Source of the DNA: Gemmatimonadales bacterium
GTDB lineage: Bacteria; Gemmatimonadota; Gemmatimonadetes; Gemmatimonadales; GWC2-71-9
NCBI GenBank assembly: GCA_013813875.1
Contig: JACCQZ010000251.1
Span: 1-40,070, forward strand
DNA: 40,070 nucleotides
Direction of reading: 5' to 3'
The notes under the pieces were generated by a model. That model had not been told where the DNA came from. It did not search any database and saw nothing but the letters and a program-made list of their open reading frames with translations. A program made the translations under genes and the position numbers. Shown one piece after another: positions 1 through 40,070 of this stretch; the stretch's first letter is position 1, and each line of letters starts with the position of its first letter.

Positions 1-120
1 ATCAGGGGGCCAGCGCCGCTCGACGTTCTCCAGCGCCAGTTCGATCCGCCGGTCAAAGGAGCGGCGCCACTTCAGGTACACCGTCCACTTCCGTGGCCTG
101 CATTTCAGCGCCGACAGCAT
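1..120 (-). CDS. Partial ORF running off the left edge
   Basis: This minus-strand frame stays open from the ATG at 120 to the window edge. It gives about 40 residues rich in Arg, Lys and Trp, including WTVYLKWRRSFDRRIELALE, which reads like a basic amphipathic protein rather than a random frame. The frame stays open upstream of the ATG for another 30 codons or so, to a TAA near 200, so the true start is unclear. No Shine-Dalgarno sequence is visible and no family is recognised. It is too short for the ORF track. It could be the 5' end of a real gene or a remnant next to the hip operon. Confidence 0.3.
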   Translation of the reverse strand, partial: MLSALKCRPRKWTVYLKWRRSFDRRIELALENVERRWPPD

Positions 121-305
121 GCCCGCCAGTACATCGATACCCGATGGGAAGCGGGCACAATCGGGTGGAACCGGTGCAGTCGTTCCAGCAATGAGCCTCT
201 GTTATCGCAGGGCATATGATTGGAATGTAAGCGTTTGCGCCCGCCTCGGAATCTTGGAGAACATCTCTGACCCTCTGTGCCTGCGGGCAGCTGTGATAAC
301 GGCTG

Positions 306-323
306 TATATCATAAATGATATA
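306..323. promoter_or_regulatory. Distal hipBA operator candidate (O1)
   Basis: TATATCATAAATGATATA is an inverted repeat with 8-base arms around AA. Its core is TATC-N6-GATA. It lies in the AT-rich leader about 90 bp upstream of the HTH antitoxin start. HipB-type proteins are known to bind TATCC/GGATA dyads, so this is the expected sort of autoregulatory site. The spacing here is shorter than in the E. coli operator. Confidence 0.6.
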
Positions 324-390
324 TTATGTAGTTGTTATGCCTTTTAATGCATATTGTTTTATGACTTAAATAGCATATATTCGACTAACA

Positions 391-406
391 ATATCAAATG
401 AGATAT
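391..406. promoter_or_regulatory. Proximal hipBA operator candidate (O2)
   Basis: ATATCAAATGAGATAT again has the form TATC-N6-GATA, with 5-base arms. It ends 5 bp before the GTG start of the antitoxin, so a bound repressor would cover the translation start region. Its centre is 84 bp from the O1 centre, close to eight helical turns, which would put both sites on one DNA face. Confidence 0.55.
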
Positions 407-410
407 CCAG

Positions 411-785
411 GTGAAAGCCAAATCGACCCGGGCGCAAACTGATCTCATTAGGACGATTGCCGCCGTCCGCAAATCAAAGGGCCTGACCCAAGCTGCACTC
501 GCCGCCAACCTGGGCATGCCTCAGGCGCAGATCTCCAGAGTGGAACGTGGACTGAATGTTCCGCAACTAGACACCTTACAGAATCTCGCTGGCGCGCTTG
601 ATCTCCAGCTCATGCTCATTCCCCGCGCGCTCGGTCCTGTAGTCCGCGCACTGATCGCGGATTACACCTCCGGCGACCGTTCGCCTGCCGAACCACCCAC
701 CGAGGAACGCCCCCTTTATCGCATTCAGGCAGAGGAAACCGCCGACGGTGGGACTCGTGCTGAGCGGGCCGATGCCCTCGAGTAA
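411..785 (+). CDS. hipB: XRE-family HTH antitoxin of a HipBA module
   Basis: A 124-residue DNA-binding protein and the likely antitoxin and autorepressor of the downstream HipA kinase. Residues of about 12-65 form an XRE/Cro-type helix-turn-helix; the recognition region QAALAANLGMPQAQISRVER is typical. A C-terminal tail of about 55 residues, rich in Pro and Glu, may contact the toxin. The GTG start directly follows a dyad operator, and the Shine-Dalgarno (CCAGG) is weak. The 3' end overlaps the HipA frame by up to 38 bp, implying translational coupling. HipB-type repressors shut their own promoter through paired operators, and two matching sites are visible upstream. The class call is firm; the exact family name is inferred from the partner gene. 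Confidence 0.85.
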   Translation: MKAKSTRAQTDLIRTIAAVRKSKGLTQAALAANLGMPQAQISRVERGLNVPQLDTLQNLAGALDLQLMLIPRALGPVVRALIADYTSGDRSPAEPPTEERPLYRIQAEETADGGTRAERADALE

Positions 786-2016
786 ACGAAATACCCCAGC
801 CGTCAGTGTCCTGGAGGTGCTGCTGGCCAATGACGTGGTCGGCACCCTTACTCGCTTGCCAGACGACCGGACAATTTGGGCTTTCGATCCAAGCTACGTG
901 GAGAATTCCCAGCGTCCGACGCTGAGTCTTTCGTTCAAGACTGCCTCCGGCGGCGTAACGCCTGCCACGCGGCCAAGGCGGCTCAAGGTACCCCCATACT
1001 TCTCCAATCTTCTTCCGGAGGGTCACCTACGTGAGTATCTCGCGTCGCGCGGCGCCGTGCACCCAGAGCGCGAGTTCTTCCTGCTCTGGCTACTTGGTGA
1101 TGACCTGCCGGGAGCGGTTCGCATCCGGCCACTCGTAGGTGACGCCCTTCCACCAACCGCTGCGGAGGCAGTCGAGGCAAATCCCGAGGTCGCCGACCAG
1201 GTTTTGCGGTTTTCACTCGCCGGGGTGCAGCTCAAATTTTCCGCACTCCTTGAGACTGACGGCGGCCTGACAATCCCCCTGCACGGTGTAGGTGGGGATT
1301 GGATCGCAAAGTTTCCCTCGACGCGTTATAACGCGGTGCCTGAGAACGAATACGTCATGCTGACACTTGCGAGTGCGGCAGGTGTTTCAGTGCCTGAATC
1401 GCGCTTGGTTCCAATTGCGGACATTCACGATGTGCCACCCGGTGCTTTCGCAGGGAGTGGGCAGGCCCTGATCGAACGTCGCTTTGATCGAAGAGCAGAT
1501 GGGGGCCGGATCCAAATGGAAGATTTTGCCCAGGTTTTTGATCTTTATCCGAATCGTAAGTACGGCAAGGCGAGTTACGAGGACATCGCGCGGGTACTCT
1601 GGGCTGAGACCGGGGAGGAGGGTATTCGGGAGTTCACCCGGCGCCTCGCTGTCACCGTTCTAATCGGGAATGGCGACATGCACCTTAAGAATTGGTCGCT
1701 GCTTTACCCCGACCGCCGAACGCCGGTTCTTAGTCCTGCCTACGATTTCGTGAGCACTATTACCTATGAGTTCGAGCCCAACCTCGCTCTGTCTCTGGGA
1801 GGCACAAAGTCTATGGCGGATGTCGACGAGGAACTGTTCCGCAAATTCGCTCAGCGCGCGAGCTTGCCAGATCGCATCGTGGTCGAAGTCGCCCGAGAGA
1901 CTGCAGAGCGTTTTCGGGAGGCGTGGACCAAACATCCTGTGGTAGACCTGCTCCCGGCTAGTCTCCGGCAGGCACTGTCCACTCACCTCTCGCGGGTCCC
2001 CCTGGGCCGAAAGTGA
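748..2016 (+). CDS. hipA: HipA-type serine/threonine kinase toxin
   Basis: A protein of about 420 residues, close to the usual 440 of HipA kinases, which phosphorylate aminoacyl-tRNA synthetases and induce dormancy. The N-terminal HipA subdomain spans about 15-110. SLAGVQLKF near 160 matches the conserved activation segment, and DWIAKFPS supplies the ATP-site lysine. ERRFDRR lies near 250. The catalytic loop GNGDMHLKN falls at about 307-315 and the metal-binding YDFVS near 332, almost exactly where E. coli HipA has D309 and D332. All catalytic residues look intact. The track starts at GTG 748; an ATG at 772, after GAGCGGGCC, is an alternative that would reduce the hipB overlap to 14 bp. A hairpin follows the stop. 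Confidence 0.9.
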   Translation: MGLVLSGPMPSSKRNTPAVSVLEVLLANDVVGTLTRLPDDRTIWAFDPSYVENSQRPTLSLSFKTASGGVTPATRPRRLKVPPYFSNLLPEGHLREYLASRGAVHPEREFFLLWLLGDDLPGAVRIRPLVGDALPPTAAEAVEANPEVADQVLRFSLAGVQLKFSALLETDGGLTIPLHGVGGDWIAKFPSTRYNAVPENEYVMLTLASAAGVSVPESRLVPIADIHDVPPGAFAGSGQALIERRFDRRADGGRIQMEDFAQVFDLYPNRKYGKASYEDIARVLWAETGEEGIREFTRRLAVTVLIGNGDMHLKNWSLLYPDRRTPVLSPAYDFVSTITYEFEPNLALSLGGTKSMADVDEELFRKFAQRASLPDRIVVEVARETAERFREAWTKHPVVDLLPASLRQALSTHLSRVPLGRK

Positions 2017-2040
2017 ACGGTCCCCGGTGTTAGGACAGAA

Positions 2041-2069
2041 AGGCAGAGGCCATTTTGCAGCCTCTGCCT
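2041..2069 (+). terminator. Hairpin after hipA, possible terminator
   Basis: AGGCAGAGGC and GCCTCTGCCT form a perfect 10-bp stem around a 9-base loop, 24 bp after the hipA stop. No T-run follows, so it may be a Rho-assisted end or simply a 3' stabiliser. Confidence 0.45.
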
Positions 2070-2186
2070 CACCACTCGGCTGCGCGCCGGCCCACCTCCC
2101 CTTGCCCCCGCCCCTCCCCCGCGACACGTTCCGATTGACGGTCGCCGGCACCCCTCGCCCCACGCTCACCGTTCTGGAGGAACCCC

Positions 2187-2429
2187 GTGGAAGGTCTTAT
2201 CCGCGAAGCACGTCTGCGGCCCGAATACGCCGCATTCTATCCCGGCGTACAGCCCGACGTCTGGCTGCCGGCGACGACGATCGGCCAGCAGCTCCTGCTC
2301 TGGCATCTCACCGCCCCGGCGACCCCCCAGGGCGAGCGTCTGATGGCGGATGGACACTTCGAATTCCGTGGGGGCCGAAAGCGGACCGGGCCCTGGACCG
2401 ATACCCGAGACCGGCCCCGAGCGACCTAG
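2187..2429 (+). CDS. Small hypothetical protein (80 aa)
   Basis: The GTG start has an excellent Shine-Dalgarno, GGAGG, six bases upstream, which supports this frame over the longer 2027-2443 frame that covers it. The product is soluble with no signal peptide; its centre carries a Trp-containing hydrophobic stretch (PDVWLPATTIGQQLLLWHL) and its tail is Arg-rich. No domain is recognised. Its stop overlaps the stop of the minus-strand radical SAM gene by 4 bp, so the two genes converge. It sits alone between the hip operon and the radical SAM gene. Function unknown. Confidence 0.55.
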   Translation: MEGLIREARLRPEYAAFYPGVQPDVWLPATTIGQQLLLWHLTAPATPQGERLMADGHFEFRGGRKRTGPWTDTRDRPRAT

Positions 2430-4003
2430 ACGGTCCCGGCTAACCGCCCTTCCAGCTGTACCGGCTCGGATGGGGCCTCCATCTCGGAGGCATGCAGGTA
2501 GGCGTTGGGGTCGTGCATGAGCGCACCCTCGGGAAGGTACTGGTAGAGGTCTCCCAGCTCACGCCGAATGCGGGCGGCGTAGAACTCGGGCAGCTCGTCG
2601 GTGTCGCCTTCCATAAACGCGCGCACCGACCGGTCGGTGTCGAGCAGGCTGCGGATCATGGTGTGATACTGGATCCGACCCCACCCCTCCGACGACATCG
2701 CCCGCACCACGTTCATCCATTTCGGGATCATCGTCGCCGTCGCCGGCACCCGGCGGGCGATGGCGCGCCAGGAGAACGAGTAGCTGGTCACGTCAATGAG
2801 CCCGTCGTAAAATTCGGGCCAGCCGTAGTGCTTCGGCCGGACGTTCATCGCATGATTGTTGTTGAGGAAGTGGAACGGAAAAGGAAGGACTCGACCGGCC
2901 CGCTGATAGTCCAGATTCATCGGGGCGGCTCGGCCGAAGGCGGACAGCAGCGAATAGGCCGGAAACGCGCCGGGAGCGAGGTCAATGAACTTTCTGGTGA
3001 GCTCGAACGGCTCGGGTCCCTGGTCGCCGTCGAGCCCCAGCACGAAGTTGGTCTGGATATAGGGGATATAGCGGAGGATCATGTTGACGTGATCCGCCAC
3101 CTGCTTGACCTTGTCCATCCCCGTCCGCCGGGTCTTCGATTTATTGCCCAGATCGTACCACGACTCGATCCCCGGCAGGATGGCCTGGAAGCCATTCTTC
3201 TGCAGCCGCTTCAGGTGCGGCTCGCCCAGCAGCGAGAGGCTGCTCTCGGCGATATGCCGCATCCGGCCCGGCCCCGTCGCCGACTCCACCGCTTCCATAT
3301 AGTCGTCGAAGCGGACCCCGAAGTTGGGGTCGTGCCACCCGACGATCGGATTCTTCATCTTGGTGAGCAGGAAGGATAGATCGTCCCGCAACTGCGGAAA
3401 GCTCAGCGGCTGATAGTCTACGGTCGAATCAATGCAGAAGCTGCAGGTGTACGGGCAGCCGAGGCTGCCGATCATGGGGACGATCTTGATGGTGGGCGCC
3501 TTGGCGAGCGTAGCCTCGACGAACTTCCAGCGCTCCGCCAGCGTCGGCAGGTCGCCCGGTTGGCGCGCCGAGGCCAGATGGCGCCCCATCGGCCGGTGGG
3601 GGCCGGCGTCCCGCAGCAGCTCGGCCACGACGGTTCGATCGGTAAACCCCAGCACGTAGTCGAAATACTTCCGGGCATCTTCCGGATAACAGCGGGCGTG
3701 CGGTCCGCCGAGAACCGTTACCGCGCCGCGCTGCCGGAAGAAGTTGCTGAGCGCATAGGAGAGCTGAGCCGACTGGGTGAATGCCCCGATGAATATCACA
3801 TCGAGGTCGGCCGGCATCTCCTGCAGCAGATCTTCCAGACCGGTGTAGCAGACCAGGTGGACGTCATGCCCCTCCTGTTCGCACCACACGCCGATCACCT
3901 GGGGCATGATGCTGGCCAGGTTGGCGTTCATGAGGCGGCCGTACAGCGACGGGTTGGGGCTCTTGGTGACCAGGTCCAAAATGCCTATACGGAGCCGGCG
4001 CAT
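2426..4003 (-). CDS. B12-binding domain radical SAM protein
   Basis: A 525-residue enzyme of the cobalamin-dependent radical SAM class. Residues of about 5-140 form a B12-binding Rossmann-like domain (LDVIFIGAFTQSAQLSYAL, then VLGGPHARCYPEDA). The canonical CxxxCxxC iron-sulfur cluster motif appears as GCPYTCSFC near 183-190, followed by the radical SAM barrel with the glycine-rich LVLGLDGDQGPEP region. Such enzymes typically methylate or rearrange lipids, cofactors or natural products; the substrate cannot be read here. The ATG is preceded by a perfect AGGAGG at 4011-4016. The next upstream gene, PAP2, is on the same strand about 160 bp away, so a shared transcript is possible but not evident. 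Confidence 0.85.
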   Translation of the reverse strand: MRRLRIGILDLVTKSPNPSLYGRLMNANLASIMPQVIGVWCEQEGHDVHLVCYTGLEDLLQEMPADLDVIFIGAFTQSAQLSYALSNFFRQRGAVTVLGGPHARCYPEDARKYFDYVLGFTDRTVVAELLRDAGPHRPMGRHLASARQPGDLPTLAERWKFVEATLAKAPTIKIVPMIGSLGCPYTCSFCIDSTVDYQPLSFPQLRDDLSFLLTKMKNPIVGWHDPNFGVRFDDYMEAVESATGPGRMRHIAESSLSLLGEPHLKRLQKNGFQAILPGIESWYDLGNKSKTRRTGMDKVKQVADHVNMILRYIPYIQTNFVLGLDGDQGPEPFELTRKFIDLAPGAFPAYSLLSAFGRAAPMNLDYQRAGRVLPFPFHFLNNNHAMNVRPKHYGWPEFYDGLIDVTSYSFSWRAIARRVPATATMIPKWMNVVRAMSSEGWGRIQYHTMIRSLLDTDRSVRAFMEGDTDELPEFYAARIRRELGDLYQYLPEGALMHDPNAYLHASEMEAPSEPVQLEGRLAGTV

Positions 4004-4160
4004 GCACGTTCCTCCTGGAGAACGAAGCCGGCTCCTCGGGCTCCGATCATGCGGTCGGGGCGAGAGCGAACTGACTGTGTGAGCTGGGCCTCGTGCCGGG
4101 TTCTGGGAGTCTGGCGCCTCGGGCGAAGGAGCGGCGAGCGCGAGAAGGCCGGGCCAGTGG

Positions 4161-4925
4161 CTAGTCGGTTGGTGGGTTGAACATGCTCGCCCCGGGCTCG
4201 GACCGCAACCCGCGCCGGGTGCGCCGGCGCTCGGCTACCCGATCGGCCAGGGCCACCGCGGCGACCCAGATCGTGCCGGCGGAGTAGCCCGCGATCACGT
4301 CGCTCGGGTAGTGCACCCCGAGGTACACCCGGGAGAGGCCGATCAGGACGATGACGGCGCCAGCCAGCAGCCACACCGCCACCCGAAACGCAGGACGGCG
4401 AATCCGGGCGGCCAAGAGAGCGGCCACCCCGCCGAAGAAGCAGACCGAGAAGAGCGCGTGGCCGCTGGGAAAGCTGAAGGTCTCGGGCGCCGGATAGTGG
4501 TCGAAGAAGGGGGTCGGACGAGCCCGCCCGAAGGTCTGCTTGAGCACGGTGTCCAGTAGCGCGCCACCGGCCAGCGTTACCCCGATCAGCACCGTGCCCC
4601 GCCGCCAGCCGCGCACCAGGAAGTAAGCCGCGGCCGCGGCGCCGAAGATCGCCAGCCGGCTCGGAGCCCCCCAGACGCTCGCGATGCGCATGAGATCGGT
4701 GAGCCACGGAGTGGCGAAGTCGTGCAGCCCCAGCAGCAACCAGTCATCTATTGCCTGGGTGTCCCCCTCCACCACTTCGTCGGCCAGCCAGGTAAAGAGC
4801 CCGAGCGAGGCGATGGCGGCCAGCAGCCCCAGGCCCAGCGCGGCGCCGATCAGGCGGCCGGTGTGGGGTGCCGCCATCTGGCTCCCCGAGATGGCCCGCC
4901 CGCCCGCCGCCGAGCGTTCCTTCAT
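4161..4925 (-). CDS. PAP2-family membrane phosphatase
   Basis: An integral membrane phosphatase of the PAP2/undecaprenyl-pyrophosphate phosphatase superfamily. All three signature blocks are present: KQTFGRARP, then PSGHA, then SRVYLGVHYPSDV, which supplies the catalytic His-Asp pair. Five or six hydrophobic segments span about residues 25-225, and the tail is short and Arg-rich. Likely substrates are undecaprenyl pyrophosphate or phosphatidic or phosphatidylglycerol phosphate; sequence alone does not decide. Two starts are plausible: ATG 4925, or ATG 4877, where GGGGAG sits four bases upstream (MAAPHTGRL). The second has the better ribosome-binding site. Confidence 0.88.
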   Translation of the reverse strand: MKERSAAGGRAISGSQMAAPHTGRLIGAALGLGLLAAIASLGLFTWLADEVVEGDTQAIDDWLLLGLHDFATPWLTDLMRIASVWGAPSRLAIFGAAAAAYFLVRGWRRGTVLIGVTLAGGALLDTVLKQTFGRARPTPFFDHYPAPETFSFPSGHALFSVCFFGGVAALLAARIRRPAFRVAVWLLAGAVIVLIGLSRVYLGVHYPSDVIAGYSAGTIWVAAVALADRVAERRRTRRGLRSEPGASMFNPPTD

Positions 4926-4972
4926 CCGGCGACCCGCATTACTATGCTCGGACCACTTGCCAGGCAGGGTAC

Positions 4973-5092
4973 ATGCAGCGTTCCATCCCCACCGTCCGCG
5001 ACCGCCGGGGCATCACCGTCCTGGCTCTGGTTCTTCTCATCGTTGCGCTGGTCGTGGGCGCTTTGTTCCTGATGCGGGTGATCGTCATCTGA
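4973..5092 (+). CDS. Small single-pass membrane protein (39 aa)
   Basis: The track shows a longer frame from 4868, but that overlaps the PAP2 start. The ATG at 4973, behind CAGGCAGGGT, gives a compact 39-residue protein: a basic N-terminus (RSIPTVRDRRG) followed by one uninterrupted hydrophobic helix of about 22 residues ending at the C-terminus. That is classic small bitopic protein design, with the N-terminus cytoplasmic by the positive-inside rule. It is divergent from PAP2 and convergent with the next gene. No family is recognised. Confidence 0.5.
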   Translation: MQRSIPTVRDRRGITVLALVLLIVALVVGALFLMRVIVI

Positions 5093-5102
5093 AGCCGCCG
5101 GC

Positions 5103-5507
5103 TCACTGGACCGACGCAACGCTGTCTACATAGTACGGAGTGGCGCCGAAACATGACGTCGGCACTCCTTTGTGCTCGGTGTAATGCAGCACCACCCGCT
5201 TGCCCAGGGCGGCATTGAGCTCCGGCACCACCTCTTCGTCTCGGACGCTGAACTCCCAGATCGTCGGTGTCACTCCGGGTACGATCGACATGGCCATCTC
5301 GCCCTCGTACGTCTTGCAGAGCCACCCTTTGCGGGAGAATTTCTGCAGCACGCCGGCTCGCTCCCCCTCGGAATAGCTCCAGGCGAACACCAGCCCGACG
5401 TAGGCGCTGAACGCGAGCACCACGAGGAGCAGCAGCCCGACGAGAATGAGCCAGGGCCGGGCACGACGGCGCGGGCGGGGGGCCGGCGCGGCGGACGATT
5501 CGGTCAT
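5103..5507 (-). CDS. Membrane-anchored hypothetical protein (GERAGxLQKFSxKGW family)
   Basis: A protein of about 134 residues with a Pro/Arg-rich N-terminus, one transmembrane helix at about 20-42 and an exported domain of about 85 residues. It carries SEGERAGVLQKFSRKGW and KTYEGEMAM, which I recognise from a small family that databases often mislabel as 6-phosphogluconate dehydrogenase; nothing here resembles a dehydrogenase. Two cysteines (one after KGWL, one in PTSCFG) could pair outside the cytoplasm. The track starts at GTG 5531; ATG 5507 (MTESSAAP) is chosen because it leads straight into the basic anchor, though neither start has a strong Shine-Dalgarno. The POTRA-barrel gene lies 51 bp upstream on the same strand. 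Role unknown. Confidence 0.7.
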   Translation of the reverse strand: MTESSAAPAPRPRRRARPWLILVGLLLLVVLAFSAYVGLVFAWSYSEGERAGVLQKFSRKGWLCKTYEGEMAMSIVPGVTPTIWEFSVRDEEVVPELNAALGKRVVLHYTEHKGVPTSCFGATPYYVDSVASVQ

Positions 5508-5557
5508 GGGGAGTTGGGTGAGGGGAACCACAATCTAAGGCACCTGGCCGTATTCGC

Positions 5558-7171
5558 CTACAACGGGCGGCGCCCCAAGCCCGCGAAGACAAACCCTTTC
5601 CCTACCGTGATGACCCACCCTGCCGGCTCCGCATCATTGGCAAAGCGGTGGGCCAGGTCGAACCGGAGCGCGTCGGTGTCCGAGGAGCGGCTCGCCCCCA
5701 GGCGCACCCCGACTCCGGCATCCCAGCCCAGCCGCCGCCGGCTTCCGGAGTACCAGGCCCCGCCATGGTCCACGAACCCGGCCACGCCCAGTCCGGCCAG
5801 GCCCAGAAAGTCCTCCACCACCGTCACCCGATACTCGGCGGTGGCGAAGAGCGAGCGGTCCCCGGTAAAGGCGTGACTTCGAAAGGCTCGGGGACCGCTG
5901 CCCAGCCCCAGATCGAATTCGGTGCCGGGTAGCGGGTCCTCCAGCCATCCTCCCTCCAGATGAAGGATGGCGGTGTGGCCCCCCATTGGCTGCAGGACGG
6001 CGGTGCCCGCCAACTGCACCGCCCCCGAATCGAGCCCGGCCGAGCTGAAGAGTCCCCCGGCCAGTGCTTCGAGGTAGCCGAAGCCGCCGGGGACCTCCGC
6101 CCCCAAGCGGGTGGCGACCGTTGGGGCGAGACCGTTGCGCTCGTAGCCGAACAGCTTGGGCGCGATCGTCACCCCCGCCCGCACGGTGAGCCCGAGATCC
6201 ACGTCCTCCTCTCGGGCAAAGCCGCTCACGCCGCGGGTCACCAGAAAGTTGGCCCGGTTCCAGGTCAGATAGGCGCCGAACGCCCCGGTGACCGAGCTGG
6301 GAAACTCCCCCGAAGCTGCCAGCGGAAGGTAGTCGTCGCGCCGCAGCTGAGCCCGCACCCCGAGCCGGAGGTAGCCGGTCGAGGAGGCCCGCAGCGCCCA
6401 AGCCCGAGCGCCGCGCACCAGCGTGTAGCGCCGGGTGAGGCTGTCGCGTGCCGACGTGGCGCCCTCGAAGAACCGCAGGACCCGGGTGTCCTGATCCTCC
6501 ACCTCGAGGCTGAAGGCGGTAGGCGAAGCGAGTGAGTAGAACGGCTGGTCCAGGCCGAACGCGCTGAGCCGGCCATCGGAGCGGTTCTCGTACTGCACGC
6601 CCATCCCTACCGACCCGGCAAAGAGCCGGGGCTGGCGGAAAGCGAGCGCCACAGTGGACCGATCCGGAGTCTTGCGATAGCGCACCGCGGCTGACGAAGC
6701 GGTCCCCAGGAGATTGTCCTCCACCATCCCTATGGTGAAAGCCACCTCACCCCCGGCGCTGCGAAACCGCCAATCGGCCTTGGTGCTCCACCCATCTTTG
6801 GTCACCACTTTCATGACCAGACCCGAGTCGGTGCGCACCGAGTCTATCCGGACCCGGCGGAATACACCGAGGCTTCGGAGGTTGCGTTCCGATTCTGCTA
6901 CCAGGGCGGAGTCGTACGGCCTCCCCGCCTCGAAGAGGATCTCCCGATGGATGGTGCGGGGGCGGGTCTGGATGTGAAGGGCGTTGGCCGCGCGGGCCAG
7001 CCAGCTCTTCTCGTGGGGGTCGAAGATGTCGCGCCGGTCGAGCTCGACCGCGCGCACCACACCCGGTGCGGGCTGATACACCGACACCGCACCCGAGTCG
7101 GCGGAGCTCTGGGCGGCGAGACGGATGGGCAGCAGAAGGAAGACCAGCGACGACACCCGCCGGAACCGCAA
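5558..7171 (-). CDS. POTRA/beta-barrel outer membrane protein (BamA/D15-like)
   Basis: An outer-membrane protein of about 537 residues. Residues 1-20 form a signal peptide (RRVSSLVFLLLPIRLAAQ). About 60-140 reads as a single POTRA domain (REILFEAGRPYDSALVAESE, RSLGVFRRVRI). The rest alternates short amphipathic strands like an Omp85/surface-antigen barrel and ends in a strand that closes with GLGRRPL. With a single POTRA it is shorter than BamA, so it is more likely an accessory Omp85 protein (autotransporter-like export or lipid handling) than the essential BamA. The start is moved from GTG 7207 to TTG 7171 because GGAG lies five bases upstream and the signal peptide then begins cleanly. Confidence 0.75.
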   Translation of the reverse strand: MRFRRVSSLVFLLLPIRLAAQSSADSGAVSVYQPAPGVVRAVELDRRDIFDPHEKSWLARAANALHIQTRPRTIHREILFEAGRPYDSALVAESERNLRSLGVFRRVRIDSVRTDSGLVMKVVTKDGWSTKADWRFRSAGGEVAFTIGMVEDNLLGTASSAAVRYRKTPDRSTVALAFRQPRLFAGSVGMGVQYENRSDGRLSAFGLDQPFYSLASPTAFSLEVEDQDTRVLRFFEGATSARDSLTRRYTLVRGARAWALRASSTGYLRLGVRAQLRRDDYLPLAASGEFPSSVTGAFGAYLTWNRANFLVTRGVSGFAREEDVDLGLTVRAGVTIAPKLFGYERNGLAPTVATRLGAEVPGGFGYLEALAGGLFSSAGLDSGAVQLAGTAVLQPMGGHTAILHLEGGWLEDPLPGTEFDLGLGSGPRAFRSHAFTGDRSLFATAEYRVTVVEDFLGLAGLGVAGFVDHGGAWYSGSRRRLGWDAGVGVRLGASRSSDTDALRFDLAHRFANDAEPAGWVITVGKGFVFAGLGRRPL

Positions 7172-7416
7172 CGGTACTCCAATAGGCAGAATGTTCGAAA
7201 GATACACCTGCGTCAGCCGAGATCGGCGGTGAGCGATGATCTGCAGGATCCGGTCCGCCCGACCGGCCGGGTACAGCCTGCAATTGGGATCAATCGGTAC
7301 TCAACTCGCCTGAAGGCGGCACGAGAATTGAGAGGGGATGAGTGGTGGTGGTGCCGCACATCCGAACACGCGGTGTATATTCAACTTGCCAGTCACACTC
7401 ACCAGGGCCTTCTCCC

Positions 7417-8106
7417 ATGCCGGTTGCAACCCTTCTCGTCCACGCCGCGCTGCTGGTCCAACTAGCCGCCCCCTACCCCTTTGCAGTCGGCGAGACGCTG
7501 CGGTACGACGCCAGTCTCGGAATGCTCCCGGTGGGCAGCGTGACGACCTCGGTGAGCCGGATGACGCGCGAGCGAGGGGTGGAGGCATTCGTCTTTGCGG
7601 TTGATGGTCAGGGTGGCCCACCGGGAGTGCGGGTGCGTTACGCGCTGACCTCCTGGGTGGGCACCGGCAAGTTCGCGTCGCTCCGGTTCCACCGGCGCAT
7701 GGTCACCGGAGGAAAGGTGGAGGAGGAGCGCTTTCAGATCGTGCCGGACTCCAGCCGCTACCGCGCGGAGGGCGGGTCGCAGGATTGGCAGGCGCCCAAG
7801 GACGCGCTGGATGAGCTGGCGTTTCTCTATTATCTCCGCACCATTCCGCTCGAGGTGGGCAAGAGCTACTCCTTTGCCCGCTACTTCCAGACCGGCTACA
7901 ACCCGATTCAGGTTCGGGTGACCGGCCGCTCCACGCTGGCCCTGCCCGACGGGCGACAGGTTCCCGGCCTCGACCTGGCGGTCACTTCCCGAGGCATGCT
8001 CATGGCCGTTCGCCTCACCGATGACGCGCGCCGGCTGCCGGTGGAGATCGAGGTTCCGCTGCAGTACGGAACCGTTTCGCTGAGTCTCAGCAGCACCGGC
8101 AGCTAG
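7417..8106 (+). CDS. DUF3108 domain periplasmic protein
   Basis: The track frame begins at 7342, but ATG 7417 gives a clean signal peptide (MPVATLLVHAALLVQLAAP) and a 229-residue protein. The mature part opens with PFAVGETLRYDASLGMLPVG, the hallmark of DUF3108, a beta-rich periplasmic domain of unknown role; DELAFLYYLRTIPLEVGK is also typical of that family. It is divergent from the POTRA-barrel gene with 245 bp between the starts, so a link to outer-membrane biogenesis is possible but unproven. The 3' end converges on glnA. Confidence 0.8.
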   Translation: MPVATLLVHAALLVQLAAPYPFAVGETLRYDASLGMLPVGSVTTSVSRMTRERGVEAFVFAVDGQGGPPGVRVRYALTSWVGTGKFASLRFHRRMVTGGKVEEERFQIVPDSSRYRAEGGSQDWQAPKDALDELAFLYYLRTIPLEVGKSYSFARYFQTGYNPIQVRVTGRSTLALPDGRQVPGLDLAVTSRGMLMAVRLTDDARRLPVEIEVPLQYGTVSLSLSSTGS

Positions 8107-8124
8107 CGACAACCGCAGAGTGGC

Positions 8125-8173
8125 GGCCTGGGGCGTTGCAATCTTGGTCCGATCAGCGCCTAGGCTCCAGGCC
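8125..8173. terminator. Possible two-way terminator between DUF3108 gene and glnA
   Basis: GGCCTGG and CCAGGCC can pair across a large loop in the 94-bp gap between two converging genes. The stem is short and no T-run is present, so this is weak. Confidence 0.25.
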
Positions 8174-8200
8174 CCCATCCTCCGGCATCGTGCCGCGCGC

Positions 8201-9601
8201 TCAATACCTCCCTAAATAGTTCTCGATCTCCCACGGACTCACCTGCAGGTTGTACTGCAGCACCTCAGTTCGTTTGGCCTCCAGAAATCGCTCGGTCAGG
8301 TGCTCACCGAGCGCCGCTTTGATGACCGCGTCCTTCTCGAATTGCTCCAGCGCCTCGTGCAGGTCGCGGGGCAGCTCGTCTATCCGGTACTTCCGCCGGT
8401 CTCGATAGCTCATGGTGAAGATGTTCCGGTTGACCGGCTCGCGCGCCTTCAGCTTACGCTCCACCCCATCGAGTCCGGCCGCGAGCTGGACCGTCAGAGC
8501 GAGGTAGGGATTGCAGCTCGGGTCCGGCATTCGGAGCTCGCAGCGGGTGCCCAGTCCCCGCCGATCGGGAATCCGAACCAGGGGGGAGCGGTTCCGCATT
8601 GACCAGGCGACGTTGACCGGTGCCTCGAACCCCGGCACCAGGCGCTTGTAGCTGTTGATGAGCGGGTTGGTGATCGCGCAGAATCCGCGGGCGTGCTGCA
8701 GCAGGCCTTCGATGTAGCTCAGCGCCGTCTTCGAGAGCTGGTACTGCGCCTCGGAATCGAAGAAGGCGTTCTGCTTTCCCCGAAACAACGACTGGTGCGT
8801 GTGCATCCCGCTGCCGGCGATGCCCAGGATCGGCTTAGGCATGAACGAGGCCAGGAAACCGTATCGGTTGGCCACCTTGCGGACCACGAACTTGAAGGTC
8901 GTCAGGTTGTCGGCCGTACTGAGCGCGTCGGCGTACTTGAAGTCTATCTCGTGCTGCCCGGCGGCCACCTCATGGTGCGCCGCCTCGACCTCGAACCCCA
9001 TCTCCACCAACTGCTCGACGATGACGCGGCGGATCTCCTCGCCCCTGTCCACCGGCCCCAGATCGAAGTACGCGGCCGAGTCGTGGGTGGACGTGGTCGG
9101 CGTCCCATCGGCACTCTTCTCGAAGAGAAAGAACTCCGCCTCGCACCCGGCCATCATCGAGAAGCCCAGGCTCCGGGCCCGCTCGAGCTGTCGCTTGAGG
9201 GTGGTGCGGGGACACCCGGCAAACGGCTGCTCGTCCGGCGTGTAGATGTCGCAGAGGAGCCGGGCCACCCTGCCACCCTCGTCGTCATAAGGGAGGATGC
9301 GGAAGGTGGTCAGATCGGGCTTGAGCAGCATGTCCGACTCTTCGATCCGCACGAAGCCCTCGATTGACGATCCGTCGAACATGATCTCGCCGTCGAGCGC
9401 CTTGTCGAATTGGCTCCGCGGCACCTCGACGTTCTTATTGATCCCCAGGATATCGGTAAACTGGAGTCGTATGAAATCCACTCCGTACTCCCGGCTGAGC
9501 CCCAGGACGTCTTCCTTGCCGGTGCCGCTCAGATCGGTGGGGAAGCCCTCGAGAGATGGCCGCTCGGGTGAGCCGGCCGGCCGTGTCCTGGCCTGCGCCA
9601 T
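8201..9601 (-). CDS. glnA: Glutamine synthetase type I, alpha subgroup
   Basis: This enzyme makes glutamine from glutamate, ammonia and ATP and forms a cytoplasmic dodecamer. Blocks in order: IMFDGSSIEGF, the metal-binding CEAEFFLF, HHEVAAGQHEIDF, the ATP loop GSGMHTHQS, NSYKRLVPGFEAP and RMPDPSCNPYLA; the C-terminus is WEIENYLGRY. The tyrosine of the GSI-beta adenylylation loop (NLYDLP type) is missing; the corresponding stretch is NIFTMSYRDRRKY, as in alpha-type enzymes. Control by GlnE adenylylation is therefore unlikely. The 592-residue track ORF is too long. The ATG at 9601 gives 466 residues, a little longer than usual because of a Pro/Arg-rich N-terminal tail of about 20 residues. Confidence 0.95.
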   Translation of the reverse strand: MAQARTRPAGSPERPSLEGFPTDLSGTGKEDVLGLSREYGVDFIRLQFTDILGINKNVEVPRSQFDKALDGEIMFDGSSIEGFVRIEESDMLLKPDLTTFRILPYDDEGGRVARLLCDIYTPDEQPFAGCPRTTLKRQLERARSLGFSMMAGCEAEFFLFEKSADGTPTTSTHDSAAYFDLGPVDRGEEIRRVIVEQLVEMGFEVEAAHHEVAAGQHEIDFKYADALSTADNLTTFKFVVRKVANRYGFLASFMPKPILGIAGSGMHTHQSLFRGKQNAFFDSEAQYQLSKTALSYIEGLLQHARGFCAITNPLINSYKRLVPGFEAPVNVAWSMRNRSPLVRIPDRRGLGTRCELRMPDPSCNPYLALTVQLAAGLDGVERKLKAREPVNRNIFTMSYRDRRKYRIDELPRDLHEALEQFEKDAVIKAALGEHLTERFLEAKRTEVLQYNLQVSPWEIENYLGRY

Positions 9602-9731
9602 TCCGTTGATCCCGGTAGGAAGAAAAAGTGGGTGAACCGTGAGCGGAAAGCGGAAAGAAAGGCCCGAAGCGCGTTTCCGGTAAGGGCGCCGCTTCTCAGT
9701 TTCCCGCACCCCGTTTACGCTTCTTCCCCAC

Positions 9732-10544
9732 ATGACTACCGCCACCGTCTCCTGCCCTGGCTGCGGAGCCCAGGCCACCGGCCGTTTCTGCAGCAACTGC
9801 GGAACCGCGCTGACAGCCGCGACCTGCCGGCATTGCCGCGCCGACCTCACGCCGCAAGCGCGCTTCTGCCATCGCTGCGGCCAACCCGCGGCCGCCGGTG
9901 GCGCGGCTCCCTTCCGGGCGAGTGATCGGTCGGCCTGGATCTTTGCCGGCGCGCTTTGCCTCACGTTTGTGGGGGCCATCGTCTACCGGGTGGCGGCAGA
10001 CAACCCCGCGCCGGCGGCTCCCGACATGGCTAACGCCGGCTCGTCCGTACCCGGCAGGGCCGGTGAGCCGGGCGTATCCGCGGGACCGGCACCCGACATC
10101 AGCCGGATGACGCCGCGCGAGCGCTTCGACCGGCTCTTCAACCGGATCATGGAGTCGGTCGAGCAGGGCGACTCGGCCCAGGTCCTGCGCTTTACCCCCA
10201 TGGCGCTCGGCGCTTACAGCCAGCTGGATACCACCGACGTTGACGCCCGCTACCACGCTGCGGTACTGCGGATGCAGACCGGGGATCTGGCGGGCGCGGC
10301 CGCGCTGGCGGACACCATCGCGGTCGAACAGCCCGGGCACCTCTTTGCCTACGTGATCCGGGGCTCGACCGCCCGGCTTCGCAGCGACACTCAGGTTCGG
10401 GCTCGGGCCCAGCGCGAGTTCCTCCAGCACCACGACGCCGAGCTCGCCGCGAAACGGGTCGAATACCTCGAGCACCGCCCGGTCATCGAGGAGTTCAAGC
10501 GAGAGGCGGAGGCCGCCTCCGCGGCCCCGGCGAGCACCCGATGA
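9732..10544 (+). CDS. Double zinc-ribbon membrane protein with TPR-like tail
   Basis: A 270-residue protein. Residues of about 8-55 hold four CxxC knuckles (CPGCG, CSNCG, CRHC, CHRCG), a double zinc ribbon. A single transmembrane helix at about 70-90 (AWIFAGALCLTFVGAIVY) is followed by a Pro/Ala linker and a helical region at about 120-250 with TPR-like pairs (YHAAVLRMQTGDLAGAAALA). The ribbon should be cytoplasmic and the helices on the far side. No enzyme motif is present. Its stop overlaps the mqnD start as ATGA, so the two are translationally coupled, though no direct role in menaquinone synthesis follows from this. It is divergent from glnA across 130 bp. Confidence 0.75.
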   Translation: MTTATVSCPGCGAQATGRFCSNCGTALTAATCRHCRADLTPQARFCHRCGQPAAAGGAAPFRASDRSAWIFAGALCLTFVGAIVYRVAADNPAPAAPDMANAGSSVPGRAGEPGVSAGPAPDISRMTPRERFDRLFNRIMESVEQGDSAQVLRFTPMALGAYSQLDTTDVDARYHAAVLRMQTGDLAGAAALADTIAVEQPGHLFAYVIRGSTARLRSDTQVRARAQREFLQHHDAELAAKRVEYLEHRPVIEEFKREAEAASAAPASTR

Positions 10545-11395
10545 CCCAGACCATCCGCGTCGCTCACAGCCCCGATTCCGACGACGCCTTCATGTTCTAC
10601 GCGCTCGCCGAGGGAAAGATAGATACCGGCGACTTGCGCTACGTGCACGAACTCTCCGACATCGAGTCCCTCAACCAGCGTGCCCGCCGCGCCGAGCTGG
10701 AGGTGACGGCCGTCTCGATCCACGCCTACGCGTATATCTGGCGGGACTACGCGCTGCTGGGCTCCGGATCGTCCATGGGCGATGGCTATGGTCCCCGCCT
10801 GGTGGCCGCCCGGCGCTGCCCATCCGAACCGCGCCTCGCATTGCGCGGCCGCCGGATCGCGGTACCGGGCCTCCTCACCACGGCGTACCTCGCGCTCAAG
10901 CTCTACCAGCCGGATTTTATCGGGGTGGTCATGCCCTTCGACCAGATCGAGAACGCGGTTCAGGCGGGTGAGGTGGACGTCGGCCTGCTGATCCACGAGG
11001 GCCAGCTCACCTACGCCGACGACGGTCTCCACCTCTGGGCCGACCTGGGAGCGTGGTGGCTGGAGGATACCGGTCTCCCCCTGCCACTCGGCGGCAACGT
11101 CGTCCGCCGCGACCTCGGCGCCCAGGTCATCAGCCGAATCGCGCGTGACCTCCGCGCCAGCATCGTATACGCGCTGGAGCACCGGGCCCCGGCCCTGGCT
11201 CATGCCCGGCAGTTCAACCGGGGCATCGGCGACGAGCGGACCGACACCTTCGTCGGGATGTACGTCAACCAGTGGACGGTAGACTACGGCCCCCGGGGGC
11301 GGCAAGCGGTGCAGAAATTGCTGAACCGCGGTTATGAGATGGGAATTATCCCGGAGCGGGTGGAGGTGGAGTTCGTGGATAGTGCTGAGTTCTAA
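10541..11395 (+). CDS. mqnD: 1,4-dihydroxy-6-naphthoate synthase (futalosine pathway)
   Basis: MqnD converts cyclic dehypoxanthine futalosine to 1,4-dihydroxy-6-naphthoate in menaquinone synthesis. The N-terminus VAHSPDSDDAFMFYALAEG matches the family, and DDGLHLWADLGAWW followed by TGLPLPLGGNVVRRDLG is the conserved C-lobe signature. The fold is that of periplasmic-type binding proteins, but there is no signal peptide, as expected. The sister protein MqnA is similar; the SPDSDD start and the LPLPLGG block favour MqnD. The length of 284 is normal. The last codons (SAEF and the TAA) fall inside a hairpin repeat, so the C-terminus may have been rewritten by that element. No other mqn gene is in the window. 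Confidence 0.88.
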   Translation: MTQTIRVAHSPDSDDAFMFYALAEGKIDTGDLRYVHELSDIESLNQRARRAELEVTAVSIHAYAYIWRDYALLGSGSSMGDGYGPRLVAARRCPSEPRLALRGRRIAVPGLLTTAYLALKLYQPDFIGVVMPFDQIENAVQAGEVDVGLLIHEGQLTYADDGLHLWADLGAWWLEDTGLPLPLGGNVVRRDLGAQVISRIARDLRASIVYALEHRAPALAHARQFNRGIGDERTDTFVGMYVNQWTVDYGPRGRQAVQKLLNRGYEMGIIPERVEVEFVDSAEF

Positions 11396-11507
11396 GTGCT
11401 TAGTGCTTAGTGCTTAGTGGGTGACAAGTGACAAGTGCGGGAGTGGAATCGGGTGCGCACCCGCACTTTCAACTTGCCACCCACTAAGCACTCAGAACAA
11501 AGCACTT
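11381..11507. repeat. Dispersed hairpin repeat, copy 1
   Basis: Arms at 11394-11441 and 11460-11507 are inverted and match at 41 of 48 positions around an 18-base loop. The left arm contains tandem 7-mers (TGCTTAG repeated) followed by GTGACAAGTGACAAGTGCGGG. The copy begins AGTGCTGAGT inside the last codons of mqnD. A second copy with the same opening sequence lies at 34908-35020. Transcribed, it would form a long stem-loop that could end or stabilise the mqnD mRNA. Confidence 0.8.
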
Positions 11508-11560
11508 GCCCCTCTCCTACCTTCCCCTCCACCCAGACATCCCCTTTTCCCGGAGTCCGC

Positions 11561-12625
11561 GTGTCCTCGAACAATGGACCCGTCACGCTGCTCGTCGTGG
11601 ACGACGAGGAGGCGATTCGTAACGCGGTCCGGAAGTTTCTCGTCCAGCAAGGATACGAAGTCGCCACCGCGGCCACCGGAGAGGAGGCCCTCACTCTGCT
11701 CCGCCGGCAGAAGATCACCTGCATGCTCCTCGACGTAAACCTTCCAGGCACCAACGGCATTGACCTGGTTCCCCAGATCATGGATATCGAGCCGAGTATC
11801 GCTCTGCTCATGCTGACGGCGGTGAACGATGCCACCAGTGCCGCACTCTGCATGCAGCGCGGCGCCTTCGACTACCTCATCAAGCCGATTGATCTCTCCC
11901 ACCTCGGTCGTTCCATCCGGAGCGCGTTGCAGCGGCGGCATACGCAGTTGGAGAGCCAGCAGATCAACCAGTGGCTCAAGGAGGAGGTCGCGCTGCGGGT
12001 GGCCGAGCGGCGGGTGGAGCAGGCCAACCAGGAGCGGCTCTCGGTGGCCACCCTCGAGGCTCTGGTCAACGCGCTGGAGGCCAAGGATCCGTATCTCCGA
12101 GGTCATTCGGCCCGGGTAGCCGATCTTTCGGCCAACCTGGCCGCGCAACTCGGCTGCGACGACGAGACCATCGAGGCGGTTCGCACCGGCGGCAGGCTGC
12201 ACGACATCGGCAAGATCGGCATCCGGGAGGAGATCCTCAACAAGCAGGGCCCGTTGAGCGACGAGGAGTACGAGCACGTCAAGCAGCACGTGCTGGTCGG
12301 CTCCCAGATTCTGGCTCCGCTGGTGCACCTCAAGGAAGTCATCTCCTACGTGCGGAGTCACCACGAGCGCTGGGACGGCTTCGGCTATCCCGACCGGCTG
12401 GCGGCCGAAGAGATCCCCCGCGGCGCCAGGATCATCGGTGCGGTGGAGATCTACGACGCGCTGACGACAGCCCGCCCCTACCAGGAGAAGATGCTGCCCG
12501 AGGTGGCCGTCGAGCGCATGCGCGACTTGGTGGGCACCGTGCTCGACCCCGCCATCCATCAGGCGCTCGAGGCGGTCGTGACCCAGCGGCAGGCGCTGGT
12601 GTTCCTGGACGAATCGCGCATCTGA
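11561..12625 (+). CDS. Response regulator with HD-GYP phosphodiesterase domain
   Basis: A 354-residue c-di-GMP-degrading response regulator. Residues of about 8-125 are a receiver: acidic VVDDEE, the phosphoacceptor Asp in CMLLDVNLPG, Thr in LMLTA and Lys in LIKPID. A coiled linker with a Gln/Glu-rich heptad pattern leads to an HD-GYP domain at about 165-340, with GHSARV, HDIGKIGI and HHERWDGFGYPD all intact. Phosphorylation should control hydrolysis of c-di-GMP. The track start at 11435 would run through the repeat; GTG 11561 has CGGAG five bases upstream and is preferred. The next gene, also a receiver protein, starts 26 bp downstream and is probably co-transcribed. Confidence 0.9.
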   Translation: MSSNNGPVTLLVVDDEEAIRNAVRKFLVQQGYEVATAATGEEALTLLRRQKITCMLLDVNLPGTNGIDLVPQIMDIEPSIALLMLTAVNDATSAALCMQRGAFDYLIKPIDLSHLGRSIRSALQRRHTQLESQQINQWLKEEVALRVAERRVEQANQERLSVATLEALVNALEAKDPYLRGHSARVADLSANLAAQLGCDDETIEAVRTGGRLHDIGKIGIREEILNKQGPLSDEEYEHVKQHVLVGSQILAPLVHLKEVISYVRSHHERWDGFGYPDRLAAEEIPRGARIIGAVEIYDALTTARPYQEKMLPEVAVERMRDLVGTVLDPAIHQALEAVVTQRQALVFLDESRI

Positions 12626-12651
12626 TCCCTGCCGTGGGCACCCAGAACTCC

Positions 12652-13716
12652 ATGCATCCCAGTGGCGAGCGCGCCGAGCCACAGCGGATACTGCTGGTGG
12701 ACGACGATCCCGCCATCGCCCGCCTGGTGCAGGGAATTCTACGGGCCAACGGCTTCGAGCAGGCCAGCCAGGTCGGCAGCGGACGCGAGGCGCTGGAGGC
12801 GGTTGACGGGATGGACATCGTCCTGCTCGACCACCAGCTCCCCGACACCAGCGGCCTCGAGCTGCTGGATGCGCTGCGTGCCCGGCACCACCCTCCCGGG
12901 ATCGTGGTAATCACCGCCCACGGCAACGAGTCGCTCGCCGCGACCGCCCTTCGCCGCGGCGCCGACGACTACCTGGCCAAAGACGCCTCCTTCACCCAAC
13001 TGCTCCCCCAGATCCTGGAGCGGGTGCGCCGCACTCGCGAGCTCCGCAAGGCGCTCCTTGCGGCGGAGCAGGAGCTGGTACGGGCCGAGCGCCTCGGCGC
13101 GGTCGGCGAGTTGACGGTGACTCTGCACCACGAGATCAATAACCCGCTGATGGCGGCCTTCGCCGACGTGGAGCTGATGCTCACCGACCTCGATGCTCCC
13201 GCCGAGCAGCGCCGGCAGTCACTCGAGGAGGTCCGCGGAGCACTGCGGCGCATTCGCGATATCATCCGCCAGATCGGAGAGCTGCGCGAGGTGCGCACCA
13301 AGCGCTACGTGGCCGGCGTCCGCATGGTGGATCTCGAGGGGACCTCCTCGGCGCCAACCATCAGCCGTGGCACCGCCCTGGTGTTGGTTCCGGATGAGGG
13401 CCTGGCCCGGATCGTATCCCTCCTGCTCCGCACCGCTGGCTTCCGGGTAGAGCGGGCCGGAAGCCACCCGGAGCTGCTGTCGGCCGCCGGCAGGCTCGGA
13501 GTCACGCTGGTTCTTGTGGTAGGCGGCAGCGACGCGGTAGGGGCTCACCCGCTCGGCGGGTTCGAGCCTCCCGCCGAGCGGCCATACCGGGTAGTGGCGC
13601 TGGTGTCGGGCCCTGGTGAGGCGGCGCTGGCCGCCGGCGCCGACCGGGTGGTGCAGTTGCCCTTCGATCCCGGCACCTTTACCTCCGAGATCCTCGAGGT
13701 CGTCGAAGCGAGCTGA
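12652..13716 (+). CDS. REC-DHp-pseudoreceiver protein lacking a kinase ATPase domain
   Basis: A 354-residue protein. Residues of about 8-125 are a complete receiver (LLVDDDP, Asp in IVLLDHQLPD, Thr in VITAHG, Lys in YLAKDAS). About 140-215 forms a histidine-kinase-like helical hairpin with an H-box (GELTVTLHHEINNPLMAAF). No HATPase_c N, G1 or G2 boxes follow. Instead, about 240-350 looks like a second alpha/beta receiver-type domain whose phosphoacceptor position is lost (TLVLVVGGSD). It may act as a phosphotransfer or scaffold protein for the adjacent HD-GYP regulator. The 581-residue track ORF includes an out-of-frame reading of the upstream gene; ATG 12652 is used, with GTG 12634 possible. 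No clear Shine-Dalgarno is present. Confidence 0.75.
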   Translation: MHPSGERAEPQRILLVDDDPAIARLVQGILRANGFEQASQVGSGREALEAVDGMDIVLLDHQLPDTSGLELLDALRARHHPPGIVVITAHGNESLAATALRRGADDYLAKDASFTQLLPQILERVRRTRELRKALLAAEQELVRAERLGAVGELTVTLHHEINNPLMAAFADVELMLTDLDAPAEQRRQSLEEVRGALRRIRDIIRQIGELREVRTKRYVAGVRMVDLEGTSSAPTISRGTALVLVPDEGLARIVSLLLRTAGFRVERAGSHPELLSAAGRLGVTLVLVVGGSDAVGAHPLGGFEPPAERPYRVVALVSGPGEAALAAGADRVVQLPFDPGTFTSEILEVVEAS

Positions 13717-13845
13717 GGCTCGGCCCTGGTGATCAGCCTCACCGACCCGCTGTGTCCACCGATGCAGGCCGCCACTACTACCGCCCCTACGTTGTGACTC
13801 TACCCGACAGCACCCCCGCCGGCTCCTCGTATCGGTTCCCGTGCA

Positions 13846-15522
13846 TTGACCAAGCTGCAGAGCACCGTGCGAATCCGGCATTCTTCCCCCACCTTGGCGG
13901 TTGAGCCCGAGGCGCGCACCCTTCTCCGGCTCAAGGGGCGGGCCTTCAGCCTTGCCCTGGCGGCCGCGATTGCCTTGGGGGCAATAGTGCGGGTATACCA
14001 CGTCCTTTCGCAGGATTTTCCCCTCAACGATGGCGGCCTCTTCTACGCCATGGCGCGCGACCTTCAGGCCGCCGGCTTTCGGCTTCCCGCCTTTACGTCA
14101 TACAACCAGGCGAGTATTCCGTACGGCTACTCGCCGCTCGGGTTCTATCTCGCCGGCTGGCTCGATGCCGCGACACCGCTCTCGCTCCTGGCAACCTTTC
14201 GCTGGCTGCCCCTGGTAGTGACCTGTCTGACGGTGGCCGCGTTCGCCAGACTGGCCCGGGCGCTCCTGGCGCAGCGCGCCGCGGTGGTGGCGGCGGTGGC
14301 GGCGTTCGCGCTGCTGCCGCGCAGCTTCATCTGGATGCTGATGGGCGGCGGCCTTACCCGCTCGCTGGGCTTTCTCTTCGCCCTGGTCACTCTGGTGCTG
14401 CTTTACCGTCACTACACCCGGCGCGACTGGCGTCTCGTGCCGGGCGTGGCGATCGGCGGGGCTCTGACCGTGCTCAGCCACCTCGGGACCGCCCCCTTTC
14501 TTGCGTTCAGCGGCGCGCTCCTGCTCCTCGCCTACGGGCGGCATCGTCACGCGCTGGTAAGCTCGCTCGTCGCAGCGCTCGGGGCGGTGGGGCTCAGCGC
14601 CCCCTGGTGGGGGCAGGTGCTGGCGGTACACGGTCCGGGCCCCTTTCTCGCCGCGGGTGCCACCGGCGGCTCGATCTTCAGCGGCCTGACCTTGTGGGGG
14701 ACGGTACACACGCTAGCCACCTCCGGTCTCGGCACCGGCGAATCGGTTCTCGGTCTGATCGGCATGCTGGGGGCGGTGGGATTCTTCTACTCGCTCAGCC
14801 GGGGTGAGTGGCTCCTGCCGGCATGGTGGATCGCCATCGTGGTTCTCGACGCCCGCCAGGGATCCACCTTCGCTACGGTGCCGATCGCCCTGCTGGCGGG
14901 AGTTGCGGTGGTGCACCTGCTGCTCCCCGCGATCACCCGGGCCACCGCCCCCGCCACGCTGCGGCGGAATCCGGGACGCCACGCCTGGGCGCCGGCCGCC
15001 GTACTCGGTCTCTTTCTCGTGTTCTCCACGGTGACCGCGTTCCTCCGCCGTCCCGAGGTCACCGGTGGACTACCGGACCTCACCAGCCTCTCACCGGCCG
15101 AGCGATCCGCGATGCGCTGGGTGGCGGAGGAGACGCCCCGCTCGGCCCGGATGCTGGTGGTGTCCGGCACGCCTTGGGAGATCGACAGGAACTCGGAGTG
15201 GCTTCCAGTCCTGGGAGAGCGGGTGAGCGTCGCCACCGTGCAGGGTTACGAATGGAGACCGGTGGGCCAGTTCGTCAGCAAGAAACGCGAATACAACGAG
15301 CTGCAGGGCTGCGCCCGGTGGATATCGGCCTGTCTGAGCGACTGGTCCCGCAGCACTGGAGTCCGCTATACCCACGTGTACATCCCGCGGAGCGCGAATC
15401 GCGAGTGCTGCCGCCTGCTGCTCTACTCGCTGGGGCGGGACGCGGAGTACCAGCGGGTGTATGATCAGGCAGGCGCGGTCGTCTTTGCCCGCCGACAATC
15501 CTCACTGGCGGCCAGGCCATGA
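13846..15522 (+). CDS. Polytopic GT-C type glycosyltransferase-like protein
   Basis: A membrane protein of about 558 residues with roughly ten hydrophobic helices. The first periplasmic loop contains VYHVLSQDFPLNDGGLFYAMARD, an acidic loop in the place where GT-C enzymes (Pmt/ArnT/GT39-like) hold their catalytic Asp. The C-terminal 150 residues form a soluble domain with several Cys. GT-C enzymes use polyprenyl-phosphate sugars, and the next gene is the sort that makes them; the two overlap as ATGA. The substrate cannot be inferred. The TTG start at 13846 is tentative: no Shine-Dalgarno is seen, and GTG 13870 is an alternative. Confidence 0.75.
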   Translation: MTKLQSTVRIRHSSPTLAVEPEARTLLRLKGRAFSLALAAAIALGAIVRVYHVLSQDFPLNDGGLFYAMARDLQAAGFRLPAFTSYNQASIPYGYSPLGFYLAGWLDAATPLSLLATFRWLPLVVTCLTVAAFARLARALLAQRAAVVAAVAAFALLPRSFIWMLMGGGLTRSLGFLFALVTLVLLYRHYTRRDWRLVPGVAIGGALTVLSHLGTAPFLAFSGALLLLAYGRHRHALVSSLVAALGAVGLSAPWWGQVLAVHGPGPFLAAGATGGSIFSGLTLWGTVHTLATSGLGTGESVLGLIGMLGAVGFFYSLSRGEWLLPAWWIAIVVLDARQGSTFATVPIALLAGVAVVHLLLPAITRATAPATLRRNPGRHAWAPAAVLGLFLVFSTVTAFLRRPEVTGGLPDLTSLSPAERSAMRWVAEETPRSARMLVVSGTPWEIDRNSEWLPVLGERVSVATVQGYEWRPVGQFVSKKREYNELQGCARWISACLSDWSRSTGVRYTHVYIPRSANRECCRLLLYSLGRDAEYQRVYDQAGAVVFARRQSSLAARP

Positions 15523-16598
15523 GCGTAAACGATACTTTGGGCCTCAAGTCGGCGGGAGACAGAGTGACCGGTGCCGGAGTGGTGTCCGTCGTCATTCCCT
15601 GCTGCGACGAGGAGGCGAATCTGCTGGAGATCCACCGGCGCGTGGGTGCGGCGCTGTCGCGGTGCGGCGCTGGATACGAGGTGGTATACGTGGACGACGG
15701 CAGTACCGACTCCACGCCTCTCCTGCTGCAGGAGCTGCAGGCCGCCGACCCCCGGCACGTGCGCGTGGTGTTTCTCTCGCGCAACTTCGGACACCAGTTC
15801 GCCGTGACCGCCGGGTTAGCCCATGCTGCCGGCGACGCGGTCGTCATCATTGACGCCGATCTGCAGGACCCTCCCGAGGTCATCTGTGACATGGTGCAGC
15901 GCTGGCGGGACGGCTACGACGTGGTCTACGGCGTCCGCACCGAACGCGAAGGCGAGACCCGCTTCAAGCTGTGGAGCGCGCGGTTCTTCTACCGCCTGAT
16001 CCGGCGGCTGTCGGACACCGACATCCCACTGGACGCGGGTGACTTCCGCCTGATGGACCGGCAGGTGGTGGACGCGATCGTGGCGATGCCTGAGCGGGAC
16101 CGGTTCGTCAGGGGAATGGTGAGCTGGGCGGGCTTCAAGCAGGTGGGCCTTCCTTACTGCCGGGCGGCCCGGGCGGGCGGTGAGACCAAGTATCCGCTGG
16201 CCAAGATGCTGCGCTTTGCCGTGGACGGCATTCTCTCCTTCTCCACCAAACCGCTCCGGCTGTCAATCCACCTGGGCTTTCTCTCCGCCGGCATCGCGCT
16301 GATGGCGATCGTCTACGCACTGGCGATGCGGCTGTTCACCGACATGTGGGTTACCGGCTGGACCGCCATCTTCATCGCCATTCTCTTTCTGGGCGGCATC
16401 CAGATGATCTCTCTTGGCATCATGGGGGAATACATCGGCCGGCTCTACGGCGAAGCCAAACGGCGCCCGCTCTACCTGATACAGAAAACACTCGGGTTCG
16501 GGCCCGCACCCGTTTCCCGTCCCCAGCTCGAAGAGCGCTCCAGGACGCGGACCCGCGCCGACCGCAGAGGGCCGCGCGACCGCCGCCGTCTCGCCTGA
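15519..16598 (+). CDS. GT2 polyprenyl-phosphate glycosyltransferase (GtrB/ArnC/DPM-like)
   Basis: A 359-residue enzyme predicted to move a sugar from a nucleotide donor to undecaprenyl phosphate on the cytoplasmic face. The GT-A domain (about 20-230) shows VVIPCCDEEANL, VYVDDGSTDST, the metal-binding DADLQDPPE and the acceptor-side DAGDFRLMDR. Two transmembrane helices at about 250-310 are typical of the GtrB group. A basic tail with many Arg follows and may hold the protein at the membrane. It is translationally coupled to the upstream GT-C gene, for which it likely supplies the lipid-linked donor, and is followed after 16 bp by the FAD oxidoreductase. Confidence 0.88.
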   Translation: MSVNDTLGLKSAGDRVTGAGVVSVVIPCCDEEANLLEIHRRVGAALSRCGAGYEVVYVDDGSTDSTPLLLQELQAADPRHVRVVFLSRNFGHQFAVTAGLAHAAGDAVVIIDADLQDPPEVICDMVQRWRDGYDVVYGVRTEREGETRFKLWSARFFYRLIRRLSDTDIPLDAGDFRLMDRQVVDAIVAMPERDRFVRGMVSWAGFKQVGLPYCRAARAGGETKYPLAKMLRFAVDGILSFSTKPLRLSIHLGFLSAGIALMAIVYALAMRLFTDMWVTGWTAIFIAILFLGGIQMISLGIMGEYIGRLYGEAKRRPLYLIQKTLGFGPAPVSRPQLEERSRTRTRADRRGPRDRRRLA

Positions 16599-16614
16599 TC
16601 TCCCGCCGCACTCG

Positions 16615-17979
16615 ATGCACGCCGTCGTCATCGGCGCGGGATTCGCCGGCCTCTCGGCGGCCTGGGAGCTGACCAGGCGCGGTGTCGGCGTGACTGTTCT
16701 CGAGGCCGATGGGGAGATCGGGGGTCTGGCCGGCAGCTTTCCAGTCGGCGGCACGCGGCTGGAGAAGTTCTATCATCACTGGTTCACCAGCGACGTTCAT
16801 GTCACCGAGCTGGTACGTGAGCTGGGCCGGGAAGATCAGGTGCTCTACCGGACGACCCGCACGGGCATGTACTTCGCCCACTCGCGCTTCCGGCTGAGCT
16901 CCCCCGCCGACGTCTTGCGCTTCACCCCGCTCCGCCCGCTCGACCGCATCCGCCTCGGGTGGCTCGCATTGCGGGCTCGCAGGGTGCAGGACTGGCGTGC
17001 ATTGGAAAGCATGACCGCGGAGGAGTGGTTGATCCGGCTGGGGGGACGTGAGGTGTTCCGGGTAGTCTGGCAGCCGCTGCTCGAGGGAAAGTTCGGCGAT
17101 TTCTCATCCGAGATCTCGGCGGTCTGGTTCTGGAACAAGCTCAAGCTGCGGGGAGGAAGCCGGGGAAAGGGCGGCGCCGAGGTGCTGGCGTATTACCGCG
17201 GCGGGTTTGCCGCGCTGGCCGAGGAGATGGCCGGCGCCATCCGCGCGTCGGGGAGCCGCATCCAGCTCGACTCCCCGGCCACGGGCCTGCGAGTGCACCA
17301 AGGGAAGGTGACGGGTGTGTGCACCGCGGCCGGCACCATCCCCGCCGATGCAGTGGTGGCCACCCCTGCATTGCCCATCGTGGCGGACATGATCGAGCCC
17401 CATGTGGCGACCGACTATGTGGCCGGGCTCAGGCGGGTGCAGTACCTGGCCAACCTTTGCGTGGTGCTCGAGCTGGACCGCAGCCTCTCCGATACCTATT
17501 GGCTCAACGTCAACGATCCCGGCTTTCCCTTCGTCGCCGTCATCGAGCATACCAACTTCGAGCCGCCGGAAACCTACGCCGGCCGGCACCTCGTCTATCT
17601 CTCCAAGTATCTGCCGGAGAGCGCCGAGCTCTACCGCATGGCGGACGCCGAGGCGGTCGCGTTTTGCGTCCACCACCTTCAGCGGATGTTTCCCCAGTTC
17701 TCCGGCGACTGGATCTTGGCCGCGCACGTCTGGCGGGCGCGCTACGCCCAGCCCGTCGTGGTGCGTCACTATGGGGCGCTGATTCCGCCGGTGCAGACGC
17801 CGATCGAAGGATTGTACCTCAGCACGATGGCGCAGGTGTACCCGGAGGATCGGGGAACCAATTACGCGATTCGGGAAGGGCGGAAGGTAGGACGGCAGGT
17901 GGCGGAGGCATTGACTGCCCTCACCCCACTGAAGCCTCCCGCTTTGCCTGCTGATACCCCATCCCCCGCAACCGGGTGA
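16615..17979 (+). CDS. FAD-dependent oxidoreductase (amine oxidase/protoporphyrinogen oxidase-like)
   Basis: A 454-residue flavoprotein. The N-terminus VVIGAGFAGLSAAWEL is the dinucleotide-binding GxGxxG motif, followed by LEADGEIGGLAGSF, the second FAD contact. HHWFTSDVHV and the C-terminal GLYLSTMAQVYPEDRGTNYA resemble oxidoreductases found in glycan and lipid operons, including UDP-galactopyranose mutase relatives. The true substrate is unknown. It is the third gene of the glycosylation operon and shares its direction and tight spacing. Its last 59 bp overlap the end of the converging M48 protease gene, an unusually long tail-to-tail overlap. Confidence 0.83.
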   Translation: MHAVVIGAGFAGLSAAWELTRRGVGVTVLEADGEIGGLAGSFPVGGTRLEKFYHHWFTSDVHVTELVRELGREDQVLYRTTRTGMYFAHSRFRLSSPADVLRFTPLRPLDRIRLGWLALRARRVQDWRALESMTAEEWLIRLGGREVFRVVWQPLLEGKFGDFSSEISAVWFWNKLKLRGGSRGKGGAEVLAYYRGGFAALAEEMAGAIRASGSRIQLDSPATGLRVHQGKVTGVCTAAGTIPADAVVATPALPIVADMIEPHVATDYVAGLRRVQYLANLCVVLELDRSLSDTYWLNVNDPGFPFVAVIEHTNFEPPETYAGRHLVYLSKYLPESAELYRMADAEAVAFCVHHLQRMFPQFSGDWILAAHVWRARYAQPVVVRHYGALIPPVQTPIEGLYLSTMAQVYPEDRGTNYAIREGRKVGRQVAEALTALTPLKPPALPADTPSPATG

Positions 17980-18943
17980 TGCGCTGCCGGATGGGTGGAT
18001 GTGAGGCGAGCACGTCGGCGAGCAATCCCTCGCGGGAAGACATCACGCCCGGGGCCGGGTCCACGATGCAGAGGTGCGCCGCGCCCTGGGTAATAGTCCG
18101 CGTGGGCGATGCCGCCGCCGCCAGCTTCTCCAGCGCCGACGCGAGCGCCATCGGGTTGCGGGTGAACTGAGCCGCGGTGGCATCGGCCAGATACTCCCGC
18201 TTCCGACTCACCGACATCGCCAGGAGCCGGGAGATGATCGGCGCCACGACCAGGGTGACCACCCAGAGCACCAGGATCACCAGCGCCAGCGGATTCCCAC
18301 CCTTCCCCCGACTTCGCCCGCCGACGGCGCCCCCTCCGCTCCGTCCGGTCCGCAGCATCCGACCCATCCCATCCGACATCAGCGCGATCGCCCCCACCAT
18401 CCCCGCGAGCAGCGTCATGAGCCGCACATCGAGGTTCCGCACGTGCGCCATCTCGTGGGCGACGACTCCCTGCAGCTCGTCGCGGGAGAGTGCGCGCAGC
18501 AAACCCTCGGTGACCGCGATGCTGGCCGATTCGGCATCGCGGCCGGTAGCGAAAGCATTGGGATCGTCGTCCGGGACGATCCAGACCTTCGGCCGGGGCT
18601 GGCCCGAGGCGATGGCCATCTCCTCCACCACGTTTACCAGTTGTTTCTGTTCCGGAGTGGCCGGCTCGATGATCTCCCAGGCACCGGTGGCCCACAGAAT
18701 CCGGGCCGGCCCGTAGCGCCAGGAAAACCAGCAGATGCCGCCGGCCACGAGGGTGGTGAAGATGCCGATGAGAGGGACGACGTGGCGGTAGGAACCCGGA
18801 GGATCGTCGGCGGTGAGCAGCCCGAAGGCGAGATCGCCGCCGAATCCCACCCAGGCGAAGAATACGATGAAGCCGATGACGAGCCAGGTCGAGCGGCGGC
18901 GGTTGGACTGCTGCTGAGCGAAGAGGTTGGCCTCCTCGGTCAT
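17921..18943 (-). CDS. M48-family membrane zinc protease (HtpX-like)
   Basis: A 340-residue integral membrane metalloprotease. Two hydrophobic segments at about 20-85 precede the soluble catalytic part. VVAHEMAHVRN is the HExxH zinc site, and the third ligand Glu lies in KREYLADATAAQFTRN. NAFATGRD is the conserved substrate-edge strand of HtpX proteins. Two further hydrophobic helices lie between (LMTLLAGMVGAIAL and ALVILVLWVVTLVVAPII). It likely degrades misfolded membrane proteins. The lemA-type gene ends just upstream on the same strand (6-bp gap), a pairing common in many bacteria. Confidence 0.9.
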   Translation of the reverse strand: MTEEANLFAQQQSNRRRSTWLVIGFIVFFAWVGFGGDLAFGLLTADDPPGSYRHVVPLIGIFTTLVAGGICWFSWRYGPARILWATGAWEIIEPATPEQKQLVNVVEEMAIASGQPRPKVWIVPDDDPNAFATGRDAESASIAVTEGLLRALSRDELQGVVAHEMAHVRNLDVRLMTLLAGMVGAIALMSDGMGRMLRTGRSGGGAVGGRSRGKGGNPLALVILVLWVVTLVVAPIISRLLAMSVSRKREYLADATAAQFTRNPMALASALEKLAAAASPTRTITQGAAHLCIVDPAPGVMSSREGLLADVLASHPPIRQRITRLRGMGYQQAKREASVG

Positions 18944-18949
18944 CTGGGC

Positions 18950-19516
18950 CTACGGCCGTTTCAGCGACAGGTCCACCGCCGGGACCCCGCGCTCCGCCGT
19001 ATCCTGGATCTCCCACAGCTCGGCCGGCGTCGCTTTGGCGAGTCCGGCCACCAGCATGGTGGGGAAGGTGGCCTGCCGGATGTTGTACTGGGTGGCCACG
19101 TCGTTGTAGAGCTGGCGCGCGAAGCCGATTTTGTTCTCCGTGCTGGTGAGCTCTTCCTGCAACTGCGCCACGTTCCCCGTGGCCTTGAGGTCGGGATAGG
19201 CCTCGGTGAGCGCAAAGAGCCGCCCCAGCGCTTGCGTCAGCTCTCCCTCCGCCTGCGCCGTCTGGTGAACTCCGGTGGCGGCTACCGCCTTGTTGCGGGC
19301 GCTGATCACCTCCTCCAGGGTGCCGCGCTCAAACTCCATCGCTCCCTTGACCGTGTTCACCAGGTTGGGGATCAGATCATGCCGGCGCTTCAACTGGACG
19401 TCTATCTGCTTCCAGGCGTTGGCCACCTGGTTCTTGAGGCCGATCAGTCCGTTGTACGCTCCGATGACCCACAGCACTATGGCGGCGATGACGACCAGAA
19501 GCACGATCGTAGCCAT
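18950..19516 (-). CDS. lemA: LemA family protein
   Basis: A 188-residue LemA protein: one N-terminal transmembrane helix (TIVLLVVIAAIVLWVIGAYNGL), then a long helical exported domain. YNGLIGLKNQVANAWKQIDVQLKRRHDLIPNLV is almost invariant in the family, and YNDVATQYNIRQATFP is the C-terminal hallmark. LemA is tied to membrane-protein quality control and often sits beside M48 proteases, as here. The track starts at 19531; ATG 19516 is preferred because GGAAGG lies at the right distance and it gives the usual family start. Confidence 0.93.
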   Translation of the reverse strand: MATIVLLVVIAAIVLWVIGAYNGLIGLKNQVANAWKQIDVQLKRRHDLIPNLVNTVKGAMEFERGTLEEVISARNKAVAATGVHQTAQAEGELTQALGRLFALTEAYPDLKATGNVAQLQEELTSTENKIGFARQLYNDVATQYNIRQATFPTMLVAGLAKATPAELWEIQDTAERGVPAVDLSLKRP

Positions 19517-19540
19517 GGACCGACCTTCCATCAGGAGGAG

Positions 19541-20179
19541 TTAAGGCGCCACCAGCGCGGCGAGCGCCTGCCGGAGCGCCTCCGCGATCGCGGCGGTGTC
19601 GCCGTTGAGACGGATGACGGGGTGCTGCTCGTCAATGAAGACGTCAATCCCGGGCGCCACCACGATCCGCCGGCACACCGAGCCGATCCCGGCGACCCCC
19701 TCCACCGGCGCCAACCACCCCAGCACCGCGCGGCCCACCCGGCCCCGTCCGGTCCCAGGCGACTGCAGAAGCGGGAGCCGGTCCGGCCGGGGCAGGGTGG
19801 GGCCGAGCGCGCTGGCCACCCGGCGCTCGATGACATCGCCGGTCAGGCCGGAAAACTCCCGCGTCATCGTCTCCAGCGTAGCCCCTTCCATCTGGCGAAG
19901 CTTAATGGCGAGCACCTGCAGCAGGTGGCGATAGGAGTAGACCGCGGCGGTACCGCGTCCGTCGGGCGGGCTCACCAGTCCTCGCGCGACGTAGAACCGG
20001 ATGGTGCGCTCGCTCGGCCGCGCGCGGGCGGCGGCGTTGATCGGCACCACCCCGGAAGCGTCCAGGATACCGGCCGACAACGCCGCCAGATCGCGCAGCC
20101 CCCAGGGCGCCAACCCACGGTACTCTCGCAGGGTGGTGAGCGGTTCGGGCGGGGCCGAAACGGTAAACCCGGCGGTCAT
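19541..20179 (-). CDS. MerR-like HTH transcriptional regulator
   Basis: A protein of 212 residues. About 50-110 is a MerR-type winged HTH: SERTIRFYVARGLVSPP, then YSYRHLLQVLAIKLRQMEG with the typical wing helix. The N-terminal extension of about 50 residues and the C-terminal beta-rich 100 residues (RRIVVAPGIDVFIDEQHPVI) match no ligand domain I know; no Cys cluster is present, so it is not a metal or redox MerR. The track ORF begins far upstream in a spurious frame; ATG 20179 overlaps the preceding receiver gene as ATGA. It is the last gene of a three-regulator operon. Confidence 0.75.
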   Translation of the reverse strand: MTAGFTVSAPPEPLTTLREYRGLAPWGLRDLAALSAGILDASGVVPINAAARARPSERTIRFYVARGLVSPPDGRGTAAVYSYRHLLQVLAIKLRQMEGATLETMTREFSGLTGDVIERRVASALGPTLPRPDRLPLLQSPGTGRGRVGRAVLGWLAPVEGVAGIGSVCRRIVVAPGIDVFIDEQHPVIRLNGDTAAIAEALRQALAALVAP

Positions 20180-20586
20180 CCGTGTCCGTTCCGCTTGCGC
20201 TGGCCATCGGGAGCCTCGGCGGCGGCGAGCGTGCTCAGCACGGTGCTGCCGAGCTGGTCGAGGGTGAAAGGCTTGGCGAGAACGGGACAGCGAAGCAGCT
20301 CGGGCGGCCAGTCGGAGCTGATGGCCCAGGGGTCGCCGGTCATCAGCACCACCCGGCCGAGCAGCCGGGGCCACCGCCGCACCAGGGCGATGAAGAGCGC
20401 ATCGCCCGACATTTGAGGGAGGTGGATATCGAGCAGTACCAGATCGTATTCCGCCGAGTCGAGCATCTCGTACGCCAGGTGGGGATCGCCGACCGACACG
20501 ACTTCGAGGCCCAGATTCCGCAGCGCGCGCTCCAGCGTCCGCCGCAGCGAGGCCTCGTCGTCCACCACCAGGACTCGAGCGCTCAT
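20176..20586 (-). CDS. Stand-alone response regulator receiver
   Basis: A 136-residue CheY-like protein with all phosphotransfer residues: VVDDEAS, the phosphoacceptor Asp in LVLLDIHLPQ, Thr in VLMTGD and Lys in LAKPFT. No output domain follows, only a short basic tail. It overlaps both neighbours by ATGA, so the stoichiometry of the three regulators is probably linked. It may relay phosphate from an unlinked kinase or modulate the AraC-type or MerR-like partner by contact; no kinase gene is nearby. Confidence 0.88.
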   Translation of the reverse strand: MSARVLVVDDEASLRRTLERALRNLGLEVVSVGDPHLAYEMLDSAEYDLVLLDIHLPQMSGDALFIALVRRWPRLLGRVVLMTGDPWAISSDWPPELLRCPVLAKPFTLDQLGSTVLSTLAAAEAPDGQRKRNGHG

Positions 20587-21374
20587 GACGCCACCTGACT
20601 CAACTGGGTGAAATAGCGTTGGGTGACGATGGCCATCGCCTCATCGGTAGAGAGGGAGACCCGCAGCTCCCCTGCAGTGAATCCAAAGACCGCACGCAGA
20701 TGCATCTGCAGAGTTTTCGTCTTGCTGTACCCCATCTTGAGCGCGACATCCTCCACCGTGTACCCCGGATCGAGCAAGAGCCGGTGGGCATAGAGCAGCC
20801 GCGTCAGCACCATCACCACGCGAGGTGAGGGCAATCCTACCTTGGTGAACCAACGCTCGCAGGTGCGCCGGGTCATCTGTGCCCGGTCGGCGAGCGCGGT
20901 GACGGTCGGGTTATCGCCCGGAGTCAGGAGCATGACCTCGAGCGCGGCTCGCAGCTCGGAAGGTAACTCCCGGAGGGTGTCATTGAGAGCCAGCATGACC
21001 TGCTGAGAGGCGCTCTGCTCCAGCTCAGCCAGGATGGCGTTCCGCAGCGGCCCTGGGGCGTCCTCGAATCGGTGGACTACCACCCGGCGGATGCCGAACT
21101 GGCCCAGCTTGAGGAGTACGCCGGCATTGGGCGGTGTCAGTTCGGTGTAGATCAGCAGAGGGAGGGAGGGAAAGAACTGGCGCAACCGCTCGATGCCGTG
21201 AGGCCGCGGACCGCCGCCTCCGAGGAGGGGATCGACGACCGCCATATCCACCGGCTTGATCCGGATCGCCTCCACCGCCTCCACCCAGTTTCCTACTGCC
21301 ACCCACTGGAATTGGTTGGGATCCAGGGTGCGGAGTCGGAAGAGGCGCTCGGCGGGGACGGCGGCAAGGAGCAA
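20583..21374 (-). CDS. AraC-type regulator with N-terminal pseudoreceiver
   Basis: About 263-273 residues depending on start. The N-terminal 125 residues alternate strands and helices like a receiver (MAVVDPLLGG, LPLLIYTEL, RRVVVHRFED) but lack the acidic pair and the conserved Lys, so normal phosphorylation is doubtful. About 160-260 holds two AraC-family HTHs: VTALADRAQMTRRTCERWF and VEDVALKMGYSKTKTLQMH, with FGFTAGELR near the end. The track start, TTG 21404, falls inside a direct-repeat operator; TTG 21374 places both repeats upstream and is preferred. First gene of the regulator operon, divergent from a small lipoprotein gene. Confidence 0.78.
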   Translation of the reverse strand: MLLAAVPAERLFRLRTLDPNQFQWVAVGNWVEAVEAIRIKPVDMAVVDPLLGGGGPRPHGIERLRQFFPSLPLLIYTELTPPNAGVLLKLGQFGIRRVVVHRFEDAPGPLRNAILAELEQSASQQVMLALNDTLRELPSELRAALEVMLLTPGDNPTVTALADRAQMTRRTCERWFTKVGLPSPRVVMVLTRLLYAHRLLLDPGYTVEDVALKMGYSKTKTLQMHLRAVFGFTAGELRVSLSTDEAMAIVTQRYFTQLSQVAS

Positions 21375-21375
21375 A

Positions 21376-21417
21376 TGTCGCAAATCGGCCCCTATTTGTC
21401 GCAAAAAGGCCCTAAAA
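21376..21417. promoter_or_regulatory. Direct-repeat operator between regulator operon and lipopeptide gene
   Basis: TGTCGCAAA occurs at 21376 and again at 21397, exactly 21 bp apart, each followed by a GGCCC block at the same offset. Over the 21-bp unit 15 positions match. Two-turn phasing is the usual layout for AraC-family proteins, so autoregulation and control of the divergent peptide gene is the likely role. Confidence 0.6.
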
Positions 21418-21487
21418 AGGCCAGATCCCGATCCTCAGATTGGGCGGTACCCAAGTACAACATCGTCAATCCGAAAGGGTCCCGCCC

Positions 21488-21625
21488 ATGCGCCGCACGT
21501 ATCAGTGGCTCGCCATCGCCAGCTTCAGCCTGGCTGTCCTCACCTCCGCCTGCACTCGTACCGATGCGACTGGACCTTCGGAACAGCCGACGCCGTCGTT
21601 CGAAACCCAGGGCGGCAATAACTGA
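21488..21625 (+). CDS. Small lipoprotein-like exported peptide (45 aa)
   Basis: ATG 21488 follows GAAAGGG at a proper distance; the longer track start (21440) adds residues that do not fit a signal peptide. The product has a basic start, a hydrophobic core (WLAIASFSLAVLTSAC) and a lipobox-like LTSAC, although Thr at -3 is unusual. The mature part would be only 24 residues, hydrophilic and ending in FETQGGNN. It is divergent from the AraC/REC/MerR operon and shares its repeat-bearing promoter region; 3 bp after its stop the TPR gene ends on the other strand. It could be a signalling peptide, a small lipoprotein or a target of the regulators; no family is recognised. Confidence 0.6.
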   Translation: MRRTYQWLAIASFSLAVLTSACTRTDATGPSEQPTPSFETQGGNN

Positions 21626-21628
21626 GGC

Positions 21629-22930
21629 CTAGACACCCGCCAGGACGGCATATTCCTGTAGGCCGCTCTCGACCTCCTGCACGGCCGGCGCTTGACTGAA
21701 GCTCAAGCCGTCGGCCGGCTCGGGGTGATGGTCGGGGCATTCGGATAGGTTTTCCAACACCCGCTCGATCTGGAAGTACCAAGTATTGAGCCGGTTTGCC
21801 TCCGCCACCTCCATCGCTGCGCGTAGCGCCTGCCGAGCCCGCCCGAGCTGGCCGAACCGGGCAAATCCAACAGCCGTCTTGTAGTAATAGTCGGCCGTCA
21901 TACTCGGTGGCATCCGGCCTCGAAGGGGTTCCGCTTCCGCACGCCGGCGCTCGAACGCGACTCGATTGCGGGCGACAGACTCGAGGTTCATCAATTCGAT
22001 GAGCGCATTGATTCGGAGCAGAACGCTCGTGTCCGAGCCGACCAGAATCTCGAAGCCCACCCGAGCCCCATCGAGACAGCCGATCTCGGCGAGTCCGATG
22101 GCTACATCGCCCAGCGCCCGCATCCGCTGGAGGGGATCGGGCGCGAGCTTGAACGCGCGGTAGTTCGCGTGCAGCGCTTCAACCCGCATGCCCTGCAGGG
22201 TGTACACCGAGCCAAGGTCTCCGTAGGCAATAGTCTGCACGTCATCGAGGTGCAGCTCGGTAGCCGCCGCAAGCGCGGCCTCTGCGGCCGCCCGGGCCGC
22301 CGGGAGATTGCCCTGCCCTCGCAGGACTGCCCCGCAGCCGAGCTGCCCCCTCAGCGCTACAACGTGATCGCCCAGTAAACGGCCGGCTTGTTCCGCACCC
22401 CGGTAGCAGGAAGTGGCAACTTCCCAGCGCGCAAGCAGCCGGTTCAGCCTCCCAGCGAAAAGCGCGATGCTCGCAAACTCCGACGCCGGCAGCGCCGGCC
22501 CGTGAGTCCGCGCCGCAAGGGCTAGGACCTCCAGCGCCTCCTCCAACCTCCCCTCGTGCTCCAGGAAATAGGCGTATGCGGTTAGGCTGAGCCGGAGAGC
22601 GGAAGGCGGGGGCCCGGTGCCTGGCACCGATTCGGTTATCCCGGAAAGATGGGCTGCTTCGGGAGAGTCGTCCGGCAGATCCTGCAAGTGCCGCCGAACC
22701 GCGTCGAGCTGCCAGATGAACCCTTCCTCCGCCTCCGGCGTGTCGGGCTTTACCAGCAGCCGATTGACCAGGCGCGCCACCACGTAGGCGGCAAGGGCCA
22801 GCCGGGCGGAGCCGTCCTGCTCGCGCTCGCGCTCCAGCCGGGCGCGCTCGAGAAATGAGGCGTGCGCCAAGACATCCGCTGACGACCCGAACTCACCAAA
22901 GAGCTGCTGGGGCGTTAACAGTGATAGCAT
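21629..22930 (-). CDS. TPR-rich helical protein
   Basis: A 433-residue, almost wholly helical protein. From about residue 130 onward repeated pairs fit TPR units: AYAYFLEHEGRLEEALEVLA, AGRLNRLLARWEVATSCYRG, YGDLGSVYTLQGMRVEALHA and YYKTAVGFARFGQLGRARQA. No HTH, catalytic motif or signal peptide is visible. It may act as a cytoplasmic protein- or peptide-binding module. ATG 22930 has GGCGGA just upstream. It converges on the small lipoprotein gene with 3 bp between stops. TPR proteins beside small exported peptides recall peptide-sensing systems, but there is no DNA-binding domain here, so that reading is only a hypothesis. Confidence 0.7.
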   Translation of the reverse strand: MLSLLTPQQLFGEFGSSADVLAHASFLERARLEREREQDGSARLALAAYVVARLVNRLLVKPDTPEAEEGFIWQLDAVRRHLQDLPDDSPEAAHLSGITESVPGTGPPPSALRLSLTAYAYFLEHEGRLEEALEVLALAARTHGPALPASEFASIALFAGRLNRLLARWEVATSCYRGAEQAGRLLGDHVVALRGQLGCGAVLRGQGNLPAARAAAEAALAAATELHLDDVQTIAYGDLGSVYTLQGMRVEALHANYRAFKLAPDPLQRMRALGDVAIGLAEIGCLDGARVGFEILVGSDTSVLLRINALIELMNLESVARNRVAFERRRAEAEPLRGRMPPSMTADYYYKTAVGFARFGQLGRARQALRAAMEVAEANRLNTWYFQIERVLENLSECPDHHPEPADGLSFSQAPAVQEVESGLQEYAVLAGV

Positions 22931-23068
22931 CTGTCCGCCGGACTCCAGGGTACAGGGGTACGGCTAGTATCGCCCGCGGACCCTCGCGAATCAAGGGTAC
23001 GCACTTTTCTGCATTGCAAGGCATGGAAATGGTGGGCTCAGAGACAGTGGCAGCCGATATCCTGCCCT

Positions 23069-23494
23069 ATGCGCTCCGGATTTACTCTCCCTGAAATGCT
23101 GCTCGCCCTGATCGTGGCCGGACTCATCATGGGCCTCGCGCTTCCCCGGTTCGGCGCTCTTCGCGACAGCGTGCAGGTTCAGGGGTCCGCCCAGAGCATT
23201 GCCTCAGCTCACGCCAGAGCACGCCTGGCGGCGATCCTTCAAAGCCGGGTGGTGGAGCTGTCTATCGGCCCCGATTCGCTCGTCATCCGGATTCGGGGTG
23301 TCCCCTCCCGCCTCTGGAGCACCGCCGGGCCGGCGGCGGCGGGCGTGGCTCTCGCCGAGCCTGCCCGGACCCTCACCTTCTCGCCCGTAGGTATGACTAT
23401 GGGCATCTCCAACGCCTCGTTTCGCCTGAGCCGCGGGGACGCTGCCCGAACCGTCGTGGTCTCGCGTCTGGGCCGCGTCCGGATCACCCGGTAG
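23069..23494 (+). CDS. Orphan type IV pilin-like pseudopilin (GspH/FimT type)
   Basis: A 141-residue prepilin. The leader is very short: MRSG, then FTLPEMLLALIVAGLIMGLALPRF, with the Gly-Phe cleavage site, Glu at +5 and the hydrophobic stalk of type IV pilins and type II secretion pseudopilins. The globular part is beta-rich (RTLTFSPVGMTMGISNASFRL), like GspH/FimT minor pilins. No peptidase, ATPase or other pilin gene is nearby, so it must use machinery encoded elsewhere. It converges on the YceI gene. No clear ribosome-binding site precedes the ATG. Confidence 0.82.
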   Translation: MRSGFTLPEMLLALIVAGLIMGLALPRFGALRDSVQVQGSAQSIASAHARARLAAILQSRVVELSIGPDSLVIRIRGVPSRLWSTAGPAAAGVALAEPARTLTFSPVGMTMGISNASFRLSRGDAARTVVVSRLGRVRITR

Positions 23495-23507
23495 CAGGCG
23501 GAAAATG

Positions 23508-24089
23508 TCATTGGCTCGGCCCGAACTTCAGGTCCACCCGGACCTCGATGTCCTCGTACATCTTGAGCATCCCCAGCATCTTGCTGAGTCCGCCGATCTC
23601 ATAGTCCTTGAGGTTGAGCGGAAACTCGCTCGTCACCTGCACCGCGTCGCCGCTGCGGCGAACCGAGCCCGGCAGCGTAACCTCACGGCTGATGCCATGA
23701 ATGGTCAGCCTGCCCAGCAAGTTCACGGCCATGCTATCGCCGCTGCCACCCACGGAGCTCACGCCCGAGAGGTCGAAACGGATCGTGGGAAAACGGTCGG
23801 ATTCCAGCGACTTGTTGAGGTCGCGGTCCCTCCTGCCGTTCCCGGTAACCAGGGTGCGCACCGGCGCCTCGACCCAGCCACGCACCGCGGAAAGGTCGTC
23901 TCCGCCGGCCATCGCTCCCGAGATCTCCGTGGTAGTTCCCCCAAAGTCGCCCGCGGTGGCGTGGCCCTGAAAGCTGAGGGTGCCTTCCCGCACACTACCG
24001 GCGGGAATCGGCGCATCCAGTTGTGCTTCCAGGTCGGCCGCGCCGCCCAACACGCCCGCAACCACCAGCGCAGCCAACGCCACCCGCAT
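23508..24089 (-). CDS. YceI-like periplasmic protein
   Basis: A 193-residue secreted protein of the YceI lipocalin-like family, which binds polyprenoid or amphipathic ligands in the periplasm. A signal peptide covers about 1-23 (VALAALVVAGVLGGAADLEAQ). The mature part carries SFQGHATAGDFGGTT, RDRDLNKSLESDRFPTIRFD, LTIHGISREVTLPG and the closing MYEDIEVRVDLKF, all family marks. The upstream gene on the same strand, a receiver-HTH protein, ends 1 bp before its start, so the two are co-transcribed. Confidence 0.88.
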   Translation of the reverse strand: MRVALAALVVAGVLGGAADLEAQLDAPIPAGSVREGTLSFQGHATAGDFGGTTTEISGAMAGGDDLSAVRGWVEAPVRTLVTGNGRRDRDLNKSLESDRFPTIRFDLSGVSSVGGSGDSMAVNLLGRLTIHGISREVTLPGSVRRSGDAVQVTSEFPLNLKDYEIGGLSKMLGMLKMYEDIEVRVDLKFGPSQ

Positions 24090-24090
24090 A

Positions 24091-24468
24091 TCAGTCGCCT
24101 TCCAGTCTGTACTTTCGTACCTTGTGCAGCAGCGTCGAGCGGGAAATACCCAAGAGCTGGGCAGCCCGACGCCGGTTCCCTCCGGTATGGCGCAGCATCA
24201 GCGCAATGTGCCGGCGTTCGGCTGCCTCCATGGATTCCGGCTCGGCCGGCCGGCTCGGGGCGAGCGCCTCGCGGAGCAGGCGCAAATCGATGTCGGGAAT
24301 GCCGAGGTCGAGCAGGAGTTGGTCGAAACCGGCGGTGGCTACAGCGGCCGCGGCGGCCGCGCCATCGGGAGCCGCGACGGCATGGTGGCCGGTGCCGCGC
24401 AGCAGGTCCAGCATGGCCTCGCGGCGCTCCGGGTCCCGCTCGAGGATCAGCACATGGAGCGGCGGCAT
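24091..24468 (-). CDS. Truncated receiver fused to Fis-type HTH
   Basis: About 125 residues. The first 65 begin as a receiver (VLILERDPERREAML, then LLLDLGIPD with the phosphoacceptor Asp) but the acidic pocket is altered and the final strands and helices with the Thr and Lys are absent. About 80-125 is a Fis/NtrC-type HTH (EAAERRHIALMLRHTGGNRRRAAQLLGISRSTLLHKV). No AAA+ domain lies between, so it cannot drive sigma-54 open-complex formation; it should act as a simple DNA-binding protein. ATG 24468 is chosen; the track start at 24528 would overlap the divergent exoribonuclease gene. It is likely co-transcribed with the YceI gene. Confidence 0.7.
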   Translation of the reverse strand: MPPLHVLILERDPERREAMLDLLRGTGHHAVAAPDGAAAAAAVATAGFDQLLLDLGIPDIDLRLLREALAPSRPAEPESMEAAERRHIALMLRHTGGNRRRAAQLLGISRSTLLHKVRKYRLEGD

Positions 24469-24505
24469 GGCTTTGAAGGTAACCGACTCCTGATCCGTGA
24501 GCTCT

Positions 24506-25501
24506 ATGCCACCAGGTACCGATCTCAAGCGTCTTCTTCCCGGCGAGCGGCTTCAGGATTCGCTGCTGGTGCTCGACCTCGAGCAGCGCACCTACGGAGA
24601 CGGCAAAGATTGCGTAGTCCTGGTGCTCAGCAACTCGAGCGGCAGTATCGTGTCGGCCCCCTTCTGGAGCGAAAAGCAGTCGGCCCTGGCCGGCATCGGA
24701 AAAGGCACCGTGGTCCAGGTCGGAGGAGAGGTCCGGCTTTTCCGCGGCAGGCGCCAGCTCGACATCTCTTCCATCAGCATACTGCCGGGCGTCGCAATTG
24801 ATTGGCGCCGGCTCCTCCCTTCAATCGCCGACGTCGTCCCCATCTGGGAAAGGCTCGACCGCTGGCGCGCCGGCATGCGCGGGTCGAGACTGGGGGACGT
24901 CGTTGCGCTCTTCTACGACGACGCAGACTTTCGCCGGCACTTCCAGGAGTGCCCTGCGAGCACGTCGGGCCACCACGCCGAGCTCGGCGGGCTGCTGCGG
25001 CACACCTGCGAGGTAGCGGCCATCGGCCGGGCCATCGCCAAAACCTCCCGCGCCGATCCCGACCTCGTGCTCGCCGGGGCGCTGCTGCATGACATCGGCA
25101 AGCTCGAAGCCTACTCCTGGAAGGTCGGCTTCGGGACAACCGAGTCCGGCAGCCTGCTCGGCCACGTCGCGCTGGGGATGCTGATGCTGAGCCGGCGCGT
25201 CGCGGACCAGGCAACGCCGCCGTGCACCGAGCGGGAGCTCCTCCTGCTCCAGCATCTGATCGCCTCTCATCACGGGAGGCTCGAGTTCGGCGCGGCGGTT
25301 CTGCCCATGACGCTGGAAGCCGAAATCCTGCACCATGCCGACAACGCGAGCGCAAAGACCGCCAGCATGGCCGACGCCCTCGCCGACCCGGACAATTTCG
25401 CTGGAGACGATCTGATAAGCGCCAAGTCCATCTGGCAACTCGATCGGCGCCGCGCCTATCGGGGCAGCAGTGACTGGGGGTACCGGGAGGTACCTTCATA
25501 A
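24506..25501 (+). CDS. OB-fold/HD-domain 3'-5' exoribonuclease (YhaM-like)
   Basis: About 331 residues. Residues of about 8-95 form an OB-fold nucleic-acid-binding domain (FWSEKQSALAGIGKGTVVQVGGEVRLFRG). About 145-300 is an HD domain with HHAELGGLLRHTCEV, LLHDIGK, LIASHHGRLEFG and ILHHADNASAK, the order seen in YhaM/CbfI enzymes. These degrade single-stranded RNA from the 3' end. ATG 24506 is taken in place of GTG 24497; neither has a strong Shine-Dalgarno. The gene is divergent from the receiver-HTH gene with only a few dozen bases between starts. Confidence 0.88.
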   Translation: MPPGTDLKRLLPGERLQDSLLVLDLEQRTYGDGKDCVVLVLSNSSGSIVSAPFWSEKQSALAGIGKGTVVQVGGEVRLFRGRRQLDISSISILPGVAIDWRRLLPSIADVVPIWERLDRWRAGMRGSRLGDVVALFYDDADFRRHFQECPASTSGHHAELGGLLRHTCEVAAIGRAIAKTSRADPDLVLAGALLHDIGKLEAYSWKVGFGTTESGSLLGHVALGMLMLSRRVADQATPPCTERELLLLQHLIASHHGRLEFGAAVLPMTLEAEILHHADNASAKTASMADALADPDNFAGDDLISAKSIWQLDRRRAYRGSSDWGYREVPS

Positions 25502-25541
25502 AAACGGAACAGCCGCCTAGTCGTGGCTAGGCGGCCGTTCC
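25502..25541 (-). terminator. Intrinsic terminator reading toward the left
   Basis: Arms at 25506-25520 and 25527-25541 (GGAACAGCCGCCTAG and CTAGGCGGCCGTTCC) pair at 14 of 15 positions around a 6-base loop. On the minus strand the stem is followed by TTTTTAT, a proper U-tract; on the plus strand no T-run follows. It therefore best ends a minus-strand transcript, and may also stabilise the exoribonuclease mRNA end. Confidence 0.65.
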
Positions 25542-26074
25542 ACGTATGGACTATTCGCGGGCGGAGCATTGCTGCCCCGTTCTTCTCCCACCTGCCGCCG
25601 GTTGGCTGATACGCCGTTCGGGAGGGCGCGGTGGAGCCTCGGTTTCCATCCCCAGGCCGGATGGCCATCCTGCCTGGTTCGTCCATTCGAGCGCTGCGAG
25701 TCGGATCGGGTCGCGGACCAACCCTTCGCACTGCACCCCGAGGCGCAAGATCGGGGCGGATGAAGCACGCGACTGGCTTCACCTGTTCGAGCCGGGTGAT
25801 CATCAGGATCTACGAAAGCCTGAGCCCTTGAGTGCGTCGGCGCTCTCCCCTGAATTCCCGCTCCAACCCGCTTGAAAGTCGCCGCTGGAACACCAGATCC
25901 AGCACCTCTTCCCAAGCGCTTGGCCATAAGATAGGCACCGGCGCAGAGGGCGCAAGTGCCTGATTTTGTTCGGGTTACGCGGTCTACGATGTTGATGATG
26001 TGGATACACAAACTCCACCGGCTTCTGCTTCTACCGCCTCCATCCACAGAATGTGGGAATGTGTATCCACACCG
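25542..26074. other. Gene-poor 0.5 kb stretch
   Basis: No convincing gene. Several overlapping frames of 60-176 codons exist on both strands, but none has a Shine-Dalgarno, a domain or normal composition. On the minus strand a frame containing CALCAGAYLMAKRLG and, in the next frame, WEEVLDLVFQRRLSSGLERE could be two halves of one frameshifted, decayed gene ending at a TAG at 25810-25812. The stretch is bounded by inverted repeats on the right and a minus-strand terminator on the left, so a non-coding transcript is an alternative. I did not find tmRNA, RNase P RNA or tRNA signatures. Confidence 0.5.
25999..26071. repeat. 12-bp inverted repeats, 49 bp apart
   Basis: TGTGGATACACA at 25999-26010 and its exact complement TGTGTATCCACA at 26060-26071. 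Each is also a TGTG-N4-CACA dyad. Inside lies a smaller hairpin (CCACA, TGTGG). The unit sits 3 bp beyond the stop of the minus-strand gene, so it would fold as a large stem-loop at the 3' end of that mRNA. It could also be a pair of operators or the ends of a tiny mobile element. Confidence 0.6.
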
Positions 26075-26686
26075 TCATGACTCCAATCCCACCTCGATGT
26101 AGCGGTACGTCTGCTCCTTGTCGGACGAGGAGAAGAGACAGCCGGCGGAGCTGGCGGCGAACCACCCGGCGACCAGCGGGCGGGAAAGGTCGAGCTCCTG
26201 GATAATCGAGCCGAGCCAGCGCCTGAGGTGTCGCAGCTCGGGCGCTCGGCGGCCCAGCAGCGCCAGGAGCGCGCCGGCGCCGGCGGTGGCGCGGAGGAAA
26301 TGCGCCAGGGCATGGGCACGCTGGGAAAACTCGACCGCCTTTACCCCCGGCTCGTCGAAGAGGATGGCGCCCTCGAAGACGTCCATCGGTGGGGCGTCCA
26401 GCCGGGGCCCCAGGTATACAAACCGCCTCCCATCCGGCGACTTGCGCTCGATCACCGCAGCCGCGGTCTCGCTGGTCAGCCGGGCGGCGTGGAGCAGATC
26501 GTCGTCCAGAAGTATGCCCACGGCTCCTGACCATTCCAGCGCGGCCAGGGCGGTTTCCACCGGGCATCCCAACGCATCGTCAAAGGCGAGCAGCCGCGGC
26601 GCCTCCCCCGCCCGCAGCACGAAGTGCGACAGCCCTTCGGCGCGGTCGGTAAAGGTGCGGACGACGAGGGTTTGGGGAGAGGTCAT
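26075..26686 (-). CDS. Uncharacterised protein coupled to LVIVD gene (203 aa)
   Basis: A soluble alpha/beta protein without signal peptide or membrane helix. Visible blocks are SHFVLRAGEAPRLLAFDDALG, AVGILLDDDLLHAARL, RFVYLGPRLDAPPMDVFEGA and a C-terminal SSDKEQTYRYIEVGLES. I recognise no family and no catalytic motif. The track begins at 26725; ATG 26686 overlaps the stop of the upstream LVIVD gene as ATGA, so translation is coupled and a shared role is likely. The partner is exported while this protein seems cytoplasmic, so direct contact is not obvious. Confidence 0.65.
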   Translation of the reverse strand: MTSPQTLVVRTFTDRAEGLSHFVLRAGEAPRLLAFDDALGCPVETALAALEWSGAVGILLDDDLLHAARLTSETAAAVIERKSPDGRRFVYLGPRLDAPPMDVFEGAILFDEPGVKAVEFSQRAHALAHFLRATAGAGALLALLGRRAPELRHLRRWLGSIIQELDLSRPLVAGWFAASSAGCLFSSSDKEQTYRYIEVGLES

Positions 26687-28671
26687 GGCACCACCTCCGA
26701 CTTGGGCTCGACCTTCACGATCCACAATCCCGAGTTGATGTCGTTCACGTATACCAGACCGTCGTGATAGAGCGCGCCCCAGGCGTTGGAAGCGTTGGGA
26801 ACGACGCCCCGGGCGTCGCCGGTGACCACGTGCGCGATCTCGCGCCCCTGGCGCAGAAGATCGCCCTTCAGCTCGCCCGAGATGTCCACCACTCTCAGGC
26901 CGCCCTGGTAGTCGCCGAGATAGAGAGTGTCACCCGCCACCCAGACGTTGTGCGCTCCGCCGTCCTTGGGCTCGTAGTACGCGACGCCCTTTGGCTTGGT
27001 CACGTCCGACACGTCTATCACATGAATCCGGCCGTATGCGCGGCCCAGAGTATTGACCCCGGTGCCCTCGGTGGGACGCGGCTTGGCGGAGAAGACCTCG
27101 TCGCCCACGAAGACGTATTTGCCATGGCGCCAGGCCGTATGGGTGCCGCGGATGAAGCCCGGCCCGCCTACCGCCTCCACCTCACGATAGAGCGCGTCGA
27201 GATCGTACTTGTGCTGGGAGACGAACTGCGGGCTCTCCGGACTGCCGCCCTTGATGCCGTTCCCGACGTCGAGAATGACCAGCCCGTCGTTCCAGTAGCT
27301 GAGATAGGCCAGGCCGTCTTCCACGTCTATGTCATGCACGTAGTTGCCGGCCTTGCTGGAGGGCGTCTGCCAGCGAGCCACCTGGCGCGGCTTGTAGGGA
27401 TCGCGGATGTCTATCACCCGCATCGAGCCGGTCGCGTCGTCGGTCAGGTAGACGTATCCCCGGTAGATGAACGTGCTGTGTACCCCGCCGGTGACGGTCT
27501 CGGTAAAGTCGGCGATCGGTTTGGGGTGCGCCGGATCCTCGAAGGAGAGAATGACGATTCCGTTCTTCCGGGTGGATGCATTCTCCCGGGTGAGGACGCC
27601 GTACTTGCCGTCCTCGGTGGTCATCAGATCGTTGATGTGCCGCGCGTCCACCACCACCGAATCGGTGATGACAGGCAGGGCCGGGTTCCGCAGGTCTATA
27701 GCGTAGGCGCGGTCGCCCATGGTGGTGAGATAGCCGTACCTGCCGCCGGGGTGGAGCCAGAACTCCGCCGCGGGAAACGCGAGCGGCAGCCGGCCCACCA
27801 GCGTTGTCGGCCGGCGGGAATCGCGAGGGCCAACCTCGACGATGCTCGATGCGGTTTTCCCGGCGAACGAAGCCACCACCTGATAGGTCCCCGGCACGTC
27901 GGCCACGAAGCTGCCGTCGAGATCCACCTGGCCATTGCCCGGGCTCAGACTCCATTCCGCGGCTGCATCGCTCACCGCGCGGCCGGCGGCGGTGCGCGCC
28001 CCGAACTCGAAGCGGACCACATCCCCGGTGCGCACCTCGGCGGTGGCCGGCAGCAGCTGAACCGAAGCCACCGGGTTTGGGGCCACCGTGATAGCGAGGT
28101 TCTGAAGCGCCCGGCCGGCCCTGGCGGTCAGAGTGGCACGTCCCGGCCGGCCCGCGGTTACCCTGCCCCTGGGGCTCACCGCCACCACGGCGGGCGCACT
28201 CGAGGTCCATACGACCTCGTCGTAGCGGCGGTCGCCGTTGGCGGCGTATGGGGTGGCGCCGAGCGTGAGGGATTGTCCGGCGTAGAGCTTGGCGACCGCC
28301 GGCGCCACTGAGACCCTGGCCGCCGGCTGGGGCAGGACGGTCACCCGCGCGAAGGCCAGACTCGGCGAGCCGCCCTGCCGGGGAGCCACGAGCGCGGTAA
28401 CCGTTACCGTCCCGACCGAGCCTCCGGTAACCAGCCCGCTCAAGGAATCCACCTTGCCTTCGAAGTGCCCGCCTGACTTGAACCAGCGAATGGTGACGTC
28501 ACGCAGGGGACGCCCGGCGGAGTCGCGGGCCACAGCGGCGAGCCGAACCGTGTCACCGACCTGAATGGCTACTTCGGCCGGCTGAATTGCCACTCGGATC
28601 GCTGGGGACGCCCTTGGGGAGGCCCCCGCGGGCTGCTGCAGCAGGGCGAGGAGCAGGACGGCATGAAGCAT
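26683..28671 (-). CDS. Secreted LVIVD beta-propeller protein with Ig-like domains
   Basis: A 662-residue exported protein. Signal peptide at about 1-18 (MLHAVLLLALLQQPAGA). Three Big-type Ig-like domains follow, at about 25-110, 112-190 and 192-280 (for example YDEVVWTSSAPAVVAVSPRG). From about 290 onward is a propeller of LVIVD repeats: YAIDLRNPALPVITD, MRVIDIRDPYKPRQVA, LVILDVGNGIKGG, IHVIDVSDVTKPKGVA and LRVVDISGELKG. Such proteins are surface or periplasmic binding modules of unknown ligand. The 862-residue track ORF is wrong upstream; ATG 28671 has GAGGT six bases before it. Divergent from the Ogt gene by 111 bp. Confidence 0.85.
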   Translation of the reverse strand: MLHAVLLLALLQQPAGASPRASPAIRVAIQPAEVAIQVGDTVRLAAVARDSAGRPLRDVTIRWFKSGGHFEGKVDSLSGLVTGGSVGTVTVTALVAPRQGGSPSLAFARVTVLPQPAARVSVAPAVAKLYAGQSLTLGATPYAANGDRRYDEVVWTSSAPAVVAVSPRGRVTAGRPGRATLTARAGRALQNLAITVAPNPVASVQLLPATAEVRTGDVVRFEFGARTAAGRAVSDAAAEWSLSPGNGQVDLDGSFVADVPGTYQVVASFAGKTASSIVEVGPRDSRRPTTLVGRLPLAFPAAEFWLHPGGRYGYLTTMGDRAYAIDLRNPALPVITDSVVVDARHINDLMTTEDGKYGVLTRENASTRKNGIVILSFEDPAHPKPIADFTETVTGGVHSTFIYRGYVYLTDDATGSMRVIDIRDPYKPRQVARWQTPSSKAGNYVHDIDVEDGLAYLSYWNDGLVILDVGNGIKGGSPESPQFVSQHKYDLDALYREVEAVGGPGFIRGTHTAWRHGKYVFVGDEVFSAKPRPTEGTGVNTLGRAYGRIHVIDVSDVTKPKGVAYYEPKDGGAHNVWVAGDTLYLGDYQGGLRVVDISGELKGDLLRQGREIAHVVTGDARGVVPNASNAWGALYHDGLVYVNDINSGLWIVKVEPKSEVVP

Positions 28672-28782
28672 CGGACACCTCGGTAAAGGATGAGCCAAAT
28701 CTAGCGCGCCCGGCCCCGGTTGGCCCTGTCGAGATCGGAGAGCTAAGTTTCCGGACGCAACCCCAAGTCCGGGAGTTCCGGC

Positions 28783-29304
28783 ATGCAAGTAGAGTGGACG
28801 TCGTACAACTCTCCGATCGGGGCGTTGACGATCGTGGAGTGCGATGCCGGGCCACTGGTCGTGGAGTATCCGCAGCGAGCCATGACCGTCAAATGGGCCG
28901 TGCGCCTCCGGGCCGCCGTGCCCGAGCTTCACATCGGCCAGGGTCCATGCCGGATGGCTACCGCCTGGCTTGACGAGTACTTCGCCGGATCCGCTCGACC
29001 TTTTGCCTTCCCCGACCATCTGAAGCGCTGGTTCGACCTCTCTCCCGCTCAGATAGCCGTCTTCAAGACCCTGCGCAAGATTCCCGTAGGGGAGACCCGC
29101 TCGTATGAGGACGTCGCCCGCGCCACTCATCTGCACCCGCGTCAGATCGGCTGGCTGGTCTCGGCCAATCACCTGGCCATCCTGATGCCCTGCCACCGCG
29201 TGGTCGGCAAGGACGGCAGTCTCGTCGGCTATGGCGGGGGGCTCGCCAAGAAGCGCTGGCTGCTGGATCACGAGCTCCGCGCGGCCGGTGTGGTGCTGAG
29301 TTAG
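28783..29304 (+). CDS. ogt: Methylated-DNA-protein cysteine methyltransferase
   Basis: A 173-residue suicide repair enzyme that removes O6-alkyl groups from guanine onto its own cysteine. The active site [19 protein letters not shown] is intact, and the Arg-finger/HTH segment [19 protein letters not shown] is present; the N-terminal lobe starts [12 protein letters not shown]. Length fits the Ogt/AGT class, with no Ada regulatory domain. The ATG has GGGAG seven bases upstream. Confidence 0.92.
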
Positions 29305-29330
29305 GGCCCTCCCTCAGGAGGCCGTGCTTA

Positions 29331-29336
29331 TTGACA
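29331..29336 (+). promoter_or_regulatory. Candidate -35 box of the cold-shock gene promoter
   Basis: A perfect TTGACA lies in the gap after ogt. No close TATAAT follows at 16-18 bp; TTAAAC or TACACT further on are possible weak -10 boxes. Either would start an mRNA with a leader of 120-160 nt that contains the hairpins annotated next. Confidence 0.4.
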
Positions 29337-29406
29337 AATCTCTTTCGCCGCATGACCTTAAACCATGCAATGCGCGGTTCTACACTTGCATTCCTGAGTC
29401 ATCGCC

Positions 29407-29442
29407 AGCCGGCCGGACTTTACGTCCCGGCGGCTTTTTTTT
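29407..29442 (+). terminator. Intrinsic terminator or attenuator upstream of csp
   Basis: AGCCGGCCGGAC and GTCCCGGCGGCT pair at 10 of 12 positions around a 5-base loop, followed by eight Ts. It ends 76 bp before the cold-shock start codon. It may end the ogt transcript, or, if the TTGACA promoter is real, act as an attenuator inside the csp leader. Confidence 0.75.
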
Positions 29443-29455
29443 AGGGGCTTCTTCA

Positions 29456-29499
29456 CCCGGCCACGAGGGCCGGGGGTTTCCCCGGAGCCTGCGGGCTCC
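29456..29499 (+). promoter_or_regulatory. Two stem-loops in the csp 5' leader
   Basis: CCCGGCC pairs with GGCCGGG (7 bp, 29456-29474) and GGAGCC with GGCTCC around a TGCG tetraloop (29484-29499). They end 7 bases before the AGAGG ribosome-binding site. Cold-shock genes commonly use structured leaders for temperature-dependent translation; that role here is inferred. Confidence 0.5.
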
Positions 29500-29518
29500 C
29501 TTTCAAGAGGTTGCAGCA

Positions 29519-29719
29519 ATGGCGAAGGGCACGGTCAAGTGGTTCAATGACGCGAAGGGGTTCGGCTTCATCGCACAGGAGGGCGGCAAGGACGTGTTCG
29601 TTCATCACACGGCGATCATCGCCGAAGGCTTCCGGTCGCTGGCCGAAGGAGACAACGTCGAGTTCGAGGTCGTCGAGGGCCCCAAAGGGCTCCAGGCCTC
29701 CAACGTTCGCAAGGTCTGA
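29519..29719 (+). CDS. csp: Cold-shock domain protein (CspA family)
   Basis: A 66-residue single-stranded RNA/DNA chaperone. RNP1 (KGFGFIAQ) and RNP2 (DVFVHHTAI) are intact, and the length matches the CspA family. The ATG follows AGAGG by eight bases. The track frame extends upstream to 29324 through the leader hairpins, which cannot be coding. Upstream, an intrinsic terminator and two stem-loops point to post-transcriptional control; downstream, an 11-bp hairpin begins 52 bp after the stop. Confidence 0.95.
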
Positions 29720-29771
29720 CACCCCCGCGCTCCGCGCCTTCCCGTTTTGACGCAGAGCCCAATTGCTTCAA

Positions 29772-29800
29772 AGGTCCGCCACCACTCGAGTGGCGGACCT
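29772..29800 (+). terminator. Hairpin terminator after csp
   Basis: AGGTCCGCCAC and GTGGCGGACCT form a perfect 11-bp stem around a 7-base loop, followed by CGGTGTTTGCTC with a modest T content. It lies 53 bp after the csp stop and overlaps the N-terminus of the track ORF at 29747, which argues for a later start of that gene. Confidence 0.6.
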
Positions 29801-29806
29801 CGGTGT

Positions 29807-30373
29807 TTGCTCATACTCTTCGTCGGTCTCGTGGCCGCACCGCCGGCACTCTCCGCCACCCAGTCTGCCGCTCCTGCCGATACCAGCGCGCTCCAATTTC
29901 ATGGTTTTCGTGCCGGTGCCCGTCTTGATGAAATTCAAGCCCTGCTCCGGCGCCCGGGCGGCGGCCGACTCCGCTGCGACCACGCCAAGGCCGACCGCCG
30001 TGTCGCCGAATGTCGCGGCACGCTCCAGGATGCGGAGCTCGGCGGCCGGGTGAGCCTCTGGATCTCGGCCATAGACAGCGTCGCCGGCGTCACCACCATC
30101 TCCAGCGTAGTAGCTCCCCGGCAGCTCGACCAATGGCGCCGCGAGATCGAGGCGCGCTACGGCCGGGTGAAACCCCGAGTTCAGGGCGCCCAGTCAATGA
30201 TGCAGTGGGTGCGCCGCGGCCGGATGCTTCGGCTCACCTGGCGGACCGAACGCGGTGCGAGAACGGCTTCGGTGAGCCTGGTGGATGGCCGGGTACTGGA
30301 CCAATGGGGACGCGCCCGCGCTCATCCGCTCAGACGGACCAGAAAGCTGCCCTCCGACTCCTCCAGGAAGTAA
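29807..30373 (+). CDS. Secreted hypothetical protein
   Basis: From TTG 29807 the product has 188 residues and begins with a signal peptide (LLILFVGLVAAPPALSATQ). The mature part shows FHGFRAGARLDEIQALL, two Cys at about 60 and 71, and a very basic C-terminus. The region GFRAGARLDEIQALL resembles the start of small exported domains that recur in this kind of genome, but I assign no family. The track start at 29747 would place a terminator hairpin inside the gene. The last 52 bp overlap the end of the converging Smr gene. Confidence 0.6.
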   Translation: MLILFVGLVAAPPALSATQSAAPADTSALQFHGFRAGARLDEIQALLRRPGGGRLRCDHAKADRRVAECRGTLQDAELGGRVSLWISAIDSVAGVTTISSVVAPRQLDQWRREIEARYGRVKPRVQGAQSMMQWVRRGRMLRLTWRTERGARTASVSLVDGRVLDQWGRARAHPLRRTRKLPSDSSRK

Positions 30374-30606
30374 TCCCGAATCACCCGGCCACTCTCCTTG
30401 TGCTCGCGGAGAAGGGTGCGCACCCGGGTTCGGATCGGAGCCCCACCGCCGCCGCGACCCCGTCCCGTGATCACTCTGACCACGGCTCCCGGGCGGGCCT
30501 TCGCCTGAGCCCGAAGGAAGCGGGTGACGTTTGCCACCGCCTCGCTTACGCTCTGGCCGTGCAGGTCGTAGATGGCGTCGGGCGGGCGGGCGGTCCAATC
30601 CAGCAT
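30322..30606 (-). CDS. Small Smr-domain protein
   Basis: A 94-residue stand-alone Smr domain. DLHGQSVSEAVANVTRFL carries the DLHG motif, and VRVITGRGRGGGGAPIRTRV stands where the family has its GxGxHS loop; the His is replaced by Gly-Gly, so the loop is atypical. Smr domains nick or bind nucleic acid and occur alone or at the end of MutS2. Here it is alone, with no MutS2 nearby. Divergent from the binding-protein gene. Confidence 0.82.
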   Translation of the reverse strand: MLDWTARPPDAIYDLHGQSVSEAVANVTRFLRAQAKARPGAVVRVITGRGRGGGGAPIRTRVRTLLREHKESGRVIRDYFLEESEGSFLVRLSG

Positions 30607-30729
30607 CGCTGCCTCGGCTGAGCTGAGTACGTTATTTGCACTTCCGCTGGCCGGCGCCCGCCCTCCGGCGCCTGGCGGGCTCGAGCAGGGTTGTCGCCAG
30701 TATTACAAGTTGTTCTCCTCCAAATCTTT

Positions 30730-31929
30730 ATGCACTACCTCACGATTTCGCTCGACCCGGAGCGCGCCTTGGCATTGTTCGATCATTTCAGGCTTATTGC
30801 CCCCCGAGTGGCGGCCCTCGCCCTGGGCTCGTTCGTCGTCTCCTGCGGTGGGACCACTCCGATTCGAATCGGTGTCGCGGGATCTTTCAGCGATCCCATC
30901 GGCCTCCCCATGAAGCTCGCCGCGGAGTTGGCGGCGGACGAGATCAACGCAGCCGGAGGGATCAACGGCCGGCGGCTGGAGCTGGTGCCGCGCGACGACT
31001 ACGCCGACCCCGACTCCGCCGTGTTCATCGCGACGGATCTCTACGAATCGGGAGTCTCGGCAGTCGTCGGACACCTCTTCTCGGGAATGACGTTGGCCGC
31101 GTCACCGGTCTACAATGGCGGCGACGATCCCGTCGTGGCCATCTCGCCTTCCTCCTCCTCGCCCGAAGTTACCAGCGCCGGCGACTACACCTTCCGGATC
31201 TGTCCCAGCGATCTGGCCCACGGCGCCGTGCTGGCTCACTGGGTCCGGGATCAGCTCAAACTTCAGCGCGGCGCGGTCCTTTATCTCAACGACCAGTACG
31301 GCCGTGGCATCCGTCAGACCTTCGTTCGCGAGCTTTTCCGCCTGGGAGGTCAGCTGGAGTCCATTGACCCGTACCTGGGCGACAAGCCCGACGTGGCGGC
31401 CTATCTCGACCGTCTCGTGCGGACCAAGGGCATCGAGTTCCTCGTGGTGGCCGGCAACCGGGGCGAGGCCGAGGAGATCATTCGTCAGGCACGGCGGCGC
31501 GGCCTCACCATTCCCGTCCTGGGCGGCGACGGTCTCGAGGGGATCCACGAAGCAGGAGAGCTGGCGGAAGGAGTCTATCTCTCCTCCGCCTATTTCCCGA
31601 CCATCCCCACCGAGTCGAATCGCCGGTTCGTCCAGGCGTTCCAGCGAAAATATCCCACAGCCGGACTGCCTAACCAGCCGGCGGCGGCTACCTATGATGC
31701 GGTTTATCTGCTTCGCGACGTGATCGCCAGCGTCGGTCCGGAACGGCAGGAGGTTCGCCGGGCACTGGCCGGCGTCGGATCGGAGACACCGCCCCACGAG
31801 GGCGTCACCGGCACCGTCGCGTTCGATGCCGCAGGAGACGTCCCCGACCAGAACGTGTACATCGGTCTGGTGCGGCAAGGCGAAGTGGATGTCGCCGAGA
31901 AGGCGACGGAAGTCGCGCGCGGCCAGTGA
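30730..31929 (+). CDS. Periplasmic-binding lipoprotein (branched-chain amino acid type)
   Basis: A type I periplasmic binding protein of about 399 residues, Peripla_BP_6/LivJ-like: [54 protein letters not shown] and the hinge region [11 protein letters not shown]. The N-terminal hydrophobic core ends VVSCGG, a lipobox, so it is probably anchored in the membrane. No permease or ATPase gene follows; instead its stop overlaps the chemoreceptor start as GTGA. It is therefore likely a ligand sensor for that receptor rather than part of a transporter. The start is uncertain: ATG 30730 is used, while the signal peptide may begin at a later TTG or GTG. Confidence 0.83.
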
Positions 31930-33623
31930 CCATCATGCGAAGTCTGCGGAGCCGGGTGATCGCCGGTATGGTGCTGCTGATCGGCCTGGTGTTCGTCATC
32001 GCCCTGCTGGCGGTCAACTCGATCCGTTCTCTCGACCGCTCGGTGGAGCAGGAGCTCTCGCTGCTGCTGGAGAGCACCGACCTCGGCAACGGTCTGGTGA
32101 CGTCGGTGGCCGCGGAGATCCGCTCGGCCGAGCAGTACCTGGTTCGGCCAACCGACCGGCTCCGTCTGCAGATGCTGGAGGAGGGCGATTCCGCGTACGC
32201 CGTCCAGCGGCGCTATCGCGGTCTGGGCGCCCTGACTACCGCCGACCGGTACATCGTGAACAAGATCGCCTCCAATCAGGCCGAGATCGAAGTGGCCTAT
32301 GCCATGAGCCATGCCCTGACCGACCTCGGCCGCACCGACGACGCCAGACGGCAGGCGGATCTTGCCCGATCGCCATCCGACACCCTGCTGAGCGACGTCA
32401 GGGCTCTCTCCCTGGCGCAGACCAACCGGTCGGTTGCCCGGGCCGAAGATCTTCACCGTGAAGCCGAAGAGCGGCGGCGAACCCTCTGGGGTCTCTTTCT
32501 CGCCTCCCTGCTCCTCGGCGTCTATACCTCGGTGCGCACGGTGCGCTCGGTGGACCGCCCGCTCACCTTGCTGGTCCGTGCCGCCGAGCGCTTCGGCGAA
32601 GGCGATCTCCGGCCGGTTCGGCTGGGTGCCATGCCGAGCGAGCTCGAGCGCCTGGCCCGTGCCATGGACGACATGGGCTCCCGGCTCCGCAACGTAGTCA
32701 CCGCCGTCGTCGGCGAGGCCAGCCAGATCGGGAGCAGCGCGAGTGATTTCTCCGCCATGAGCGAGGAGTTGGCGGCGAGCAGCGGGGAGATCTCTACCGC
32801 GATGGTGAAGATCGCCTCCAGCGCCGAGCAGCAGGTAAAAGGTATGGAGAGAGCCGATGCTCTTCTTCTGAGCCTCCGCCAGATCGCCGAAGCCAATGCG
32901 AGCGCCTCGTCCCGGGTGGTGGAACTGGGCGATCGAATCCAGACCCTCGCCGCGCATCACCGCGCCGACGTGGCATCCGCAGCCCAGACCCTGCTGGATG
33001 TGCGCGAAGTGGTCGGCACTTCCGCGCGGCAGGTTCAGGAGCTTGCCCGGCTGTCGGAGCCCATCACCGCGTTCATTGATCTCATCAAGCAGATCTCGTC
33101 GCAGACCAACCTGCTCGCGCTCAACGCCGCCATCGAAGCGGCCCGCGCCGGCGAGCACGGCCGCGGCTTCGCGGTGGTGGCCGAGGAGGTGCGGCGGCTG
33201 GCCGATTCCAGCGCCGCCGCGGCCGAAGACGTGGCCAAGACGGTGCAGCACATCCGCAGCCAGGTACGGGACGTGACCCAGACGATGCAGCTGGGCTCGT
33301 CCAAGGTTCAGGGTATCGAGTCGGTCGCCGAGGCGGCGGCCCGGGCGTTGGAGGAGATTTCAATGGCGGTGGAGGAGGTCCACAACGCCGCTGAGGAGGT
33401 GGCGAGGCAGGCTCTGGGCAACCGACAGATCGTCGAGCAGCTGGGGGAGCGGACTCAGGAGGTAAGTCGGGCCGCCGCCGAGCACGCCTCTGCCAGCGAG
33501 GAGGTCACGGCGGCGGCGGAGGAACAGAGCGCCAGCACCGAAGAGATGGCTGCCGCGGCCAGCGATCTACTTCAAGGGGCCACCCGGCTGACGGCGGTGA
33601 TGCAGGAGTTCAAAACCACGTAA
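31926..33623 (+). CDS. Methyl-accepting chemotaxis protein
   Basis: A 565-residue chemoreceptor. TM1 is at about 12-32 ([20 protein letters not shown]), with a helical periplasmic domain at about 33-175 and TM2 at about 180-198. A HAMP domain follows ([19 protein letters not shown]) and then the long cytoplasmic hairpin. The tip [18 protein letters not shown] is the invariant CheA/CheW contact region. Glu/Gln-rich heptads give several possible methylation sites. No CheR-binding NWETF tail is present. The GTG start overlaps the stop of the binding-lipoprotein gene; ATG 31935 is an alternative. The all-helical sensor fits indirect sensing through a bound periplasmic protein. Confidence 0.93.
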
Positions 33624-33639
33624 AGCTTCGAGAGAGCGC

Positions 33640-34011
33640 CTACCGCCTCTTTCCGCCCTTGGCGGCCTTCTTTACCTTCTTCACGGCCTTGACCGGCCGC
33701 ACCACTTTGGCGTTGGCCCGCGCCTTGGCCTTCTGGGCCTTCTCTCGGTCCGCCGCCTTGTCCAACCGTCTCTGCTGCGCGGCGTGAACCTCGGTCAGTA
33801 GACGGTCTCCCTCCTCCTGCCCCAGCAAACTCCGGCGAGTGGCATAGCGGATCAGCTCGTCGGCATCCGCGATGTTGAATTCGGAGAGACGGGCCGCGGC
33901 CCGGATCACGTTGCCGAGGGCGTCCGCCACCGGGCTGCGCAGGACATTGGCGATCCCGGGCAGGGTTTCGAGTAAGGTCGAGATCTGAGAACCACCAAGC
34001 TCGGACACCAC
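33640..34011 (-). CDS. Small protein with Lys/Ala-rich histone-H1-like tail
   Basis: A 123-residue protein. Residues 1-80 form a helical domain (LETLPGIANVLRSPVADALG, NIADADELIRYATRRSLLG); about 85-123 is a basic low-complexity tail of Lys, Ala, Arg and Val, such as KAVKKVKKAAKGGKRR. Such tails bind nucleic acids or polyanions, so a nucleoid or granule protein is possible, but the N-terminal domain is not one I recognise. GTG 34011 has GGAGG six bases upstream, a strong start. Tail-to-tail with the chemoreceptor gene. Confidence 0.7.
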   Translation of the reverse strand: MVSELGGSQISTLLETLPGIANVLRSPVADALGNVIRAAARLSEFNIADADELIRYATRRSLLGQEEGDRLLTEVHAAQQRRLDKAADREKAQKAKARANAKVVRPVKAVKKVKKAAKGGKRR

Positions 34012-34115
34012 GGCGCCTCCAGTTAATTGGGCCGCGCGTCAGCGGGTGCGAGCGGCCGTGTACGGCACGAATTCTCGCATGGGAGTCCACTGAACGCTAG
34101 TAGTATCTCGTAGTA

Positions 34116-34529
34116 CTACCTGATTCTCAGTTCCCCCCGCATATCATAGGCGCGGTGCGGCAGGCAGTAGAACGCATAGGCTCCGGCGGGCAGCGGGGGC
34201 ACCACCACCCGATACTCAGCTCCATCCTCGGTGAGTAGCGGGCTGCTCAGATCCGCGGAGCGGCGGGGCATGGCCGAGTTGAGCGCATCACGGGCTCGGG
34301 GCGAAAGACCTTTGGGTTCGAAGACGACGCTGTGGGGAGCCCCGCTCACGGTCCTGAAGAGCAGCACGTCCCCTGGCCGAGCGGTGATGGTGCTCGGGGA
34401 AAAGCGGTACTCGTCGTTTCGCGCATTCATCTGTAGCCGGATCTGGTGCACTTCCTGGGCGGCTGCAGCCGCGCTGATCCCGGCCAGCAGCACCATTCCG
34501 AGTAGGCCCACCCTCAATGCACGCCTCAT
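34116..34529 (-). CDS. Exported cupredoxin-like copper protein
   Basis: A 137-residue secreted protein with signal peptide at about 1-25 (RRALRVGLLGMVLLAGISAAAAA). The mature part is a plastocyanin/pseudoazurin-type beta sandwich: TITARPGDVLLFRTVSGAPHSVVFEP gives the first His ligand, and YAFYCLPHRAYDMRGELRI gives Cys, His and Met, a complete type 1 copper set. It probably shuttles electrons in the periplasm. The track start at 34628 is too early; ATG 34529 follows GAGGG. Divergent from the zinc-ribbon gene. Confidence 0.85.
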   Translation of the reverse strand: MRRALRVGLLGMVLLAGISAAAAAQEVHQIRLQMNARNDEYRFSPSTITARPGDVLLFRTVSGAPHSVVFEPKGLSPRARDALNSAMPRRSADLSSPLLTEDGAEYRVVVPPLPAGAYAFYCLPHRAYDMRGELRIR

Positions 34530-34657
34530 TGTCACCCTCTTCTCGGATCCCCGGGACAGGCGGCCACCTTTGCGCGCCTTGGCAGATTTCGGTACATTCG
34601 GCATACAGGCGGGTTTTGCCAGATTCATGCCACCGAACCCCGCCAGAAGGGCCGACT

Positions 34658-34909
34658 TTGGGACGTCGGGGCATCAAGGAGTATCGCGCGCCTGAAGCAC
34701 TGATTCTGATCGCGGCGGATCGGGACCAGAAACCGCTGGTCTGCCCCTCCTGCACCTCAGCCTCGGTAGAGCGAATTCCCGAACGCTCCTCCGCCGAGGA
34801 CGCCCAAGGCGGCCGAGTCACCCTGCACTGTACCGGCTGCGGCCGCGTGGCGGCTTACATCCCGAGAATGCTTAATCGGTCGTCCCTACCGGAGGCGCCC
34901 AGGCAATAG
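34658..34909 (+). CDS. Small zinc-ribbon protein
   Basis: About 83 residues. Two Cys pairs, VCPSC and CTGCG, 31 residues apart, make a zinc ribbon; the N-terminus IKEYRAPEALILIAADRDQ reads as ordinary protein. TTG 34658 has AAGGG six bases upstream, while the track start at 34517 would overlap the cupredoxin N-terminus. The stop codon TAG lies at the first bases of hairpin repeat copy 2. Function unknown. Confidence 0.55.
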   Translation: MGRRGIKEYRAPEALILIAADRDQKPLVCPSCTSASVERIPERSSAEDAQGGRVTLHCTGCGRVAAYIPRMLNRSSLPEAPRQ

Positions 34910-35020
34910 TGCTGAGTGCTTAGTTGGTAAAAAGTGACGAGTGCGGAAGTAGAATTTACTTCGACTCTTGCACTTCCCACTTGCCACCCACTTAGAACTA
35001 AGCACTCAGCACTTAGCACT
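34908..35020. repeat. Dispersed hairpin repeat, copy 2
   Basis: It opens ATAGTGCTGAGTGCTTAG and closes with the complementary run of TAAGCACTCAGCACTTAGCACT. The arms are inverted with some gaps around a short AT-rich loop. Tandem TGCTTAG or TGCTGAG 7-mers and the AAGTGACGAGTGCGG segment match copy 1 at 11381-11507. The left end overlaps the stop codon of the zinc-ribbon gene; the right end lies 5 bp from the end of lepB. Confidence 0.8.
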
Positions 35021-35025
35021 CTCTC

Positions 35026-35748
35026 TTATTCCGGTTGCGCGAAAATCCTCCCCCACCTTACCGCCGTGAAAAACGGCAGCGCGCGCCAACTGCTGGCGTC
35101 GTAGCTGAAATAGACCACCAGCGGGCGGCCGCGGACGTTGGCGCGGGGGAGGAAGCCCCAGTAGCGGCCGTCGTACGAGCTGTCGCGATTGTCGCCCATC
35201 ATGAAGAAGGAGTCAGCCGGCACCACGATCGGCCCCCAATCCTGCAGATCGGGTTGGTAAGTGGTTGGGTTCCGCTGGACCAGGTAGCGGAGCTGCCACT
35301 CCCGCATCTTAGCGCGCTGGATCGGGTCCTCGGAGCGTTGCGGGTCCGCCGGCATGGCGTACGGCTCGTTCACTCGTTGCCCGTCCCGATAGAGCTGCCC
35401 GTCCTCCATGTACAGCGTGTCTCCCGGCATGCCGATCAGCCGCTTGACGACTTTGAGGCCCTCGTCCTCGACCGAGTCGAAGACCAGGATGTCGCTCCGC
35501 TCCGGCTCGCGCACCGCGGGAAGCCGCGCATGGATGAGCGGCACCTCGGCGCCGTAGAGCGCCTTGTTGACGAAGAGAAAATCCCCGACCAGCAGGGTGT
35601 TCTCCATGCTGCCGGACGGAATTCGGAACGCCTCGACCAGAAAGGTGCGCAGGAAAAACCACACCACGAGCGCGACCACGATGGACTTGGTCCATTCCCA
35701 GATCCAGGTCACGAACGAGCGGGTATGCGTGGCGGTACGTGCAGTCAT
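35026..35748 (-). CDS. lepB: Signal peptidase I
   Basis: A 240-residue membrane serine protease that removes signal peptides from exported proteins. One N-terminal transmembrane helix (SIVVALVVWFFLRTFLV) is followed by the catalytic Ser in RIPSGSMENTL (about 46), the catalytic Lys in VVKRLIGMPGD (about 100) and the box GDNRDSSYDGRYWG near the C-terminus. An insert between boxes (about 125-170) is longer than in minimal enzymes. The gene lies downstream of the M14 peptidase gene on the same strand, 54 bp apart. Confidence 0.95.
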   Translation of the reverse strand: MTARTATHTRSFVTWIWEWTKSIVVALVVWFFLRTFLVEAFRIPSGSMENTLLVGDFLFVNKALYGAEVPLIHARLPAVREPERSDILVFDSVEDEGLKVVKRLIGMPGDTLYMEDGQLYRDGQRVNEPYAMPADPQRSEDPIQRAKMREWQLRYLVQRNPTTYQPDLQDWGPIVVPADSFFMMGDNRDSSYDGRYWGFLPRANVRGRPLVVYFSYDASSWRALPFFTAVRWGRIFAQPE

Positions 35749-35802
35749 GCCGATGTCCCGGAGTGATGAAGCGGTGAAATATAGCGGCTCACCCGGCGCT
35801 TC

Positions 35803-37407
35803 TTACGGTACGGTTGTGGCAGCCGCTTCGACGGCCGATCGGGCCCGCACGATGGGATAGTCCGCGCCCACTTCCAGCTCCCGGTCGAGCAGGTTCCAGG
35901 TGACGACGCCGTCTTCCGACGCGGGCTCCAGCAGGTACGCCGCAAAGGTTCCGAGCGGCTGGCTGGTACGGACCAGGTACCACCCGGGTCCCGCTACCAC
36001 CGGGCGCGGCGCCCCCCAACGCCCCTCGATCGCGACCGTCCGATGACCCTCGAAGAGCGGCCCCGCGGCCAGGCTGTCCACGGTGAACCGCTCTGCCCTG
36101 CCCTGCCAGGGCCGGTGCAGCCGCTCGACCGCCACTCCCTGCCGCCGGAGCAGCGCCACCAGGTATCCCAACCGCTGAGGTAAGAGATAGGCCGAAGGCA
36201 TTGCTTCCCGGCGCGAGGCGGTGAAGCGGTCGAAGACCGGCATTCGGAGCGTGCGGTACACCCCGGTGCGGCGGCGCCTGGCGTATCCGCCGGCACCTGC
36301 TCCCGCCGGCCGGGTGATCTCCGCCACCACCTCACGCGTCGCGCCCGGCGCCAACACCGAGCGCACTGTCACCGAATCGGGGGCCCGCCGGTCGGAGGCG
36401 GCCACCAGCGACTTGATCGCCTGGCGCTCCACCGCCGCAAAGCTCAAGACCTCGCGCACGAAATTATAGGTGGCCAGGATCCGGGTCCGGAAATCGGCGT
36501 TGCTGTAAGCCTCGCTCAAGACCGAAAGGCGACCACGCATGCCCATCCAGTTGGTGCCGAAGCGTGGCCGGGCGTCGTACGTCTCCCACCCCTGGATGAG
36601 CGAGTCCGGTTCCTGGTTGCGGAAGTTGCCGTACCAGAAGCTGGCCTGGCCGTGGCGACGCTGCATCCGGTCCTGCACGGTGGGAAGCAAGCGGTCGCGG
36701 ACGAAGTCGCCGGCGGGTGACGCGTTGGGATTGAGTCCCGGCGCGAAGGTCAGAACGTAGCCATGATAGCTGCCGTTGGTGGTGTGCAGGTCTATGAACA
36801 GATCGGGATCCCACGCCAGCAGCAGCGCGGCGGCGCCACGGGTTTCGGGCGCCTCCATTTTCACGTAGTCGCGGTTGAGGTTGAGCCCGAGACCGCTGAG
36901 GTTACGGCCTACCGTGGCCGGCCCGTTCTGACCCGGCCGATTGTCCTCCGCCCGCTCGAGCCGCTCGTTGCCGTCGGCATTGTAGATGGGGGCCACCAGC
37001 AGGATGAGGCTGTCGAGCAGTGGGGAGAGAGCCCCGCGGGTCAGGTCCCGGAGGAGCATCTGGGCCGCCTCTTTGCCCTCCACCTCCCCCGCGTGGATGT
37101 TGCCCTGCAGGTAGACGATCGGCTTGCCGCTGCGGTGCGCCTCAGCCGGTCCGGCCACCATGGGCCGCGCCGCGACCACATAGGGCACCCGCCTCCCTTC
37201 GGCGCTGGTGGCCAGAGTGCCGACCCGAATTTCCGCTCCCGCCCGCTGCAACGAATCGAGAAAGCCCAACACGTCGGCGTGAGAAGAGGTTTCGCGGAAG
37301 CCGGTGCGCTCCGGCCGGGTGGTCTGCGCCGCCGCGGGCGACACCAGCAGCGCGGCCAGCAGAAGGGCCGCCCCGGAATGGAAGCGGCCTTCGCTCATGC
37401 GGTGCAC
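35803..37407 (-). CDS. Secreted M14-family metallopeptidase
   Basis: A 534-residue zinc carboxypeptidase-like protein with a signal peptide (FHSGAALLLAALLVSPAAAQ). Zinc ligands appear in NIHAGEVEGKE (HxxE) and later in FIDLHTTNGSYHG (His); the catalytic Glu is likely in VLSEAYSN. About 330-534 forms a separate C-terminal part of beta character not found in minimal M14 enzymes. It likely trims exported or extracellular peptides. The efflux adaptor gene ends 8 bp upstream on the same strand, so it may be in the efflux operon. Confidence 0.85.
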   Translation of the reverse strand: MHRMSEGRFHSGAALLLAALLVSPAAAQTTRPERTGFRETSSHADVLGFLDSLQRAGAEIRVGTLATSAEGRRVPYVVAARPMVAGPAEAHRSGKPIVYLQGNIHAGEVEGKEAAQMLLRDLTRGALSPLLDSLILLVAPIYNADGNERLERAEDNRPGQNGPATVGRNLSGLGLNLNRDYVKMEAPETRGAAALLLAWDPDLFIDLHTTNGSYHGYVLTFAPGLNPNASPAGDFVRDRLLPTVQDRMQRRHGQASFWYGNFRNQEPDSLIQGWETYDARPRFGTNWMGMRGRLSVLSEAYSNADFRTRILATYNFVREVLSFAAVERQAIKSLVAASDRRAPDSVTVRSVLAPGATREVVAEITRPAGAGAGGYARRRRTGVYRTLRMPVFDRFTASRREAMPSAYLLPQRLGYLVALLRRQGVAVERLHRPWQGRAERFTVDSLAAGPLFEGHRTVAIEGRWGAPRPVVAGPGWYLVRTSQPLGTFAAYLLEPASEDGVVTWNLLDRELEVGADYPIVRARSAVEAAATTVP

Positions 37408-37415
37408 GGGCCGCC

Positions 37416-38564
37416 CTACCGTGCGTTGCTCCGAGCGCCCATCTGTCCGACCTCAGTGGCTTCGGGCGGGGTCCGTTCGACGACCTTGGCCGCGACCGGA
37501 GCGCCATCGGACAGACGCTCTTGGCCGGCGACGACGACCTGCTCGCCGGCTTCGACTCCGCTGGTGGCTTCGACGAACCCCGGAGTCCGCACGCCGAGCT
37601 CGACCGGCCGGCGACTGGCCTTGCCGTCAACGGCGACCCACACGAAAGTGGCCCCCTGCAGCGGAAGAATGGCGTCCTCCGGAATCACCACCGCCTTGGG
37701 CCGCACCGCCGTGGCGAGCCGGGCCTCGATGAACATGCCGGACTGCAGCTCTCGCCGCGGGTTGGGCACCTGCGCCTTTACCATGATGGTCCGTCCGGGG
37801 AGCTGCACCACCGGATCCACGAAATCCACCCGGCCGGTGAATTCCCGGCCCGGCAGCGCGGCCACCCGAAAGGTGACCTGCTGGCCGAGCCTCAACTGGT
37901 CGGCATACCGCTCCGGCACCTGGAACGCCGCCCGTTGGGGCGAGACGGTTTGCAGCGTGGCGAGCGGCGTGGCGGTGGTCACGTAATCACCGAGGCTCAC
38001 GTACCGTTCTCCCTGGACCCCGGAAAACGGAGCCCTGACCACGGTCCGGTCCAGACGCACTTTGAGCAGGTCGTACTGCGCGGCGGTGCTGCGCGAGGTG
38101 GCCTCGGCCCGCTCCAGTTCGGATTGCGAGGAGGCTTTCTGCCCCAGAAGGTCGCGGGTGCGGCTGAGCGACTGGCGGGCCAGATCCCGCTCCGCCTCGG
38201 CACGAGCCACTTCGGCCTTGAGCTCCGCGTCGTCCACCTTGAAGAGCGGTGTTCCCCGCGACACCTCGCGGCCCTCCTGCACCAGAATCCGCGAGATCCG
38301 GCCCTCGATATCGGAGCGGAGTTCGATCGATTGCATCGCCTCGACCTGGCCGGAGGCGAGGATCGCGTCCACCACCGTATCCGCCCGAGCCACCACCACT
38401 TCGACAGGCATGGCTGGAGGACCGCCACCCCCCTGGCCTTCGGGGCCGCCCGCACCTTCGGGATTCCCGGCGGATTCTGCTCGGTTGCACGCCAGAAGGA
38501 GTACCCCGAGGCCTGCCCTGAGGAGCAGTGGGGTGGGAGCCAGTGACCTCGGAATCGGTCTCAC
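37416..38564 (-). CDS. RND efflux periplasmic adaptor (membrane fusion protein)
   Basis: A 382-residue lipoprotein adaptor of the AcrA/MexA type. The signal ends LGVLLLACN, a lipobox. Order of parts: beta strand and lipoyl half (VVDAILASGQVEAMQSIELRSDIEGRI), a short alpha hairpin with heptads (LARQSLSRTRDLLGQKAS), the second lipoyl half (VRAPFSGVQGERYVSLGDYV) and beta-barrel and membrane-proximal domains (TFVWVAVDGKASRRPVELG). It bridges the inner-membrane pump and the TolC-like channel encoded next to it. Its start overlaps the TolC-like gene stop as ATGA. Confidence 0.92.
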   Translation of the reverse strand: MRPIPRSLAPTPLLLRAGLGVLLLACNRAESAGNPEGAGGPEGQGGGGPPAMPVEVVVARADTVVDAILASGQVEAMQSIELRSDIEGRISRILVQEGREVSRGTPLFKVDDAELKAEVARAEAERDLARQSLSRTRDLLGQKASSQSELERAEATSRSTAAQYDLLKVRLDRTVVRAPFSGVQGERYVSLGDYVTTATPLATLQTVSPQRAAFQVPERYADQLRLGQQVTFRVAALPGREFTGRVDFVDPVVQLPGRTIMVKAQVPNPRRELQSGMFIEARLATAVRPKAVVIPEDAILPLQGATFVWVAVDGKASRRPVELGVRTPGFVEATSGVEAGEQVVVAGQERLSDGAPVAAKVVERTPPEATEVGQMGARSNAR

Positions 38565-39856
38565 GGTGCGTCCTTGTTCGTGAAGAGTCTACGGCCCAGG
38601 ATCGCTTCCAGACCGGCGAGGGCCAGCCGGGTTTCGTAGCGGGCCTGAACCAGGTCCGCCTCGGCCGCCGCCAGATTTACCTGGGCATCGAGCAGGTCGA
38701 GGATGGTGCTCGCGCCGGAGCGGTAGCGCAGCTCCTGCATCCGATAGTTCTCCCCTGCGACGGCAACGCCAACACCCGCGAGGGAGACGGCGGCACGACT
38801 GGTCTGGTACCCGTCGTACGCCTGGGTCACGTCGCGCCGGACGGCGCGCTCGAGATCTTCCCGGATGGCGCGCGCCACGTCGCGGTTGACCCGGGCGCGG
38901 CTCACCTCGATCTCCCGCTGGCCGTTGGACCACAGGGGATAGGAGAGGCTGAAGGTCACCGAGCTGATATTGGCGGCACCGGGAAAGATCCGGGTGTCGT
39001 AGCGCTGGTGCAGACCATTGATCCGAAGTGATGGGAAGTAGTCGCTGCGCTGGGCGCGCACCGCCGCGTCGGCCGAGCGCTCGTTGGCCTGGGCCGCTCG
39101 ATATTGCGGCCCCTGATCGAGCGCGATCTGCAGCGCCTGGGGCATCGAGAGCGGCAGATCGGGCCCCGGCAGGGTGTCGAGCGGTACGGCGTCCACCGCC
39201 CCAGGCACCCCGACCCGGCGCCCGAGCTGGAGCTGCGCGGTGCGGAGTCCGTTGCGCTGGCGAAGCAGCTCGACTTGGGCGCGAGTCAGCTCCAGCACCA
39301 GTTGAAGCGAGTCGGTCGGTACCGCCGCCCCCGAGGCCACCCGGGCGCGAGCCACGCCGAGACCTTCTCGAGCCCGGCTCAGTCGCTCCGCCGTGACCCG
39401 AGAGAGCTCCTGGTTGACCAGCACGTCATAGTAGCTCGATTCCGTCTCCAGAGCGGCGCGGAAGCGCTGCTCCAGCTCGCCTGCCTCGGCGCTCTCGACA
39501 TCGGCTTTGGTGCGCGAGAGCTCGGAGATCTTCCGCAGGCTGAAGATCTCATAGCTGGCGCTCGCGCTGCCCACCACCAGAGTGCTGGTGGGGCTCTGCG
39601 GATCGGCCGGGTTGAAGAAGGCCTGGGAATACTTGGTCTCGTTGAGTCCGACCTCGAGCGAGGGGATGAAGAACGCCAGCCGCGCGGCCCGGCGTCCCCA
39701 CTCCGCGTTGTCAATCAGCCCCACCGCACGGACGTACTCGGGGTCCAACCGGGCGGAGCGCTGGATGGCGTCGGCCAGCGTGATCCGGGGGACGGAATCG
39801 CTGGGGGCCGAGTCGGCCGGCGCCGCCTGCAAGGCCAGCAGCAGCGGGAGAATCAC
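38561..39856 (-). CDS. TolC-family outer membrane efflux channel
   Basis: A 431-residue outer membrane factor with a short signal peptide (MILPLLLALQAAPA). Two repeats of long heptad helices plus beta strands are visible; LNETKYSQAFFNPAD and VTFSLSYPLWSNGQREIEV lie in barrel strands, and the C-terminal helix ends ETRLALAGLEAILG. It forms the exit duct of the tripartite pump. It overlaps both neighbours by 4 bp, so pump, channel and adaptor are translated in a coupled chain. Confidence 0.9.
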   Translation of the reverse strand: MILPLLLALQAAPADSAPSDSVPRITLADAIQRSARLDPEYVRAVGLIDNAEWGRRAARLAFFIPSLEVGLNETKYSQAFFNPADPQSPTSTLVVGSASASYEIFSLRKISELSRTKADVESAEAGELEQRFRAALETESSYYDVLVNQELSRVTAERLSRAREGLGVARARVASGAAVPTDSLQLVLELTRAQVELLRQRNGLRTAQLQLGRRVGVPGAVDAVPLDTLPGPDLPLSMPQALQIALDQGPQYRAAQANERSADAAVRAQRSDYFPSLRINGLHQRYDTRIFPGAANISSVTFSLSYPLWSNGQREIEVSRARVNRDVARAIREDLERAVRRDVTQAYDGYQTSRAAVSLAGVGVAVAGENYRMQELRYRSGASTILDLLDAQVNLAAAEADLVQARYETRLALAGLEAILGRRLFTNKDAP

Positions 39857-40070
39857 TCTGCCTCCGCTGGAGTCAGCGTGCTCCGCGCCGCCGGCTTCCG
39901 CTGGCGGAAGCCGGCCGTGAGCCCGTCGAAGATCACGTACACCGCCGGCACCACGTAGAGCGTGAGGAGCGTCGAGAAGAGCAGGCCGCCGACGATCGCG
40001 TAGCCCAGCGGCCGCCGGCTAAGCGAGCCCGCGCCCAGGCCAAGCGCGATCGGCAGCGCGCCCATCACGG
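39853..40070 (-). CDS. RND efflux transporter, C-terminal end only
   Basis: The last 71 or so residues of an AcrB/MdtB-type inner membrane pump; the gene continues beyond the right edge. MGALPIALGLGAGSLSRRPLGYAIVGGLLFSTLLTLYVVPAVYV is the conserved final pair of transmembrane helices of HAE-type RND pumps. It is the first gene of the efflux operon within the window, reading leftward, and overlaps the channel gene as ATGA. Substrates cannot be inferred from this part. Confidence 0.9.
   Translation of the reverse strand, partial: VMGALPIALGLGAGSLSRRPLGYAIVGGLLFSTLLTLYVVPAVYVIFDGLTAGFRQRKPAARSTLTPAEAE

Follow-up and report, generated by a model that had tools for sequence, protein, structure and literature searches.

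Organization of the locus

The window, that is, the whole stretch of DNA analyzed, comprises 40,070 nucleotides of contig JACCQZ010000251.1 (assembly GCA_013813875.1) from a Gemmatimonadales bacterium. Three classes of regulator are encoded on its reverse strand and, as the first-pass annotation had claimed, are joined by two ATGA overlaps, at the araC/REC and REC/merR junctions of the window ORFs. The gene for a short exported peptide lies on the opposite strand. Convergent with it, and on the same strand as araC, is the gene for a TPR protein; the TPR stop codon (21629) and the peptide stop codon (21625) are separated by 3 bp, both as first claimed. Also in agreement with that annotation, the Pfam scan, which covered a subset of the window ORFs, detected no histidine kinase. 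The features are as follows.

17921..18943 (-): M48 membrane metallopeptidase, a downstream neighbour kept in family f1
18950..19531 (-): LemA family protein, a downstream neighbour kept in f1
19541..20179 (-): MerR-family regulator (Pfam MerR_1), kept in f1 loci
20176..20586 (-): stand-alone receiver protein (REC) with a complete phosphorylation site (Pfam Response_reg; D53 and K105 in 33/33)
20583..21374 (-): AraC-type regulator with an N-terminal pseudo-receiver domain (Pfam HTH_18; predicted TTG start)
21376..21416 (+): putative operator, two 21-bp direct repeats, TGTCGCAAATCGGCCCCTATT / TGTCGCAAAAAGGCCCTAAA
21436..21442 (+): CAGATTG, a promoter-like box for the peptide gene, from the alignment of ∼65 promoters; predicted promoter function
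21473..21479 (+): GAAAGGG, resembling a ribosome-binding site; GGAGG in most relatives
21488..21625 (+): 45-aa exported peptide precursor, MRRTYQWLAIASFSLAVLTSA/CTRTDATGPSEQPTPSFETQGGNN (ATG at 21488, TGA to 21625)
21599..21622 (+): C-terminal octapeptide FETQGGNN, candidate mature signal; putative boundaries
21629..22930 (-): 433-aa TPR superhelix protein, candidate peptide receptor

Conservation of the cluster

AraC homologues were taken from nine congeners and ∼26 further genera of the family, and 66 named loci were compared, nearly all of them labelled Gemmatimonadota or members of that phylum. One locus (L115) is labelled Rokuibacteriota and looks mis-binned. The exported peptide, the paired 21-bp repeat, the TPR protein, AraC-pseudoREC and, mostly, the REC recur together across Gemmatimonadales. 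The gene order gspH / TPR / peptide (opposite strand) / araC / REC / merR / lemA / M48 is family-wide (∼35 genera), and the core TPR / peptide / araC / REC is present in most of the Gemmatimonadaceae loci examined. The arrangement is real and beyond chance, and is neither ordinary nor an artefact.

Counts of peptide retention were made on 65 distinct loci (duplicates removed) with the TPR and araC ends both on the contig. The first-pass annotation had named the loss of the peptide frame or of the repeats beside homologous regulators as the result that would overturn it; the comparison came out strongly in its favour, with the peptide intact at 62 of the 65 loci (61 by automatic scoring and L158 by eye). 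At L118 the peptide is truncated by a stop immediately after the lipobox. Both the peptide and the repeats are missing from the remaining two, L048 and L050, where the TPR gene runs straight into araC. Because TPR and araC are continuous where the peptide and operator are gone, the TPR gene belongs to the regulator operon.

Second loci show the complementary loss. In genus g15, a second locus carries TPR, peptide, REC, merR, lemA and M48 without araC, with the operator still preceding the peptide. Second TPR-peptide-REC-merR loci that lack araC and keep the operator are L166, L168-L170 and L230; another araC-less second locus, L219, has the operator and no intact peptide. In the genomes checked that carry an araC-less locus, araC is present elsewhere in the genome. 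Queries with the window's own proteins detected no merR, lemA or M48 at the f2 loci examined, and we therefore regard MerR, LemA and M48 as probably accessory. These comparisons strongly support TPR, peptide, AraC-pseudoREC and REC as a conserved module.

The exported peptide

As noted earlier, the predicted exported peptide has 24 residues from the predicted Cys+1 and ends in FETQGGNN. Every member begins with a basic segment, continues with a hydrophobic stretch and an invariant Cys preceded by a small residue, and has a short Pro-containing linker before a variable C-terminus. The site resembles a lipobox: the Cys is always present, f1 members frequently have Ala or Thr in place of Leu at position −3, and several f2 members are canonical. 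Values of dN/dS for the peptide lie between 0.12 and 0.35 in five groups, over both the signal and the mature parts, and a GGAGG-like sequence stands upstream of most peptide start codons. For these two reasons the gene is very probably translated and selected as a protein. It is regarded as real, with strong support, and its precursor as exported and probably lipidated. No paralogue was found elsewhere in its own genome at the protein level.

When C-termini beside AraC-pseudoREC genes were compared, the peptide proved to be kept and its C-terminus to differ between species. Motifs in relatives include LETQGSNN (two copies, or three of which one is shortened), CDVQNPNVCH and SIQGSGT (twice). 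The C-terminal motif is tandemly duplicated in eight listed loci; other motifs present twice are SVQNSGA, NWQGSGT, SGHQGSGT and SGTQGSGT. Tandem copies within one precursor have the same amino acids and 26 differing codons, all synonymous, where copy boundaries were set by amino-acid identity, which biases the test towards identity and makes its chance figure optimistic, and where some loci are close kin. Placed on the AraC tree, the duplication requires at least two origins. Copies with identical amino acids and differing codons are what a multi-copy pheromone precursor would be expected to show. A signalling role is the best explanation that we can propose for the peptide. Multi-copy propeptides are common in Rap, NprR, PlcR and AimR systems (PMC9765709).

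The paired operator and its promoter

Repeats of TGTCGCAAA spaced exactly 21 bp apart had been noted upstream of the regulators, and are indeed present at 21376 and 21397. In full, each repeat unit spans 21 bp, TGYCGCAAAANCGCCCTANN; there are two at the locus, abutting the predicted start codon of araC (TTG at 21374). In a genome-wide motif search, the 9-mer TTTGCGACA occurred only four times in 3.3 Mb, as two 21-bp pairs; the second pair, with an identical 21-bp period, lies on another contig, where it precedes the gene for a BTAD-AAA regulator. Given four sites, the chance of two such pairs is ∼3e-12. All ten congeners searched with two mismatches allowed carry the pair at araC, plus zero to three more elsewhere, with no match to the control. 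A family-wide scan found sites in 32/81 genomes, against none with the reversed control pattern.

When ∼65 promoters were aligned on the peptide strand, they showed two TGYCGCAAAANCGCCCTANN units 21 bp apart, a CA(A/G)nnTTG-like box ∼30 bp on, a ribosome site and the peptide ATG, in that order, and the distance from operator to promoter-like box was constant. Because the operator stands ∼30 bp before this box and is kept at loci that lack araC, it is assigned to the peptide promoter; the alignments strongly support a predicted two-unit, 21-bp operator there. A leaderless araC transcript was also considered and was set aside: in many loci the start codon directly adjoins the repeats, but the site is 25–36 bp away in others. 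Gemmatimonadaceae loci carry pairs of other sequences (TGGCACAAA, TGACACAAA and TGTCATAAA) at 20–22 bp, mostly 21, and such pairs occur in f2 and f9. Divergent pairs were recognized by inspection at L245 (a relative of L074), L242 (the same as L157) and L158.

The operator also precedes genes for PAS/REC kinases, receivers, TonB-type receptors, the BTAD regulator, a subtilisin-like protease and lipoproteins, these targets being identified by their sequence, with a family search for a minority of them. A small, species-variable gene set that shares the predicted operator is strongly supported.

Regulators and TPR protein

The AraC regulator matches HTH_18 (E 5.4e-13, Pfam). The AF2 model of AraC-pseudoREC (pLDDT 90.9) gave Foldseek matches to FixJ/PorX/RcsB and to receiver domains. 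Its N-terminal domain has Ala at the two acidic-pair positions (37/40 and 35/40), an invariant Asp48 (40/40) and no conserved Lys. The stand-alone REC has D9/D10, D53 and K105, with D53 and K105 in 33/33 aligned sequences. These residues support the first-pass proposal that the pseudoreceiver cannot be phosphorylated in the usual way and that the stand-alone REC can.

Tandem direct repeats about two helical turns apart, as the 21-bp pairs are, occur in AraC family sites. Recognition helices with E or KT.. accompany a CGC core, and those with L/V/A/T and R(S/T) a CCC core, a clean split within f1. This covariation was rejected as independent statistical proof, because the joint shift is one event on the tree. 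The geometry, the promoter position and the joint shift of core and helix all fit binding of the operator by AraC-pseudoREC, which we take as the likely binder.

The TPR model (pLDDT 92.4) is helical throughout, with N-terminal helices present; no signal peptide was seen at the N-terminus by inspection. The first structural matches are the eukaryotic LGN and OGT, followed by the bacterial Rap, NprR, RapI and RapH with Spo0F. Foldseek E values against Rap/NprR are 2e-5 to 2e-4, with TM scores (target) of 0.5–0.67; generic TPR proteins rank higher. Note that TPR superhelices match many proteins and that such structural matches are generic. Searches of Pfam, NCBIfam and PDB sequences gave no match between the TPR protein and RRNPP receptor families, and no HTH was found by Pfam. 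A phage origin was also considered, and gave no match.

Proposed circuit and alternatives

We give an even chance to the reading that the locus encodes a peptide autoinducer circuit. AraC-pseudoREC would bind the operator and activate the promoters of the peptide and other target genes. After export of the precursor, its variable C-terminal 7–10 residues would be freed, return to the cytoplasm and bind to the TPR superhelix. The TPR protein might then alter the phosphorylation state of the stand-alone REC, or its availability, as Rap does with Spo0F, and REC would act on the AraC pseudo-receiver, closing feedback on the peptide gene. In that precedent the target of the TPR protein Rap is a stand-alone receiver, Spo0F, and a C-terminal Phr peptide turns Rap off (PMC3601965). 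The promoter and DNA part of the circuit is well supported; the receptor role, import, a protease and REC-AraC contact may complete it. Two oligopeptide-binding SBP_bac_5 proteins in the genome count in its favour. The M48 metallopeptidase is, speculatively, a possible processing enzyme. If lipidated, the Cys would anchor the precursor to a membrane, and release would need a protease, which counts against the circuit.

The peptide could instead be a small surface lipoprotein, an envelope sentinel or component, with the locus an envelope-stress response that includes LemA and the M48 protease. The invariant Cys at the lipobox-like site, the LemA-M48 pair after merR in f1 and the operator before lipoproteins and secreted proteins would all fit, yet the peptide is present at f2 loci where neither LemA nor M48 was seen (queries being the window's proteins), LemA-M48 pairs are common housekeeping neighbours, and it is the C-terminus that varies, with tandem copies that change together. 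We consider this reading rather unlikely. A similar doubt applies to a reading in which the peptide is simply a product of the AraC regulon, such as a secreted lipopeptide directed at other cells, and the TPR protein is a scaffold of the regulator operon. That loss of the peptide leaves TPR and araC side by side (L048, L050), and that other exported proteins share the operator, would be expected of an output; against this, the peptide lies beside TPR in 62/65 loci and at araC-less second loci, which points to a TPR-peptide pair, and no immunity or modification gene was seen. We judge it unlikely.

Binding of the repeats by another factor, such as MerR, is improbable. Such a binder would suit the presence of merR in the same operon and the second loci that keep REC and merR without araC. 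However, f2 loci have the paired repeats and AraC, with no MerR found by queries with the window's proteins, and the checked genomes with an araC-less locus carry araC elsewhere. Direct repeats two helical turns apart fit AraC monomers with two HTH motifs, whereas MerR sites are usually inverted repeats.

Relation to known systems

In its working the locus looks like RRNPP signalling, but it matches none of the RRNPP families by sequence and lies in another phylum. As in RRNPP/RRNPPA systems, especially Rap-Phr with Spo0F, a cytoplasmic TPR protein adjoins the gene for a short exported propeptide whose candidate signal is C-terminal, propeptides may be multi-copy, and a stand-alone receiver is a possible target; in Foldseek the TPR model also matches Rap, NprR and RapH-Spo0F, behind generic TPR proteins. 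Unlike them, it lies in a Gram-negative phylum, its TPR protein matches no RRNPP sequence model and has no HTH found, its precursor has a lipobox-like site, its output would pass through a separate AraC-pseudoREC with its own 21-bp paired operator, and most species have Cys-flanked C-termini. Descriptions of RRNPP-type peptide signalling concern Firmicutes and the mobile elements they carry (PMC10075063, PMC9765709); the open-licence literature searched yielded no paper linking it to Gemmatimonadota.

A Gram-negative quorum-sensing system native to Gemmatimonadota and unrelated to RRNPP in sequence, in which lipoprotein-derived C-terminal peptides would act through TPR, REC and AraC-pseudoREC, with species-specific peptides and a variable regulon, is a tentative reading to which we give just under even chances. 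If true, an abundant and poorly studied soil phylum would gain a language of its own, with predicted peptides, receptor, operator and target genes, and with it an independent case for the evolution of peptide-receptor specificity and one for how signal peptides cross a double membrane.

Enterococcal sex pheromones also derive from a lipoprotein precursor, in their case from its signal peptide; here the candidate signal would likewise come from a lipoprotein precursor, but what varies and is duplicated is the C-terminal end. Like AraC-family response regulators, AraC-pseudoREC combines a receiver-like domain with HTH_18 and has a direct-repeat operator; unlike them, its receiver has no acidic pair and is accompanied by an intact REC as a separate protein.

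Operators at other signalling genes

The operator (paired 21-bp direct repeats) is not confined to the peptide gene. A further pair lies in the window's own genome at G000:C359:1938-1967 (L002, L072). The gene for a BTAD-AAA regulator, interrupted by the contig end, follows it at a distance of approximately 190 bp. Receiver and PAS-type signalling genes are preceded by the operator in several genera (L211, L217, L226, L228, L220 and L227), and because of this arrangement kinases may act on the circuit in a feedback loop as members of the operator regulon.

Other genes in the window

The following genes were also annotated in the window; the first three adjoin the locus and are conserved within the genus.

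23508-24089: 193-aa frame, YceI-like by inspection
24091-24528: Fis-type response regulator
24497-25501: HD-domain protein
31926-33623: methyl-accepting chemotaxis protein with a HAMP domain

Loci lacking an intact peptide

At L048 (G046), which the AraC tree places on an early branch close to the genus of the window, the TPR gene adjoins araC and both peptide and operator are absent; this may represent either the ancestral state or a loss. Peptide and operator have both been lost from the main locus of G056 (L050, G056:C110) and are both present at its second locus (L068, G056:C43). At L118 the peptide gene is cut short by a stop codon directly after the lipobox-like site. L118 and L199 are loci of MAG AG45, which is probably the same genome as G115, where the second locus, lacking araC (L169), carries an intact peptide.

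One contig (QHSL01000142.1, L115) is labelled Candidatus Rokuibacteriota. Its locus is almost identical to the one in the Gemmatimonadota genome G039; the contig was probably mis-binned.
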